From Planctomycetota bacterium (GTDB lineage Bacteria; Planctomycetota; Phycisphaerae; Phycisphaerales; SM1A02): a stretch of 56,710 bases of DNA. Positions 1 to 56,710 of this stretch are shown here, piece by piece. The stretch lies in contig QWPW01000022.1 in the NCBI GenBank assembly GCA_003671025.1, forward strand, positions 1-56,710, read 5' to 3'. The notes beneath the pieces are model-generated. The model was given only the letters and a program-made list of their open reading frames with translations. It was not told the DNA's origin and ran no database searches. The position numbers and the translations under genes are program-made. Position 1 is the stretch's first letter; every line of letters starts with the position of its first letter.

Positions 1-28
1 GCCCGTGCTCCGCCGCAAAAATGAATAT

Positions 29-65
29 GCCGAAGACCCGCAGCGTGACCTGCGAAATCTTCGGC
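29..65. other. Imperfect hairpin at the window edge
   Basis: An 8-bp inverted repeat (GCCGAAGA / TCTTCGGC) encloses a second 5-bp stem (CGCAG / CTGCG). It may be the terminator of a gene lying to the left of the window, but there is no clear U-tract, so this is only a guess. Confidence 0.35.
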
Positions 66-74
66 AATTCATTG

Positions 75-107
75 TTTTCCCCGCGTTTCCCCCGCGTTTT
101 CCCCGCG
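75..107. repeat. 11-bp tandem repeat, three copies
   Basis: Three head-to-tail copies of TTTTCCCCGCG sit just beyond the 3' end of the tRNA gene. The middle copy has one T replaced by C. No function can be assigned. Confidence 0.7.
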
Positions 108-116
108 TCTTCTCAA

Positions 117-190
117 TGGGCAATACTGGATTCGAACCAGCGACCCCACGCGTGTGATGCGTGTGCTCTAACCAGCTGAGCTAATCGCCC
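117..190 (-). tRNA. tRNA-Val (anticodon CAC)
   Basis: On the minus strand the sequence folds as a complete cloverleaf. The acceptor stem is GGGCGAT/ATTGCCC, the D-arm is GCTC...GAGC, and the anticodon stem is CACGC/GCGTG with a 7-nt loop ATCACAC, giving anticodon CAC (reads GUG, valine). The T-arm is GCTGG-TTCGAAT-CCAGT. Position 117 gives the discriminator A. CCA is not encoded. The gene stands alone and points away from the MscS gene. Confidence 0.95.
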
Positions 191-330
191 GACGCGCGCC
201 ATGCTACCACAACAGCGCGCGCGACATGCAGGCATCGCGGCGTTTGGGCGGTTAGGGTGCGCGCGCGGCCGAGCGAGCGTGTGCGCGCGCGGCGACCATT
301 GCATTCCACCGAACCGACTCTCATCGCACT

Positions 331-2610
331 ATGAAATCCTTGTTGAACTGTCTTGCGGCGCTGCTGTTCTGTTTGATCTCCGTGAATCACGCGTGCGCGC
401 AAAACGATTGGACTGGTCGATGGCAGACGCATTGGAGCGAGGGCGGCGGGCAGATCACGCTTGAGCAACAGGGCGATCAAGTCGCGGGAAACTATCCGCT
501 CTACGGAGTGCGTCTTGAAGCTACCGCGGACGGTCGTTCGCTCAGTGGCAAGTGGAGCGAAGGCGATGAGCCGGCTGCGGCGCGCGGCGAGTTCATCATC
601 ACGCGGAGCCAAGACGGGCGCACGTTCGTCGGTCGCTTCAGCACGCGTGGTTGGTGGACGGGCGAGCGCATCGGGCAGAGCGAAACTCTCGCCGCGATTA
701 GTTTGCGTTCCCCGCGTGACGCCTTCGTTGGATTCATCGTCGCGTGCAACCGCGCGCAGGCGGGCCTCGAAGATGCGTGGGGAATTGCAGCGGACGCGGT
801 TGAGTTTGCTCCCGCAGCCGAGCCGCCTACTGATTCGACTGACAACCCACTGAGTCAATCGCAACGCTTGCTGCGTGTCGCGGAGTTGTTCGCGCTGATT
901 GATCTCACCACCATTCGCGCGTGGGACATTCCGAACACTCTCGCGACCGACTCCTATGTGTTGCGCTTGACGCAATCGGGCTCCGATGCGTCGCTTGAAC
1001 TGACGCTGCATAAGAACGCGCAGGGCGACTGGCGCATCGTCGAACCAACGGCACAGCAACTCGCGGATGCCGAGAAATCACTGCGTGCGCGTGACAACGG
1101 CAAGGTCCGCACTGGTAACGACTACGCGCGTTTGCAGAATCCTCGCGCCACCATGCGCGCGTTCCTTGAGGGGATGACGCACTGGAATGAAGACAACGGC
1201 GCGCTGGCGCGTTCCACCATGGATCTCAGCGTGTTTTCCGAGATCATTCGCCAGACCGACAGCGAACTAAGCGCGTTGTTTGTGCGTCACGCGCTCGACA
1301 ACATTGGATTGATTGGGCTGCAATCAATTTCTGATGACGGCGCGGATCACACGCCGTATGTGCACTTTGTAGATGGTGTGGGCAGCATCGTGATTGCTCC
1401 TGCCTCGAGTGCAGCCGATGCGCCGTGGCAGTTCACCGCCGACACGGTGATCAACGCGCCTTTGCTCTATCGCGCGAGCACCGGTCTTCCCAATCCAGAG
1501 TTCACACCGCCGGGATCTGTCGCAGAAACTGCGTACTTCAAGCTTCGCGGCCTTTTCGTGGACTACGCGCCATACCTCCTCTGGGGCGCCGGGCACGCCG
1601 AAGCGTGGCAGATCATTCTCGCGTTGAGCGCGCTTGGGTTGTCGATCATTCTCGCGCGCTTCGTCTCGGGACTTGTCTGCCGACTTCTCTCGCGCGTCGA
1701 TCCTGGGGATGAGCGCACGAAGGACCAGCCGCGGTGGTTTCGCTTCGCGCTCACGATGTTGCTCGCCGTGAGCGTGATGGCGCAGATTCCGCAAGTCCTA
1801 GGAATTCCCGCGAATTTGCGCCAACACACGATCCCCGTGATCGGCAGCGTGCTGTGCATCGCGGGCGTCTTCGTCGCGTGGAGAATGCTCTCGTTGCTCG
1901 GCGTGTTCTTGGCGGGACGCGCAGCGCGCACCGCAGCGCGCACCGACGACATTCTGCTCACGTTCACTATCGCAGTGCTGCGATTGGGAATCGTGCTCGC
2001 AGGATTCTTGGCGATTGCGACCGTGCTCTCGATCTCCGCGACCAACATCCTCGCCGGTCTTGGAATCGGCGGCCTCGCGTTTGCCTTTGCCTCGCGCGAG
2101 ACGCTCTCGAATGTTTTTGGCGCGGGCATTCTCATCACCGATCGCCCATTTCGCAGCGGCGATTGGATCGAAACCGGCGACGTTGAGGGAAGCGTTGAGG
2201 AAGTGGGCATTCGCTCGACGCGCGTGCGCACCGTGGCCGACAGCGTCGTCGTCGTGCCCAACGGAAAACTCGCCGACTCGACCATCAACAATCTTGGCAC
2301 GCGACGGCATCGCCTGCTCAATCTCACGGTGTTCGTGACTGAGGGCGGGACGCCGGAGCGGCTGCAGTCGTTCATCGAAGCAGTGCGCACGCGCATCGAG
2401 TCTGACCCCGCGTTCGCGCGGGAAGAAGCCAAAGTGGGCGTCATAGGTTTGAGCGCCACCGCAATCGAGATCCAGTTGAGCGCGTACATGAATCTTCCGT
2501 CGGATCGTGCAGAGAGCGATACCCGTCACGCACTGTTGACCGACTTGATGCGCGCCGCGGAATTGTCGGGGCTCACGCTCGGCAAAGGCATGCAGCGCGG
2601 GATCTACTGA
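331..2610 (+). CDS. MscS-family small-conductance mechanosensitive channel with large periplasmic N-domain
   Basis: The 759-residue protein is predicted to be an inner-membrane channel that releases solutes on hypo-osmotic shock. A signal peptide ends near residue 24 (ACAQ). An extracytoplasmic domain of about 390 residues follows, then hydrophobic segments near 425-447, 470-488, 499-520 and 538-565, and a Gly/Ala-rich pore helix near 573-590 (LAGLGIGGLAFAFASRE). The MscS beta domain comes next (DRPFRSGDWIETGDVEG, then VVVPNGKLADSTINN) with a C-terminal alpha/beta domain. The family's minimal form is about 290 residues, so this is a long MscK/YbdG-like variant. The N-domain is unassigned. No good Shine-Dalgarno precedes the ATG. 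A lipoprotein gene follows 67 bp downstream. Confidence 0.9.
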   Translation: MKSLLNCLAALLFCLISVNHACAQNDWTGRWQTHWSEGGGQITLEQQGDQVAGNYPLYGVRLEATADGRSLSGKWSEGDEPAAARGEFIITRSQDGRTFVGRFSTRGWWTGERIGQSETLAAISLRSPRDAFVGFIVACNRAQAGLEDAWGIAADAVEFAPAAEPPTDSTDNPLSQSQRLLRVAELFALIDLTTIRAWDIPNTLATDSYVLRLTQSGSDASLELTLHKNAQGDWRIVEPTAQQLADAEKSLRARDNGKVRTGNDYARLQNPRATMRAFLEGMTHWNEDNGALARSTMDLSVFSEIIRQTDSELSALFVRHALDNIGLIGLQSISDDGADHTPYVHFVDGVGSIVIAPASSAADAPWQFTADTVINAPLLYRASTGLPNPEFTPPGSVAETAYFKLRGLFVDYAPYLLWGAGHAEAWQIILALSALGLSIILARFVSGLVCRLLSRVDPGDERTKDQPRWFRFALTMLLAVSVMAQIPQVLGIPANLRQHTIPVIGSVLCIAGVFVAWRMLSLLGVFLAGRAARTAARTDDILLTFTIAVLRLGIVLAGFLAIATVLSISATNILAGLGIGGLAFAFASRETLSNVFGAGILITDRPFRSGDWIETGDVEGSVEEVGIRSTRVRTVADSVVVVPNGKLADSTINNLGTRRHRLLNLTVFVTEGGTPERLQSFIEAVRTRIESDPAFAREEAKVGVIGLSATAIEIQLSAYMNLPSDRAESDTRHALLTDLMRAAELSGLTLGKGMQRGIY

Positions 2611-2677
2611 CTGCGCGATGGTGGAGAGGGCAACAGGTCGACGAAACAGCAATCAGCGTCTCGCAGAGGAAACCGTA

Positions 2678-3700
2678 ATGACAACTCGCAGCACCAACAC
2701 AACGACTTCCACACCCACCCAAATGCAGATCAACGCACGCTCGCTTTTCTCACGATCGACAGAATCGATCAACACATCAAGGCTCGGTGCCCGCCGCTTA
2801 TTCGTAGGCGCGTTGCTGGTGACGACCCTCGCGGTTGGCGGTTGCGGTGTCGCCAATCAGGCGATTCGCTCGGATTTCACCGACTTCAACGGGATCATCC
2901 AGTTCAATCAGTCGCAGCAAATGCTGCTCAATCTGGTGCGCCTTCACTACCGCGAGCCGCCGATGTTTCTTCAAGCAGGATCGCTGACGGCATCATATTC
3001 CAGCACGGCGGGCGGAGGCGCGAGCTTTGGATTCGAAGAGGGCAGTGCTTCCACCTACGGACTCGACCTGGACTACGAGTTCGCGTCGAAGCCAACAATT
3101 TCCTACACCCCCATCGAAGGCAAGGCCTACGTCACGCAGTTCATGACCGAGGTTTCTTTCGAGACCTTCTGTCTGCTCGTGCGTGCAGGTTGGCCCGTCA
3201 CCAAACTGTGCGAGTTGCTCGTCGAGCGAGTGACCATTGATCCGGCAGCGCCGATGCGAAACCATTCCAGCTCACCGAGTTACGCGAGCTTCACCGCGAT
3301 GGTTGCGAAACTTCAAGCCGCGCAAGACACCGGACAACTCAGCGTGGTGAACTCCAACGGCGCATTGGCGGTCATGGCGGGAACCGACTTGATTCATGTA
3401 GATAGCTTTCAACTGCGCTCGTTGGCCGACGCGATGTTCGTCGCCTCCAAGAACATCGAGACGCCGATTGCGCATCAAGGCCGAGCTAAGAACGGTCAAT
3501 CCAACGGCCAAATAAACATTCAAGTGTCGCGCGACGCGCCGCGCGACGCGGTGGTTTGGGTGCAGTACAGCGGTCACTACTTCAGCATCGACAACACGGA
3601 CATTCCGTCGAAAGACACACTGGCGTTGCTCATGCAATTGTTCCGTATCCAAGCGGCACCGAGTACGGGCGCGCCGTTGCTCACGATTCCCGCGCGGTGA
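2678..3700 (+). CDS. Conserved hypothetical lipoprotein
   Basis: I do not recognise a family. The start at 2678 is chosen over upstream frame extensions because AGAGGA lies 7-8 nt before this ATG. The 340-residue product has an unusually long polar N-region (about 40 residues, Thr/Ser-rich), a hydrophobic stretch and a lipobox ending GGC at residue 56, so it is probably a lipidated envelope protein. The mature part starts NQAIRSDFTDFNGIIQFNQ and includes a Ser/Gly-rich stretch (SSTAGGGASFGF). It ends 50 bp before the tricarboxylate operon on the same strand. Co-transcription is possible, but no functional link is visible. Confidence 0.75.
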   Translation: MTTRSTNTTTSTPTQMQINARSLFSRSTESINTSRLGARRLFVGALLVTTLAVGGCGVANQAIRSDFTDFNGIIQFNQSQQMLLNLVRLHYREPPMFLQAGSLTASYSSTAGGGASFGFEEGSASTYGLDLDYEFASKPTISYTPIEGKAYVTQFMTEVSFETFCLLVRAGWPVTKLCELLVERVTIDPAAPMRNHSSSPSYASFTAMVAKLQAAQDTGQLSVVNSNGALAVMAGTDLIHVDSFQLRSLADAMFVASKNIETPIAHQGRAKNGQSNGQINIQVSRDAPRDAVVWVQYSGHYFSIDNTDIPSKDTLALLMQLFRIQAAPSTGAPLLTIPAR

Positions 3701-3750
3701 ACACGCGCGCGTCGCATCGAGACCGTCATCTCTAGAGGGAATGCCCAAAT

Positions 3751-5301
3751 ATGGCACGAATCCACGAACACCAGGGCAAACAACTTCTCGCGGCGGTTGG
3801 CATCAAAGTGCCTCGAGGTGGAGTTGCTCACAGCGCGGAACAGGCGAGTGCGGTGGCGACATCGCTCGGCGGCGAAGTGGTCGTCAAGATTCAAGCGTGG
3901 ACTACGGGACGCAAGGCGATGGGCGGCGTGGCGTTTGCGAATTCGCCTGCCGATGTCGCGCGTGAAACTGAACGCATGCTGGTCATGCGCGTGGGCAACT
4001 TTCCGGTTGAGTCGGTGCTGGTCGAAGAGAAGCTCAAGTTTGTGCGCGAGCTGTTTGTCTCACTGAGCATTGATGACCGAGCGCGTGCGCCAGTGATTTT
4101 GCTCGCTTCCGCAGGAGGCTCAGGCATTGAAGAACGCGCGCATGAAGTTGCGCGCATTCCTTGCAGCGTTTCGAGTGGGCCTAACGACGCGGCGCTCGCG
4201 AGCGCGGTGATGTCGCTGGAACTTTCAGCAGCGCAAAGCAAAAACGTCATCGTTGCGATCAACACCGTCTTCGCGTTGGCCAAGGCGCGCGATGCGCGCA
4301 GCATCGAAATCAATCCGTTGGTGATTCTTGCGGACGACTCAGTGGTTGCCGCCGATTGCCGCATCACCATCGACGACTACGCGGTGTGGCGTCACGCGGA
4401 TCTTGGAATCGAAATCGCGCGCGAGTTCGATCATCCGCCCACCGCACTCGAACGCATCGCCTACGACATCGAGCAAGCGGACCATCGCGGTACCTTCTAT
4501 TTCGCACAACTCGCGGTGGAACGCGCCGCAGGAACACGCGGTCTCGCAGGCTTTCACGGCGCTGGTGGTGGCGGCAGCATGATGAGCATGGACGCGCTCA
4601 CTGCGGAGAATTTCACCGTCGCGAACTTCACCGATACCAGTGGAAATCCCTCGGCAGCGAAGGTGTATCGCGCGAGTCGCGTGATCCTGAGTCAGCCAGG
4701 ATTGATCGGGTATTTCGGCTCTGGTTCTGGTGTTGCCAATCAAGAACAGTTCTGGTCGGCCTACGGATTAGCCAAAGCGTTTTGGGAACTCGACATTGAT
4801 ATTCCCGTGGTGATTCGCCTCGGTGGAAACGGCGAAGAGCGCGCGGTGGCGATTCTGCACGACGCTGCGCGTGACTTGCGCGCCGTTGTCGAGGGTTACC
4901 TCAAGACCGATTCGCCCGCGAAGATTGCGCGACGCTTTGGCGAACTGTGCGACAGCGCCGATGCGTGTTGGACTCCGCGTGCGCCGCGACGGCCGTCGTA
5001 TGTCGGCGACGCGAACGCGATCAGCTTTCCCATCACGGGAGGACGCGTGTGGATCGATCGCGCGCAATGGAAATCAAATGGTGCCAAGATCGTTGCGCAG
5101 TCGAGTGGTCTGTTGCGCGATGACCAAAGTGCGCCAGCGCTCGCGGTTGACGCGGACAAGTTCGCGAGCAAGGACAGCGAGTTGATCGCGTGCGAAGTGG
5201 AGTGCCGCATGCTCGGCCTCGATGGATTCTTCGTCGAGCTTGATGTGATGGGTCTTGATGCGGCGATCGAAACACGTTGCGTCGCAGGAGGAATCGCGTG
5301 A
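3751..5301 (+). CDS. ATP-citrate-lyase-like / succinyl-CoA synthetase beta-like ATP-grasp subunit with C-terminal extension
   Basis: The 516-residue protein opens like SucC (HEHQGKQLL, then an ATP-grasp segment VVVKIQAWTTGRKAMGGVA). Around residues 270-310 it has the beta-subunit power-helix region (GAGGGGSMMSMDAL...TDTSGNPSAAKVYRA). In this family the subunit grasps ATP and phosphorylates a histidine of the partner. The partner gene overlaps by GTGA and carries a CoA-ligase alpha plus citryl-CoA-lyase fusion, so together they match the two-subunit ATP-citrate lyase architecture. About 100 extra residues follow the ligase core (from ~405) and contain a CEVEC pair near the end; see findings. 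GAGGGAA precedes the start. The acid substrate (citrate or an analogue) is unknown. Confidence 0.8.
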   Translation: MARIHEHQGKQLLAAVGIKVPRGGVAHSAEQASAVATSLGGEVVVKIQAWTTGRKAMGGVAFANSPADVARETERMLVMRVGNFPVESVLVEEKLKFVRELFVSLSIDDRARAPVILLASAGGSGIEERAHEVARIPCSVSSGPNDAALASAVMSLELSAAQSKNVIVAINTVFALAKARDARSIEINPLVILADDSVVAADCRITIDDYAVWRHADLGIEIAREFDHPPTALERIAYDIEQADHRGTFYFAQLAVERAAGTRGLAGFHGAGGGGSMMSMDALTAENFTVANFTDTSGNPSAAKVYRASRVILSQPGLIGYFGSGSGVANQEQFWSAYGLAKAFWELDIDIPVVIRLGGNGEERAVAILHDAARDLRAVVEGYLKTDSPAKIARRFGELCDSADACWTPRAPRRPSYVGDANAISFPITGGRVWIDRAQWKSNGAKIVAQSSGLLRDDQSAPALAVDADKFASKDSELIACEVECRMLGLDGFFVELDVMGLDAAIETRCVAGGIA

Positions 5302-6998
5302 GCATTCTTATTGATCGCGATCAACGCGTGTGCGTGCAAGGCATCACTGGCCGTGAAGGACAAGCGCGCACGCAACTCATGCTCGACTACGGAACCAATG
5401 TGGTTGCGGGCGTGACTCCAGGGCGCGGCGGAGCGGAAGTGCTAGGAATCCCCGTGTTTGACAGCGTTTCTGCGGCGGTGGCCACCACTGGAGCCATCGA
5501 TGTGTCGGTGCTCTTCGTGCCCGCCAAGATGGTGCGCGAGGCCGCGATCGAAGCGATTGATGCGGGCGTGAAGTTGGTTGTGCTCGTGGCTGATCGCGTT
5601 CCTGTTTGGGATGCGATGGCGATCGCGGAACGCGCCGCTGCGCGCGGAGCCGAGTTTCTTGGACCGAACACACTCGGCGTGCTCAGCCCCGGTCGCGCCG
5701 TTGCAGGCATGCTCGGAGGTCGCGCCGAAAGCGCGCGGCAATGGTTCAAGCCTCCGCTTCCAACGGGCGTTGGCATCGTCTCGCGTTCGGGTGGCATGAG
5801 TAGTTCGACGGGCTACTACCTCGGTCAAGCGGGCGTGCGCATCAGCACCATCGTGCATGTTGGCGGCGACGCAGTGCTCGGCATTCGCATTCCTGAAGCC
5901 GCGCTGCGTTTCGAAAATGACGCGCACACCGAAGCGATTGTGGTCTTCGGTGAGATCGGTTCATCGCAAGAAGAAGAACTCGCCGAGCTCATGCGCGCGG
6001 GGCGCGTGACCAAGCCAGTCATCGCATATATCGGCGGAAAGGCCGCAAAAGAAGGCACTCGCTTCAGTCACGCGGGCGCGATCATCGAAGGTGGCCGCGG
6101 AACGCATGCAGGCAAAGTGCAAGCGTTGCGCGACGCGGGCGCGACGGTGGTCGATTCGTTTGGCGATCTCGCAGCGGCGACAGTGGAGCGACTCAAGCGC
6201 GCGGGTGGAAGCAGTCTTATGTCGCAAGCAGAGCGCGATGCGGTGTGGACCACCGCGGTCACGCGCATCGCACCCAACAGTGTGCGCGTGCGCGGTCACG
6301 ACATTTCCAACTTGATGGGTGATGTGTCATTTGGTGCGGCGGTCTATCTCATTCTCAGCGGCGCGCTTCCTGATCAACGCATCGGTCGTTTGATGGATGC
6401 GATTCTGGTGGCGAGCATCGATCACGGCGCGACTCCGCCTTCATGTCTCGCCGCGCGCACCGTCGCTTCGACTGGTGCTTCACTGAGCGCGAGTGTTGCC
6501 GCGGGCATCATGTCGATCAATCGTCATCACGGCGGGGCGATCGAAGATTGCGCGCGACAACTGGCACGCATCATCGCGCGCGCCAAGAGTGAAGCGACTT
6601 CACTCGAGCACGCGGCCAACGCGACAATGGTCGAATTCAAGGCGCGCGGAGAGCGTTTTAGTGGCTTCGGCCATCGCATCCACACCAAGGATCCGCGCAC
6701 GCCGCGCTTGTTTGAACTCGCCGCAGAAGCAGGCGTCGATGGTGCACACATGGCCGCCGCGCGCGCATTGCAAGATGCGTTCGCCGCAACAGGCAAACCA
6801 CTTCCGATCAATGTCGATGGAGCCATCGGCGCAATCCTCGCCGATGTGGGACTCGATCCCGCGCTGTTCAACGGCATCTTCATGATCGCGCGTACGCCAG
6901 GATTGGTCGCGCATGTCGTGGAAGAACAGACTCGCGAAAAACCGATGCGTCGCATCGATCCAGTCAAGCACGCATACGACGGTCCCGTCGTGTCGTGA
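5298..6998 (+). CDS. CoA-ligase alpha / citryl-CoA lyase fusion (AclA-like subunit)
   Basis: The start is the GTG at 5298, overlapping the upstream stop as GTGA, which suggests translational coupling; the product is 566 residues. Residues 1-300 match succinyl-CoA synthetase alpha: a CoA-binding Rossmann domain (VCVQGITGREG), then VSRSGGMS near 161 and the phosphohistidine loop FSHAGAIIEGGRGTH with His258. Residues ~310-566 match the citrate-synthase/citryl-CoA-lyase fold: DHGATPPS near 375, RHHGGAIED with His411, GFGHRIH with His459, and NVDG with Asp507. This His/His/Asp set and the NVDGxIG spelling resemble ATP-citrate lyase more than citrate synthase. The expected reaction is ATP- and CoA-dependent cleavage of a citrate-like acid to an acyl-CoA and an oxoacid. 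Substrate and direction are inferred. Confidence 0.85.
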   Translation: MSILIDRDQRVCVQGITGREGQARTQLMLDYGTNVVAGVTPGRGGAEVLGIPVFDSVSAAVATTGAIDVSVLFVPAKMVREAAIEAIDAGVKLVVLVADRVPVWDAMAIAERAAARGAEFLGPNTLGVLSPGRAVAGMLGGRAESARQWFKPPLPTGVGIVSRSGGMSSSTGYYLGQAGVRISTIVHVGGDAVLGIRIPEAALRFENDAHTEAIVVFGEIGSSQEEELAELMRAGRVTKPVIAYIGGKAAKEGTRFSHAGAIIEGGRGTHAGKVQALRDAGATVVDSFGDLAAATVERLKRAGGSSLMSQAERDAVWTTAVTRIAPNSVRVRGHDISNLMGDVSFGAAVYLILSGALPDQRIGRLMDAILVASIDHGATPPSCLAARTVASTGASLSASVAAGIMSINRHHGGAIEDCARQLARIIARAKSEATSLEHAANATMVEFKARGERFSGFGHRIHTKDPRTPRLFELAAEAGVDGAHMAAARALQDAFAATGKPLPINVDGAIGAILADVGLDPALFNGIFMIARTPGLVAHVVEEQTREKPMRRIDPVKHAYDGPVVS

Positions 6999-7063
6999 GT
7001 TGTGCTCATTCACATTGATCACAGTTCCTGTTCATCCTTCGTTCTCCTCAGCCTCAATCGACC

Positions 7064-7648
7064 ATGATTTACACCACCAAGCAGATCGCGGAAATCTTTC
7101 CCAACCTCATGGACATCAAAGACGCCTCGCTGCGCGACAAAGTGTCGGCGGTGTGGAACGAAGCGATCAACACCGGTTGCGGTGGCAAGGGTTGGACGGT
7201 GGCGGAATTGCGCGCGGTGAAATTCACGCTGCTCGCGGGCGACATCGAGATGACCTTTGTTGAGCATCTCAACAGCTGCTCACGTCAATGCATTGCCATC
7301 GCCGATGTGCTGGAATCAGCCTTTTCCTGCACGATTCCTATCAACCGCGACTACTTGATCGCCGGCGCGTTGCTCGCGGATTGCGGTAAGCCGCTCGAGT
7401 TCGACAAGGACGCCGCGGGCAACGTCATCAAGGGTTCGTTCGGCGAAGCGCTGCGCCATCCCTTCAGCGGAGTGGCCATGGCCTACAAGCACGGCGTGCC
7501 CGCCGAAGTGATGCACATCATCGCGACCCATAGTCACGAGGGCGACAAAGTCGAGCGCAGCATCGAGTCGATCATCTTCCATCACGCAGACTTCGTCGAC
7601 TTCGATATCGCGAAGTGGCTGGGCAAACGCGCCAAGCCTGCGAAGTGA
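7064..7648 (+). CDS. HD-domain protein with altered HD motif
   Basis: The 194-residue, probably cytosolic protein has an HD-phosphohydrolase layout: His in FVEHLNSCS near residue 69, LLADCGKPLEFD near 104-115 where LLHDIGK is usual, then RHPFSGVAMA and IIATHSHEGDK, which supply later histidines. The His of the HD doublet is replaced by Ala while the Asp remains. The metal site may therefore be weakened or of different chemistry. It sits 65 bp after the lyase subunit and 67 bp before the aconitase-like gene, so it is probably part of the same operon. It could be a phosphatase or hydrolase for a pathway intermediate, or a regulator; nothing in the sequence decides. Confidence 0.65.
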   Translation: MIYTTKQIAEIFPNLMDIKDASLRDKVSAVWNEAINTGCGGKGWTVAELRAVKFTLLAGDIEMTFVEHLNSCSRQCIAIADVLESAFSCTIPINRDYLIAGALLADCGKPLEFDKDAAGNVIKGSFGEALRHPFSGVAMAYKHGVPAEVMHIIATHSHEGDKVERSIESIIFHHADFVDFDIAKWLGKRAKPAK

Positions 7649-7715
7649 ATGCGCGTGTGATCAATCTGTTGTCATTGGTGTCTATCAACTCGCGAGCCCG
7701 CAAGAGAATCAGATC

Positions 7716-9743
7716 ATGAGCCAACTTCCACACCTTCCTCGCCTCACGCTTGTCGAGAAGATCGCCGCACGTTGGACTGACGGCTTGCCTGCGGGGGCAG
7801 TGGTGCGTCAAGGCGAGTTCGTGATGATTCGCCCCAAGCATGTGATGACGCACGACAACACTGGTGCGGTGATTCCGAAATTCAAGTCCATCGGCGCGAC
7901 GCGCATTCACGATCCGCATCAAGCGGTGTTCGCGATTGATCACGACATTCAAAACGTCACTGCGGAAAACCTGGGGAAATACGCCAAAATCCGCGCGTTT
8001 GCGCAGGAGCAGGGCGTTGACTTCTATCCCGCGGGCACTGGCATCTCGCATCAGGTGATGGTGGAGCAGGGCTACGTCGTCCCCGGAGCGATGGTGGTCG
8101 GCAGTGACTCGCACTCAAACTTGTACGGCGCGCTTTGTGCGCTGGGAACTCCAGTCGTGCGCACCGATGCCGCGGGAATCTGGGCGACGGGCACAACGTG
8201 GTGGCAAGTTCCCGCGGTCGCGCGTGTGACGCTCACGGGCAAACTCGCGCCGGGCGTCGTGGGTAAAGATGTCATCGTCGCGCTGTGTGGTTTGTTCTCG
8301 CACGACGAAGTGCTCAATCATGCGGTGGAGTTTGTCGGCGAAGGTGTCGCGAGTCTCACCATCTCGAGTCGCATGTCGATCTCCAACATGACTACCGAGT
8401 GGGGCGCGCTCGCTGGAGTGTTTCCCTTCGATGAAGTGCTGCGCGAGTATCTCGATTCGCGCGCGGATGTCTTCGCGCAAGCGACGAGTCACGACGCACT
8501 TCCTGGCGAGCGACGCGAGGGATCGCTCGGTCGATACTCGCGGGATGATGTCGCGCGCTGGTGGTCAACACGCGACGCGATTGCGGCCGACAGTGGTGCG
8601 CACTACGCCGTCGAACTCACGCTTGATTTGAGTTCCATCGTGCCGCATGTGTCTGGTCCCAACGAAGTGAAGGCGATGTCGAGTTTGCCCGAAATCGAGG
8701 CAAAACACGTGGTAATTCACAAGGCATGGCTCATGTCCTGCGTGAACGCACGCGTGGAAGATCTTGCCGCTGCCGCTGAAGTTGTGCGCGGAAAAAAGGT
8801 TGCTGTCGGCGTTGAGTTCTTCGTCGCGCCCGCAAGCAGTGAAGTGCGCGCAGAGGCAGAGCGACTCGGACATTGGCAGTTGCTCATCGATTGCGGCGCC
8901 ACCGTGTTGCCTGCAGGTTGCGGCACCTGCATCGGACTTGGTGCGGGATTGATCAAGAAGGGCGAGGTGGGAATCTCGTCGACCAATCGCAACTTCGAAG
9001 GACGCATGGGTGATCGCGAAGGACTGGTGTATCTCGGCTCACCAGCGGTGGTCGCGGCCAGCGCCATCGCCGGTTACATCTGCGCCCCAACGGCATTCGC
9101 GGCGATCACGCCGCGCATCAGCATCACGCGCACTGCGAGTGCGCCGCGTGCAGCGAGCGTCGCCACCATCATCGCGGGATTCCCTCAGGCGTTGCAAGGA
9201 CGCGCGTTGTTCATGGATCGCGACAACATGAACACTGACGGAATCTTCGCGGGCAAGCACACCTACAACGACAAGCTCACTGCGAGCGAGATGGCCGCGG
9301 TGGTGTTTGAAAACTACGACGCGACGTTCCGTGATCAAGCGCATGCGGGCGACATCGTGATCGGCGGCTACAACTTCGGCACGGGTTCGAGTCGCGAGCA
9401 GGCGGCGACGGCGCTCAAGTATTTTGGCATTCCCTGCGTGATTGCAGGGAGTTTCAGCGAGACTTACAAGCGCAACGCTTTTAATAACGGCGTGCTTTGT
9501 TTTGAAGCGCCCGAGTTTGTTGATGCGCTGCGCCTCGACGCACGCACCCGCCCCGCGGTCAAAACGGTTGACATGGGCGCGCTGTCTATCGACTTCGCAG
9601 CGGGGCGATTGGGGTGGAATCACCGCGAATTCCCCTTCATTCCGCTTTCTCCCGTCGCGCAGGAACTCATCGTGGCCGGAGGCGCAGAGGTTGTCATTCA
9701 ACGCAGACTCGCGGCGAACGTAGCCGGCTGCGTGAAGGCGTGA
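7716..9743 (+). CDS. Homoaconitase-like hydro-lyase (aconitase superfamily, fused swivel domain)
   Basis: The 675-residue protein resembles fungal-type homoaconitase (Lys4/HACN) more than AcnA/AcnB. Signatures include MTHDNTGAVIPKF, FAIDHDIQN, DFYPAGTGISHQ, VVGSDSHSN, TPVVRTDAAGIWATG and NMTTEWGALAG. The [4Fe-4S] ligands are Cys342 (SCVNAR), Cys402 and Cys405 (GCGTC). The swivel (small-subunit) domain is fused at the C-terminus (~490-675) with GTGSSREQA. The fold dehydrates and rehydrates tertiary hydroxy-tricarboxylates to isomerise them. Its place between a citrate-cleaving enzyme and an isocitrate-type dehydrogenase fits that role. The specificity (citrate, homocitrate, methylcitrate) cannot be fixed from sequence. 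Confidence 0.85.
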   Translation: MSQLPHLPRLTLVEKIAARWTDGLPAGAVVRQGEFVMIRPKHVMTHDNTGAVIPKFKSIGATRIHDPHQAVFAIDHDIQNVTAENLGKYAKIRAFAQEQGVDFYPAGTGISHQVMVEQGYVVPGAMVVGSDSHSNLYGALCALGTPVVRTDAAGIWATGTTWWQVPAVARVTLTGKLAPGVVGKDVIVALCGLFSHDEVLNHAVEFVGEGVASLTISSRMSISNMTTEWGALAGVFPFDEVLREYLDSRADVFAQATSHDALPGERREGSLGRYSRDDVARWWSTRDAIAADSGAHYAVELTLDLSSIVPHVSGPNEVKAMSSLPEIEAKHVVIHKAWLMSCVNARVEDLAAAAEVVRGKKVAVGVEFFVAPASSEVRAEAERLGHWQLLIDCGATVLPAGCGTCIGLGAGLIKKGEVGISSTNRNFEGRMGDREGLVYLGSPAVVAASAIAGYICAPTAFAAITPRISITRTASAPRAASVATIIAGFPQALQGRALFMDRDNMNTDGIFAGKHTYNDKLTASEMAAVVFENYDATFRDQAHAGDIVIGGYNFGTGSSREQAATALKYFGIPCVIAGSFSETYKRNAFNNGVLCFEAPEFVDALRLDARTRPAVKTVDMGALSIDFAAGRLGWNHREFPFIPLSPVAQELIVAGGAEVVIQRRLAANVAGCVKA

Positions 9744-9873
9744 GCTGATTCTTTCAACGCGAAGTGCGCGCATCAAGTTAGACTTGGAAACGCGCGCAGC
9801 GCAGCACTTGCCGCTGCGCGCATCTGCGAACTCAGTTCTTTCGACATCTCGTCAACACCAAAGGAACGCAACA

Positions 9874-11046
9874 ATGGCCAAGCACCAAATCGCGTGGATG
9901 CCCGGAGATGGAATCGGCAACGATGTAATGGAAGCGACACGCATCGTGCTCGATGCGATGAAGCTCGACGCCGATTACTTGCACTGCGACATCGGTTGGG
10001 ATTTCTGGTGCAAAGAAGGCAATCCGTTGCCCGATCGCACCATTGAGATTCTCAAGAAGACGCACTGCGGCCTCTTCGGCGCGATCACCAGCAAGCCACA
10101 AGACGATGCGTTGGAAGAGCTCGATCCATCACTGCGCTCGAAGGGCTTGGTGTATTTCTCGCCCATCGTGAAGCTGCGCCAGATGTTCAATCTGCACACC
10201 AACGTTCGCCCATGCAAGAGTTACGCGGGCAATCCGCTCAACTACCGCGGCACCCGTTTGGCCAATCCCACCAGCGCCGACATCATGTGCGACATCGTGG
10301 TTTTCCGCGAAAACACCGAGGGTTCTTACGGCGGCGTTGAGTTTGGACCGTTGCCAGAATCGGTGTACGACGCGCTCTGTCTCAATCCCAAGATGAAGCC
10401 GTGGAAAGACAAGGGCCTCGAGAATGTCGCGCTGTCGACACGCATTGTGAGCAAGCAAGGTTGCACCAACATCGTGCGCGGCGCGTTTGAGTTCGCCAAG
10501 AAGCACGGTCGCAAGCGCGTGACATTGGTCGAGAAGCCCAATGTTCTGCGCACCACTGGCGGCATGATGACGCGCATCTTCCGCGACGTGGCCAAGGAGT
10601 ATCCGGGCATCTGGGCCGATGAAGCAAACATCGACGCCATCTGCATGTGGATGTTCAAGAATCCACAGGAGTACTCGGTCATCGTCGCCGAGAATATGTT
10701 CGGCGACATCGTGAGTGATCTCTGCGCGGGACTCGTGGGCGGACTTGGCTTCGCCCCGAGTGCAAACATTGGTGACAAGTACGCGGTGTTTGAGCCAACC
10801 CACGGCAGCGCGCCGAAGTACGCGGGTCAATACAAAGTGAACCCACATGCGATGCTCATGACGGCACGCATGATGCTCGAGTGGCTGGGCGAGAAAGATC
10901 GCGCCGCCGCACTCGAGAACGCCATCGCACGCGTGATCGCCGAAGGCAAGGTCAAGACCTACGACATGGGCGGTAAGGATTCCACCCTCGATGTGGGTCG
11001 TGCTGTCGCTGCGTATGTCACGAGCGGCTCGCTGCAATCGGCGTGA
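9874..11046 (+). CDS. Isocitrate/isopropylmalate-type beta-decarboxylating dehydrogenase
   Basis: The 390-residue protein has a strong AAGGAA site 8 nt before the ATG. Family signatures are GDGIGNDVM at the N-terminus, two substrate arginines in LRQMFNLHTNVRP, FRENTEGSYGGVE, KPNVLR, the metal-binding NMFGDIVSDL, and HGSAPKYAGQ. The Lys-Tyr in APKYAGQ corresponds to the 2'-phosphate-binding pair of NADP-specific E. coli isocitrate dehydrogenase, so NADP use is inferred. The enzyme oxidises a secondary 2-hydroxy acid with a beta-carboxylate and releases CO2, or runs in reverse. Leader context is a 130-bp gap after the aconitase-like gene, the largest in the operon. Confidence 0.85.
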   Translation: MAKHQIAWMPGDGIGNDVMEATRIVLDAMKLDADYLHCDIGWDFWCKEGNPLPDRTIEILKKTHCGLFGAITSKPQDDALEELDPSLRSKGLVYFSPIVKLRQMFNLHTNVRPCKSYAGNPLNYRGTRLANPTSADIMCDIVVFRENTEGSYGGVEFGPLPESVYDALCLNPKMKPWKDKGLENVALSTRIVSKQGCTNIVRGAFEFAKKHGRKRVTLVEKPNVLRTTGGMMTRIFRDVAKEYPGIWADEANIDAICMWMFKNPQEYSVIVAENMFGDIVSDLCAGLVGGLGFAPSANIGDKYAVFEPTHGSAPKYAGQYKVNPHAMLMTARMMLEWLGEKDRAAALENAIARVIAEGKVKTYDMGGKDSTLDVGRAVAAYVTSGSLQSA

Positions 11047-11150
11047 TCCACTCACATGAATGCTGGTCATTGCGACGTGGTGTTGGTCGCTTCTGTGATT
11101 TTTCCCTTGTTTTCTAGCGTTTCTACGCACTTCGAGATGGAGCATTTTCT

Positions 11151-12623
11151 ATGTCCGCCACTGCGCACGCGACCAAGCCCAACGTCAAACTTCTTTCCCG
11201 CACGTTGGCCGAGTGGGCATGCAACCTCACGCCCGAGTCGCTTTCGCCCGAAGCGATTGATGCGTGCAAGCGATTCTGGTTTGACTCGATCGGTTGCGCG
11301 CTCGGAGGTAGCGGTCAAGAAGACGCGCACATTCTCTTGGCGCACTATCGACAGATGAATGGTCACGGCGATCAAGGCCACGGTCCGTGCACGTCGTTTG
11401 TCACGGGGTTCAAGACCAACGCTGTGGACGCGGCGTTTCTCAACGACCACATGATTCGTGCGATGGATTACAACGACATCTACTGGAAGGCGGATCCATG
11501 CCATCCCAGCGACATCATTGCGGGACCGTTGGCCTTGGCGGAGATGCTGGGACTTTCGGGAATGGATCTCTTACTCGGCACCGCGATCGCCTATGAAGTC
11601 GAGATGCGCTTGTGCGAGTTTGGCGTGCCTGGCATCCGTGAGTATGGATGGCATCACGCAACACTCACCGCGTTCGCGGCGCCCATTGCGGCGGGGCGCA
11701 TGCTCGGTTTGACCGTCGAACAGATGGTCAACGCCATCGGCATCAGCGCCTCGCGCACGTTCTCTCCTGGCGCAGTCACCGCCGGAAAACTCACCAACAT
11801 GAAGAACACGGTTGATCCGTGGGCAACGCGCATGGGTGTCGAGAGTGCGCTGTTGGCGCAACGGGGCTACTCGGGTCCCGAGCACATCTTCGACGGGAAA
11901 GAAGGGCTTTTCGCGGTGTTTTCCCATGTGCAGTACAAGGGCGAGAAGGCGCGCTTCGACACCGAGATGTTGCTGCATGAGTTGCCCACGTCGTCGAAGT
12001 GTCACTGGCGCATTCTTGATTGCGGCATGAAGAGCTTCCCTATCGAAGCGCTTTCGCACGCGCCGCTCACCGCGATGTTCAAGGCGATGGACAAGGCAAA
12101 GGCCGCGGGAAACGTGACGGCCAACGATGTCACCGAAATCAAAGTCGAAGTGATTGCGCGCGCCGCCGACATCTTGGGTGACCCACACAAGTATCGCCCC
12201 GATAGCAAAGAGACTGCCGATCACTCGCTGCCCTATTGCATGGCCGCAGGATTGGTCGACGGCATGGTGACGCCGTTGCAATTCAAGGAAGAGCGCGTCA
12301 TGGATAAGGCGCTCATTCCCATCATGGACATGGTGAAGGTTGTGCCCAACGATGAGTTTGAAAGTCTCTTTCCGAAGTTCCAGCCGAGCCGCGTGACGCT
12401 CACGTTCAAAGATGGTTCGCAACACGTTGCGCGTGTGGATGTGCCCAAGGGCGATCCGCGTGATCCGATGACCGTGGAGGAGATCGCGGTCAAGTTCCAC
12501 GCGCTGGGCGACGGCGTCCTTGGTCGCGCGCGTTGCGAGGCGCTGCGCGCGGAAATCATGGCGTTGGATAGCGCCCCCAATGTGCAGAAGCTGATGGCAC
12601 TCACGGTGCGCAAGACGACGTGA
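11151..12623 (+). CDS. MmgE/PrpD-family dehydratase
   Basis: The 490-residue protein is close to the usual PrpD length. It begins with a helical domain (LSRTLAEWACNL, DACKRFWFDSIGCAL), carries the signature HMIRAMDYNDIYWKAD followed by CHPSDIIAG, and includes GWHHATLTAFAAPIAAGRM and a C-terminal dimerisation part. The family includes 2-methylcitrate dehydratase and cis-aconitate decarboxylase, both acting on tricarboxylates without an iron-sulphur cluster. GATGGAG lies before the ATG. It is the last gene of the module, 104 bp after the dehydrogenase. No methylcitrate synthase (prpC) or 2-methylisocitrate lyase (prpB) gene is in view, so a standard methylcitrate cycle is not supported. Confidence 0.85.
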   Translation: MSATAHATKPNVKLLSRTLAEWACNLTPESLSPEAIDACKRFWFDSIGCALGGSGQEDAHILLAHYRQMNGHGDQGHGPCTSFVTGFKTNAVDAAFLNDHMIRAMDYNDIYWKADPCHPSDIIAGPLALAEMLGLSGMDLLLGTAIAYEVEMRLCEFGVPGIREYGWHHATLTAFAAPIAAGRMLGLTVEQMVNAIGISASRTFSPGAVTAGKLTNMKNTVDPWATRMGVESALLAQRGYSGPEHIFDGKEGLFAVFSHVQYKGEKARFDTEMLLHELPTSSKCHWRILDCGMKSFPIEALSHAPLTAMFKAMDKAKAAGNVTANDVTEIKVEVIARAADILGDPHKYRPDSKETADHSLPYCMAAGLVDGMVTPLQFKEERVMDKALIPIMDMVKVVPNDEFESLFPKFQPSRVTLTFKDGSQHVARVDVPKGDPRDPMTVEEIAVKFHALGDGVLGRARCEALRAEIMALDSAPNVQKLMALTVRKTT

Positions 12624-12656
12624 GTGAGCGCGCGCTCATGCGCTGATGTCAAACTC

Positions 12657-12662
12657 TATACC
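12657..12662 (+). promoter_or_regulatory. Possible -10 hexamer (TATACC) before the esterase gene
   Basis: TATACC ends 8 nt before the ATG at 12671. It lacks the final T of TAnnnT, so it is weaker than the other cases. If used, the esterase would have its own nearly leaderless promoter rather than reading through from the operon upstream. Confidence 0.35.
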
Positions 12663-12670
12663 GTGCGCGC

Positions 12671-13765
12671 ATGCTGAAACTGTGCATGAACGCCGCTGTT
12701 TTCGTTGGTGTTGTCGCCGCTGCTGCAACGGCCGCGCCTCCCGTACCGCCCGCGCCGCCCGCGCCATCCGCGCCGCCCGCGCCATCCATCGTCCGCGTGT
12801 ACTTGCTCGCGGGCCAATCGAACATGGAAGGTCATGGCGTCGTCGATCTCGATGACGCGCGCGACTACAACGGCGGTCGCGGCAACCTCGCGCAGTTCGT
12901 CGACGCGCCCGCCAATCGCACGCGTTGGAGTGATTTGCGCAATGCCGATGGTTCATGGTCGAAACGCGATGACGTGTTCGTCTCGTATCTCACTGAACAA
13001 GGCACGCAGAAAGCAGGCGCGCTCTCGGTGGGCTACGCGGTGTATGACGACGCGCATCACTTTGGTCCGGAGCTTGGCATCGGTCGCGCACTCGGTGCGA
13101 GGTTCGACGAGCCTGTGCTTCTCATCAAGACCGCGTGGGGTGGCAAGAGTTTGGCCAAGGACTTTCGTCCACCGAGCGCGGGTGGCGAAACTGGTCGCTA
13201 CTACACGCAGATGCTGAGTGAATTTCGTGCGGCGCTCGCCGCGATTCCACAAGCGTTTCCTGAGTTGGCCGATCGAACTCCGCGCGTAGAAGGCTTCATT
13301 TGGTTTCAGGGTTGGAACGATGGGTGCGAAGACAAGGCCGCGGCCGAGTACCAAGAAAATCTTGTGCATCTCATCAGCGATGTTCGCGCGGAGTTGCATG
13401 ACCCGACGCTTCCGTTTGTCGTCGGCGAAACGGGCAACATCGAAAACATGGTCTTGCGTGAGGCGCAGAAAAACGGATGCGCGCGTCGTGAAGTTGCCAC
13501 GGGAACGCGCTTCGTCGCAACCCGACAATTCCTGCGAAAACCCGAGGATTCGCCCAACTCTGGGCATGGTCATCACTGGTTTGGCAACGGCGAGAGCTAC
13601 CTGCTCATCGGCGATGCGCTCGGCTGCGCGATGGTCGAGTTGGTGCAAGCACGCGCGAAAGTTGTCGCGCCGAGCGAATCAAAACCAATAGCGCCCGCAG
13701 CGTCGGCTGCGAGCGCACCCAAGTCATCCGCGCCAGCAACGACGCGATCAATCACGACATCGTGA
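12671..13765 (+). CDS. Secreted SGNH/SASA-type carbohydrate esterase
   Basis: The 364-residue protein has a signal peptide (to about residue 22) followed by a Pro/Ala/Ser linker (PPAPPAPSAPPAPS). The sialate O-acetylesterase / DUF303 block starts at VYLLAGQSNMEGHG with the nucleophile Ser50 in GQSNMEG. Further blocks are KTAWGGKSLAKDFRPP, FIWFQGWNDGCED and GHHWFGNGESY, where the catalytic histidine should lie. The family removes acetyl groups from sialic acids or plant/algal polysaccharides outside the cell. It ends with an Ala/Ser/Pro-rich tail. It converges on the methyltransferase gene, with 7 bp between the stops. Confidence 0.8.
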   Translation: MLKLCMNAAVFVGVVAAAATAAPPVPPAPPAPSAPPAPSIVRVYLLAGQSNMEGHGVVDLDDARDYNGGRGNLAQFVDAPANRTRWSDLRNADGSWSKRDDVFVSYLTEQGTQKAGALSVGYAVYDDAHHFGPELGIGRALGARFDEPVLLIKTAWGGKSLAKDFRPPSAGGETGRYYTQMLSEFRAALAAIPQAFPELADRTPRVEGFIWFQGWNDGCEDKAAAEYQENLVHLISDVRAELHDPTLPFVVGETGNIENMVLREAQKNGCARREVATGTRFVATRQFLRKPEDSPNSGHGHHWFGNGESYLLIGDALGCAMVELVQARAKVVAPSESKPIAPAASAASAPKSSAPATTRSITTS

Positions 13766-13772
13766 AACTGCG

Positions 13773-14558
13773 TCACCGACGAACGAGCACAGCGACGAAT
13801 CGATAGAACAACGCGCCGCGCATCCACAACACGCGCAAGCCAGCACGCTGTGCGAGGAGTTCGATGTCGGCGGGCGTGAATCCAGCTTCGACGCTCACGC
13901 GCGCATCGTGCTTGGTTGAGCGCATTGCGAACATGGTGGCGACGCGCACTGCGGCTGTTGGTATCGCGCCGCGTTTGAGGTCGTTCCAAATCACCGCGTG
14001 ACGCGCGACGCCAGCCATCGCGCGCAGTGCCGCAATCACCGCTTCATCGGGGAAATGGTGCAGCGTGAGCGATGCATGCACCACGTCAAACGAGTGCGCG
14101 GCAAACTGCTGCTCCAGCGCAAAGATGTCGCCCGTTTCGAAATGCAGGTTGGGAATGGCAGGCGCATTGGCGCGCGCGGCCTCAATCATCTCTGCGCGTC
14201 GATCAACGGCGACCACACGAATGTGCTCGGGGTGACTGAGCGCCAACGCGCGCGCGATGTCGCCGCTCCCTGTGCCCACATCAAGGAGCGAGAGTGAATC
14301 GACGCGCGTGTGCGACTTCACAAAGTCCAGCGCACTTTGCGAAAGCCGTGAACCTCTCAGCGCACGATTGATCACGCGCAGATAGTCCAACTCGCGCGTC
14401 AACTCCACACCTGCGCATGTGGATTGATCGAGGTATTCGTCGGAGAGCAGCCGACCGGTCAGCGATTGCGCGACGCGCCGATAGGGCGAAAAAAAACCGC
14501 GCGAGATGTCGGCGCGGCTGGGATCGTGAGTTGTGGGCGTTTCGCCTTGCGCTTGCAT
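13773..14558 (-). CDS. Class I SAM-dependent methyltransferase
   Basis: The ATG at 14558 is preferred; a TTG 39 nt upstream would add 13 residues. GAAGGA lies just before the ATG. The 261-residue protein has motif I LLDVGTGSGDIARALAL, an acidic motif (VVAVDRRAEMIE), and VVHASLTLHHFPDE as motif II. A conserved N-terminal part (RELDYLRVINRAL) is also present. The set resembles methyltransferases that act on small lipophilic substrates, often beside flavin oxidoreductases or polyketide genes, but no such partner is visible here. The substrate is unknown. It follows tatA on the same strand, about 100 bp away, and the gap holds a tandem repeat. Confidence 0.8.
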   Translation of the reverse strand: MQAQGETPTTHDPSRADISRGFFSPYRRVAQSLTGRLLSDEYLDQSTCAGVELTRELDYLRVINRALRGSRLSQSALDFVKSHTRVDSLSLLDVGTGSGDIARALALSHPEHIRVVAVDRRAEMIEAARANAPAIPNLHFETGDIFALEQQFAAHSFDVVHASLTLHHFPDEAVIAALRAMAGVARHAVIWNDLKRGAIPTAAVRVATMFAMRSTKHDARVSVEAGFTPADIELLAQRAGLRVLWMRGALFYRFVAVLVRR

Positions 14559-14614
14559 GCATCCTTCACGCTTGTGCGAGGCCACTTCCAAGTTCAAGCA
14601 CGTGCGCCGCGAAT

Positions 14615-14674
14615 TCAGGTGGTGCGAACTCAGGTGGTGCGAAGTCAGGTGGTGCGAAGTCAGGTGGTGCGCTG
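14615..14674. repeat. 15-bp tandem repeat, four copies, covering the tatA stop
   Basis: Four head-to-tail copies of TCAGGTGGTGCGAAG (positions 14615, 14630, 14645, 14660) with small changes in the first and last copy. The last copy encodes the final residues of TatA and supplies its stop codon, so repeat expansion has happened at the 3' end of a gene. Confidence 0.9.
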
Positions 14675-14944
14675 ACGCTCGCCGCTGGCCGAACCAGTGC
14701 TCTCAGGGGTTCCGAGCACCTGCTCGTTCGGGAGTTGCGCGCGCTTCTTCGCCGCAGGCTCCACGTCGTCGTCGGCGTCGTCCTTCAGGCCCTTCTTGAA
14801 TTCCTTGATGCCTTGGCCGATCGACTTGCCCACTTCGGGCAATCGACGACCGAACAACAACAGGCCGATGACGAGAATGACGATCCACTCAGTTCCGCCG
14901 GGAAGGCCAAACGCGAGAGTGGAAAAAAGCGAAGTCGTGGTCAT
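14660..14944 (-). CDS. tatA: Sec-independent protein translocase subunit TatA
   Basis: The 94-residue protein has a short periplasmic N-terminus, one hydrophobic helix (WIVILVIGLLLFG), the hinge FGRRLPEVGKSIGQGIKEFKKGL, and an acidic/charged tail. These are the hallmarks of TatA, the pore-forming part of twin-arginine export. The ATG at 14944 follows AAGGAGC by 7 nt; an in-frame extension upstream is rejected. A TATAGT hexamer about 21 nt before the ATG could be its -10. No tatB or tatC gene lies alongside. The gene's 3' end runs into a tandem repeat. Confidence 0.9.
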   Translation of the reverse strand: MTTTSLFSTLAFGLPGGTEWIVILVIGLLLFGRRLPEVGKSIGQGIKEFKKGLKDDADDDVEPAAKKRAQLPNEQVLGTPESTGSASGERQRTT

Positions 14945-14994
14945 GAAGAGCTCCTTGTACGCCTCACTATACCGCTGCACTCAAATCGTTGATG

Positions 14995-15032
14995 CGAGCA
15001 ACTGCTGACCTCGAGATGAATTGAGTTGCTCG
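14995..15032. promoter_or_regulatory. 9-bp inverted repeat between divergent tatA and mltA
   Basis: CGAGCAACT at 14995-15003 is repeated in inverse form at 15024-15032 (AGTTGCTCG). The half-site centres are about 29 bp apart, close to three helical turns. The location between two divergent genes fits an operator or a hairpin; no regulator is identified. Confidence 0.35.
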
Positions 15033-15094
15033 TCGAATTTTCGCGTCGACATACGCCGCTCAAAGCACTGCGTCCAAGTCCTAGATCTTGCCGA

Positions 15095-15100
15095 TACTCT
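15095..15100 (+). promoter_or_regulatory. -10 hexamer TACTCT of mltA
   Basis: TACTCT ends 7 nt before the ATG at 15108. No Shine-Dalgarno lies between, so the transcript is likely leaderless. Confidence 0.55.
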
Positions 15101-15107
15101 GCACAAC

Positions 15108-16388
15108 ATGCAGGATCGCATCACCCTTCGTCGCACGCTTCGCGCTGCCACCACCGTCGCTTTCGCGCTGATCACTCTGGCAGGATGCCGGACGCAGCAA
15201 GAAATTCCTGAAGATCCGTTCTTGCCGACGGACGGCCCCGCGCTCGTGCGATTGGGGCCTGATGACCCGAAGCCGGACGTTGCCGCCGCCTTCGGACGTA
15301 AAACGTTTTACCTCGATCGCTCGACCAACGAGAGCATCGGTTGGTTCCAGAAGCCATCGAGCCAGCAGTGGTTCCCCTTCAAGAACCAAGGCACCGCCGA
15401 AGAGGTGTGCACGCATGAACAAGCAGCCGCGAGTGTGTTGGCTTTTAAAGAATTGATGACGAATTCCGCCGATGCCGCGGCCTTCACCACCAAGTTCTTT
15501 GAGATGTTCGATGTGTGGCAGTCGGTGGGTTACAACAAAGAGCGCTCAGTGCTCTTCACCGGCTACTTCTCGCCAACGTTCAATGCCAATCGTTCGCCTG
15601 ATGATCGCTTCAAGTACCCGCTGTACAACCGTCCTGCAGATTTGGTCACCGATCCCACGACGGGGCAACCGCTCGGGCGCAAACTCGCCGATGGTTCGAC
15701 GCAACCGTGGCCTCCGCGCGCCGAGATCGAATCGAGCGGCATGCTCAAAGGCACCGAGTTGGTGTATCTCGAGAGTCCGCTTGATGTGTACATCGTGCAA
15801 GTGAACGGCAGCGCGAAGTTGATCATGCCCGACAACTCGGTGATGTACATCGGCTACGCGGGAAAGACGGATCGCCCCTATTTCGGCTTAGGAAAGTCGA
15901 TGCTCGAGGCGAAGCTGATTCCCAAGAATCAACTTTCGCTCTCCTCGATTCGTCGCTATTACAAGTTGCATCCCGCCGAAGTTGATGTGCTCATCAACAA
16001 GAATGAGTCTTATGTGTTCTTCACCGAGTACGCCAACGATCGTTGGCCCGCAGGCTCACTGGGCACGCGTGTGAATGAAGACGCGTCGATCGCCACTGAC
16101 AAGTCGATCTTCCCGCGTGGCGGATTGGTGATGGTCGACACGCGCGCCAACACCTTCACCCGCGGCTTGGTGGAGTACAAGAACTTCATGTTTGATCAAG
16201 ACACTGGCGGAGCCATTCGCGCCGCGGGTCGTGCCGATCTGTACATGGGAACAGGACAGGCCGCAGAGCTTCTCGCGGGCGGACAATATGCCAACGGATT
16301 GATGTATTACTTCTTCTTGAAACCAGAGTTCGTCGCGCAGTATCCGCTGCCCGTGCCCACTCCGCGCGCGCCCAAGCCGAAGAGCTGA
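15108..16388 (+). CDS. mltA: Membrane-bound lytic murein transglycosylase A (MltA-like lipoprotein)
   Basis: The start at 15108 gives 426 residues with a clean lipoprotein signal (lipobox LAGC, Cys27). The MltA domain shows FTGYFSPTFNANRS and YPLYNRPADL. The C-terminal 3D domain has GGLVMVDTRAN, then FDQDTGGAIRAAGRADLYMG, where the conserved aspartates expected for catalysis lie. The enzyme cleaves peptidoglycan glycan strands to 1,6-anhydro products during wall turnover. Its presence fits the view that planctomycetes have peptidoglycan. Downstream is a strong bidirectional terminator. Confidence 0.9.
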   Translation: MQDRITLRRTLRAATTVAFALITLAGCRTQQEIPEDPFLPTDGPALVRLGPDDPKPDVAAAFGRKTFYLDRSTNESIGWFQKPSSQQWFPFKNQGTAEEVCTHEQAAASVLAFKELMTNSADAAAFTTKFFEMFDVWQSVGYNKERSVLFTGYFSPTFNANRSPDDRFKYPLYNRPADLVTDPTTGQPLGRKLADGSTQPWPPRAEIESSGMLKGTELVYLESPLDVYIVQVNGSAKLIMPDNSVMYIGYAGKTDRPYFGLGKSMLEAKLIPKNQLSLSSIRRYYKLHPAEVDVLINKNESYVFFTEYANDRWPAGSLGTRVNEDASIATDKSIFPRGGLVMVDTRANTFTRGLVEYKNFMFDQDTGGAIRAAGRADLYMGTGQAAELLAGGQYANGLMYYFFLKPEFVAQYPLPVPTPRAPKPKS

Positions 16389-16433
16389 CGTGACCGCTTG
16401 GGTAGTCGGTGGCAATTAACTCAACAACTGAAT

Positions 16434-16464
16434 CACGACGCGCGTCATGCAAACGCGCGTCGTG
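16434..16464. terminator. Bidirectional intrinsic terminator
   Basis: A perfect 12-bp stem (CACGACGCGCGT / ACGCGCGTCGTG) with a 7-nt loop lies between the convergent mltA and zinc-ribbon genes. The plus-strand side is followed by TTCATTTT. It starts 1 nt after the stop of the minus-strand gene. Confidence 0.75.
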
Positions 16465-16465
16465 T

Positions 16466-17161
16466 TCATTTTGTCGGCGCGCCCGCATCGTCTGCCTTCT
16501 GCTTCCATCCCCAGCCACGTTCGCGTCGCGCGGGGTCTGTAGGTTGCCACCGAGGATCACGCTCATACGCGCTCCACGCCTGGCTGGAGTAGTTCCTTTG
16601 CGCGTCCACCGTCATGGTGGCAAACGACGCGGGAAACGCGCGGCTTCGGCGGAGTGGGCGCGTGCCATCGGCGGCGGCTTCGACTCTGAAGTTCGCCTCA
16701 TCATGAAGCGACCACACCTCGCCCACCACAGCGCCGGCAAGCAGTGCGGCGATGAGAATCCACGCCATCCGTTTCAACGGTCGCGCCGCGAGTTCCCAGG
16801 GAGCGGGCGCGGCTGTGTCTCGTCCACACTCGCTGCAAATCGTGCTGGATTCGTGGGCATATCCGCAGTGTGGACAGTGGCCAAGTCGTGCGCGCCTCAG
16901 TGCGGGAAGATGCACGCAGAGGATCTCGCCCAGATCGGCCAAGGGCGCGAGCCACCACAAGAACACCGAGGTTGCGGCGGTCGCCATCAATGTCTGCACC
17001 ATCATGAGAATCGACGGACCCATGCCGCCGATGAGCGCGCGTGCGACGCAGTAGCTCGCACCGAGAAACGCAAACGCGATGAGAAACAGCGCGGAAAAAA
17101 CCAACGCATGCACGCTCGCGGGCGCTCTTGCATCGTCGATCGAGGCGCGTTCACTACTCAT
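16466..17161 (-). CDS. Membrane protein with CPxCG...CxxCG zinc ribbon
   Basis: The 231-residue protein has two N-terminal hydrophobic segments (about 18-40 and 48-72), a cytosolic zinc ribbon with Cys96, Cys99, Cys109 and Cys112 (CPHCGYAHESSTICSECG), and a third membrane segment (131-150). The C-terminal part ends in a basic, Trp-containing tail. Ribbon-plus-membrane proteins of this type are frequent in Phycisphaerae, but their function is not established. The ATG at 17161 is preferred over the GTG at 17167 because TATCGT ends 7 nt upstream of it. Confidence 0.7.
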   Translation of the reverse strand: MSSERASIDDARAPASVHALVFSALFLIAFAFLGASYCVARALIGGMGPSILMMVQTLMATAATSVFLWWLAPLADLGEILCVHLPALRRARLGHCPHCGYAHESSTICSECGRDTAAPAPWELAARPLKRMAWILIAALLAGAVVGEVWSLHDEANFRVEAAADGTRPLRRSRAFPASFATMTVDAQRNYSSQAWSAYERDPRWQPTDPARRERGWGWKQKADDAGAPTK

Positions 17162-17168
17162 GATCACG

Positions 17169-17174
17169 ACGATA
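17169..17174 (-). promoter_or_regulatory. -10 hexamer TATCGT of the zinc-ribbon gene
   Basis: TATCGT (minus strand) ends 7 nt before the ATG at 17161; no ribosome-binding site lies between. Confidence 0.45.
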
Positions 17175-17209
17175 GCGGCGCGCCTTGAAACTGAGCAGAG
17201 GCCTATCCC

Positions 17210-17215
17210 TACACT
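17210..17215 (+). promoter_or_regulatory. -10 hexamer TACACT of the ABC transporter operon
   Basis: TACACT ends 8 nt before the ATG at 17224. TTGAAA at 17185 would be a -35 with a longish 19-nt spacer. No Shine-Dalgarno is visible. Confidence 0.5.
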
Positions 17216-17223
17216 GCGGACTT

Positions 17224-18231
17224 ATGGTTGCCGATGCCGCGCGTTCACACAATCCTCCGCATGCAATCGACCTCGTCGATGTCACCAAGATGTACGCGGG
17301 CAAAGTGCACGCACTCCAAGGAGTGTCGATGCAAGTTCGGCGCGGAGAGATCTTTGGACTGCTCGGACCCAACGGCGCGGGCAAGTCGACGTTGGTGAAG
17401 ATCATGGCCACCATCGTGCGTCCGACGACTGCGTCGGGCACGATTCTCGGCGCGCCGATTGGTCACCATCCCACGCTGGCGCGCGTGGGCTACCTACCAG
17501 AACACCATCGTTTTCCTCAGTATTTGACGGGTCGGCAGTGCGTAGAGTTTTTCGGCGCCATGTGTTTGATGCGCCGTCACGCGCGTCGCGCTCGCGCGGC
17601 TGAGATGCTCGATGTGGTGGGCATGGGCGCGTGGGGTGACCGACGCGTCTCGACGTATTCGAAAGGGATGCAACAACGCACCGGTCTCGCCGCCGCGTTG
17701 GTAAACGATCCCGAGTTGGTGATTCTTGATGAACCGACCGACGGCGTCGATCCCGTGGGTCGTCACGAGATTCGCGATGTGCTGCTCGCCATGCGCGACC
17801 AAGGACGCACCGTGTTTCTCAACAGTCACCTCTTAGGCGAAGTCGAATTGGTGTGTGACCGCGTGGCCATCATGCTCAAGGGCAAAGTGGAGCGACAGGG
17901 CTCGCTCGCTGAACTCACGCATGAGAGTCGGCGCTGGAAGATCGTCTTCGACGGCGCGGCACCGACTTGGATTTCCGAGTTCGGCGAACCTTCGCGCACC
18001 ACGGCGGATCGATCGTGCGTCGAGTTCAAGTCAGACGACATTGCGCGCGTGCAGAGTTTGATTGATCGCTTGCGCGCTGAGCATCATGCGATTGTCGGAG
18101 TGACCGAGACGCGTGAATCACTCGAGGATTTGTTCATGCGACTGGTGCGCGATGTGGATGGACGCAGCAGCGCAGTCGGCGCGTCGAACGTGAACTCAGC
18201 GATGCGCGCCACGACGGGAGCAACGCGATGA
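17224..18231 (+). CDS. ABC transporter ATP-binding protein
   Basis: The 335-residue protein has Walker A GLLGPNGAGKSTLVK, signature motif YSKGMQQRTGLAAAL, Walker B ELVILDEPTDGVDPVGR and the switch His in VFLNSHLLGEVE. About 100 C-terminal residues beyond the core (after ~225) are of the type seen in ABC-2 exporters of the CcmA/NatA class. It overlaps the permease gene by 4 nt (ATGA), so the two form a unit. It probably energises export or membrane remodelling; the cargo is unknown. Confidence 0.9.
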   Translation: MVADAARSHNPPHAIDLVDVTKMYAGKVHALQGVSMQVRRGEIFGLLGPNGAGKSTLVKIMATIVRPTTASGTILGAPIGHHPTLARVGYLPEHHRFPQYLTGRQCVEFFGAMCLMRRHARRARAAEMLDVVGMGAWGDRRVSTYSKGMQQRTGLAAALVNDPELVILDEPTDGVDPVGRHEIRDVLLAMRDQGRTVFLNSHLLGEVELVCDRVAIMLKGKVERQGSLAELTHESRRWKIVFDGAAPTWISEFGEPSRTTADRSCVEFKSDDIARVQSLIDRLRAEHHAIVGVTETRESLEDLFMRLVRDVDGRSSAVGASNVNSAMRATTGATR

Positions 18232-19415
18232 ACGCACCTTCGCCTCACGCGCAAAACGCGCAAAACCCGTCGGTTTCAGCAGTTTCCACCACCTCGACGC
18301 ACCCGTGCTATCGCGCGCATCTCACGCCGACTGATTACGTCGTGCAAACATGGGCGCTCTTCGGCTCGGCCTATCAAGAGCTCAACGCACGCAAACTTTT
18401 TTGGGTGGCACTCGCGCTCAACGCGCTCATCATCGGCGCCGTCGCGGCGATCGGCATTGACGACAGCGGCATTTCGATTCTCGGTTACGAGTTGGGAATC
18501 CCCGGCGTCACTGCCAAGTTGTTTCCCGATGGACAGCTATACAAACAAATCTTCTCCACGCTGGGAGTCGGCATTTGGTTGGCATGGCTCTCGACCATTC
18601 TTGCGCTGCTCTCCACCGCATCGATGTTTCCTGATCTGGCTACCGGCGGCGTGGACACCATGCTCTCGAAGCCGGTGGGACGCGGGCGTTTGTTCGTCAC
18701 CAAATTCGCCACTGGACTTCTCTTTACTGCGTTGCAGGTAGCGGTGTTCGCGGTGCTGGCGTTCCTCGTGCTCGGCATTCGCGGTGGAGTGTGGGAAGTG
18801 GGCATGTTCGTGGTCATCCCGCTCATGGTGGTGTTCTTCAGTTACTTGTTTGCCGTGCAAGCAGTGGTGGGAATGATCACGCGTTCACCGATTGCGTCGG
18901 TGATTGTCACGCTGTTGTTTTGGATCGTGATCTTTCTGGTGCACTCGGGTGAACAGTTCACGTTGCTGGGCATGACCGCATCGCGCTTGGAGATCGAGGC
19001 GCTCGAGCGCAAGATCGAAACGCTACAGACCGAAGACGCCAAGAGCGGAGTGATCCTGGCGGTGGAGGCGGAGAAGCCGCAACAGGCCAACTGGAAACTC
19101 GCGCATGACTTGTTTTACGCCGCGAAAACCATCATTCCCAAATCTACAGAGACCATAGGGCTCACCAGTCGCGCGCTCTCGTTGGCGGCAAACATGCCCA
19201 CTAATGACGAGGTTGAGGGCGAAGGCGAGGACGCATCTGCGCGGCAACAGCGAGGATTCTTCCGATCACGATCAGTGAGCGATCGCAAGTTGCGTCAGGC
19301 AATTCAAACTGAAATGGATTCGCGCAGCGTGTGGTGGGTGGTGGGAACGAGTTTCGCATTCGAGAGCGTGCTGTTGAGTTTTGGCATTTGGTATTTCAAG
19401 CGTCGAGACTTTTGA
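18228..19415 (+). CDS. ABC-2 type transporter permease
   Basis: The 395-residue protein has six predicted membrane helices, including LFWVALALNALIIGAVAAIG, WLAWLSTILALLSTASMFP, LFTALQVAVFAVLAFLVLG, VIPLMVVFFSYLFAVQAVV, SVIVTLLFWIVIFLV and a last one near the C-terminus. Helix 5 is followed by a long extramembrane stretch of roughly 110 residues that contains a coiled-coil-like segment. It is translationally coupled to the ATPase gene. Two sulfotransferase-like genes follow after 18 bp. Confidence 0.85.
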   Translation: MNAPSPHAQNAQNPSVSAVSTTSTHPCYRAHLTPTDYVVQTWALFGSAYQELNARKLFWVALALNALIIGAVAAIGIDDSGISILGYELGIPGVTAKLFPDGQLYKQIFSTLGVGIWLAWLSTILALLSTASMFPDLATGGVDTMLSKPVGRGRLFVTKFATGLLFTALQVAVFAVLAFLVLGIRGGVWEVGMFVVIPLMVVFFSYLFAVQAVVGMITRSPIASVIVTLLFWIVIFLVHSGEQFTLLGMTASRLEIEALERKIETLQTEDAKSGVILAVEAEKPQQANWKLAHDLFYAAKTIIPKSTETIGLTSRALSLAANMPTNDEVEGEGEDASARQQRGFFRSRSVSDRKLRQAIQTEMDSRSVWWVVGTSFAFESVLLSFGIWYFKRRDF

Positions 19416-19433
19416 GCACCGAGCAAGCCACTC

Positions 19434-20279
19434 ATGAGCGAGCGCGAATCCGTCTTCTTCTACACCTTCCACAAGTGCGCGAGCAGTCTCTTCGCGGACT
19501 TTGTGCTGCCACGTGTTGATGGACTGACGAGCGTCAATTACGCGGCGCAGATCTTTCGCGGCGAGATTGACGAGCGCAACGCGCGCGAGCGCATCATGTT
19601 TCATCCGAGTGGGCAGGTCTACGGTCCACTGCGACTCTCTGCGAATCCCACGTCGCGCGTGCGCGCGTTGCTCATCGATCACTGCGCGACTGAAGATTTC
19701 GTGCGCGAGCGCATCGCGGTGTTCTTGGTGCGCGATCCCCGTGACATCTTGGTGTCGGCGTATTACTCATTTGGATTCACGCACCCGTGGAGTCCCGACC
19801 CCGTCATTCGTGCTCAGCAAGAGATTCGTCGCGCTGCGATTTCAGCGCAAACCATCGACGAGTACGCAAGCGCCAACGCTCCGCTTCTGGCGCAACAATT
19901 CGCCTTGGCAGTGCGATTGCGCCACGCGTGTTCGCGCAGTGTGTTGCTGCGTTACGAGGACATGATTCACGATTGGCCTGTGTTCGAAGAGGCGTTGCAG
20001 AGGCACTTGCGGTTGGCGCCATCCGCGTTTCGTGGCGGCACTCGCATTCGCCAGTGGCTGCGGGCGTTGCAGAGGCACTTGCGGTTGGCACCATCCGCGT
20101 TGATGGAAATGCGCGCGCGCATCACGCCGCGCCAAACAGAAGACACATCTGCGCACCAACGTTCGGGCGCCACGGGAAGTCACGCGCGCAAGCTCACGCC
20201 CGAAACGGTGCAGGTGCTCGACGGCATCTTCGAAGGCGCGTTGTCCGACTTGGGATACCCATGCGGAGTCAAAGCGTGA
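19434..20279 (+). CDS. Sulfotransferase-like protein with internal duplication
   Basis: The 281-residue protein starts with FFYTFHKCASSLF, a P-loop-like PAPS 5'-phosphosulfate-binding loop, and has FLVRDPRDILVSAYYSFGF, the 3'-phosphate-binding block with RDPRD. It would transfer sulfate to a carbohydrate or lipid. The segment ALQRHLRLAPSA occurs twice, 24 codons apart, from a 39-bp direct repeat. The duplication lies just after the LLRYEDM block, where family members normally have a single helix. It may be a recent duplication that alters the fold. The gene overlaps the next by 19 nt. Confidence 0.7.
   Translation: MSERESVFFYTFHKCASSLFADFVLPRVDGLTSVNYAAQIFRGEIDERNARERIMFHPSGQVYGPLRLSANPTSRVRALLIDHCATEDFVRERIAVFLVRDPRDILVSAYYSFGFTHPWSPDPVIRAQQEIRRAAISAQTIDEYASANAPLLAQQFALAVRLRHACSRSVLLRYEDMIHDWPVFEEALQRHLRLAPSAFRGGTRIRQWLRALQRHLRLAPSALMEMRARITPRQTEDTSAHQRSGATGSHARKLTPETVQVLDGIFEGALSDLGYPCGVKA
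19991..20101 (+). repeat. 39-bp in-frame direct repeat (72-bp period)
   Basis: The sequence beginning GGCGTTGCAGAGGCACTTGC occurs at 19991-20029 and 20063-20101 with one mismatch. The period is exactly 24 codons, so the reading frame is kept. Confidence 0.9.
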
Positions 20280-21064
20280 AGTGGCTCTCGAACATTCTGG
20301 CACTGCGGCGACAGCCACCAGTATTCGTGTTTCAAGCAGGAAAGGTCGGCTCGAGCGCTGTGCGTTCCACGATCGTTGCATCGAGCGCTGAGCTTTGCAG
20401 TGGACGGCTCGGCGGGGGCATCGTTGAGCAGGCGCACGCCCACGCACACTTCACGCCCGAGGCACGACTCGCACTCGCGACGTGTCGGCGATGGCGTTTG
20501 CCGCACTTTGTGATTTGCCCTATTCGCGATCCTGTGTCACGGAATGTCTCCGCGTTCTTCGAAAACTTCGAACGAAACACGGGGCTTGCGTGGCAATCAG
20601 AGAACTGGACGACCGAGCGGTTGCTTGAGCTCTTCGAGCACCACGACCGTCACAACCTTCATCTCCCCATGCGCGACTGCATCGAGTGGTTCGATCGTCA
20701 CATGCAACCCACGTTTGACTTCGATGCGTTGGCGCAACCGTTTGATGTTGCGCGTCGTTGGCAGATCTATCGCGCAGGCGCGGCGCGGATTCTGATCTAT
20801 CGCGTTGATCTTGATCGAGCGGCGCAGTTGCAACTCATCGCGACGCTTCTGCAGCGTCCGCTGAGCGCATGGGTGCGTCAGAACGAAGCGCAAGACAAGG
20901 CGTATGCCCAGAGTTACGCCACGTTTTGTCGCGACGCAGTTTTGCCGGTGGAATACATCAATCGCATCAACGCGTCGCGCATGGCGCAGCATTTCTGGAG
21001 CGCCGAGGAACTCGCGCAACACGCAGCGAAGTGGTCAGCGAATCGCGCCACGACCAGCGCGTGA
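20261..21064 (+). CDS. Putative capsular-polysaccharide/sulfotransferase-type protein (NKWYS-like family)
   Basis: The 267-residue protein shows VFVFQAGKVGSSAVRSTIV (a nucleotide-binding-loop-like start), CPIRDPVSRNVSAFFENF, and near the C-terminus NRINASRMAQHFWSAEELAQHAAKW. The last motif resembles the end of the family described as putative capsular polysaccharide synthesis proteins (PF10364-like); this is from memory and not computed. ATG at 20261 is used, but the GTG at 20276 in GTGA overlap with the upstream stop is an alternative. With the preceding gene it may sulfate or decorate a surface glycan. Confidence 0.6.
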   Translation: MRSQSVKWLSNILALRRQPPVFVFQAGKVGSSAVRSTIVASSAELCSGRLGGGIVEQAHAHAHFTPEARLALATCRRWRLPHFVICPIRDPVSRNVSAFFENFERNTGLAWQSENWTTERLLELFEHHDRHNLHLPMRDCIEWFDRHMQPTFDFDALAQPFDVARRWQIYRAGAARILIYRVDLDRAAQLQLIATLLQRPLSAWVRQNEAQDKAYAQSYATFCRDAVLPVEYINRINASRMAQHFWSAEELAQHAAKWSANRATTSA

Positions 21065-21113
21065 CTTTCGAGTGTCGAACTATTGCGCGCGTTGAATCAT
21101 CGAGCGCGTCGCG

Positions 21114-21926
21114 TCAACGACCGAGTTGAGCGCCGCGATCACGCGCTGCGCGCAACGCTTCGCCCATCAACGCATCGATTCCAGCAGGACGCGTGGCGAC
21201 ATCGTCGAGACAGATCATGCCCGCGGCAGTGGTGCCGCCTTTGCTGGTCACCTTTGCGCGCAAAACTTCGGGCTCTTCGCGCGTGTCGTCGAGCAACGTT
21301 GCCGAACCGATCAGCGTTTCACGGGCAAGAATGCGCGCAGTTTCGGGCGAAAGTCCAATCTCTTCGGCCGCATGTGTCCACGCTTCGAGAAAGCGAAACA
21401 GGAACGCGGGGCCGGATCCGCTCACTGCAGTGACCGCATCAAACTGCGCTTCCGCAACGCGCACAGTGCGGCCAACCGCTTGAAAGAGTTGCTCGGCGCG
21501 CAGGAAATCCGCTTCCGAAATGGCGGCGTCTGAAGCGATCGCGGTGATGCCGCGTCGAACGGCGGCCGGCATGTTGGGCATCGCGCGCACAACGCGTGCC
21601 TTGCCGCCGAGCGCCGCGCGAATCGCATCCGTACCCACGCCCGCCATGACCGAAATCACCAGCGGCCCGTCAGCGCCAACCGTGCCAATACTCGCGGCAA
21701 CCGTGGCGAAATTCTGTGGCTTGACCGCGAGCACAAAGATCTCGCTCTCTGCGAGCCTGCTCGTCGACGTCACGCGCAGACCCATCTCCAACGCGAGATC
21801 CACGCGCGCGACATCGGGTTCGCACACGCCAATTTCACTCGGCGCATCGATGCCCGCAGAGATCGCGCCGCGCGCAATCGCGTGTCCGACATTGCCAAAT
21901 CCAACGATGACCAAGCGTGGTTGCAT
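21114..21926 (-). CDS. proC: Pyrroline-5-carboxylate reductase
   Basis: The 270-residue protein has the Rossmann start RLVIVGFGNVGHAIARGA, VLAVKPQNFATVA, RAMPNMPAAVRRGITAI, then AVSGSGPAFLFRFLEAW and the C-terminal signature VTSKGGTTAAGMICLDD. These match ProC, which reduces pyrroline-5-carboxylate to proline with NAD(P)H. The ATG at 21926 is used because TACGTT ends 7 nt upstream; a TTG 9 nt further out is rejected. Confidence 0.93.
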   Translation of the reverse strand: MQPRLVIVGFGNVGHAIARGAISAGIDAPSEIGVCEPDVARVDLALEMGLRVTSTSRLAESEIFVLAVKPQNFATVAASIGTVGADGPLVISVMAGVGTDAIRAALGGKARVVRAMPNMPAAVRRGITAIASDAAISEADFLRAEQLFQAVGRTVRVAEAQFDAVTAVSGSGPAFLFRFLEAWTHAAEEIGLSPETARILARETLIGSATLLDDTREEPEVLRAKVTSKGGTTAAGMICLDDVATRPAGIDALMGEALRAARDRGAQLGR

Positions 21927-21933
21927 GTCGCGC

Positions 21934-21939
21934 AACGTA
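21934..21939 (-). promoter_or_regulatory. -10 hexamer TACGTT of proC
   Basis: TACGTT (minus strand) ends 7 nt before the proC ATG. No Shine-Dalgarno lies between. Confidence 0.5.
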
Positions 21940-22023
21940 GCGAGTCGGGATCATCGCGGCGCATTGATGACGGCGCAAAGTGCTCGACGCACGCGACGCT
22001 TTCGGATCGCGGCGCTCATCCGA

Positions 22024-22029
22024 TACACT
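22024..22029 (+). promoter_or_regulatory. -10 hexamer TACACT of accA
   Basis: TACACT ends 8 nt before the accA ATG. TTCGGA at 22001 with a 17-nt spacer may be a weak -35. Confidence 0.55.
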
Positions 22030-22037
22030 CGCTCGAT

Positions 22038-23045
22038 ATGCCTCGCCCCGGTTACAGCCCGCTCTACCAACTCGACTTTGAGAATCCTGTGCTCGAAATC
22101 GAACGGCAGATCGATGCGATCGAGGAGCGCGCAGACGCTGAGCTCTACACCGATGAGCTCGCGCAACTCAACGAAACGCGCACCAGTTTGTTGACCAAGG
22201 TTTACGCGAATCTCACACCGTGGCAGACCGTGCGCATCGCGCGTCATCCGCTGCGTCCGCAGACCATCGACTACACATCCTTGATTTGCCGCGATTTTTG
22301 CGAGTTGCACGGCGATCGTTGCTTCGGCGATGACCCCGCGATCATCTCGGGCTTCGCGCGCATCGGCTCGATGAAGTGCATGTTCATCGGGCATCACAAG
22401 GGCAAGACCGTCGCCGAAAAAGTTTCCGCACACTTCGGCTGCGCTCATCCCGAGGGCTATCGCAAGGCGATGCTCAAGATGAAACTCGCGGCGAAACTCG
22501 GCCTTCCCATCGTGACCCTGATTGATACGCCAGGCGCGTATCCCGGCATTGGCAGCGAGCAGCGCGGACAAGCGCAAGCGATCGCCGTCAACTTGATGGA
22601 GATGAGTCGACTGCGCACGCCCATCGTTTCGGTGGTCATCGGTGAAGGCGGCTCGGGCGGCGCGTTGGGAATTGCGGTTGCCGATCGCGTGGCCATGCTC
22701 GAACACGCGTGGTACTCGGTGATTTCGCCTGAAGGCTGCGCGGCGATTCTGTGGAAAGAGTCGAACGAGCAAACAAACAATCGCGCCGCCGAATGTCTTG
22801 CGCTCACGGCGCGGCGCAATCTCGAAAACGGCTTGGTTGACGACGTGATTGCGGAACCGCTCGGCGGCGCGCATCGCGATCCGCGCAAGGCCGCCGATCG
22901 ATTGCAGACGTGGATCGTTGACCGACTGCGCGATCTTTCGCGCGTCAATCCCGAGACGTTGGTGCGCCAGCGATTTGAGAAGTTTCGCCGCATGGGTTCG
23001 TTCCATGACGAGCTCGCGGTGACGGTCAGCCAAGCGGCTCACTGA
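22038..23045 (+). CDS. accA: Acetyl-CoA carboxylase carboxyltransferase subunit alpha
   Basis: The 335-residue protein has the expected AccA length and blocks: LDFENPVLEIERQIDAIEE at the N-terminus, ARHPLRPQTIDYTSLI, FCELHGDRCFGDDPAIISG, PEGYRKAMLKMKLAAKLGLP, IDTPGAYPGIGSEQRGQAQA and GEGGSGGALGIAVADRV. With AccD it transfers the carboxyl group from carboxybiotin to acetyl-CoA for fatty-acid synthesis. accD is not adjacent. Confidence 0.96.
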   Translation: MPRPGYSPLYQLDFENPVLEIERQIDAIEERADAELYTDELAQLNETRTSLLTKVYANLTPWQTVRIARHPLRPQTIDYTSLICRDFCELHGDRCFGDDPAIISGFARIGSMKCMFIGHHKGKTVAEKVSAHFGCAHPEGYRKAMLKMKLAAKLGLPIVTLIDTPGAYPGIGSEQRGQAQAIAVNLMEMSRLRTPIVSVVIGEGGSGGALGIAVADRVAMLEHAWYSVISPEGCAAILWKESNEQTNNRAAECLALTARRNLENGLVDDVIAEPLGGAHRDPRKAADRLQTWIVDRLRDLSRVNPETLVRQRFEKFRRMGSFHDELAVTVSQAAH

Positions 23046-23181
23046 GCCACACGCGCCGCGGCAATCCTGCTCGCAAACATCGGTTGATGTCGACAGTTCG
23101 TTGCGCGGGCGCACGCTCTAGACCGAGTGTTTCTCCCATGTTTCGCGGCATTTTCGCGCAGTTTCAGAAGTCGGGATCGCT

Positions 23182-23210
23182 TTGACGCATGGCGGCGAGC
23201 CTGTTACTCT
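23182..23210 (+). promoter_or_regulatory. Sigma-70-type promoter of the DksA-like gene
   Basis: TTGACG at 23182-23187 and TACTCT at 23205-23210 are separated by 17 nt. The predicted transcript start near 23217 gives a leader of about 59 nt that contains a GGGAGAGAGAGA ribosome-binding region. Confidence 0.55.
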
Positions 23211-23275
23211 GCCGCCCCCTGCAGTGGGTGCGGACGACTGTCGTCCCGCGCGCTTCAGGGAGAGAGAGACACTTC

Positions 23276-24529
23276 TTGGCCACGAAGAAAGCACAGTCGA
23301 AGGGCGGCGCCGCGCCTGCCCTCAAGGCCAAATCGGCATCCGCCCCAGTTGCAAAGACTGTGGCGAAACCCGTCGCGAAAGCGGCAGCCACGAAGGCCTC
23401 AGCCAAACCTGCGCCCGCTGCGGCGAGCAAGTCCGCGAGCAAGCCCGCGAGCAAGTCACCCTCAAGCCTCATTGCGAAGTCGGGGACCAAACGGCCCGCC
23501 GCTGCTGCTTCGAGTAAGAGCTCTGCAACGAAGCCCGCGCCCGCGAAACCTACGTCCACCAAGTCTGCGTCAGGAAAGCCGGACGCAAAGAAGTCCGCTG
23601 GAAAAAAGGTCGAGGCTAAAAAGCCTGCCGCGACCAAGCCCGCACTCGCGGCGAAAACTTCTTCTGCAAAGGGTGCTGCGACCAAGCCTGCGGCAACAAA
23701 AGTGTCGCCCGCGGCAGTGAAATCCGCGGCCGCGCCGGCGAAGTCATCGCCCGCAGCGCCTGCAGCGAAAACTTCAAAGACGAAGGCATTGACGATCAAG
23801 CCTGCATCGGGAAAGGCCGCGATTGCGAAGCCTGTTGATGCCAAGAGCGCCATCGGCGCCAAGGGCGCGAAGGCCGCCAAGGGTGATCCCAAGGGCGCGA
23901 AAGCCAAGCAAGATCCATCCGAAACGCCCAACGTTCCGAAGAAGGGGCCGATTGATCTCGCGCAACACAAGTCGGTCGCTGCGGTCGCCGCGGCGATGCT
24001 CAATGCGCGCAATGACGGAACCGATTTCATCATGATCAACGGTCGTCGCGTGCGCGCGATTTCGACCAAGGGCATCACGCCGGCGAAGAAGTCAAAGGCT
24101 GCCTCTGCGGCGATTGTCGTTCCGCCCACGGATCTTCAGATCAAGTTGATCAAGACCAAGCTCTCGAAGAAAGAACTCGAGGAGTACCGCAATCTGCTGT
24201 TGGCCAAGCGACGACAGTTGTTCGCGATGCTCAACGGCATGGAGCAAGAAGCGCTTCGTTCGCCAGGTGGCCAACTTTCCAACATGCCGGTGCACATGGC
24301 TGACATGGGCTCCGATGTGTACGAGCAAGATTTCACGCTGGGAATGGCCGAAGCAGAGCGCAAGATCTTGGTTGAGATCGACGCCGCGCTGCAGCGCATC
24401 GAAGACAAAACGTTTGGCGTGTGCCAGATGTCGGGCAAGCCGATTTCCAAAGCGCGTCTCGATGCAAAGCCGTGGGCCAATTACACGATCGAAGCCGAGC
24501 GCATCATTGAATCCAACGGAACTCGCTGA
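23276..24529 (+). CDS. TraR/DksA C4-type domain protein with long Ala/Lys/Pro-rich tail
   Basis: The start is taken as TTG at 23276 (giving M-ATKKAQSK), which follows a purine-rich ribosome-binding region; an ATG at 23189 falls inside the promoter. The 417-residue product begins with about 230 residues of Lys/Ala/Pro/Ser low-complexity sequence like a histone H1 tail. A short conserved block (FIMINGRRVRAIS) follows, and then the DksA/TraR coiled-coil and zinc-finger region from ~296 (LSKKELEEYRNLLLAKRRQL...RIEDKTFGVCQMSGKPI). Only one of the four zinc cysteines is present (Cys near 382); the others are Ser or Tyr-containing positions. It probably binds RNA polymerase and, through the tail, nucleic acid. 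lspA follows 29 bp later. Confidence 0.75.
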   Translation: MATKKAQSKGGAAPALKAKSASAPVAKTVAKPVAKAAATKASAKPAPAAASKSASKPASKSPSSLIAKSGTKRPAAAASSKSSATKPAPAKPTSTKSASGKPDAKKSAGKKVEAKKPAATKPALAAKTSSAKGAATKPAATKVSPAAVKSAAAPAKSSPAAPAAKTSKTKALTIKPASGKAAIAKPVDAKSAIGAKGAKAAKGDPKGAKAKQDPSETPNVPKKGPIDLAQHKSVAAVAAAMLNARNDGTDFIMINGRRVRAISTKGITPAKKSKAASAAIVVPPTDLQIKLIKTKLSKKELEEYRNLLLAKRRQLFAMLNGMEQEALRSPGGQLSNMPVHMADMGSDVYEQDFTLGMAEAERKILVEIDAALQRIEDKTFGVCQMSGKPISKARLDAKPWANYTIEAERIIESNGTR

Positions 24530-24558
24530 CGAAGCTGTGTAAGGATGCGCTCGCTGTG

Positions 24559-25299
24559 ATGGATCCCGCGTCTTTGAACTCGTCGCCTGCGCACCCTGTG
24601 TCGGTTGATACTGCGACGACGATGTCGCGCGATGTCACGCGCGAGGGATCGCTGCTTGATCGTGGCAATCTTCCATCGTGGCGCTCGCCGTTGGCGTGGT
24701 GCACGTTGCTCGGAGTCTTTGCCACAGGCCTCGCAATCGACCTCCTGAGTAAGAGCTGGGCGTTTGAGACCATCGCGGGATATCCCGTCGAGCTTGATCG
24801 TCAACGCATCCTCGATGACCCATCGTTTTTTGTGCCGCATCATGCGCGCTCTGCGGCGCTGCCGTGGGATTTGCTCGACTTCCGTTTGGTGCTCAATCAC
24901 GGCGCGGTGTTTGGCATCGGCCAACAACGGCGCGGCTTGTTCATCGGCTTCACCTTGCTGGCCACGACCGCAGCGATCGTATTGTTCGCGCGAGGAACAC
25001 GCGCGCGCATGCACATGATGCACGTCGCCGTGGGCATGATTCTCGCGGGCGGATTGGGCAATCTCTTTGATCGCATCTACTACGGCGCGGTGCGTGACTT
25101 TCTGCACATGCTGCCCGAGTGGCAATTGCCTATGGGTTGGCACTGGCCGGGCAATGGCAACGGCGACGTCTTTCCTTGGGTGTTCAACATTGCTGATGTA
25201 ATGCTGCTCGCGGGAATGGCGCTGTTTGTCTTGAGCAGTTGGATCGAAGATCGTCGCGCGCGTCGCGGCGGCGAAGTCTCGATGACCACTGCAGCGTGA
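24559..25299 (+). CDS. lspA: Lipoprotein signal peptidase (signal peptidase II)
   Basis: The 246-residue protein has four hydrophobic segments and the family's motifs: LVLNHGAVFGIG, GMILAGGLGNLFDRI and FNIADVMLLAGM, the last two holding the catalytic aspartates. It cleaves prolipoproteins at the lipobox, matching the several lipoproteins in this window. It is longer than the usual ~160-170 residues because of a polar N-terminal extension and inserts, one of which holds QLPMGWHWPGNGNGD. A GTG directly before the ATG is an alternative start. Confidence 0.92.
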   Translation: MDPASLNSSPAHPVSVDTATTMSRDVTREGSLLDRGNLPSWRSPLAWCTLLGVFATGLAIDLLSKSWAFETIAGYPVELDRQRILDDPSFFVPHHARSAALPWDLLDFRLVLNHGAVFGIGQQRRGLFIGFTLLATTAAIVLFARGTRARMHMMHVAVGMILAGGLGNLFDRIYYGAVRDFLHMLPEWQLPMGWHWPGNGNGDVFPWVFNIADVMLLAGMALFVLSSWIEDRRARRGGEVSMTTAA

Positions 25300-25329
25300 A
25301 TGACCAACGCCCGCGATGGCCACCCGCGT

Positions 25330-26052
25330 TTACGCGCCCGATGACTCCATCAGTTGCAGCGCCGCTTCGAGTGTCATCACACACGACGCATCGATGAGTT
25401 CGGGCACATCGCCTAATCGTCGCGCGAGTTGCTCGGTGAATGGACCAACCGCGGTGCGACGCAACGATGCACAGTGACCGCCCGTTCCCAACGCGACGCC
25501 GAGATCGCGCGCAAGACTGCGCACGTAAAACCCTTTACCCGTGCGCATCGCGATGCGCGCGATCGGCCACTCGTACTCGAGTAACGCGATCTCATGCACG
25601 CGCACGGTGCGCGCGGGAAGCTCTTGTGGTTGATCATCACGCGCGAGTTGGTAGGCGCGTTTGCCTTGCACATGAATCGCGCTAAACGACGGGGGACGCT
25701 GCTGAATATCGCCGTGAAACAAGCGCAACGCATTGGTGACGTCGTCGCGCGTGGGCGGGCGAGCGACTTCAACTTCGCGTCGCTCGCCTTCGCGATCATC
25801 GGTAGCGGTAAACGCGGAGAGATCGACTTCGGTCTCGTACTTTTTTTCGGTAGCCATCAGTCGATCGATCGACTTGGTCGCACGTCCAAACGCGACGACC
25901 AACACGCCCGTGGCCAAAGGATCAAGTGTGCCCGCGTGACCAGCCTTGGCTCGACCGGCGCGACGGCGCGCGATCTCAACGACGCGCATCGAACTCATGC
26001 CCAGTTCCTTGTCGACGATGAAGATGCCCGTGAGATCGCTTTCGATACGCAT
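25330..26052 (-). CDS. truB: tRNA pseudouridine(55) synthase
   Basis: The ATG at 26052 gives 240 residues starting MRIESDLTGIFIVDKELGMSS, a typical TruB N-terminus. The catalytic Asp44 lies in GHAGTLDPLATGVL. Further blocks are KKYETEVDL, RPPSFSAIHVQGKRAY and GFYVRSLARDLG. It makes pseudouridine 55 in the T-loop of tRNAs. It is shorter than E. coli TruB (about 314) because the C-terminal PUA-like part is reduced. It converges on lspA with 30 bp between. Confidence 0.93.
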   Translation of the reverse strand: MRIESDLTGIFIVDKELGMSSMRVVEIARRRAGRAKAGHAGTLDPLATGVLVVAFGRATKSIDRLMATEKKYETEVDLSAFTATDDREGERREVEVARPPTRDDVTNALRLFHGDIQQRPPSFSAIHVQGKRAYQLARDDQPQELPARTVRVHEIALLEYEWPIARIAMRTGKGFYVRSLARDLGVALGTGGHCASLRRTAVGPFTEQLARRLGDVPELIDASCVMTLEAALQLMESSGA

Positions 26053-26130
26053 GCATGGAGTATGCAGATTTCTCGCGCGCCGTGAGGCATGAGTCATCGT
26101 GCATCGAGAATCACCGACGATGCTTGAGAG

Positions 26131-26136
26131 TACGAT
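26131..26136 (+). promoter_or_regulatory. -10 hexamer TACGAT of rmuC
   Basis: TACGAT ends 7 nt before the ATG at 26144, favouring that start over the ATG at 26120, which lies upstream of the hexamer. Confidence 0.4.
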
Positions 26137-26143
26137 CGCCTTC

Positions 26144-27667
26144 ATGGTTGGAACTTCAAACTTGGTGGGAATCACCTTCGGCGTAGCGCTCGGCGGAGTC
26201 GCCGCGTTTCTCGTGACCAGTTTGCTGCTGCGCGCGAGGACCGCGACTGCGACGGCGCTCGCTGAAGCGACGCGTCGCGAACTCGACATCGCGCGGACAG
26301 AGTTGCAAAGCGGACGAGTGGAGTTGTCCGCCGCGTTGCAAGAAGTCGCGAGCACGAAGGCGTCGCTGGCCGCAGCGAGCGCAGCAACTGAGCAAGCGCG
26401 CACTCAAGCATCTACCGAGCGCGCGCGCGCCGATCAAGAGTCAAGCGCCCGCGCTCTGCTCGCGCAAGAACTTCGCGCGGTCGAAACGCGCATCCATGAG
26501 CGCGGCGATGCGATGGAGAAGCAACTGGCGGAGCGCGAGCGTTCCATCGAAGAGCTGCGTCGCACGGTGGATCAATCGAAAGCCTCGCTCATCGAAGCGT
26601 TCAAAGCCACGGGCAGCGATGTGCTCAAGATGAGCGAAGACCGCTTGGTGCAACGCGCGCAGGAACAATTCGAGGGGCAGAGCAAACTCTCGCAGCAAGA
26701 TCTTGAGTCGCGACAGAAAGCGATTGACGCCACTCTGATTCCGCTCAAAGAACAGTTGGTCAAGCACGAAGAACTGATGAAGACGCTGGGCGAACGGCGC
26801 GAAGGCGACGCGAAGATGTTGGGCGAGCAGCTCAATCAGATCGCGGATTTGCAACAGCGAGCGTCGAGCGCGGCGCAGCTGTTGACCAGCGCGATGCGTG
26901 ACAATCGCCAACGCGGGCAGTGGGGTGAAGTCGCGTTGCGCACCGTGGTCGAGATGGCAGGCTTGACCGCGGGAGTGCATTTCACGGAGCAGCAGAGCAT
27001 CGAGGGCGAGGAAGGTCGCTTGCGTCCCGACATGATCGTGCGGCTGCCGAGTGATCGATTTATCGCGATCGACTCGAAGGTGCCGTTGAGCGCGTATCTG
27101 AACTCAATTGATCCAGCAATCAGCGATCAGGCGCGGCGGGAGTTACGCGACCAGCATGCAAGCGCGCTGAGCAATCACATTCGCTCGCTGCACGCGCGCG
27201 GTTATGCCGCGGCGGTTGAAGGCGAAGTGGAGTTCACCGTGCTGTTCATCCCGATCGAGAGTGCGTTCACCGCGGCATTTGAAACGGATCCCGCGATGCA
27301 CAGCGAAGCGATGAAGCGCAAAGTGATTGTCGCAACACCGAGCACACTGCTTGCGCTGTTGCGCACGGTGGCGATGCATTGGAGCAACGCCAAACTTGCT
27401 GAAAACGCCGCGCAGATTGGCGATGAAGCGAAAGAACTGGTCAAGCGCGTGGGCATCTTCGTGAAGCACCTCAACATGGTTGGCGACAAGCTCGGCGCGG
27501 CGAGCACGGCGTACAACGCAGCGCTCAGCTCGTTCGAGAAGCGTTTGATTCAGCAGGTCAACAAAGTCGCAGAACTCACGACGGTTGATGAAGTGGAGCT
27601 GGGCGAGGCGATTGTTGAAATGCCGCGACGCCTCGCATTGCCTGAATCAGCGGAGAGCAGCGAATAA
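26144..27667 (+). CDS. rmuC: DNA recombination protein RmuC
   Basis: The 507-residue protein has one N-terminal membrane helix (VGITFGVALGGVAAFLVTSLLL), a long coiled coil (about 25-230), and the RmuC nuclease-like core: NRQRGQWGEVALRTVVEMAGL, RLRPDMIVRLP and FIAIDSKVPLSAYL. The core resembles the PD-(D/E)xK fold. The family limits inversions at short repeats and is membrane-anchored. In-frame starts at 26120 (ATG) and 26099 (GTG) would add 8 or 15 residues. It converges on the YciI-like gene. Confidence 0.9.
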   Translation: MVGTSNLVGITFGVALGGVAAFLVTSLLLRARTATATALAEATRRELDIARTELQSGRVELSAALQEVASTKASLAAASAATEQARTQASTERARADQESSARALLAQELRAVETRIHERGDAMEKQLAERERSIEELRRTVDQSKASLIEAFKATGSDVLKMSEDRLVQRAQEQFEGQSKLSQQDLESRQKAIDATLIPLKEQLVKHEELMKTLGERREGDAKMLGEQLNQIADLQQRASSAAQLLTSAMRDNRQRGQWGEVALRTVVEMAGLTAGVHFTEQQSIEGEEGRLRPDMIVRLPSDRFIAIDSKVPLSAYLNSIDPAISDQARRELRDQHASALSNHIRSLHARGYAAAVEGEVEFTVLFIPIESAFTAAFETDPAMHSEAMKRKVIVATPSTLLALLRTVAMHWSNAKLAENAAQIGDEAKELVKRVGIFVKHLNMVGDKLGAASTAYNAALSSFEKRLIQQVNKVAELTTVDEVELGEAIVEMPRRLALPESAESSE

Positions 27668-27674
27668 TCTTCCA

Positions 27675-27710
27675 TGATCACTGGTGATCAATGTTGATCA
27701 ATGTTGATCA
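27675..27710. repeat. Four TGATCA palindromes spaced exactly 10 bp
   Basis: TGATCA begins at 27675, 27685, 27695 and 27705. The first two form a 7-bp inverted repeat (TGATCAC-TG-GTGATCA). The last two sit in direct repeats of ATGTTGATCA. The fourth covers the stop codon of the minus-strand gene. The site lies between convergent rmuC and the YciI-like gene. Confidence 0.85.
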
Positions 27711-28205
27711 CTCGTGACCAATCGGCCGCACATGCACGGTCTCGCCGTGCAACAACGCGGGGCATGTTGCGGCGATGTGCTCTGCTTGCGCTGCGTCCTT
27801 CACCTCGACGATGAAGAAGCCCGTGAGGCTCGGCGCGTTGGGGTCGAGCGGATCAGCGTCGGCTTCACCAGTAGCGTCGAGTGTGATTTGCACTCCACCG
27901 CGACCCATCGGCGCGCCATCTTTGAAGTGACCCGACGCGCGCAGATCCTTGATCCACGCCATGTACTTCTCCATGAGCGCGTCTTGTTCCGCTTTGGGCA
28001 AGCGATTCCATGCGTCACCGGTTTCGTACATGAGAATCGCAAATTGCTGCAGGGTTGATTCCGTGGCGGAGGTTGTGGACTTGGTCGTGGGTGCGACGCT
28101 TGCCGTCGGCGTGGTCGACGCGCATGCGCAAAGGAGCAACGCCAACGACGAGAGCGAAAGACATCGAACACGAAACCGCAGTGATTGAGTGAGATGAGTG
28201 TTCAT
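27708..28205 (-). CDS. Lipoprotein with YCII-related domain
   Basis: The 165-residue protein has a signal peptide with a lipobox near residues 23-28 (LLLCAC) and a Thr/Ser/Ala-rich linker. A YCII/YciI-like ferredoxin-fold domain follows from ~50 (QQFAILMYETGD...), with MEKYMAWIKDLRASGHFKDG and GFFIVEVKDAAQAEHIAATCPAL. Stand-alone YciI proteins are cytosolic with unclear enzymatic roles; the export signal here is unusual. The APC permease gene lies 25 bp downstream-upstream on the same strand. Confidence 0.8.
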   Translation of the reverse strand: MNTHLTQSLRFRVRCLSLSSLALLLCACASTTPTASVAPTTKSTTSATESTLQQFAILMYETGDAWNRLPKAEQDALMEKYMAWIKDLRASGHFKDGAPMGRGGVQITLDATGEADADPLDPNAPSLTGFFIVEVKDAAQAEHIAATCPALLHGETVHVRPIGHE

Positions 28206-28230
28206 CGAATGTTCTGTAGATGAGTGCGAC

Positions 28231-29586
28231 TTACGCGAGGGGAGTCGTGGAGGAAGAACGCCGCGGAACCAACAGCGGTTTGATGATCAGCAGAATCGCG
28301 ACGGTGATAGCGCACGCAAGGATCGCGTTGCTCCCGCCGTCGATCACGCTCGCAACGATGCTCCAACCCGCGAGCGCGAGATAGAGCAGCGGAGTGAACG
28401 GATAGAGCGGAACGCGAAACGGGCGTGGCGCGTCGGGCATGGTGCGGCGCAACACAATCACGGCAGCGATCGAGAGCGATGAGAACACATTCACCAGCAC
28501 CACCAACAGTTCCAAGATGTCGTTGAGCGAGCCGAGAAACAGCGCAAGCAAGCTGGCCACCACGGTCAAGATCAACGCGGCAACGGGTACGCCGTCGCTG
28601 CGACGCACGCCGAGCGCTGCGGGAATCTCTCGCGCGCGCGCCATCGACTCGAGAATGCGCGCGGAGGTGATGGTGCCGGACACGATGGTGGAGAAGAACA
28701 ACAGCGCGATGACTGCAGTCATGGCACTGCCGAGCGTTTCGCCAAAGAGAAGTTTGGCCGCGACGGCGCCGATGGCATCGAGTCCACCATCGTCATTGCC
28801 CGTCATCGCTGCAGGATCGATCACGCGCAGATACACGAGATTGACGCCGATATAGAGGACAAACACCAACGCGATCGCACCGATGATTGCGCGGGGGACG
28901 TTTCGACCAGGATGTTTGATGTCGCCGGCGATGTCAGCGCCCGTTGACCAGCCGAGATACGCGAAGCTCACGACCAGCGTGGCACTCGCAATCGCCGCAG
29001 AGAAAAGTCCCGGCGCATCTTGCGTAACTGGTGCGGTGAGTCGCGTGCTCACTGGCCACAACAATCCAGCAATCACGAACGCGGCGACAAACACAACTTT
29101 TACCATCGACAGCGCCGTGTTGAATGCGTAGCCCGCGCGCAGTCCAGGCAATTGCGAAACAAACGCAATCACGATCGCCGTCGCGGCGATGGCGTGTTGC
29201 GGAAGATCCGCGTCGAAGAGGTTGTCGATGTATTGCGCCATCAACAACGCGACCACGGCGAGCGAGAGAAAATATCCAGAGAGGATCGTGACCATGGCCA
29301 CGAGGTAGCCCACGGTGGCACCGAAGGCGCGACGCGCAAACTCAACGCTGCCGCCCGAACAAGGGATCATCGCGCCGAGCTCGGCCAGCGATAAACCGCC
29401 GCAAAGTGCGAGAATTCCCCCGAGAATCCACGGTGCCATGAAGTTCGTCGGTGTGCCTAGTGAGGCGCCGAATTGTCCTGAGAGCGAGAAGATTCCGCTG
29501 CCCACCATCGACGCAACCACGATGCCCATGGCACCGATAGGGCCGACCACACGAAAGCGATCGTTCTCGCGCGGAGCCTCAGTCAT
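28231..29586 (-). CDS. APC-family amino acid permease
   Basis: The 451-residue protein has about 12 hydrophobic helices and the APC start GIVVASMVGSGIFSLSGQF, in which the unwound TM1 motif GSGIF binds substrate backbone. GGGLSLAELGAMIPCSGGSVEFA follows as in amino-acid transporters. The ATG at 29586 overlaps the stop of the carbonic anhydrase gene as ATGA, indicating coupling; an ATG at 29601 would overlap further. The transported solute is not evident. Confidence 0.88.
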   Translation of the reverse strand: MTEAPRENDRFRVVGPIGAMGIVVASMVGSGIFSLSGQFGASLGTPTNFMAPWILGGILALCGGLSLAELGAMIPCSGGSVEFARRAFGATVGYLVAMVTILSGYFLSLAVVALLMAQYIDNLFDADLPQHAIAATAIVIAFVSQLPGLRAGYAFNTALSMVKVVFVAAFVIAGLLWPVSTRLTAPVTQDAPGLFSAAIASATLVVSFAYLGWSTGADIAGDIKHPGRNVPRAIIGAIALVFVLYIGVNLVYLRVIDPAAMTGNDDGGLDAIGAVAAKLLFGETLGSAMTAVIALLFFSTIVSGTITSARILESMARAREIPAALGVRRSDGVPVAALILTVVASLLALFLGSLNDILELLVVLVNVFSSLSIAAVIVLRRTMPDAPRPFRVPLYPFTPLLYLALAGWSIVASVIDGGSNAILACAITVAILLIIKPLLVPRRSSSTTPLA

Positions 29587-30209
29587 GCGCGCAACCTGCA
29601 TGATGGTTCGAGCGCGCGCACTTCATCGACCATTGGCGTGAGGTCGCGCAGCAGTCCATCACCGACGTCGTAAATCCATCCATGCACTCTGATCTCGCCC
29701 GCACGACCAGATTGCAACACGGGCGATTCTCGAACGTGCACCACTTGCACCGCGACATTGAGTTCACACAAGCGGCGCGATTGCGCATCGGGAGTTGTTT
29801 CCAACTCGATCTGATCCTTATAGAACTTCGCGATGTCGCGCACATGGCGAATCCAATGATCGACCACGCGACCTTCACTCGGTGCCAGCGCGGCAGAGAC
29901 GCCGCCGCAGCCGTAGTGACCGCACACGATGATCTCCTTCACTCGCAGCACGTTGACCGCGAAGTCCAACACCGCGAGACAGTTGAGATCACTGTGCACC
30001 ACCAGGTTGGCCACGTTGCGATGAACGAAGACTTCGCCCGGCGGAAGTCCAATGATTTCGTTGGCGGGAACTCGACTATCGGCGCAGCCAATCCATAAAT
30101 ACTGCGGGCGTTGCTGCGCGGCGAGCGCTTGGAAAAATCCCGGGTGCGCTTGTTCCATGCGCGTGGCCCACGCGCGATTGTTGGCCAAGAGATGATCAAG
30201 TTCTGGCAT
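29583..30209 (-). CDS. can: Beta-class carbonic anhydrase
   Basis: With the ATG at 30209 the 208-residue protein aligns in register with E. coli Can. Zinc ligands are Cys42, His98 and Cys101, and the Asp44-Arg46 dyad lies in CADSR. FVHRNVANLV, DLNCLAVLDFAVNVL and VCGHYGCGG complete the signature. It interconverts CO2 and bicarbonate in the cytosol. Upstream in-frame ATG codons are rejected because the TACGAT hexamer overlaps the one at 30218. It is the first gene of a pair with the permease. Confidence 0.93.
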   Translation of the reverse strand: MPELDHLLANNRAWATRMEQAHPGFFQALAAQQRPQYLWIGCADSRVPANEIIGLPPGEVFVHRNVANLVVHSDLNCLAVLDFAVNVLRVKEIIVCGHYGCGGVSAALAPSEGRVVDHWIRHVRDIAKFYKDQIELETTPDAQSRRLCELNVAVQVVHVRESPVLQSGRAGEIRVHGWIYDVGDGLLRDLTPMVDEVRALEPSCRLRA

Positions 30210-30216
30210 CGGAGCC

Positions 30217-30222
30217 ATCGTA
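30217..30222 (-). promoter_or_regulatory. -10 hexamer TACGAT of the carbonic anhydrase gene
   Basis: TACGAT (minus strand) ends 7 nt before the ATG at 30209. It is divergent from the rhamnose operon promoter, with only 22 bp between the two hexamers. Confidence 0.5.
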
Positions 30223-30244
30223 CGCGCTCTTCGCATTGATGCCG

Positions 30245-30250
30245 TACCTT
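30245..30250 (+). promoter_or_regulatory. -10 hexamer TACCTT of the rhamnose operon
   Basis: TACCTT ends 6 nt before the ATG at 30257. No Shine-Dalgarno lies between. Any -35 or operator must overlap the divergent carbonic anhydrase promoter region. Confidence 0.45.
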
Positions 30251-30256
30251 GTGGTG

Positions 30257-31450
30257 ATGCCCTCCTCATGCTCAGTCATTCCAGTGCACGCCTTGGCGCG
30301 CCTCGCACGACTCGAGATAGAAATTCCTTCATGGGGTTTCGCCGACACGGGGACGCGCTTTGGCAAGTTCTTGCAAGACGCGGCGGCATTGACGATTCAC
30401 GACAAGCTCGATGATGCAGCGCAGGTGCATCGACTCACTGGTGCGTGTCCGCGCATGGCGGTTCATGCGTTGTGGGATAGCACGCCTGGTGGTGCGAGCG
30501 AGTTGGTTGCCGCCGCGCGCGCACGCGGACTGCGCATTGGCAGCGTGAATCCAAATTTGTTCGAGAGCCAGTGCTATCGATTTGGTTCGGTGACCAACGA
30601 AGATCCATCGGTGCGTCGCGCCGCGATCACGCATCTCTTGCATTCGGTCGAGCTCGCGCAAGCGGTGGACTCGCGCACGTTGGTGGTGTGGCTTGCCGAC
30701 GGAACCAACTATCCCGGACAGGGGCACATCGCACGGCGCAAGCGTTGGTGCATGGAAGCGCTGCGTGAAGTGCATGACGCGATGCCCTCGTCGATGCAAA
30801 TGCTCATCGAATACAAGCCGTTCGAGCCAGCGTTCTATCACACCGATATTGCCGACTGGGGCATGGCGCAGACCTTCGCCAAGCATGCGGGGCCACGCGC
30901 GAAAGTGCTCATCGACATGGGCCATCATTTGCCGGGGCAGAACGTGGAACACATCGTCGCGTTCCTGGCCGATGAGGGAATGCTGGGCGGATTTCACTTC
31001 AACGATTCGCATTACGCCGACGACGATCTCACTACTGGATCGATCGATCCTTATCGCGTTTTCCGCATTTTTGTAGCCATTTGCGAAGCGGAGCATGCGC
31101 TCGGCCGCGACCTCCCCATCGAGTACATGATCGATCAATCGCACAACCTCAAGCCCAAGATCGAGGCGATGATTCAGACCGTGGTCACCGTGCAAGAGTT
31201 GTTCGCCAAGGCGTTGCTGGTGGATTTGGCAGCACTCGATGCCGCGCGCAGCAAGCATGATGTCGTCGCCGCAGAGGAATTTTTGAAGCACGCGTTTGCC
31301 ACCGATGTGCGCGGAGCACTCTGTGATTGGCGCGCCGCACGTGGCTTGCCTGCCCAACCATTGGTCGCGCATCGCACGAGCAACTACGAGGCGCGTGCGG
31401 CGAGCGATCGCTTGCCGCGCAAGAGTTCATCGGGCGGTTCCTACGCATGA
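30257..31450 (+). CDS. rhaI: L-rhamnose isomerase (RhaI type)
   Basis: The 397-residue protein is a TIM-barrel sugar isomerase with the block IEIPSWGFADTGTRFGKF found in the Pseudomonas-type RhaI. Metal-site regions include MLIEYKPFEPAFYHTD, VLIDMGHHLPGQNVEHIVA and GGFHFNDSHYADDDL. It converts L-rhamnose to L-rhamnulose in the cytosol. The start at 30257 is chosen by the -10 spacing; an ATG at 30239 is possible. It is first in a four-gene operon and overlaps the kinase gene by ATGA. Confidence 0.92.
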   Translation: MPSSCSVIPVHALARLARLEIEIPSWGFADTGTRFGKFLQDAAALTIHDKLDDAAQVHRLTGACPRMAVHALWDSTPGGASELVAAARARGLRIGSVNPNLFESQCYRFGSVTNEDPSVRRAAITHLLHSVELAQAVDSRTLVVWLADGTNYPGQGHIARRKRWCMEALREVHDAMPSSMQMLIEYKPFEPAFYHTDIADWGMAQTFAKHAGPRAKVLIDMGHHLPGQNVEHIVAFLADEGMLGGFHFNDSHYADDDLTTGSIDPYRVFRIFVAICEAEHALGRDLPIEYMIDQSHNLKPKIEAMIQTVVTVQELFAKALLVDLAALDAARSKHDVVAAEEFLKHAFATDVRGALCDWRAARGLPAQPLVAHRTSNYEARAASDRLPRKSSSGGSYA

Positions 31451-32946
31451 GTCGCGCGGCACGCCGGCATATTGCGATCGACCTCGGTGCATCGAGCGGG
31501 CGCGTCATGGAAGTGAAAGTAGGGGAGTCGACGCTCGCGGTGCGCGAGCTTCATCGCTTCGCCAACGCGCCGATTTGGCGCAGTGATGTGGGTAGCGACG
31601 GCGGTCGTTGGTGTTGGGCCATCGAGAGTTTGTGGACATCGATCATCGACGGACTGCGGGTGGCTGCGCGCGATGGCGCGGTTGATTCGATTGCGGTGGA
31701 TGCGTGGGGCGTCGACTACGGACTCATCGACGAAGCGGGTCGCTTGGTGCAGCCAGTGGCGGCGTATCGCGACGCGCGCACGCAAGCTTCCTTCATCGAT
31801 CTGCGCAATCGCATCGGTGACACGAACATCTATCGCGCGACGGGCATCGCCTTTCAACCGTTCAACACGCTCTACCAACTTGCCGCGGATGCGAGTGATC
31901 CTGCGCGTCCGCTCGAGCGCGCGCGTCACGTGTTGATGATTCCCGATCTCATCGCGTATTGGTTGTGTGGCGCCGTGCACAGTGAGCGCACCAACGCGAG
32001 CACGACGCAGATGTTGGACACGCACACGCGCGAGTGGAGTGCGCAACTGTGCGACGGTGCAGGGATTCCGCAGCGCATTTTGCCTGAGTTGGTTGATGCG
32101 GGACAAGCGGTTGGGTTAGGAACATTGCGTGCTGGTGTCGCGCGTGAAACCGGACTTTCGTCGAGCACGCCCGTGTTCGCGACGGCCACGCATGACACGG
32201 CTTCGGCGGTGATCGCGGCTCCGATTGATCCTGCGCGCGATCTGTTTGTCTCGAGTGGAACGTGGTCGTTGGTCGGCGCAGAGTTGCCCCATGCGATCAT
32301 CGATGACGCGGCGCGCGCAGCCAACATGACGAACGAACTGGGCGCGTTTTCTACGGTGCGATTTCTGCGCAACGTCGCGGGCATGTGGTTGGTGCAGCAA
32401 TGCGAGAGCGTCTTCGCGCGCGAGGGCCGAGCGCGTTCATGGAGCGAACTCTCTGCGCTTGCGGCGACTGCTCCCGCGTTGGCGAGTGTGATTGATCCCA
32501 ACGATCCCGCGCTCTTCGAATTGGGCGACATGCCTGCGCGTATTCGCGCGTTGTGTGCTGCGCGCGGAGAACGCGTTCCTGAGAGTGATGGTGAAATCAT
32601 CCGCTGCGCACTTGACAGCGTTGCTCTCGCAACGGCTCGTGCGGCACATGATGCGGCGCGCATCGCATCACATGACGCGCGCGGGCTGGTCATCGTTGGT
32701 GGCGGAAGCGCGAACGCGTTGCTCAATCAACTCATCGCAGATGCTTCAGGACTTGCAGTGGAGTGCGGCCCCATCGAATGCACCGCCATCGGTAACGCAC
32801 TTATGCAACACGCGGCGATGGAAGGACTCACCTCGGCCGCTCCGTTGCGTTCGCTCATTCGCAACACCACAGAGATGCCGCGCTTCGAACCGCGCGTCGT
32901 TGCATCCAAACAGATGCGCGAAGCAGCCGCACGCGTTTATGCCTAA
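31447..32946 (+). CDS. rhaB: L-rhamnulokinase
   Basis: The 499-residue FGGY-family kinase has the first ATP-binding block AIDLGASSGRVMEV, SIAVDAWGVDYGLID, VAAYRDART, TATHDTASAVIAAP and the C-terminal VIVGGGSANALLNQLIADASG. It phosphorylates L-rhamnulose at O-1 using ATP. The ATG overlaps the rhaI stop, so the two are likely coupled. An aldolase-dehydrogenase gene follows 44 bp on. Confidence 0.93.
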   Translation: MSRAARRHIAIDLGASSGRVMEVKVGESTLAVRELHRFANAPIWRSDVGSDGGRWCWAIESLWTSIIDGLRVAARDGAVDSIAVDAWGVDYGLIDEAGRLVQPVAAYRDARTQASFIDLRNRIGDTNIYRATGIAFQPFNTLYQLAADASDPARPLERARHVLMIPDLIAYWLCGAVHSERTNASTTQMLDTHTREWSAQLCDGAGIPQRILPELVDAGQAVGLGTLRAGVARETGLSSSTPVFATATHDTASAVIAAPIDPARDLFVSSGTWSLVGAELPHAIIDDAARAANMTNELGAFSTVRFLRNVAGMWLVQQCESVFAREGRARSWSELSALAATAPALASVIDPNDPALFELGDMPARIRALCAARGERVPESDGEIIRCALDSVALATARAAHDAARIASHDARGLVIVGGGSANALLNQLIADASGLAVECGPIECTAIGNALMQHAAMEGLTSAAPLRSLIRNTTEMPRFEPRVVASKQMREAAARVYA

Positions 32947-32990
32947 CTTGCTCGCTCGCACTCCTTTGCACGCCTTGCTTGAAACTCTCA

Positions 32991-35204
32991 ATGACCACCG
33001 CCACTCCCCAATCCGCTATTCCCGCCGCGAATCCTGCCTTTGTGACTCGCACGTGGAAGGACGAGGACGCGGCCAAACTCGATCCCGTGGCGCTGCTGGT
33101 GTATCGATCGAATCGTCTTGGTGATGATCAACGGGTCACCAACACCGGCGGCGGAAACACGTCGAGCAAAGTCGAAGAGCGCGACGCACTCACGGGCAAG
33201 TTCGAACGCGTGCTGTGGGTGAAAGGTTCGGGCGGAGATTTGCGCACCGCGGGCCGTGAGTTTTTCTCATCGCTCTCCATGGCGAAACTCGAGCAACTGA
33301 AGTCGGTGTACGCCGCGCGCGCTGAACGCGGAATCAAGTCGCAGGCCGAGGACGACATGGTCGACCTCTATCGTCACTGCACATGGAATCTCAATCCACG
33401 CGCGACTTCGATCGACACTCCGCTGCACGCGTTTGTTCCGCGGGCCCATGTTGATCACACGCATCCCAACGCGCTCATCAGCATTGCCGCCTGCGTGCGC
33501 GGCGAAGAGGTCATGCGCGAGGTGTACGGCAACACTCTGCGTTGGCTTCCGTGGATGCGTCCTGGATTCGAACTTGGATTGGCGCTCGAGAAACTTTGTC
33601 ACACGCATCCCGATGCGGACGGCGCCATCATGGGTCAGCACGGACTCATCAATTGGTCGGACGATCCGCGCGCGTGTTACGACTTGTCGCTCTCGCTGAT
33701 TTCGCGCGCATCGGAATATCTCGCAGCCCACGATCGCGGCGCGAATACCTTCGGCGGACAACGCATCGCCCCCGCGAGTGAAGACACGCGGCGAGCACTG
33801 CTGGTGAAGTTCCTCCCGTTCTTGCGCGGAAAAGTCTCATCGCGACGACGCATGATCGCCACAGTGCAGTACGACGACGCGATGCTGCGCTTTGTGTCGA
33901 GCAATGACGCCGCGCGTCTCGCCGAGTTGGGCACGTCATGCCCCGATCATTTTCTGCGCACCAAGATCAAGCCACTGTTTCTTGATTTCGATCCGCATCG
34001 CGAAACCTTCGCGCAGCTCTGCGCCAAGACCGAAGCGGCGCTCGCGCAGTACGTCACGGACTACGCGGCGTATCACCAGACTTGTCGACACCCAGACAGT
34101 CCTGCGATGCGCGCGCCTGAGCCAACGGTCATCTTGATTCCTGGAATCGGCATGATTGCGTGGGGCTCGTCCAAGAGTGAATCGCGCACCACCGCTGAGT
34201 TCTATCGATGTGCCGTTGAAGTCATGCGTGGCGCGGAATCAATCGGCGGCTATCGCGCACTCCCGCGACAAGAGGCATTTGACATCGAGTACTGGCGTTT
34301 GGAAGAAGCGAAACTTCAGCGCATGCCGAAGCCCAAGCCATTGGCCGGGCATGTCAGCGTCATCGTCGGTGCGGGCAGTGGCATCGGTCGCGTGACTGCC
34401 GCAGCGTTTGCGGCAGATGATGCGTGCATCGCTTGCGTTGATCTCGATGCATCGAGCGCGCAAGCAACCGCGCAAGATCTCGAGCGATCACTCGGCAGCG
34501 GCATCGGTGTTGCCGGCAGTGGAATTTCTTCGTGTGGACCAGCGATCGCGCTCGCGTGCGATGCGACGGATCGCGCCGCAGTGCGCAAGACTTTCGACGA
34601 CATCGTGCTCGCATACGGAGGCATCGATGAGTTGGTGGTGACCGCGGGAATGTTCCCAACCCCCGGCGCCGACGGAGTCACCAGTGATCACGATTTCATG
34701 CGCGCGATGCAAGTCAACGTCCTCGCGCCTGCAGTGCTCGTCGAAGAAGCGGCCAACATCATGGTCGCGCAGAAACTCGCGTGTTCTGCAGTGGTGACGA
34801 CGAGCGTCAACGCGGTGGTTTCCAAGAGGGGCTCGAGCGCCTACGACGCATCGAAAGCGGCGGCGAATCATTTGGTGCGTTCACTCGCAGTGACGTTCGC
34901 GCCGCATGTTCGCGTGAATGCAGTCGCGCCCGCGACGGTGATCGAAGGCAGCACGATGTTCCCGCGCGCGCGCGTCATCGCGAGCTTGACCAAGTATTCG
35001 ATTCCGTTCGAAGCGTCGATGAGCGACGCGCAACTGGTTGAGTGTCTCGGTCGCTTCTATGCGGAGCGCACGCTGCTCAAGACCACGATCACGCCGCGCG
35101 ATCAATCGACGGCGATTCGTTTTCTTGCCGGCCCCGAGAGTTCGCGCACGACTGGTCAAGTGCTTCATGTTGACGGCGGTCTCGCCGATGCCTTTGTGCG
35201 CTAG
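32991..35204 (+). CDS. rhaEW: Bifunctional L-rhamnulose-1-phosphate aldolase / lactaldehyde dehydrogenase
   Basis: The 737-residue protein joins a class II aldolase (residues ~10-440) to a short-chain dehydrogenase (~460-737). The aldolase has TNTGGGNTSSK for phosphate binding, the zinc histidines in HAFVPRAHVDHTHPNAL, and IMGQHGLINW. The dehydrogenase has VIVGAGSGIGRVTAAAF, the Ser of TTSVNAVVSKRGSSAYDASKAA and its YxxxK pair. The fusion splits rhamnulose-1-phosphate to DHAP and L-lactaldehyde and oxidises the latter to lactate, as known for RhaEW-type enzymes. The ATG at 32991 is used; a TTG 12 nt upstream is rejected. Confidence 0.9.
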   Translation: MTTATPQSAIPAANPAFVTRTWKDEDAAKLDPVALLVYRSNRLGDDQRVTNTGGGNTSSKVEERDALTGKFERVLWVKGSGGDLRTAGREFFSSLSMAKLEQLKSVYAARAERGIKSQAEDDMVDLYRHCTWNLNPRATSIDTPLHAFVPRAHVDHTHPNALISIAACVRGEEVMREVYGNTLRWLPWMRPGFELGLALEKLCHTHPDADGAIMGQHGLINWSDDPRACYDLSLSLISRASEYLAAHDRGANTFGGQRIAPASEDTRRALLVKFLPFLRGKVSSRRRMIATVQYDDAMLRFVSSNDAARLAELGTSCPDHFLRTKIKPLFLDFDPHRETFAQLCAKTEAALAQYVTDYAAYHQTCRHPDSPAMRAPEPTVILIPGIGMIAWGSSKSESRTTAEFYRCAVEVMRGAESIGGYRALPRQEAFDIEYWRLEEAKLQRMPKPKPLAGHVSVIVGAGSGIGRVTAAAFAADDACIACVDLDASSAQATAQDLERSLGSGIGVAGSGISSCGPAIALACDATDRAAVRKTFDDIVLAYGGIDELVVTAGMFPTPGADGVTSDHDFMRAMQVNVLAPAVLVEEAANIMVAQKLACSAVVTTSVNAVVSKRGSSAYDASKAAANHLVRSLAVTFAPHVRVNAVAPATVIEGSTMFPRARVIASLTKYSIPFEASMSDAQLVECLGRFYAERTLLKTTITPRDQSTAIRFLAGPESSRTTGQVLHVDGGLADAFVR

Positions 35205-35245
35205 TCGTTCATCAAGTTTTTTGTCACACGCCATAAGAGGTCATC

Positions 35246-35566
35246 ATGAAGCGAGTCTGCTTTCTACTGCAAGTGCGCGCCGATCGACTGGTTGAATATC
35301 GCGAGAGCCACAAGGCGGTGTGGCCAGAGATGTTGGCTGCGCTTTCGCGTCACGGTTGGACCAACTACTCAATCTTCTTGCGCGACGACGGCTTGCTCAT
35401 CGGCTACTGCGAGACTCCCGACTTTGCGCGCGCGCTCTCGGGCATGCAGAGCGAAGAGATCAACGCGCGTTGGCAGAAGACCATGGTTCCCTACTTCGAG
35501 TCGCTCACGGGCAAGTCTGCGGACACTTCGATTTTGCCGTTGGAAGAAGTGTTTCATCTCGATTGA
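35246..35566 (+). CDS. rhaM: L-rhamnose mutarotase
   Basis: The 106-residue protein has the RhaM/DUF718 length and pattern: FLLQVRADRLVEYRESHKAVWPEM with the conserved His22, HGWTNYSIFLRDDGLLIGYCE and MQSEEINARWQKTMVPYFE. It interconverts alpha and beta anomers of L-rhamnose so that the isomerase is fed. GAGGTC lies 5-10 nt before the ATG. It is the last gene of the rhamnose operon. Confidence 0.93.
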   Translation: MKRVCFLLQVRADRLVEYRESHKAVWPEMLAALSRHGWTNYSIFLRDDGLLIGYCETPDFARALSGMQSEEINARWQKTMVPYFESLTGKSADTSILPLEEVFHLD

Positions 35567-35599
35567 TCAAGTCGTGCTTTGAATCGAGGAAACTGGGAT

Positions 35600-35605
35600 T
35601 AGTCT
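35600..35605 (+). promoter_or_regulatory. -10 hexamer TAGTCT of the BNR/sialidase-like gene
   Basis: TAGTCT ends 6 nt before the ATG at 35612; TTGAAT at 35579 is a possible -35 with a short 15-nt spacer. Confidence 0.45.
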
Positions 35606-35611
35606 CAGTAC

Positions 35612-37093
35612 ATGAAGTCGATTCACGCCGATGTCGCTGCACTGTTCGCTGTGGTTTTGTGGTCGAGCGCAGCAGTGGTGACTGCGGGTCCGCCCGCGCA
35701 AGTCAATGTTTCGGCTGCGGGCGCGAACATTCCCGGCGACGCCGCGAACGAACCGTCGCTCGCAGTTGACCCCACCAACCCGCGTCGCATGGTCATCGGT
35801 TGGCGACAGTTTGATTCGATCGCCTCGAACTTTCGCGAAGCGGGATACGCGTCAAGCAGCGACGGTGGACGCACGTGGATCAATGGTGGCCCGCACACCA
35901 ACGGTATTTTTCGCAGCGACCCCGTGCTCGATGCGCGCGCGGATGGCACGATCATCTATCACAGCTTGCGCGGAAACTTCGAGTGCGATTCGTTTCTCTC
36001 CGCAGACGCTGGTGCGACCTGGACTGCGCCGACCTTTGCGTTTGGCGGAGACAAAGCGTGGATCACCACTGATCGAACCACCGGTGTTGGACGCGACAAC
36101 ATCTATGCATGTTGGTCAACCGCGGCAGGCACCTACGCGACGACACCATTCTGTCGCTCCATTGACGGCGGACTCTCGTGGCAACAACCAATCGCGATGC
36201 CAACACCTGTGCGGTGGGGAACACTTTCAGTTGCGCCAGAAGGTGATCTCTATCTCGTGGGTATCCAATCGAGTCCGTTCAATCTTGGCGTGTTCTATTG
36301 CGTCAAGAGCGTGACTGCGAAGAACAAATCGACAACGCCAACGTTCGTGAGTGCAGTCGCATTGAATCTCGGTGGTCCGCTGCGCTACTCAACTGGGCCA
36401 AATCCCGCGGGATTACTGGGGCAAATCTCTATCGAAGCGGCCGCGGCGGGCGCGGTGTACGTGCTGTCATCGATTGATCCACCTGCGGGAAAACTCGCCG
36501 ACGATCCGCTCGATGTCCACTTCATTCGTTCGCTCGATGGAGGCGCAACATGGAGCGCACCGATTCGCGTCAACGCCGATGCGCCCAACGCAAACTCATG
36601 GAACTGGATGGGCACCATGAGTCTCGCGCCCAACGGGCGACTCGACGCGATCTATCTCTCGACGCACGAATCGGGCCAAGTGAACATTTCGCGTCTGTAC
36701 TTCACGCAGTCGTTTGATGGAGGCGCGTCGTGGAGTACTCCCATCGCGCTGACCCAAGCCTTTGATTCGTTCGTCGGTTGGCCGCAGCAGAATAAGATGG
36801 GCGACTACTTTCACATGCGTAGTGATGCGCTCGGAGCCAATCTCGCGTTTTGCATGACGGCCAACGGCGAGCAAGACGTGTGGTTCGTGCGCATCGGTCC
36901 GCGCGACTGTGATGGCGATGGCATCGCAGACTCGTGCGGTTCGAGCAACGCTGACTTCAACAACGACGGTGATGTTGATGCGGTGGATCTCGCGCACCTG
37001 CTCAACAACTGGGGCAGCGATGACGGCGATCTCACGGGCGATGCGTTGACCGATGCGGCTGATCTTGCGAGCCTGCTCTCGCAGTGGCAATGA
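35612..37093 (+). CDS. Secreted BNR/sialidase-like propeller protein with dockerin-like C-terminus
   Basis: The 493-residue protein has a signal peptide (to about residue 25), then a propeller with Asp-box motifs: SSDGGRTWING, SADAGATWTAP, SIDGGLSWQQP, SLDGGATWSAP and SFDGGASWSTP. After about residue 430 comes DCDGDGIADSCG, then two Ca-binding-type repeats (DFNNDGDVDAVDLAHLLNNW and DLTGDALTDAADLASLLSQW). This tail is common at the ends of secreted Phycisphaerae proteins. It may attach to the surface or a complex; that role is not established. No FRIP motif is seen, so sialidase activity is uncertain. The gene converges on the M48 protease with 6 bp between. Confidence 0.75.
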   Translation: MKSIHADVAALFAVVLWSSAAVVTAGPPAQVNVSAAGANIPGDAANEPSLAVDPTNPRRMVIGWRQFDSIASNFREAGYASSSDGGRTWINGGPHTNGIFRSDPVLDARADGTIIYHSLRGNFECDSFLSADAGATWTAPTFAFGGDKAWITTDRTTGVGRDNIYACWSTAAGTYATTPFCRSIDGGLSWQQPIAMPTPVRWGTLSVAPEGDLYLVGIQSSPFNLGVFYCVKSVTAKNKSTTPTFVSAVALNLGGPLRYSTGPNPAGLLGQISIEAAAAGAVYVLSSIDPPAGKLADDPLDVHFIRSLDGGATWSAPIRVNADAPNANSWNWMGTMSLAPNGRLDAIYLSTHESGQVNISRLYFTQSFDGGASWSTPIALTQAFDSFVGWPQQNKMGDYFHMRSDALGANLAFCMTANGEQDVWFVRIGPRDCDGDGIADSCGSSNADFNNDGDVDAVDLAHLLNNWGSDDGDLTGDALTDAADLASLLSQWQ

Positions 37094-37099
37094 TCGAAA

Positions 37100-39082
37100 T
37101 CACGCGTGCGAAAGCATCGCGGGCAACGGCACATCGAGTGCATCGGCGAGTGAGCGCACCACCAGATGTTCATCGGGCGTGATGTCGCCGTCGTGACTGA
37201 CCGCCATCGCGCACGCTTCGAGCAGTCGCGCGCGATCCGCGAAATTCAGCTGCGCCAGCGCACGCGCGTCTTCGCTGAGCGCATCGAGGGTGATGGTGTT
37301 GCGCGCGGGCATCGCTGGAGCTTCCGCGCCAAATACGCTGTACGCACGACGAAATGCGGTAAGCGCGGAGTCTTCGCCGTGACTAGTAGACGCGGCCGTT
37401 GCGAGGACTCGCCGTGCTTCCTCATGCAATTGCGCCAGCGTTTTGTTGGCCTTCGCGGGCGTGTTGATGAAGCGGCGTTCCACGTTGCGCTCAAGACTCT
37501 TCAACAACGACCAATCGCGCAGATCAGTGCTGCCGTCGCTGCGTACTGCTTGCGCGAGCAATGCGCGAAAGGTTCGATAGCGATCGACTCCGAGTTCAAA
37601 GAGCATCGGCGCCGCGAGATCAATCAGCGCCATTTGCAGATCCGAGCGCAGCTGCATGACCGCGACGGCGATGCGGCTGTACTCCTCGTAGGCTTCACCA
37701 TCATGCGTGGCCACGATGAGGTCACACGCTTCATGCGCACCGTTGCGACGTGTGACGGCGTAACAGAGCGCACGCGCGCCAATGCTGTCGTGCGTGGCAT
37801 CGCGCAACATCGGAGGAAGTCCGTCACGCCACTGACGAGCTTGCTTCAACGCATCGGCATCGAGTGTGCCCGCGTTGGCGATGGCGCGAGATGGCTGCCC
37901 AGCGCCGCGCGAGGTCGCATCGACTGAATCTCCGGCAAATCCTGCGACGGGCAGCGCGCTTCCCCTGTGCAGAGACGGTTGCCGAGTCTGCTGCGTTGAT
38001 GCTTGCGCCGATGTCGCGCGCGCGGCGGTGCTCGCGGCTTTAGTCTCACGCGCACCGAGCGCATTCGCGCCCATGGCCACGATGCGTTGGATGCGCTCGT
38101 TGATGGGCGGATGAGTGGCGAACAGAGTGTCGAGCGAAGAGCAAAAGAAGAAGTGATTGAGCTCACTCGCGGCGGGCGACTCGATGCGCGCGGAGTGATC
38201 GCGAATCTTGGCCAGCGCGCCACCGATTCCATCGGCGTTGCGTGTGTATTGCACCGCCGCAGAGTCGGCGAGAAATTCCCTTTGACGGCTGATTGCGGCT
38301 TGAATCATGCGGCCAAACAACATGCCCAATGATCCGATGGCCCACACCAGAAGCCCGAGCACGATCACTGCGAGTCCCAGCGCGGGGCCAGGATTTTTCT
38401 TGCCGCCACTAGAGCGCGCCAGCGTCGGACCGATGAAACGAAACATGACGTAGCCGATCATGCCGATGGCCATGATTCCCGCGATCACCGCCGTAGTGCG
38501 CGCGTTGATGCGCGTGTCACCGTGAAAGATGTGGCTGTACTCGTGCGCGATCACGCCCTGCAGTTCATCGCGCGAGAGCAACTTGACGCATCCCGTGGTC
38601 ACGCCGATGACCGATCGCGATGGGTCTGGTCCCGCAGCAAATGCGTTGATCGAGGGCGAATCAATGAGATACACGGGTGGGACAGGGACGCCGCTGGCAA
38701 TCGACATCTCTTCGACGATGTTGAGCAGTTCGCGATGCTGTGCCACGCGGGTTCCCGGAGAAATGTGCACGCCGCCGAGCATCTCCGCGATCTTGCTTCC
38801 ACCTTGCGACAACTGCGCGAGTTTGACCAGAGTTGCGATGCCCACGATCAATCCGACAATCACGATGACCATCACGAAGAGTTCCCAGCTGCCAAACGCT
38901 TCTGCCCATTGCGGCGATTCGCCGCGATTGGTTTTCGCATTGCCTAACGCAAAGGCGACCACAGTTGCCGCGACCGCCCACAGCGAGAGCATGGTCGCGC
39001 TCATGCCGAAGATGAACAGCATCACCAAGCGCCCAGTTTGTTTGCGCGCGCGATCTTGAGCCTCGAAGAAATCAGTTGTCAT
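37100..39082 (-). CDS. M48-family membrane metalloprotease (HtpX-like) with C-terminal extension
   Basis: The 660-residue protein has two N-terminal membrane helices (about 18-46 and 66-88), the zinc motif HEYSH at 180-184, and two more helices around 200-260. A long soluble part follows after the peptidase core; its end (DGDITPDEHLVVRSLADAL) recalls TerB-like helical domains. M48 members degrade damaged membrane proteins. The ATG at 39082 follows GAGGAAA. LemA is immediately upstream on the same strand, a common pairing. The extension is longer than in HtpX (about 290 residues). Confidence 0.85.
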   Translation of the reverse strand: MTTDFFEAQDRARKQTGRLVMLFIFGMSATMLSLWAVAATVVAFALGNAKTNRGESPQWAEAFGSWELFVMVIVIVGLIVGIATLVKLAQLSQGGSKIAEMLGGVHISPGTRVAQHRELLNIVEEMSIASGVPVPPVYLIDSPSINAFAAGPDPSRSVIGVTTGCVKLLSRDELQGVIAHEYSHIFHGDTRINARTTAVIAGIMAIGMIGYVMFRFIGPTLARSSGGKKNPGPALGLAVIVLGLLVWAIGSLGMLFGRMIQAAISRQREFLADSAAVQYTRNADGIGGALAKIRDHSARIESPAASELNHFFFCSSLDTLFATHPPINERIQRIVAMGANALGARETKAASTAARATSAQASTQQTRQPSLHRGSALPVAGFAGDSVDATSRGAGQPSRAIANAGTLDADALKQARQWRDGLPPMLRDATHDSIGARALCYAVTRRNGAHEACDLIVATHDGEAYEEYSRIAVAVMQLRSDLQMALIDLAAPMLFELGVDRYRTFRALLAQAVRSDGSTDLRDWSLLKSLERNVERRFINTPAKANKTLAQLHEEARRVLATAASTSHGEDSALTAFRRAYSVFGAEAPAMPARNTITLDALSEDARALAQLNFADRARLLEACAMAVSHDGDITPDEHLVVRSLADALDVPLPAMLSHA

Positions 39083-39166
39083 CGTGGGTTTCCTCAACTG
39101 CTCCGACAGTGTCGTGAGCGAACGCAAGCGGAGGCCCGAGCCCCGCCGTCACATCACCGCGCGCGA

Positions 39167-39799
39167 CTACAGCTTCACGCTAGGCAGCGCGCGTTCGCTG
39201 GTTTCGGCTTCAAACAAGCCCATCGGTGCGATGGCGAACGTCTTGGCCACGATGCTCGCGGGAAAGACAACGATGGACTCGTTGAGTCGCATCACGCTGT
39301 CGTTGAATGCTTGTCGCGCGAACGCGATGCGATTCTCGGTGCTCACCAATTCCTCTTGCAACTGGAGAGCGTTCTGGTTGGCCTTGAGTTCGGGGTATCG
39401 CTCGACGAGTCCAATGAGTCGATGCAGTGCGCCATCAAGCACGCCCGATGCGTTGGCTAGCGACGTCATCGATGCGATGCTCAACGCGCCACCTTCGGCG
39501 CTCAGGGTGCTCAGCGCTCCAGCGGCGCGCGTGCGTGCGGCGATCACGGCTTCGAGTGTGCCACGCTCATGCGCCATGTAGCCCTTCACCGCTTCAACGA
39601 GATTAGGAATCAAATCGTGACGGCGCTTGAGCTGCACATCGATCTGACTAAACGCGTTGCGCGCGCGGACCTGCTTGGTGCGCAGACCGTTGTACACCGC
39701 GATGCCCCACAACAACGGAGCGCACACCACGGCGCAGCATCCAAGGCTGCCCACGATGAACATGCCGTCTGCCGCAAGAATCAAGGGGATTTCTTCCAT
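39167..39799 (-). CDS. lemA: LemA family protein
   Basis: The 210-residue protein has an N-terminal membrane helix (GMFIVGSLGCCAVVCAPLLWGIAVYN) followed by the LemA helical domain: ARNAFSQIDVQLKRRHDLIPNLVEAVKGYMAHE, then RYPELKANQNALQLQEELVSTENRIAFARQAFND. The function is unclear in general; it often lies next to M48 proteases, as here (84 bp apart). The ATG at 39799 lies 8 nt after a TACACT hexamer. Confidence 0.92.
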   Translation of the reverse strand: MEEIPLILAADGMFIVGSLGCCAVVCAPLLWGIAVYNGLRTKQVRARNAFSQIDVQLKRRHDLIPNLVEAVKGYMAHERGTLEAVIAARTRAAGALSTLSAEGGALSIASMTSLANASGVLDGALHRLIGLVERYPELKANQNALQLQEELVSTENRIAFARQAFNDSVMRLNESIVVFPASIVAKTFAIAPMGLFEAETSERALPSVKL

Positions 39800-39807
39800 G
39801 GGCGTAA

Positions 39808-39813
39808 AGTGTA
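39808..39813 (-). promoter_or_regulatory. -10 hexamer TACACT of lemA
   Basis: TACACT (minus strand) ends 8 nt before the lemA ATG and lies between lemA and the prfC stop. Confidence 0.5.
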
Positions 39814-39847
39814 GCGCGACGAGTGGTGTGACTGACCGCACGAGCGA

Positions 39848-41437
39848 TCACTCAAACGGAAGCGGAGACAACTCAACGGCGGGCATGCGTTTCTGAAAAT
39901 TGCGTACCGCCCATTCATCGGTGAAGAAGATCACGCGCCGCTCTTCTTGATCGACACCATGCGTCGAATCGGAGAGGAGGTCAGGCAACCACTCGCTCGT
40001 CGCATCGGGTTTGCGCCACCAGCGCATGATGTTCCAACGTGCCATTTCGAGGCGCGATTCAGCGGAATACTCCGACTTGAGTCGGTACTGCACCACTTCA
40101 AATTGCAGCGGTCCCACCGCCGCGAGAATCGGCGTCTTCACTTGTCCCGTGCCGATGTGCATCTGACGGACCACGCCCTCTTTGAGCAGTTGATCGACGC
40201 CGAGGCGATACTTTTTAGAGTTGCCCGGTGTTGGGTTATGCAAGTACGCGAACACTTCAGGCGTGAAGCTAGGGATCTCGTTGAACTCGACGGTGCGATC
40301 TTCGGCCAGGGTGTCGCCGATGTGCAAGATGTCGTGACCGATGATTCCAATCACGTCGCCCGCGCGACCTTCTTCCACGGTCTCGCGTTGTTGTCCGAAG
40401 AGTTTCTGCGCGCCCGAGAGTCGAATGCGCTTGCCACTCTGAACATGCACCACCGACATCTCGCGGGTGAATTCGCCCGAGACGATGCGCACAAACGCAA
40501 TGCGATCGCGATGCTTGGGATCCATGTTCGCTTGGATCTTGAACACGAATCCGCTGAAGCCCGGATCTTGCGGACTGATGAGGCGCTCGCCCGCGAGTCG
40601 CGGTCCTGGATCTGCGGAGTGTTTCAAGAAACCATCGAGCAACAGCTGCACGCCAAAGTTGTTGGCGGCACTGCCGAAGTACACAGGTGTCACTTGTCCC
40701 GCGAGAACTCGCGAGCGTTCAAAGCTCTCGCCTGCGCCTTGCAACATTTCGATTTCGTCGCGCGCGCGTGCGAGCACATCGGAATCGATCAACTGCGAAA
40801 TCTTGGGATCGTCAAGACCGACGACATCGACGGGCGCTTCGTGCGCGCCGCGCCGTGTGCGTTCAAACAAGTGAAATTGCTGGGAAAGACGGTCATACAC
40901 GCCGCGGAACTCGTGTCCGTTTCCCACTGGCCAATTCACGGGAAACGCGCCGATTCCAAGCACTGATTCCAATTCATCGAGCAACGCAATCGGATCTTTG
41001 GTGGGCCGATCGCACTTGTTCATGAAGGTGAAGATGGGAACGCCGCGACGGCGACACACTTCAAACAGCTTGCGCGTTTGTGGTTCGATTCCTTTACCGG
41101 CATCGATGACCATGACCGCGGCGTCAACTGCAGTGAGCACGCGATAGGTGTCTTCGGAAAAGTCTTTGTGGCCAGGCGTGTCCAACAGGTTGACGCGATA
41201 GCCGTCGTAATCAAACTGCAACACCGTCGACGAAATCGAAATGCCGCGTTGACGCTCGAGTTCCATCCAATCGGAAGCGGTCGAACGCTGGTCTTTGCGC
41301 GCGGTGACCGAACCCGCGAGCGCGACCGCTCCGCCGTAGAGCAGGAACTTTTCCGTGAGCGTGGTCTTACCCGCGTCGGGGTGCGAGATGATCGCAAAGG
41401 TGCGTCGAGGAAGATGAGCGGACGAGAAGTCGTTCAT
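39848..41437 (-). CDS. prfC: Peptide chain release factor 3
   Basis: The 529-residue GTPase has G1 SHPDAGKTTLTEK, switch II LLDTPGHKDFSEDTYR, and G4 FMNKCDRPTKDP. DWMELERQRGISISST carries the switch I region. Domains II-III follow with PTPGNSKKYRLGVDQLLKEG. RF3 recycles RF1/RF2 from the ribosome using GTP. The ATG at 41437 gives MNDFSSAHLPRRTFAIISHP; a start 27 nt upstream is rejected. The gene ends 48 bp from lemA. Confidence 0.95.
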   Translation of the reverse strand: MNDFSSAHLPRRTFAIISHPDAGKTTLTEKFLLYGGAVALAGSVTARKDQRSTASDWMELERQRGISISSTVLQFDYDGYRVNLLDTPGHKDFSEDTYRVLTAVDAAVMVIDAGKGIEPQTRKLFEVCRRRGVPIFTFMNKCDRPTKDPIALLDELESVLGIGAFPVNWPVGNGHEFRGVYDRLSQQFHLFERTRRGAHEAPVDVVGLDDPKISQLIDSDVLARARDEIEMLQGAGESFERSRVLAGQVTPVYFGSAANNFGVQLLLDGFLKHSADPGPRLAGERLISPQDPGFSGFVFKIQANMDPKHRDRIAFVRIVSGEFTREMSVVHVQSGKRIRLSGAQKLFGQQRETVEEGRAGDVIGIIGHDILHIGDTLAEDRTVEFNEIPSFTPEVFAYLHNPTPGNSKKYRLGVDQLLKEGVVRQMHIGTGQVKTPILAAVGPLQFEVVQYRLKSEYSAESRLEMARWNIMRWWRKPDATSEWLPDLLSDSTHGVDQEERRVIFFTDEWAVRNFQKRMPAVELSPLPFE

Positions 41438-41569
41438 GGCAGATTCACAGGGGAAGCGGCCCATTGTGGCAGAATCGTTGGTCTTTCGTTCGTTGTGCGG
41501 TGTGACGCGACTCGGCGCTCATTGCGCGCGGCGATCTCGCGTCGAGCGAGCCGGCACGGATGGCGGCGC

Positions 41570-41575
41570 TATTCT
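41570..41575 (+). promoter_or_regulatory. -10 hexamer TATTCT of the GH13 gene
   Basis: TATTCT ends 6 nt before the GTG at 41582, supporting that non-ATG start. Confidence 0.5.
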
Positions 41576-41581
41576 TCATTC

Positions 41582-43123
41582 GTGCAACACCCACCCATTC
41601 ACGCCAATCCTGGTGACCACGCCGAACGCATCTCAGCTCGCGAAGCCGATTGGCGCGCGGGCGCGGTCGTGTATCAAGTCATGGTCGATCGCTTCGCGCC
41701 GAGCGCAGACTTTGCGGCGAAGCGCGCGCATTACTCACACCCTCGACGCATGCGCGATTGGCATGAAACGCCCGCAAAAGGCCACTTTATCCCCGAGGCC
41801 GGCGTGTGGAGCCACGAGATTGATTTTTGGGGCGGCGATCTTGCAAGCGTGCGCGCCAAGCTCGATCACGTGCAAGCGATTGGCGCGAATGTGCTGTATC
41901 TGAATCCGATTCATCTCGCGTACACCAACCATAAATACGACGCAGCGGACTACCTTGAGATCAGTCCTGACTACGGCACGCGCGCGGACTTGCGCATGCT
42001 CATCGATGAAGTTCACGCGCGCGGCATGCGAATCGTGCTCGATGGCGTGTTCAATCATGTCGGACGACGCCATCGTTTCTTCGAAGAGGCGATGCGCGAT
42101 GTGAACAGCCCGTATCGCTCGTGGTTTTTCATCGGCAGTCAATATCCCAACGGCTATCGCGGCTGGGCCGATGTTGCGAATCTGCCCGATCTCCATGTCG
42201 AGCGCGATGAAGTGCGCGGTCACTTGTGGCTTGATCCAGGCAGCGCAGTGCGTTCGTATCTGCGTGATGGCATCGATGGTTGGCGACTCGATGTTGCGAG
42301 CGACATCGGTCCGCACTTTCTTCGCGAGCTTTCGCGCAGCGCTCACGGCGAGAAGCCTGGTTCATGCGTGATCGGTGAAATCTGGAACGCGCCCGCAGGT
42401 TGGGATCGTTCGCTTGATGGCATTCTCAACATGAATGCGCGCATGATTGTGCTCGACTATTGCAGCGGTCGCGCCGATGGTCCGACCACTGCTGATCGTT
42501 TGCGCGACATGGTTGATGATGCGGGCATCGAGTTCATCTTGCGCTGCTGGACCACACTCGAAAACCATGACACCGAGCGTCTCGCGCATCTTGTGCCCGA
42601 CGCAGGCATTCGTCGCGTTGCGCACACGTTGCAAGCGGTGTTGCCTGGTTGTCCCAATCTCTACTACGGTCAAGAAATCGGCGCGCCCGGCGGCGCTGAT
42701 CCTGAGAATCGCGCACCGATGCGCTGGGACCTCGTGCACGATGGCTTCCCTGAGTGGGAGTTCATGCGCGGCATATATGACGCGCGTCGCCACCTGCGCG
42801 CGCTTGCAAAGGGCGATGTGGTGTTCTTGCGCACCAAGAAGCTGTTGGCGTTCTTGCGCACGACCGATCGTGCGCTTGAGACATGCCTCATCGTCGTGAA
42901 CATGGAATCAACCGAGGTCGAAGAAACCATCTCGGTGCGCGACGGTCGCATCATGGCGGGCACAACCTTCAAGGATGCGATGGAGTTCGATCGCGGCGAT
43001 GCCTCGCACTTCCATGTCCAGATGGGATTCGCAACGATCAAGATGGCTGCGCACAGCGCGCGAATTTTCCGAGTCGTGCCACCAACAGCAGGACAGCATT
43101 CGCCCTACAAGCGCATGGTGTGA
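41582..43123 (+). CDS. GH13 alpha-glucanase (cyclomaltodextrinase/amylase-like)
   Basis: No ATG lies near the conserved N-terminus, so GTG at 41582 is taken, supported by the -10 spacing; the product is 513 residues and has no signal peptide, suggesting cytosolic use. The GH13 blocks are ANVLYLNPIHLAYTNHKYD, IVLDGVFNHVGRRH, GWRLDVASD with the nucleophile Asp237, VIGEIWNA with the acid Glu266, and ENHDTERL with Asp330. A C-terminal beta domain follows. It should cleave alpha-1,4-glucosidic bonds in malto-oligosaccharides or cyclodextrins. A long open frame upstream is an antisense shadow of prfC. Confidence 0.87.
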   Translation: MQHPPIHANPGDHAERISAREADWRAGAVVYQVMVDRFAPSADFAAKRAHYSHPRRMRDWHETPAKGHFIPEAGVWSHEIDFWGGDLASVRAKLDHVQAIGANVLYLNPIHLAYTNHKYDAADYLEISPDYGTRADLRMLIDEVHARGMRIVLDGVFNHVGRRHRFFEEAMRDVNSPYRSWFFIGSQYPNGYRGWADVANLPDLHVERDEVRGHLWLDPGSAVRSYLRDGIDGWRLDVASDIGPHFLRELSRSAHGEKPGSCVIGEIWNAPAGWDRSLDGILNMNARMIVLDYCSGRADGPTTADRLRDMVDDAGIEFILRCWTTLENHDTERLAHLVPDAGIRRVAHTLQAVLPGCPNLYYGQEIGAPGGADPENRAPMRWDLVHDGFPEWEFMRGIYDARRHLRALAKGDVVFLRTKKLLAFLRTTDRALETCLIVVNMESTEVEETISVRDGRIMAGTTFKDAMEFDRGDASHFHVQMGFATIKMAAHSARIFRVVPPTAGQHSPYKRMV

Positions 43124-43140
43124 GTACAGGAGATAGCCAC

Positions 43141-43206
43141 GCGGCGTGGACGAGCCGCGCGACGTGGCCGAGCCGCGCGGCGTGGACGAGCCGCGCGGCG
43201 TGGGCA
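43141..43206. repeat. 18-bp tandem repeat, about 3.7 copies
   Basis: Copies of GCGGCGTGGACGAGCCGC begin at 43141, 43159 and 43177, with a partial fourth at 43195; the second copy has A for G and C for A. It lies between the GH13 stop and the cupin gene, in a 156-bp gap. Confidence 0.85.
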
Positions 43207-43279
43207 GAGGTACTTTTCCAACTGATCACGCGGCAGAGCGCCTGCTCGAGCTGCGTTCTACGACATACTGCGCAGTTCC

Positions 43280-44527
43280 ATGTCCGCATCGACTCCGACT
43301 TCGCTTCTTGAACTCACGACAAGCCACGACGGCGCGCATCGTGCCGTGATGTCCGAACTCTCGCGCACGCAAGGCTTGCTGCGCTTGGCTCCTTGTTGGG
43401 TACCGCGCTCGTTCCTGCAGCCAGGTTTGCGCATCAAGCTTCATCCCGATGACACATACGCGTATGGCTTGCATCGTGGCGGCATTGATGAACGATGGTT
43501 CTCCTCGACCACTGAAGCGGCCAACGACAATCGCACCATCGATGAAGGATTGTCCTACGTGGTGATTGGCCGCGAGCGCTTCACGCTCAAACAAGCAGTG
43601 GCTGAATGCGGCGCGGCGCTCATCGGTGCACGCATCTGGTCGAAGTACGGGAAATGGCCTGTTTACGCGAAGTTTTTCGACAACATGGGCCCGATCCCGC
43701 ACCACATGCATCAAGACGACGCGCAGGCCGCGTTGGTGGGGCGCGAGGGCAAACCCGAGGCGTACTACTTCCCGCCGCAACACAACAACGTGGGCAACAA
43801 CTTTCCCTTCACCTTCATGGGACTCGTCCCGGGAACGACCAAGGCAGAGCTGCGCCGTTGCCTGGAGAATTGGAACCGCGGGGACAACGGAATTCTTGAC
43901 ATCTCGCAGGCATATCGACTTAAAGTCGGTACCGGTTGGATCATGGAGCCGCGTGTACTCCACGCGCCAGGATCGCTGTGCACCTATGAACCGCAGTGGG
44001 GCTCCGATGTCTTTGCCATGTATCAGTCGCTGGTCGAAGGTCGCATGGTGCCGTGGGAGCTTCTGGTCAAAGACATGCCGCGCGAGAAGCATCAAGACCT
44101 TGACTTCATCGTCGAACAATTGGACTGGGAGAAAAACGTCGATCCCAACTTCAAGGCCAATCGCTATCTCGAACCTCGCGTGGCCAGCGAAGGGGATGGC
44201 TTCGTTGATCGCTGGGTGATTTACGGCGCGATGAATGGGTTTGAGTACTTCAGCGCCAAAGAAATCACCGTCGCACCAGGCGCGTCGTGCACTGTGCGCG
44301 ACAACGGAGCCTTCGGACTGACTTGTGTGCAAGGACGAGGCACGATCAACGAGCAACCTCTCTCGAGCCCCAAGTTGATTCGCTTTCACGAACTCACCGA
44401 AGACGAATACTTCTGCACCGAAGATGGTGCGCGCGCTGGCGTGCGCTTCGTCAACACCTCGACCACTGAACCTCTGGTCTGTCTGCGCTACTTCGGTCCT
44501 GAAGTGGGCGCGCCCAGCATTCGATAA
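43280..44527 (+). CDS. Phosphomannose-isomerase-like cupin protein
   Basis: The 415-residue protein carries the metal-site pattern of class I phosphomannose isomerases: PHHMHQDD (His pair), GKPEAYYFPP (the KPE glutamate), then PRVLHAPGSLCTYEPQWGSD (His with the trailing E-x-Q-x-x-SD block). It has a second beta-barrel-like half. The isomerisation of a sugar or sugar phosphate is inferred. Two further sugar genes follow at 36 and 16 bp, forming an operon. A weak -10-like ATACT lies ahead of the ATG. Confidence 0.65.
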   Translation: MSASTPTSLLELTTSHDGAHRAVMSELSRTQGLLRLAPCWVPRSFLQPGLRIKLHPDDTYAYGLHRGGIDERWFSSTTEAANDNRTIDEGLSYVVIGRERFTLKQAVAECGAALIGARIWSKYGKWPVYAKFFDNMGPIPHHMHQDDAQAALVGREGKPEAYYFPPQHNNVGNNFPFTFMGLVPGTTKAELRRCLENWNRGDNGILDISQAYRLKVGTGWIMEPRVLHAPGSLCTYEPQWGSDVFAMYQSLVEGRMVPWELLVKDMPREKHQDLDFIVEQLDWEKNVDPNFKANRYLEPRVASEGDGFVDRWVIYGAMNGFEYFSAKEITVAPGASCTVRDNGAFGLTCVQGRGTINEQPLSSPKLIRFHELTEDEYFCTEDGARAGVRFVNTSTTEPLVCLRYFGPEVGAPSIR

Positions 44528-44563
44528 ATCTCGTTCGACCCTTGTTTTCTGCGGAGAATCACC

Positions 44564-45595
44564 ATGAAATTGCACAACGCTATGTGGCCGGGCCTCGTGG
44601 GCAAAGAGCCAGGAACCGATCACCCTCCCATCTCGCTCGATCGCATGCTTGAGCTCACCGCCAATGCAAAGGTCGATGGAAAGAAGTTCGACGGCGTCGA
44701 CATCTTTCTCTTTCATCCGCACACTGATCCCGATGCGAGTGAGAGCGACTTGCGCAAGATGGCGGACAAGATCGCGGCCAAAGGGCTTGCAGTCGGTTCC
44801 ATCGTTGCGCCCGTGTGGCCAGGCACTGTGGGCGATAGTGCGATGGGTTCCATCGAGCAGCGCGCAAAGTTCATCGATGCCATTCGCAAGTCATGTCGCG
44901 TCGCGCGGATTCTCAATGAGCATGGCGTGCGCAAGTACGGCGTGATTCGCATCGACTCCGCGACGGGCACCAAAGCTGCTGCGAAGAACGCCAAGGGCGC
45001 GATCAAGCAGATCGCCGCAACGTTTCGTGAAGCAGGCATGGTTGCTGCGGGCCACGGTGAACGTCTCGCCGCAGAAGGTGAAGTCTGTTGGGCGGGCATG
45101 CATTCTTGGAAGTCGATGCTCGCCGTGCTCGAAGCGGTGGACATGCCGGGAACTGTGGGTTTTCAAGCGGATCTCGCGCACACGTATCTGTATCTCCTCG
45201 GCGTGAACGCGCCCAAGGATGCACTGCTCGCGAAGAAACACACGCCCAAGCAGTTCGATAAGGCCTACGACAAACTGGTCAGCGCGCTACGACCTTGGAC
45301 GATTGATTTCCACGTCGCGCAAAACGACGGCACGGTCCACGGCACGGGCACGCATGAGAAGACTGGCCGTCACTGCGCGGCCGATGACCCTAAGGGCAAG
45401 CTTGATATCGCGGCGTGTTCGAAGGTTTGGCTTGAGGGTGCGAGTGCGCGTGGCATGCGTCACATCTGTTGGGATGGCTGCATGTTCCCCAACGAAGTGC
45501 TCGAACGACAAGAGACTTGGAACACTGTTCTTCGCACCATGATCTCGGTGCGTGACGCGATCACACCGACGACCCCGACCACTGCCGGCGCCTGA
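44564..45595 (+). CDS. Xylose-isomerase-like TIM-barrel protein (sugar phosphate isomerase/epimerase)
   Basis: The 343-residue protein looks like an AP_endonuc_2/xylose-isomerase-like TIM barrel: [18 protein letters not shown] at strand 2-3, [32 protein letters not shown] (metal-ligand type), [19 protein letters not shown], and [18 protein letters not shown]. Members isomerise or epimerise sugars, inositols and keto-sugars. GCGGAG precedes the ATG. Its neighbours (a PMI-like cupin and a Gfo/Idh oxidoreductase) fit an oxidative/isomerising sugar pathway; no substrate is implied by sequence. Confidence 0.75.
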
Positions 45596-45611
45596 AAGCA
45601 GAGAACACACG

Positions 45612-46877
45612 ATGCCCAAGACCACCACTGTGCGCAAGAAATCTAAGTCAATTGCGTCGTCCGCGAAGAAGCCGATCGCAGCCATCACCACCACCGAGCC
45701 ATCGCCACGCGCGACGCGCGAACTGCGCATCGGACTCGTGGGCTACGGATTCATGGGACGCGCGCACGCGAACGCGATTCATCAGGTCGCGCACTTCTTC
45801 AACAAGGGAACCGCGGGCAATGATCGTCGTCGTCCCGTGTTGCAAGCAGTGTGCGGCCGCGACGAGGCGAAGCTTCGCGAGTTCGCCGCGACATGGGATG
45901 CGCGCAGCGTCGAGACTGATTGGCGCAAACTGGTCGCGCGCGAAGACATCGACGCAGTGGACATTTGCACGCCCAATGATTCGCACATGGAGATTGCCTT
46001 GGCTTGCATCAAGCATGGCAAGATGATTCTTTGTGAGAAGCCACTCGCGCTTAACGGCAAACAAGGCGAGGCGATGGTCAAGGCGGTGGAGAAGGCGAAG
46101 TTGCCCAACCTCGTTTGGTACAACTATCGATTCTTGCCCGCGGTGACGCTCGCGAAAAACATTGTTGACGCGGGTGAGTTGGGCAAAGTCTTCCACTACC
46201 GAGCCAATTTCCTGCAGGATTGGACGATTTCTGCGGATCTCCCGCAGGGCGGCACGGGGCTGTGGCGACTCGACGCGAAGGTCGCGGGCTCTGGTGTCAC
46301 CGGTGATTTGCTGGCGCATTGCATCGACACCGCGCGTTGGATCAACGGTGACATCGTGGCGGTGAGCGCGATGGCCGAGACGTTTATCAAAGAGCGCGTG
46401 CACACCGCGACGGGCAAGAAGCAAGCGGTGAAGATCGACGACGCGTGCGCGTTTCTCGCACGCTTCGCGAACGGATCGCTCGCGGTGTTTGAATCAACGC
46501 GCTACGCCCGCGGTCACAAGGCGCTCTACACCTTCGAGATCAACGGCGAGCACAAGTCGCTCGCGTGGGATCTGCACGACCTCAATCGATTGAGCTACTT
46601 CGATCATGCAGTGTCGGGCGACCGTCGTGGTTGGAGCAGCATTCATTGCACCGATGGCGATCATCCTTACGCGGGCAACTGGTGGGTGCCTGGACTTGGT
46701 CTCGGCTACGAGCATTCGTTCGTGCACGGCTTGCATGAGTTCCTCGTGTCGTTGGAGCAGCCGAACGCGACGCGTCGCTTTGCCGATTTCCGCCACGCAT
46801 TAGGAACGCAATACGTCTGCGATGCAGTGCTCGAAGCAGCGCGCACTCAGAAGTGGGTCAAGGTCAAGCGCAGTTGA
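45612..46877 (+). CDS. Gfo/Idh/MocA-family oxidoreductase
   Basis: The 421-residue protein has a Lys/Thr-rich N-terminal extension (about 40 residues) before the NAD(P)-binding fold [18 protein letters not shown]. The family's EKPLALN motif follows (catalytic Lys in [10 protein letters not shown]), then [31 protein letters not shown] with the C-terminal domain. It should oxidise or reduce a sugar or inositol hydroxyl. It is third in the operon that starts at 43280. A strong terminator lies 36 bp downstream. Confidence 0.85.
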
Positions 46878-46913
46878 GTGTTCGCGTCAAGACGCATCAA
46901 CTATTCACATCAA

Positions 46914-46946
46914 CAAGAAGCGCGGACACATCGTCCGCGCTTCTTG
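46914..46946. terminator. Bidirectional terminator hairpin
   Basis: A perfect 14-bp stem (CAAGAAGCGCGGAC / GTCCGCGCTTCTTG) with a 5-nt loop ACATC. It lies in the gap between the convergent oxidoreductase and flavoprotein genes. No long U-tract follows on either side. Confidence 0.7.
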
Positions 46947-46986
46947 CGTTGCCCATTTGTCGCAGCAGTTCCGCTGCGTGCGCTGC

Positions 46987-48621
46987 TCACTTCGCGGTCA
47001 TGCTGCGCGCGACCGCCTCGGCGATCTTGATGCCATCGACCGCAGCGGACAGGATTCCGCCCGCGTAGCCCGCGCCTTCACCGCTGGGATACAAGCCGTG
47101 CGTGTTGAGGCTTTCGCAATCGTCATCATCTCGCGTGATGCGCAGTGGCGATGAGGTGCGGCTTTCGACAGCGGTCAAGATCGCGTCCTTGAAATCAAAA
47201 CCTTTGATCTCGCGCGCGAAGGCAGGCAGCGCTTCGCGAATCGCCGCGATGGCATATTCGGGGAGCGCCGTGCTGAGGTCGCACAGATGCACGCCTGGCG
47301 TATACGACGGTTGCACCGTGCCGAATTCTGTCGACGCGCGGCCGGCGAGGAAGTCGCCCACCAATTGTCCCGGCGCGCGATAGGTACCGCCGCCGAGCGT
47401 ATATGCGCGTGATTCCCAAAATCGTTGAAATTCTATGCCAGCCAACGGGCCGCCAGGAAAGTCGACCTCAGGGGTGATGCCGACCACGATGCCTGCGTTG
47501 GCGTTGCGTTCGTTGCGTGAATATTGACTCATGCCGTTGGTCACGACTCGCCCAACTTCAGAGGCCGCCGCGACCACCGTGCCGCCGGGGCACATGCAGA
47601 AGCTGTACACCGAGCGGCCATTCTTGGCGTGATGGACGAGTTTGTAATCGGCAGCGCCGAGCAGGGGATTGTCGGCGTTTTTGCCAAATCGAGCGCGATT
47701 GATCAGCGCCTGTGGATGCTCGATGCGGAACCCGATCGAGAATGGTTTCGCTTCGAGAAACACTCCGCGCGCGTGGAGCATGGCGAAGGTGTCGCGCGCG
47801 CTATGACCGACCGCGAGGACGACATGATTGGTTGCGATGCGCTCACCGCTGGCGAGCACCACTGCCTGCACGCGCCCGCTGCGCGCGTGAGAATCGTCAA
47901 CATTTCGCTCGATTTCGAGATCATCCACACGGCTGCCAAAGCGAATCTCGCCGCCGAGGGCAATGATGGTGGCGCGCATGCGCTCGACCATGCCCACGAG
48001 GCGAAAGGTCCCGATGTGCGGCTTGCTTACGTAGAGGATCTCTTCGGGCGCGCCTGCCGCGACAAACTCCTCGAGCACTTTGCGCCCGAGATGGCGTGGG
48101 TCTTTGATCTGGCTGTACAGCTTGCCGTCGGAAAACGTGCCTGCGCCGCCCTCGCCGAATTGCGTGTTGGACTCGGTGTCGAGCACGCCGTCCTTCCACA
48201 TGCGAAACGTGTCTTTGGTTCGCTCGCGCACAGCCTTGCCGCGCTCCAGAATCACCGGACGAAAACCAGATTGCGCCAGGATCAAACCAGCAAACAAACC
48301 TGCTGGCCCAAGGCCGATCACCACAGGACGCGAACTCTGCTTCTTCGACGCGCGCGCGACAAAGTGATAGCTCGTGTCCGGCGTCTCGCTCACTCGCGAG
48401 TCCTTCTGCAGTCGATTGAGCACCTTGTCTTGGTGCAGCACTTCGGCGTCGATGGTGTAGATGTAGAGAATCGAGTGCGCCTTGCGAGCATCAATCGCGC
48501 GACGCGCCACTTCAGTGCGGATCAAGTGCTCGGAGGGAATGCCCAACCGAGCGAGAATCGCTAGGCGCAGCGCGTCAGTGGCGTGATCAAGCGGAAGTCG
48601 GAGTTCGGTCAGGCGCAGCAT
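46987..48621 (-). CDS. FAD-dependent oxidoreductase (COG2509-like)
   Basis: The 544-residue protein begins with a short RNA-binding-like N-domain (MLRLTELRLPLDH... DARKAHSILYIYTID). The FAD fold starts at VVIGLGPAGLFAGLILAQSG (~100), then EGGAGTFSDGKLYSQIKDP, and FCMCPGGTVVAAASEVGRVVTNGMSQYSRN. The C-terminus has LYPSGEGAGYAGGILSAAVDGIKIAEAVA. This is a conserved flavoprotein family whose substrate is unknown. The ATG at 48621 is preferred to 48651 by homology to the usual N-terminus. Confidence 0.85.
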   Translation of the reverse strand: MLRLTELRLPLDHATDALRLAILARLGIPSEHLIRTEVARRAIDARKAHSILYIYTIDAEVLHQDKVLNRLQKDSRVSETPDTSYHFVARASKKQSSRPVVIGLGPAGLFAGLILAQSGFRPVILERGKAVRERTKDTFRMWKDGVLDTESNTQFGEGGAGTFSDGKLYSQIKDPRHLGRKVLEEFVAAGAPEEILYVSKPHIGTFRLVGMVERMRATIIALGGEIRFGSRVDDLEIERNVDDSHARSGRVQAVVLASGERIATNHVVLAVGHSARDTFAMLHARGVFLEAKPFSIGFRIEHPQALINRARFGKNADNPLLGAADYKLVHHAKNGRSVYSFCMCPGGTVVAAASEVGRVVTNGMSQYSRNERNANAGIVVGITPEVDFPGGPLAGIEFQRFWESRAYTLGGGTYRAPGQLVGDFLAGRASTEFGTVQPSYTPGVHLCDLSTALPEYAIAAIREALPAFAREIKGFDFKDAILTAVESRTSSPLRITRDDDDCESLNTHGLYPSGEGAGYAGGILSAAVDGIKIAEAVARSMTAK

Positions 48622-48752
48622 GTGAACGCGCCAATGTAACTCGACCATCACGCGCGCGATGTCGAGCGACGCCGCGGCGGCACGACGCGCAAGTCTGGAG
48701 CAGGCGTCGGCCGAGCGCGCTCTTCACCGAGGCAAACATCGCGGCGCGACCG

Positions 48753-48938
48753 GTGATCACCAAACTAATTCTGCTCGCATGCAAAGCTGGTCTCGCGGCG
48801 TACGCGACGCATCGATTGCTTCCGCGACTGACACCAGAAGGCATCGGCGCATTTGCCGTGCACGCATGGAGTGTCACCGCGCGGTCGATCCTCATGCTCA
48901 TCGTCGGCGTGGGCATCCGCATGGGCGGACTGTTTTGA
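48753..48938 (+). CDS. Possible small membrane protein
   Basis: A 61-codon frame from GTG has two hydrophobic stretches (LILLACKAGLAAYA and SILMLIVGVGIRMGGLF) and a GC-rich third-codon pattern like the neighbours. No ribosome-binding site or -10 hexamer is convincing. It lies in the 600-bp gap between the flavoprotein start and the RCC1 gene. The rest of that gap (to 49218) shows no other gene. Confidence 0.35.
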   Translation: MITKLILLACKAGLAAYATHRLLPRLTPEGIGAFAVHAWSVTARSILMLIVGVGIRMGGLF

Positions 48939-49218
48939 TGATTCGTCCGCGGCGTCAGGTCACGGGTTGAGCGCACCGCAGCGAGAGCGCGCGGTGGTTG
49001 ATTGATGTCGAGCCATGCGCCATGCGCTTCACACCCGCAAGTTCTCGACGATGGTCGCGAACACGAACCGCCGCAAAAATTATTGAGATTCGTCGGACAC
49101 CGCGAAAGCGATGACGCATTCCACGTGCTCAGTACCAGCGCGACTGTCGTGCGCGTTGGCTGCAGGGCGTTGAGTCACCCTCATCGAGTTGATTGCCTTC
49201 ACCCAAGGAAATGCACCC

Positions 49219-51939
49219 ATGCTTCTCACGCCCTCACTCGCTCCGATCACTCTCTCCGCGGTCTCGCGCAGTCGCGCGACGCGATCACTAGTTGCGGCTC
49301 GGTACGCTGTTGCGCTGATGTTGGCAGGGCTCTCCGCGACGTTCGCTTGCGCCGTCGATACGGTCGTCTGCTGGGGATACAACGCCTACGGCCAGGGCAA
49401 CGTCCCCGCGAACCTAGGGATTGTGTCGTCCGTCGCTGCGGGTGACCGCCACACGGTTGCGCTTCGAAGTAATGGCACCCTCGCGTGCTGGGGAGACAAT
49501 TCGCTCGGTCAATGCACGGTGCCCGCTGGGATGGGGGTGGTCACTGCTGTTGACGCCGGCCCCGATTTCACCGTCGCGCTGCGATCGGACGGGCTGGTTT
49601 CGTGCTGGGGAGACAACGAAGCGGGTCAGTGCTACGCGCCAGGCCTGTCAAACGTCATCGCTATCGCTGTAGGATGGAGGAGTTCGATCGCGTTGCGCTC
49701 AAACGGAACCGTTTACCGCTGGGGTCAACTTTATTTTAGCTCACTCGATGTGCCCCTCGATCTCGGTTTTGTAACCAAGATTGGAGCGGGTAGCTCGTTC
49801 TTCATGGCCATTGACTCCACTCAGACCGTCCGTTGTTGGGGCTTCAACTCTTACGGGCAGCTAAACGTCCCGCCTGGACTAGCTCCATCCCAAGCGGTCG
49901 CGGGGGGAGATGCCCATTCTGTAGCGCTCGGAACCGACGGCGCTGTTCGCTGCTGGGGAGGGAACGACAATGGCCAGTGCAACGTTCCTGCTGGTCTGGG
50001 TGGTGTGACGGCGATTGCCGCTGCCGGGTTAAACACCATTGCGTTGGAAGTGGGTGGCCAGGTCGTCTGCTGGGGATGGAACGAACTTGGCCAGACCGAT
50101 GTCCCTGCTGGTCTCGCGGCACGGGTGATTGCCGCCTCAAGCTTCTCGGCGGTTGCCTTAGGCACCGCCGATGGCGATGAGTGTCACAACGCGCTCGACG
50201 CAAGCATCGGTGCAAACTCTGTCAATGTAGAGTCAATGACACCTTCTCTCTTTTCACCAGGTAGTACGGACTGCGCGGCATTGGGATGGAACGCGACACA
50301 GAAGGATGCATGGTTCGTCTATGACGCGCCCACGGTCGGCTTTCTCTCGCTTGATTTCTGTGCGTCCACCTACGACACGTCGGTTGTTCTCTACATCGGC
50401 TCCTGCGGAGGGCTCATCCCGATTGCGTGTGATGACGATAGTTGCCCACAGGCGGGATACCGCTCGCGGATCAGCAGCCAAATGGTCGCACCTGGCGAGG
50501 TCTACATTCGCATTGGCGGCTACCTCGGCGCGGCGGCTACTGCCAGTTTCAACCTTTCATTTGCGCAGGGTGACGAGTGCGCCACCGCGACTCCTGCAGT
50601 CGCGGGCACCAACATCGCGAACACAGGGTTCCTAACTTCTTCAGCCAATCAACCAGCGGATGAAGAATGCACCTACCTCGATTGGGGCAATTCGAGGGAC
50701 GCTTGGTTTGTCTTCGACGCGCCCATCGGCGGATTTCTCACGACGAGCTTCTGCAACTCGAACTACGACACTTCAGTTGTGTTCTATCAGGGCGCGTGCG
50801 GTTCACTCAATCGGATTGCCTGCGATGACGACTCGTGCGGAGAGAGTATGCACTACGCGTCGTCGCTCTCAGTGATGGTCGAAGAGGGTCCGGTCTACAT
50901 TCGAATTGGCGGGTACTTGGGTGCGAGCGGGCTCGCTGAATTCGAACTCGATTTCGAGCCGAATCTCCAAGGTGACCATTGCGTGGACGCGATCGTGCTG
51001 AGCCCTGGCATGCAATCGGTGAACACCGCACTGATGACGCCGTCGCCGAACGCTCCCGCGGATCAGGAGTGTCTCGAGCTCAACTGGAACAATTCGAAAG
51101 ATGCATGGTTTGAATATCACAACGCAAGCCCAGCCTACTTGTCGCTCGATTTCTGCGATTCAAACTATGACACCTCGGTCGTGCTCTATTCGGGATCATC
51201 ATGTGCTGACCTGACCCGAATCGGCTGCGGTGACGATGAGTGCGGCGCCGCTTCTAACTATCGCACGCACATCGTGGATCAGTACATCGATGGGCCTATC
51301 ACTTATATTCGCATCGGTGGCTATGAGGGTGCGACGGGCACCGCGAACTTCACCTGGTCGGTCAAAAATCCTGGCGACGAGTGCTCCACCGCACGACCTG
51401 TCCTGCCAGGCGTGAACAGCGTGTTCGTGCAGAATTTCACGGCATCGAACGATCCAATTGGGACTGCCGACTGCACCACTCTTGGATGGAACTTCGGACA
51501 GAAGGACGTGTGGTACGTCTACACCGCGCCGAGCGCGGGCTTCATCTCCGCTGACTTCTGCGATTCGGACTACGACACCTCCGTCGTGCTCTATCAAGGT
51601 GTGTGCGGCGCACTCACCACAATCGGCTGCGGCGATGATGAATGTTCGCCGAAGGGGCCGGGCTTTCAATCGAGGATCATCAATCAAGCGGTCGCCGCGG
51701 GACCTGTGTACATCCGCATCGGCGGTTGGCACGGCGCGGTTGGTGAAGCAGAATTCACGGTGTTCTTCGGCGCACCGTGCCTAGGAGATCTCGACAACAA
51801 CGGCGTCGTGGGCGCGCCCGATCTCGCGAGACTGCTCTCTGGCTGGGGCGGCTCAGGTTCGGCAGATCTTGACGGCAACGGCGACGTTGGCGCGCCGGAT
51901 CTAGCAATCATGCTCTCTGCTTGGGGACCGTGTTCCTGA
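49219..51939 (+). CDS. Large secreted RCC1-repeat protein with four beta-sandwich repeats and dockerin-like C-terminus
   Basis: The ATG at 49219 has AAGGAA upstream; the 906-residue product has a long signal peptide ending near FACAVDT. Seven RCC1-like repeats follow (CWGYNAYGQGNVP, CWGDNSLGQCTVP and so on), enough for a seven-bladed propeller. Then come four repeats of about 134 residues beginning GDEC (or GDHC), each with KDAWFVYDAP, DTSVVLYxGSC, DDDSC and YIRIGGYLGA, resembling pre-peptidase or lectin-like beta sandwiches; each has paired cysteines. The end is GDLDNNGVVGAPDLARLLSG plus a second EF-like repeat. It is probably an extracellular adhesin; ligand unknown. Confidence 0.75.
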   Translation: MLLTPSLAPITLSAVSRSRATRSLVAARYAVALMLAGLSATFACAVDTVVCWGYNAYGQGNVPANLGIVSSVAAGDRHTVALRSNGTLACWGDNSLGQCTVPAGMGVVTAVDAGPDFTVALRSDGLVSCWGDNEAGQCYAPGLSNVIAIAVGWRSSIALRSNGTVYRWGQLYFSSLDVPLDLGFVTKIGAGSSFFMAIDSTQTVRCWGFNSYGQLNVPPGLAPSQAVAGGDAHSVALGTDGAVRCWGGNDNGQCNVPAGLGGVTAIAAAGLNTIALEVGGQVVCWGWNELGQTDVPAGLAARVIAASSFSAVALGTADGDECHNALDASIGANSVNVESMTPSLFSPGSTDCAALGWNATQKDAWFVYDAPTVGFLSLDFCASTYDTSVVLYIGSCGGLIPIACDDDSCPQAGYRSRISSQMVAPGEVYIRIGGYLGAAATASFNLSFAQGDECATATPAVAGTNIANTGFLTSSANQPADEECTYLDWGNSRDAWFVFDAPIGGFLTTSFCNSNYDTSVVFYQGACGSLNRIACDDDSCGESMHYASSLSVMVEEGPVYIRIGGYLGASGLAEFELDFEPNLQGDHCVDAIVLSPGMQSVNTALMTPSPNAPADQECLELNWNNSKDAWFEYHNASPAYLSLDFCDSNYDTSVVLYSGSSCADLTRIGCGDDECGAASNYRTHIVDQYIDGPITYIRIGGYEGATGTANFTWSVKNPGDECSTARPVLPGVNSVFVQNFTASNDPIGTADCTTLGWNFGQKDVWYVYTAPSAGFISADFCDSDYDTSVVLYQGVCGALTTIGCGDDECSPKGPGFQSRIINQAVAAGPVYIRIGGWHGAVGEAEFTVFFGAPCLGDLDNNGVVGAPDLARLLSGWGGSGSADLDGNGDVGAPDLAIMLSAWGPCS

Positions 51940-51952
51940 TGAAGTCGGGTTC

Positions 51953-54904
51953 TCACCGCAACGTCATCGCGTCGACCAACGCGTCGAGTTCTGCAAGCGT
52001 GAAACGTACGCTCAGGATTGACGGTTGCTCGCCCGCGTTCCATGTGCCGTAGGTGGTCGCAACGAGCGTGCCGTCGGCGAGCGTCTCGAGCCCGGGGTAC
52101 GCGCAATCCCACTCCGACAGATTGTCTTTGAGGCGGACCACGTATGAAGTCCGCGCGTCGTTTCGCGCAGTCGTCGCAACAGGCTCGGAGCGCGCGATCT
52201 CGTCCCACGTTCCCACCCACGCGACCCAGTCGCCATTCCATTCATGCCCTCTGAGCATGCAGCGGAAGGACACGACCAGCCGCCCGTCATTCGCATAGGT
52301 GGCGATGTGTCGATCACCGGTCAGGCAACTCGGTAGCTCGCGCGGCGCGGACCATGTCGCGGCTTTGTCATCGCTGAACATGACGTGCGCGTTCTTGACT
52401 CGCCGGTTCTCGCGCAGAAGCAGCGCGAGCGTCTTCCCGTCAGGCGAGGCGACGACGCCCGGCTCGCACAGATGGATGTCCGAGCCGCGCCAAATCGCGC
52501 GAGGCGCGGACCATGTTGCGCCTCGATTCGCACTATCGGTTTGGTAGAGCGTGAACCTTCCAGTGGCCTTACCGTCGCGCGCGATGAATCGCCCGTCGTC
52601 GTGGAAAAACGCCGCGAACTTCCCATCGCCCAAATCAGCAAGCCCTCCCATTGCAACGATTCCACCGAAGTCGCCGATGGCTTCGAGTTCGCTCCACGTC
52701 GCGCCGCTGTCTTGCGAACGCGCGGCGCGGATGGGATAGAGCCCGGAGAAAAGAATGAGCGACTCGCCGCGCTCAGTACGTCCCACGCGAAAGATCGTCG
52801 GTGTCTCCAAACTCGTCGCCCACGATGCGGGCACGCTCAGGCGGGGGGACCACGTCTTGCCGCCATCGTCGCTGCGCTTGAGGATGATTGAACCGCGACC
52901 GTGTCCCATGGGATACGCGGCGAGAATGGTCTTGCCATCATCAAGCAGCACCGTTGACACATGACCGAGGTACACGCCCAGTTCTTTGTCCACCACAGTC
53001 TGCCGCGCGGAGTCTTGGTCAAGGTCGAGATGGATTGCCTGGCGCAGCGTGATCGAACGCACGTTGACCACCGCTTCGCCAGTTTTCGTCAACGCTCGCA
53101 ACACAACGCGATGATTGCCTGCAGAGAGCGTCAGCCTGCCGAGTTCAATCGAGTGGTACTCCTGCCAACCACCTGTTGCGGGAACTTTGAAGTCGACTGT
53201 CGCGGATCCCTCGTCGATGTCGAGGCGAACCTCCGAACCCGCCGCCGCATCGGCGCACGCGATGTTGGCAGTCACGATGTACGTACCACTCTCGCTAGGC
53301 TTAATGCCGATGGGCCACGCAGCGGTCGCAGCCGTGTCCATCCAGTAGCCGAGGTTGTAGCGCACATCTTCAATGGCACCAATTTGTTCGATGCGTAGCG
53401 ACGGTCCCACAAGCGTGGCGTCATGCGGCGTGAGTTGAATCGCGCCGTTGCCATCGGTGAACACTTCCAACGGCATCGCTTCGATCGGCCCATCGAAATC
53501 GAGTCGAACCACTGTGCATGCGACATGGATCATACGCGTTGGGACACGCACTTCGAGAGTGGAATCTTCGCTCTCGCCGCGGGAAAACGTGAGTTCTCCT
53601 TCGCCACCGAGCATCCGCGCCGCTTTGACTTTTCCGCGGATGGGGACGAGTAGTCGACCATCGTGCGGCCAGTCAAACACCATGAGGTAGAGCGCATCTG
53701 CCTTGCGCGTCGCGCGCCCCCACGCGAGTCTTGCGAAGGGGCTCGCTGTTGTTCCGTAGATCGCCTCGCCGTTCACACGCATCCACGCACCGACATCTCG
53801 CAGCACTTCTTGTGCGCGCTGCGGAACATGACCGCTCGCATCGGGCCCGACGTTGAGCAATAGATTTCCGCCCTTGGACACGACGTCGCAAAGAAGACGA
53901 ATCACCGTCGCGCTGTCCTTCCAATTCGCATCGTGCGCGCTGAAACCGTAACTCTCATTCAGCGTGTGGTTGACTTCCCAATCCATCCCAGGGAGACCAG
54001 TGGGCGGAACATATTTCTCGGGAGTTCCGTAGTCGCCGTTGCGATTCTCAAGCCCAAGATAAAGGCGATTGTTCACCACGATTGCCGGTTGCTTGATCCG
54101 TAAGTCGGACATCAGATTCGCCGCGCCCCACGCAGCACCTTGATGCGTCGCGTCGGAGTAGTCGAACCAAATCGTGCTCAGCGGACCGTAGTTTTCGAGG
54201 AGTTCGTTGACGTGCGCGCGAACGTAGGCGACGTAGTTGTCGTGTTGGCGCGGACGCGCGTCTGGGGGATAGGCGGGCAGCGCCATCTCGTACGCATCGG
54301 GATGTTGCCAGTCGAGCAGCGAGTAGTAGAAGCCCGCGCGCAGTCCGTGCTCACGCATCGCATCGGCGAACTCGCGCGCGACATCGCGTCCCGAAGGCGA
54401 GATGTTGGTCGCGCCCGTCACGTGATTCTCAAGCGAGTACGGCTGCTTCGAATTGAAGAGCGTGAAGCCATCGTGATGCTTCGCCGTCATCACCGCATAA
54501 CCCATGCCCGCATCCTTCGCGAGCGCAGCCCACTCCTGAGCGAAACCCGCAACAGGAAGGAAGAGCGGTTTCATTTGTCGCGCGTATTCAGCACACGAAA
54601 CAGCAGCCCAATGCTGAATCCACTCCGCGTAATGCTGCTCGTACACCTTGCCATTCCACTTGCCACCCGCCGGCGAGTACAGCCCAAAGTGAATGAACAT
54701 TCCAAAGCGCGCATCACGCCACCACGCCATGCGCGCATCACGGCTCGCAACCCAACGCGCGAGTTCATCGGATTCGGGATTCGCTGCGACTGCGGTTTGC
54801 TGCGGCGCATCGCCATCAACGCCCAACCGCGGGACGAACTCATCCGCCGTCGCCGAAGAAACCACTAGCAACATGACGACTGCCGATGAGAGCGAAGTGT
54901 GCAT
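51953..54904 (-). CDS. Secreted GH29 alpha-L-fucosidase fused to a carbohydrate-binding module and a sialidase-like domain
   Basis: The 983-residue protein has a signal peptide to about residue 20. A GH29 catalytic domain (~50-470) shows WWRDARFGMFIHFGLYS, AKHHDGFTLF, WFDYSD with the likely nucleophile Asp248, and GNLLLNVGPDASG. A beta-sandwich of CBM6/35 type follows (~510-640: GTYIVTANIAC, LTLSAGNHRVVLRA). The C-terminal part (~650-970) has Asp-box motifs SDDGGKTWSP, SQDSGATWSE, SANRGATWSA and SDDKAATWSA of a six-bladed sialidase propeller. It would remove fucose and perhaps sialic-acid-type ends from glycans outside the cell. Start ATG at 54904 lies 7 nt after TACTGT. Confidence 0.85.
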   Translation of the reverse strand: MHTSLSSAVVMLLVVSSATADEFVPRLGVDGDAPQQTAVAANPESDELARWVASRDARMAWWRDARFGMFIHFGLYSPAGGKWNGKVYEQHYAEWIQHWAAVSCAEYARQMKPLFLPVAGFAQEWAALAKDAGMGYAVMTAKHHDGFTLFNSKQPYSLENHVTGATNISPSGRDVAREFADAMREHGLRAGFYYSLLDWQHPDAYEMALPAYPPDARPRQHDNYVAYVRAHVNELLENYGPLSTIWFDYSDATHQGAAWGAANLMSDLRIKQPAIVVNNRLYLGLENRNGDYGTPEKYVPPTGLPGMDWEVNHTLNESYGFSAHDANWKDSATVIRLLCDVVSKGGNLLLNVGPDASGHVPQRAQEVLRDVGAWMRVNGEAIYGTTASPFARLAWGRATRKADALYLMVFDWPHDGRLLVPIRGKVKAARMLGGEGELTFSRGESEDSTLEVRVPTRMIHVACTVVRLDFDGPIEAMPLEVFTDGNGAIQLTPHDATLVGPSLRIEQIGAIEDVRYNLGYWMDTAATAAWPIGIKPSESGTYIVTANIACADAAAGSEVRLDIDEGSATVDFKVPATGGWQEYHSIELGRLTLSAGNHRVVLRALTKTGEAVVNVRSITLRQAIHLDLDQDSARQTVVDKELGVYLGHVSTVLLDDGKTILAAYPMGHGRGSIILKRSDDGGKTWSPRLSVPASWATSLETPTIFRVGRTERGESLILFSGLYPIRAARSQDSGATWSELEAIGDFGGIVAMGGLADLGDGKFAAFFHDDGRFIARDGKATGRFTLYQTDSANRGATWSAPRAIWRGSDIHLCEPGVVASPDGKTLALLLRENRRVKNAHVMFSDDKAATWSAPRELPSCLTGDRHIATYANDGRLVVSFRCMLRGHEWNGDWVAWVGTWDEIARSEPVATTARNDARTSYVVRLKDNLSEWDCAYPGLETLADGTLVATTYGTWNAGEQPSILSVRFTLAELDALVDAMTLR

Positions 54905-54911
54905 TCTGAAG

Positions 54912-54917
54912 ACAGTA
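54912..54917 (-). promoter_or_regulatory. -10 hexamer TACTGT of the fucosidase gene
   Basis: TACTGT (minus strand) ends 7 nt before the ATG at 54904; no Shine-Dalgarno lies between. Confidence 0.5.
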
Positions 54918-54960
54918 CAGCGAAGTGCGCGGTGGCGAACCCGTGATGCTGTCGCGATGA

Positions 54961-55110
54961 GATCGACGCATCAATTCAGCGCGCCGCGGTCGCTATTGGG
55001 AGCTCTACACCAATCAGTTCGCCGCGGATAAAGCCCGCGAGCTGCTGCACCTCAAAGATGAAGCGAAGCAAGAAACGATTACGTCACTTATCGGTGAAGA
55101 TGATGATTAA
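54961..55110 (+). pseudogene. C-terminal remnant of an ABC exporter
   Basis: A 49-codon frame follows an in-frame TGA and ends at TAA 55108-55110. It reads ...RRGRYWELYTNQFAADKARE..., which looks like the conserved end of fused ABC exporters (RGxYxELYTNQF). There is no start codon and no membrane or nucleotide-binding part upstream, so this is debris of a deleted or displaced gene. The family call is by motif only. Confidence 0.5.
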
Positions 55111-55142
55111 CACATGGCCTGGGCACCGGCCGCGCGCAGCAC

Positions 55143-55283
55143 ATGACCGAAGCCTTGGAATATCATGTTCAAGGACGAGCTATCGAGTGGGATCGGCATC
55201 GCGTCGCGGTGGCGAGTGTCGACGAGCGTGCTGCGGAGCGCACCTTGATCTTCGATCATGTCCAGTCTGAAGCCAAGAAATAG
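55143..55283 (+). CDS. Short hypothetical ORF in a gene-poor gap
   Basis: A 46-residue frame from ATG (start MTEALEYHVQGRAIEWDRH) shows no domain and no clear ribosome-binding site. It lies between the ABC-exporter remnant and the propeller lipoprotein. It may be a remnant or a small gene; the call is weak. Confidence 0.25.
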   Translation: MTEALEYHVQGRAIEWDRHRVAVASVDERAAERTLIFDHVQSEAKK

Positions 55284-55339
55284 TGGGCACGCGCCTAAGC
55301 CCTCTCGCACCTTCTCGCGGCGGGACATTAGGATTCCCT

Positions 55340-56389
55340 ATGAGCGCTAATAAACTCACCCTGTTCATGATGTTTCTCGGCGGGTGTCTATTCGGCTGCG
55401 CCCAGCAGCTCGCCTCTGCGCAATCCCCGCCGCCAACGACGAAGAGTCCGTCAACGACCGCGGCGAAGACGCCGCTCAGTCCCTTCATTCGACGCATCTT
55501 TGAAGACCGCAGCGGCCGTCTCTGGTTTGGGACCAACGGCGACGGCGTCGGTTGCTACAACGGCAAAATAGTGGAGTTCTTCCGCGAAAAGGAAGGATTC
55601 CCCGGCGAAGCGGTGCGTGCCATCGTTCAGGACAAGCATGACGCCATGTGGTTCGGTACGGACCGCGGATTGATCAAGTATGACGGCGCCCAGTTCACCA
55701 CGTACACAACCGAAAACGGTCTCGCGCACAACGACATCTGGAGCATCATCATCGACCGCGATGGACTGCTTTGGATCGGCACGTTCGGCGGCGTGAGTCG
55801 GTTCGATGGGAAGACGTTCACCGCGTTCCCTCTGCCCGCGGTTGAACCGAATCTGGATGTCGGCGTCACGAGCCAGCGCATGGTGACGTGCATCATGCAA
55901 GACAAGGGGGGGCGCATGTGGTTCGGCACCCCCGGCGGAGCGTTCGTGTGCGACGGCAAGTCATCCACAAACATCTCGGAAGCGGACGGCCTCTGCGATA
56001 ATTCGGTGAACGACATATTGGAAGACCGTCAGGGACGGATCTGGTTTGCGACCCATCACAACGGTATCTGTTATCGCGTCGGAGATAAGTTCACACAAAT
56101 CACCGCGAAGGACGGCGTGAACGGCACGGAAGCCTGGGATCTGTACGAAGATCCCGCCGGCAACATCTGGTTCCCGATCGAGAACTCGGGCGTGTACCGC
56201 TACAACGGCAAGACCTTCACAAACTTCGCGGAAGCCCAGGGCCTGACTACCAACGCGATTCAGTGCACGTACCAGGATCGAACGGGACGATTCTGGCTCG
56301 GGGGTTGGCAAGGGCTATTCCGATTCGACGGCGACACCATCATCAGCGTTGACAAGGACGGGCCATGGGAAGTCACGAAGCCGCGCTGA
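55340..56389 (+). CDS. Stand-alone two-component-regulator propeller (Reg_prop) lipoprotein
   Basis: The 349-residue protein has a hydrophobic N-terminus with FGC as a possible lipobox, a Pro/Ser/Thr-rich linker and a propeller of repeats such as DRSGRLWFGTNGDGVGCYNG, DKHDAMWFGTDRGLIKYDG, DRDGLLWIGTFGGVSRFDG, DRQGRIWFATHHNGICYR and DRTGRFWLGGWQGLFRFDG. These propellers usually form the sensor part of hybrid histidine kinases; here no kinase or DNA-binding part follows. Codon choice seems less rich in GCG/CGC than neighbouring genes, by eye only. TAGGAT before the ATG could be either a ribosome-binding site or a -10. Confidence 0.8.
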   Translation: MSANKLTLFMMFLGGCLFGCAQQLASAQSPPPTTKSPSTTAAKTPLSPFIRRIFEDRSGRLWFGTNGDGVGCYNGKIVEFFREKEGFPGEAVRAIVQDKHDAMWFGTDRGLIKYDGAQFTTYTTENGLAHNDIWSIIIDRDGLLWIGTFGGVSRFDGKTFTAFPLPAVEPNLDVGVTSQRMVTCIMQDKGGRMWFGTPGGAFVCDGKSSTNISEADGLCDNSVNDILEDRQGRIWFATHHNGICYRVGDKFTQITAKDGVNGTEAWDLYEDPAGNIWFPIENSGVYRYNGKTFTNFAEAQGLTTNAIQCTYQDRTGRFWLGGWQGLFRFDGDTIISVDKDGPWEVTKPR

Positions 56390-56496
56390 CATGCCCGCCT
56401 CAACCCGTTTCAGCTTCCGGTACGGCTTTCCGTGGCTGCACCCACGAGGACACACTCGATGGCAAGGCAGCGATTAAGCACGGAGCAGATCATTCA

Positions 56497-56533
56497 AAAC
56501 CCGCGCGGGTGAGCCGCAGGCGAACACGCTGTT
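56497..56533. repeat. Direct repeat copy 1 (37 bp identical)
   Basis: The 37-bp sequence starts AAACCCGCGCGGGTGAGCC and recurs exactly at 56664-56700. Similarity continues for about 9 more bases (GCGCGGTCC versus CGGCGGTCC). The copies are 167 bp apart and flank a long hairpin. Confidence 0.9.
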
Positions 56534-56543
56534 GCGCGGTCCA

Positions 56544-56626
56544 CCGCCAAACTCAGCCCGATTCAAAAAACACAGAAACACGGGGCAAAGCCTCACGTTT
56601 CTGTGTTTCTAAAATCGGGCTGGCGG
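56544..56626. repeat. Long imperfect hairpin (83 nt)
   Basis: Three stem blocks line up: CCGCC/GGCGG, AGCCCGATT/AATCGGGCT and AAACACAGAAAC/GTTTCTGTGTTT, around a G/C loop that pairs partly. It could be a terminator for the Reg_prop gene, a MITE-like element or an attC-type recombination site. Box sequences expected for attC (RYYYAAC / GTTRRRY) are not clear. Confidence 0.7.
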
Positions 56627-56663
56627 GATTTATCATCCGAGGAAGCGCAGCGACCGAGGATCC

Positions 56664-56700
56664 AAACCCGCGCGGGTGAGCCGCAGGCGAACACGCTGTT
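56664..56700. repeat. Direct repeat copy 2 (37 bp identical)
   Basis: The second copy of the repeat at 56497, ending 10 bp before the window edge. It is possible that more copies lie beyond. Confidence 0.9.
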
Positions 56701-56710
56701 CGGCGGTCCG

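Follow-up and report, generated by a model that had tools for sequence, protein, structure and literature searches.

Which acid does the six-gene cluster at positions 3751 to 12623 of contig QWPW01000022.1 act on, and in which direction does it run? The cluster lies in what is called here the window, the whole stretch of 56,710 nucleotides that was analyzed, and its six open reading frames are present and co-directional on the forward (+) strand at the positions claimed in the original prediction. The intergenic gaps, in order, are -4 (a GTGA overlap), 65, 67, 130 and 104 bp, within the limit of 130 bp claimed for them, and the enzyme names proposed for the six products agree with Pfam and NCBIfam, the Pfam set being ATP-grasp_2; CoA_binding, Ligase_CoA and Citrate_synt; HD; Aconitase; Iso_dh; and MmgE_PrpD. 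No riboswitch or other RNA clue was found in the window or in the seven loci searched, each search returning one tRNA. Our tentative reading is that the operon serves lysine catabolism as a reductive module that splits homocitrate, with a probability that we place slightly short of even. The genes, their conservation, motifs, phylogeny and neighbors are observed; all substrates and the direction are inferred from them. The substrate is probably not citrate, and homocitrate appears to be the best candidate.

All six genes occur in 17 of the 80 related loci, all from Planctomycetota, and because order and strand are identical in 17/17 of them the set is not a product of chance; the single module proposed originally is supported, and it is widely conserved across genomes. 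Loci of Verrucomicrobiota and Zixibacteria hold five of the six genes, and the carriers are uncultured soil and water bacteria from several phyla. A thiolase-family gene lies upstream of the beta-subunit gene in five loci of Spartobacteria/Verrucomicrobia (PRK06289, 382 bits over a cut-off of 375 in L034), and apart from it no acyl-CoA gene was recognized among the recurring neighbors, of which representatives were scanned.

The carriers also possess canonical TCA genes, a point on which the original prediction had turned: a separate full-length citrate synthase is encoded in 18/18 carrier genomes, an AcnA-size aconitase in 16/18 and another gene of the Iso_dh (isocitrate/isopropylmalate) family in 17/18, with G307 lacking another aconitase and G294 another Iso_dh gene as exceptions. 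In the genome of the window itself, the other Iso_dh protein matches the isocitrate dehydrogenase model PRK08997 at 402 bits, under the cut-off of 510, and has the S-x-N motif. Because these enzymes are separate, or mostly so, the module is not the TCA set, and its identity with the cell's own TCA cycle was rejected for most carriers. For the same reason, whichever reading is right, the ACL-like genes of Phycisphaerales and Spartobacteria are by themselves no proof of autotrophy through the reductive TCA cycle. The segment of that cycle composed of NADP-isocitrate dehydrogenase, aconitase and AclAB resembles the module in its order of chemistry (carboxylation, isomerization, ATP/CoA cleavage) and its lyase subunits, but the module has a Lys4-type hydro-lyase, an added PrpD-like protein and a non-isocitrate-type dehydrogenase, and its hosts have citrate synthase and, for the most part, aconitase and an isocitrate-type dehydrogenase elsewhere.

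The first two genes show, by Pfam, the architecture of AclAB-type ATP-citrate lyase, namely an ATP-grasp CoA-ligase beta subunit (AclA/SucC-like, 516 aa; 3751 to 5301, +) and a fusion of CoA-ligase alpha with a citryl-CoA-lyase-like, citrate-synthase-type half (566 aa; 5298 to 6998, +; PF02629, PF00549, PF00285), whose GTG start at 5298 overlaps the stop codon of the former. The beta subunit matches PF08442 at 122.8 bits and, as its best NCBIfam model, SucC at 192 bits, under the cut-off of 370; its blocks GGGGSMMSMDA and YFGSGSGVA are kept across 33 aligned sequences. The fusion exceeds the cut-offs of the citryl-CoA lyase subfamily models PRK06224 1-6 (247.2 > 212) and 1-5 (199.9 > 193) and stays under those of subfamily 1-3 and equivalogs 1-1, 1-2 and 1-4, while its C-terminal half finds citryl-CoA lyase 6hxp as the nearest PDB entry (E 2.4e-52, nearly the whole lyase half aligned). 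His258, His411, His459 and Asp507 stand at exactly the numbers claimed, in matching motifs, and are conserved among 21 full-length fusions; we take the first motif to be that of a phospho-His and the other three to mark citrate-synthase catalytic residues. The Arg positions of citryl-CoA lyase are likewise retained (DPR, IARTPG, MRRID), and to our knowledge all known enzymes of the citrate-synthase fold use oxaloacetate as a substrate, two points that speak against homocitrate. The window departs from citryl-CoA synthetase and citryl-CoA lyase (6hxq and 6hxp, presumably Hydrogenobacter enzymes) in joining ligase alpha to the lyase in one gene; in some carriers, such as G316, they are two separate genes, and the ACL-like fusion is missing from 10 of the 18 genomes examined that bear the homoaconitase-like gene (hacn). 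Searches of plasmid sequences with the fusion, hacn and the dehydrogenase (idh) returned only relatives of <60% identity.

The similarity of the lyase half to citryl-CoA lyase, with two PRK06224 subfamily cut-offs exceeded, and the two-subunit ACL-like architecture speak for the main rival explanation, a second, citrate-based reductive set. In that case, 2-oxoglutarate would be converted into isocitrate with NADP, isomerized by a split aconitase (Lys4-like plus PrpD-like) and cleaved by a true ATP-citrate lyase into acetyl-CoA and oxaloacetate, in the manner of cytosolic IDH1/ACO1/ACLY alongside a mitochondrial-type oxidative TCA cycle. The NADP motif of the dehydrogenase, the separate canonical oxidative enzymes of most carriers and the restriction of lysine neighbors to a minority of loci agree with this explanation, which we nevertheless consider unlikely in view of the dehydrogenase, the homoaconitase-like enzyme and the lysine-catabolism neighbors described below.

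The beta-decarboxylating dehydrogenase (390 aa; 9874 to 11046, +) is homoisocitrate-dehydrogenase-like. It matches PF00180 at 292.6 bits and, best among NCBIfam models, AksF2_Meth at 323 bits against a cut-off of 540; the AksF2 homoisocitrate dehydrogenase was the top model for 5/5 proteins scanned (275-330 bits in the four others, all under the cut-off), and idh lies under every curated NCBIfam cut-off. Lys-Tyr occupies the positions that we take to mark NADP use in the E. coli isocitrate dehydrogenase in 57/57 module dehydrogenases, so the NADP signature put forward originally is borne out as a sequence motif. In the S-x-N motif of isocitrate dehydrogenase, Ser113 and Asn115 of the E. coli enzyme presumably contact the gamma-carboxylate of isocitrate; the module dehydrogenases have S-P-I in 57/57 (SPIV, with Ile at the Asn115 position), whereas of 39 further members of the family extracted from the same genomes, 33 have Asn at that position. 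This lack of the isocitrate-type Asn, together with the best scores of the homoisocitrate models, counts against a citrate-based set. In the PDB homoisocitrate dehydrogenase 3asj, Ile likewise fills this column of the alignment, and idh keeps Ser where 3asj has Gly; homoisocitrate dehydrogenase 3ty3 was not among the PDB matches listed for a 111-residue piece of idh. In a tree, the module dehydrogenases formed a clade of their own, apart from the 39 other dehydrogenases of the carrier genomes (support 100/98), in agreement, for this one of the six proteins, with the proposed branching away from canonical enzymes. Where tested, then, none of the three outcomes named originally as refuting (grouping with canonical enzymes, lack of another aconitase or isocitrate-type dehydrogenase, a neighborhood conserved nowhere) came about. 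Its sister is a clade of six sequences, also with Ile, of which the members tested (3/3) are 3-isopropylmalate dehydrogenases. Because Ile is common to this isopropylmalate-type clade, the SPI motif argues against isocitrate and is no proof of homoisocitrate.

The Lys4-type homoaconitase-like hydro-lyase (675 aa; 7716 to 9743, +) carries large and small domains on a single chain, with the motifs SCVNAR, GCGTCIG and GSSREQ, and its relatives number at least 576. It scores 711.4 bits against the cut-off of 529.9 of the homoaconitase equivalog TIGR00139, in agreement with the fungal-homoaconitase-like identity first assigned to it, and 7/7 others scanned reach 662-879 bits. That this cut-off is exceeded in 8/8 cases is a further point against the citrate-based set.

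The last gene encodes a divergent MmgE/PrpD-family protein (490 aa; 11151 to 12623, +), which we propose to be a homocitrate dehydratase. Both Pfam domains of the superfamily are passed (PF03972, 226.4 > 32.1; PF19305, 123.8 > 32.1), the scores against PrpD models are far under the cut-offs (102.7 < 950, 62.4 < 575, 50.9 < 458), as they are for a relative, and the nearest PDB entries are cis-aconitate decarboxylase/IDS-epimerase (E 3.5e-23). 2-Methylisocitrate is a tertiary alcohol and cannot be oxidized by an Iso_dh enzyme, and on this ground and that of the PrpD scores the methylcitrate cycle was rejected as the main reading. The homo- or methylcitrate analogue suggested originally thus survives in its first half, a substrate that is probably not citrate with homocitrate as the best candidate, and is not supported in its second. 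PrpD and aconitase relatives do take substituted citrates, and another citrate analogue, for example a 4-substituted 2-oxoglutarate made or split via a substituted citrate (from oxaloacetate and propionyl-CoA or an acyl-CoA of greater length), or else a homologue with a longer chain, would suit them. Such a substrate would also be compatible with Ile at the Asn115 position, which fits several side chains and is common to the isopropylmalate-dehydrogenase sister clade, and with the recurrent upstream thiolase-family gene; however, the recurring neighbors, of which representatives were scanned, include no other recognizable acyl-CoA gene, lysine genes are present, and we regard this explanation as improbable.

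The third gene specifies a small HD-fold protein (194 aa; 7064 to 7648, +). The HD-family match holds (PF01966, 30.5 > 22; TIGR00277, 34.9 > 27.6), but the metal-ligand doublet implied by the name is not intact, being Ala105-Asp106, with the His missing, and Ala-Asp in 31/31 aligned sequences. Its model (pLDDT 91.9) has YhaM (9h3f) as the nearest fold at E 2e-3, with nothing at E 1e-3 or better, and the best PDB match by sequence reaches just E 0.07; no function was assigned on such grounds. The claim that all six proteins act on one acid consequently loses this protein, which has no assigned step. Plasmid homologues of about 28-33% identity lie close to transporters or regulators in rhizobia and in mixed gene settings in haloarchaea, which is suggestive only.

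A link to lysine, absent from the original prediction, comes from the neighbors. On a Verrucomicrobia contig (L038), an L-lysine 6-transaminase (546.7 > 520.8 bits; its gene runs off the contig) and a piperideine-6-carboxylate (P6C) dehydrogenase (780 > 730 bits) lie next to prpD, and in L015, from a same-order genome, a P6C dehydrogenase (730 bits, at the cut-off of 730) begins 10 bp past idh. Such adjacency was seen in 1/88 loci for the transaminase and 2/88 for P6C dehydrogenase, one of these two cases (G278) having no ACL-like fusion; neither gene occurs within the 56,710-nt window. Several Planctomycetota have a saccharopine-dehydrogenase-like gene nearby: it lies between the HD gene and hacn in L031, L033, L037 and L060, which are close relatives, and 0.8 kb (L026) or 2.7 kb (L024) before hacn, while in L232 it adjoins the HD gene and has the same orientation as the lyase half; in carrier genome G299 it is followed by a P6C dehydrogenase (793 bits). 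The genome of the window has a saccharopine-type gene remote from the module, around which no lysine gene was recognized by eye. Among Planctomycetota genomes with the ACL-like gene, 13/19 have a saccharopine-type gene, against 3/20 hacn-negative genomes of the class (Fisher p 0.001), or 10/16 (p 0.005) without three positives (G309, G311, G312) chosen after the gene had been seen beside hacn, both p values ignoring phylogeny. At E 1e-40 the gene is absent from the other 6/19, from 4/4 Verrucomicrobia/Zixibacteria genomes and from G278, and G251, a sister genome that lacks the module, does have it.

LysA scores above its cut-off in 16/20 carrier genomes (17/22 searched) and is under the cut-off or missing in 5/22. 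For most carriers, therefore, the DAP route supplies lysine, and the module is not needed to make it. The forward direction, in which an ATP-yielding, ACL-like homocitrate synthase would combine acetyl-CoA and 2-oxoglutarate en route to 2-oxoadipate and CO2 for a fungal-like synthesis of 2-aminoadipate or lysine with the saccharopine-type gene, is accordingly more improbable still, for all that the enzyme types match the fungal aminoadipate pathway, a saccharopine-dehydrogenase-like neighbor exists, 15/18 carriers have a single HMGL-like gene and LysA is not above the cut-off in carriers G301, G306, G309 and G310, the third with a saccharopine-type gene inside the module, since the module-adjacent transaminase and P6C dehydrogenase indicate lysine oxidation and the NADP- and ATP-linked ends would fit the reductive, cleaving direction.

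In the homocitrate-splitting reading that we prefer, lysine would be converted via 2-aminoadipate into 2-oxoadipate by the products of genes that some relatives carry next to the module. The dehydrogenase would form homoisocitrate from 2-oxoadipate, CO2 and NADPH, the Lys4-type enzyme would dehydrate it to homoaconitate, and the PrpD-family enzyme would hydrate the latter to homocitrate, a half-reaction impossible for fungal Lys4. The ACL-like pair might then use ATP and CoA, via phospho-His258, to give homocitryl-CoA and from it acetyl-CoA and 2-oxoglutarate. The net conversion would be 2-oxoadipate + CO2 + NADPH + ATP + CoA into acetyl-CoA + 2-oxoglutarate. The originally proposed logic, a 2-oxoacid plus CO2 giving an acyl-CoA plus an oxoacid, is supported. 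The 2-oxoglutarate spent as amino acceptor would be regained, and a TCA intermediate gained besides acetyl-CoA, by what amounts to the aminoadipate pathway reversed over its first half.

That half in fungi (homocitrate synthase, aconitase with Lys4/LysF, and Lys12) shares with the module a Lys4-type homoaconitase and a homoisocitrate-dehydrogenase-like enzyme. According to PMC3556520, fungal Lys4/LysF catalyze only the half-reaction between homoaconitate and homoisocitrate, two enzymes sharing the isomerization as we propose for the module. In contrast to the fungal pathway, the module is a bacterial operon in which an ACL-like lyase would replace homocitrate synthase and a PrpD-like protein aconitase, with an NADP motif in the dehydrogenase and a direction that is probably reversed. 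The saccharopine and lysine 6-transaminase/P6C-dehydrogenase routes, whose genes adjoin the module in some loci, would supply 2-aminoadipate. Known routes are reported to take 2-oxoadipate to glutaryl-CoA by OADH (PMC9367764) or to 2-hydroxyglutarate by HglS (PMC7286885), whereas the proposed module would continue to homocitrate instead. No description of the module or of 2-oxoadipate splitting via homocitrate was found in the open-licence PMC papers searched. With odds somewhat under even, then, this would be a CO2-fixing, reversed-aminoadipate catabolism in which lysine yields 2-oxoglutarate too, spread between Planctomycetota and Verrucomicrobiota and containing the first ATP-dependent homocitrate lyase, whose citrate-synthase fold would handle 2-oxoglutarate, along with the first homocitrate dehydratase of the PrpD family. 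If so, a lysine carbon route would fix CO2 and feed the TCA cycle, the substrates of the citrate-synthase fold would gain a new member, and an operon conserved among uncultured bacteria of soil and water would acquire a role. The bacterial proteins that exceed the TIGR00139 cut-off should also help to show where fungal Lys4 came from.

Six genes reading in one direction, as had been claimed, occupy positions 3751-12623 of the window, with intergenic gaps of -4, 65, 67, 130, and 104 bp. Named by Pfam and NCBIfam, they encode an ATP-grasp CoA-ligase beta protein (516 aa); a 566-aa fusion of CoA-ligase alpha with a citryl-CoA-lyase-like half, whose GTG start overlaps the beta stop; an HD protein (194 aa); a homoaconitase-like hydro-lyase (hacn, 675 aa); an Iso_dh dehydrogenase (idh, 390 aa); and an MmgE/PrpD protein (prpD, 490 aa). 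The fungal-homoaconitase-like character proposed for hacn is borne out by the homoaconitase model TIGR00139 (711 bits, over the cut-off of 530), and the original prediction numbered His258, His411, His459, and Asp507 of the fusion exactly. The genome (3.25 Mb, 95.9% complete) has the window as one contig; in the named collection, it is closest to Planctomycetota/Phycisphaerales bins.

The neighborhood is conserved in other genomes. When one genome per species was scanned with a six-sequence hacn alignment, at least 576 relatives were found and the best 80 kept; among these 80, all six genes are present in 17 loci, every one identical in order and strand and titled Planctomycetota or a group inside that phylum. 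Within the same best 80, the fusion occurs in at least 41 loci, beta in 35, HD in 56, idh in 59, and prpD in 27, all lower bounds because 31 loci of this set span less than 14 kb. Where at least 8 kb flanks hacn on both sides (32 of the best 80), all six genes are found in 11 loci, five in 6, and hacn alone in 7. In Verrucomicrobiota (L034, for example), five module genes are present and prpD was not found; the Zixibacteria loci L068 and L089 have five, with idh on the opposite strand; one Latescibacterota bin has only hacn; and an Acidobacteria contig shows five or more, of which two are truncated by contig ends. In a midpoint-rooted tree of 43 of 84 hacn sequences, those of Verrucomicrobiota are nested among Planctomycetota and that of the Acidobacteria contig is placed among Verrucomicrobia; the contig may have been misbinned. 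At E 1e-80, hacn is matched in 9 of 294 genomes of the phylum sample, the window's own counted, but not in G251, the listed genome of the same genus, so the trait is accessory. Eighteen further hacn-bearing genomes were examined, most of them selected for having no fusion visible around hacn. Eight carry the fusion, or its two halves, at another place; in the other 10 it was not found. Unless those assemblies miss it, the lyase can thus be absent where hacn, idh, and sometimes prpD are present. The carriers include an isolate named PMV_1.43 (L048), which may come from the Movile Cave study PMC9386943; that paper states that little could be deduced about one Phycisphaerales bin from the cave.

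In most carriers the module is not the genome's TCA set. Canonical TCA genes, whose separate presence had been left to be checked, do exist apart from it: a full-length citrate synthase in all 18 carrier genomes (two copies in 15), an AcnA-size aconitase in 16, and a second Iso_dh gene in 17. Genome G306 has other aconitase-family genes in place of the AcnA-size one, no other aconitase was found in G307, and G294 has only the module copy of Iso_dh. The other Iso_dh gene of the window's genome carries the isocitrate-type motif; its score with the isocitrate dehydrogenase model PRK08997 is 402 bits, short of the 510 cut-off. Among the Iso_dh genes extracted, in part, from the 18 carriers, an isopropylmalate-dehydrogenase-type copy occurs only in G306, and 15 of the 18 genomes have a single PF00682 gene, so the carriers are perhaps leucine auxotrophs.

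Ser-Pro-Ile is invariant among the 57 module-type dehydrogenases, which include the window's and a few from genomes with a partial module. Of 39 other family members extracted from the same genomes, 33 show Ser-x-Asn at this site; the Asn (Asn115) is the residue that binds the gamma-carboxylate. The remaining six, which bear Ile, form the sister clade of the module type (99/95) in a midpoint-rooted tree of 29 of the 57 and the 39 others, and the three tested members of that clade are 3-isopropylmalate dehydrogenases. The Ile motif argues against isocitrate as the substrate without proving homoisocitrate, since it is common to that sister clade. In the PDB homoisocitrate dehydrogenase 3asj, Ile stands in the same aligned column, with Gly in place of the module enzyme's Ser, and the top NCBIfam model for 5 of 5 scanned idh proteins is homoisocitrate dehydrogenase AksF2, below cut-off in all 5. 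The predicted NADP signature is present as a Lys-Tyr motif in 57 of 57. An Iso_dh relative (38% identity) on a Legionella adelaidensis plasmid (L180, 4428-8598) has neighbors annotated as RraA family and 4-hydroxy-2-oxovalerate aldolase; this may be a further uncharacterized carboxylate cluster.

All eight hydro-lyases scanned pass TIGR00139; two from Planctomycetota, of L014 (879 bits, the highest) and L016 (842 bits), exceed that of the window and may be related to the ancestor of fungal Lys4. In fungi, Lys4/LysF are confined to the step between homoaconitate and homoisocitrate, and aconitases act between homocitrate and homoaconitate (PMC3556520). With a Lys4-type enzyme in the module, the other half of the isomerization would fall to the neighboring PrpD-family dehydratase. 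The PrpD-like protein falls far under every NCBIfam PrpD cut-off, and its nearest PDB entries are cis-aconitate decarboxylase and IDS-epimerase. From the observed module genes and their neighbors, we infer all substrates and the direction. The dehydrogenase would convert 2-oxoadipate, CO2, and NADPH into homoisocitrate, hacn would form homoaconitate, the PrpD-like protein would yield homocitrate, and beta with the fusion would use ATP and CoA to make homocitryl-CoA and split it into acetyl-CoA and 2-oxoglutarate. Such splitting of 2-oxoadipate via homocitrate in lysine catabolism is our best reading, held tentatively at a little under an even chance. It is weakened by the lyase half, which aligns with citryl-CoA lyase 6hxp and retains the arginines of DPR, IARTPG, and MRRID; we know of no citrate-synthase-fold enzyme with 2-oxoglutarate as substrate. 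The enzyme families are already known; in the open-licence papers searched, we found no description of their combination and no occurrence of "homocitryl-CoA".

The HD protein shares 65-90% identity with the window's in 25 of 30 aligned relatives and 38-46% in three Zixibacteria and two f25 relatives, and its first HD ligand is Ala in 31 of 31 aligned proteins. Its structural model is confident (pLDDT 91.9), but no solved structure matched it with an E value of 1e-3 or below.

Lysine catabolism is suggested by neighboring genes. In the Verrucomicrobia locus L038, the end of the fusion, HD, hacn, idh, and prpD are followed by convergent genes for piperideine-6-carboxylate (P6C) dehydrogenase (780 bits, above 730) and L-lysine 6-transaminase (546.7, above 520.8; truncated by the contig end). 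In L015, from genome G278 of the window's taxonomic order, an ORF that begins 10 bp beyond idh, in the same direction (4704-6815, minus), joins macro and aldehyde dehydrogenase domains (Pfam), an unusual fusion, and scores 730 bits at the P6C dehydrogenase cut-off of 730. Of the 88 module loci searched, one has the transaminase and two have P6C dehydrogenase. A saccharopine-dehydrogenase-like gene stands between HD and hacn in L033, L031, L037, and L060 (the latter three 94-97% identical to that of L033), precedes hacn by 0.8 kb in L026 and 2.7 kb in L024 (73-74%), follows the lyase half, GNAT, and HD on one strand in L232 (G316), and is followed by P6C dehydrogenase in carrier G299 (793 bits) and hacn-negative G231 (790 bits). 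In the window's genome it is on contig C12, apart from the module. It passes Pfam Sacchrp_dh_NADP and Sacchrp_dh_C, and receives no NCBIfam name; its PDB matches are PH1688 at 3e-19, a putative saccharopine dehydrogenase at 7e-16, and a weak one to aminoadipic semialdehyde synthase at 1.4e-4. At E 1e-40 it is present in 13 of 19 Planctomycetota genomes with an ACL-like (ATP-citrate-lyase-like) gene versus 3 of the 20 genomes from their class that were negative for hacn (Fisher p 0.001), or in 10 of 16 (p 0.005) without three positives picked after the gene was seen at their loci, both values uncorrected for phylogeny; the same genome search found none in four of four Verrucomicrobia/Zixibacteria genomes or G278.

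P6C dehydrogenase converts its aldehyde into the acid effectively one way, so at loci bearing it 2-oxoadipate is more likely consumed than made. The module running forward, from acetyl-CoA and 2-oxoglutarate to 2-oxoadipate, is improbable in our estimate. Of 22 genomes searched, 17 have a LysA over its cut-off, among them 16 of the 20 with an ACL-like gene; G309, which has none over the cut-off and carries the saccharopine-type gene inside the module, favors the forward direction. Homocitrate splitting becomes slightly less likely, and the forward direction slightly more so, in view of this genome and of G278, which lacks an ACL-like fusion and supplies one of the two cases of P6C dehydrogenase next to idh or prpD.

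Other genes recur around the loci. Near hacn, seven loci (L033, 8576-9937, plus; L025, L031, L037, L060, L063, L095) have a gene of the tryptophanase subfamily, which scores 660 bits with PRK13238 and stays under the equivalog cut-offs for TnaA and tyrosine phenol-lyase; in four of them it comes after the saccharopine-type gene. Ten Planctomycetota loci (L084, 6594-7160, plus, and nine others) have a GNAT acetyltransferase gene inserted in the module or next to it, with another between the lyase half and HD in L232. Directly before HD, a DUF6958-type small protein is encoded in eight Verrucomicrobia-type loci (L034, 9001-9282, plus, the copy scanned; L036, L042, L045, L053, L058, L066, L072). 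In L020 (f25 genome G019; 6881-13062, minus), which has no ACL-like genes, HD, hacn, and idh come after ORFs that, judged by eye, resemble subunits of cytochrome bd oxidase, all on one strand. Upstream of beta on the opposite strand, five Spartobacteria/Verrucomicrobia loci have a thiolase-family gene (L034, 4267-5502, minus, PRK06289 382 bits, above 375; L042, L045, L053, L056), and histidine ammonia-lyase lies upstream of the module in six loci (L094, 785-2317, minus, 580 bits, above 539; L079, L081, L085, L100, L101). A succinate-dehydrogenase-type flavoprotein gene occurs in five loci (L077, 15519-17372, plus; L026, L029, L043, L052), 0.8-0.9 kb downstream of prpD in L043, L052, and L077.
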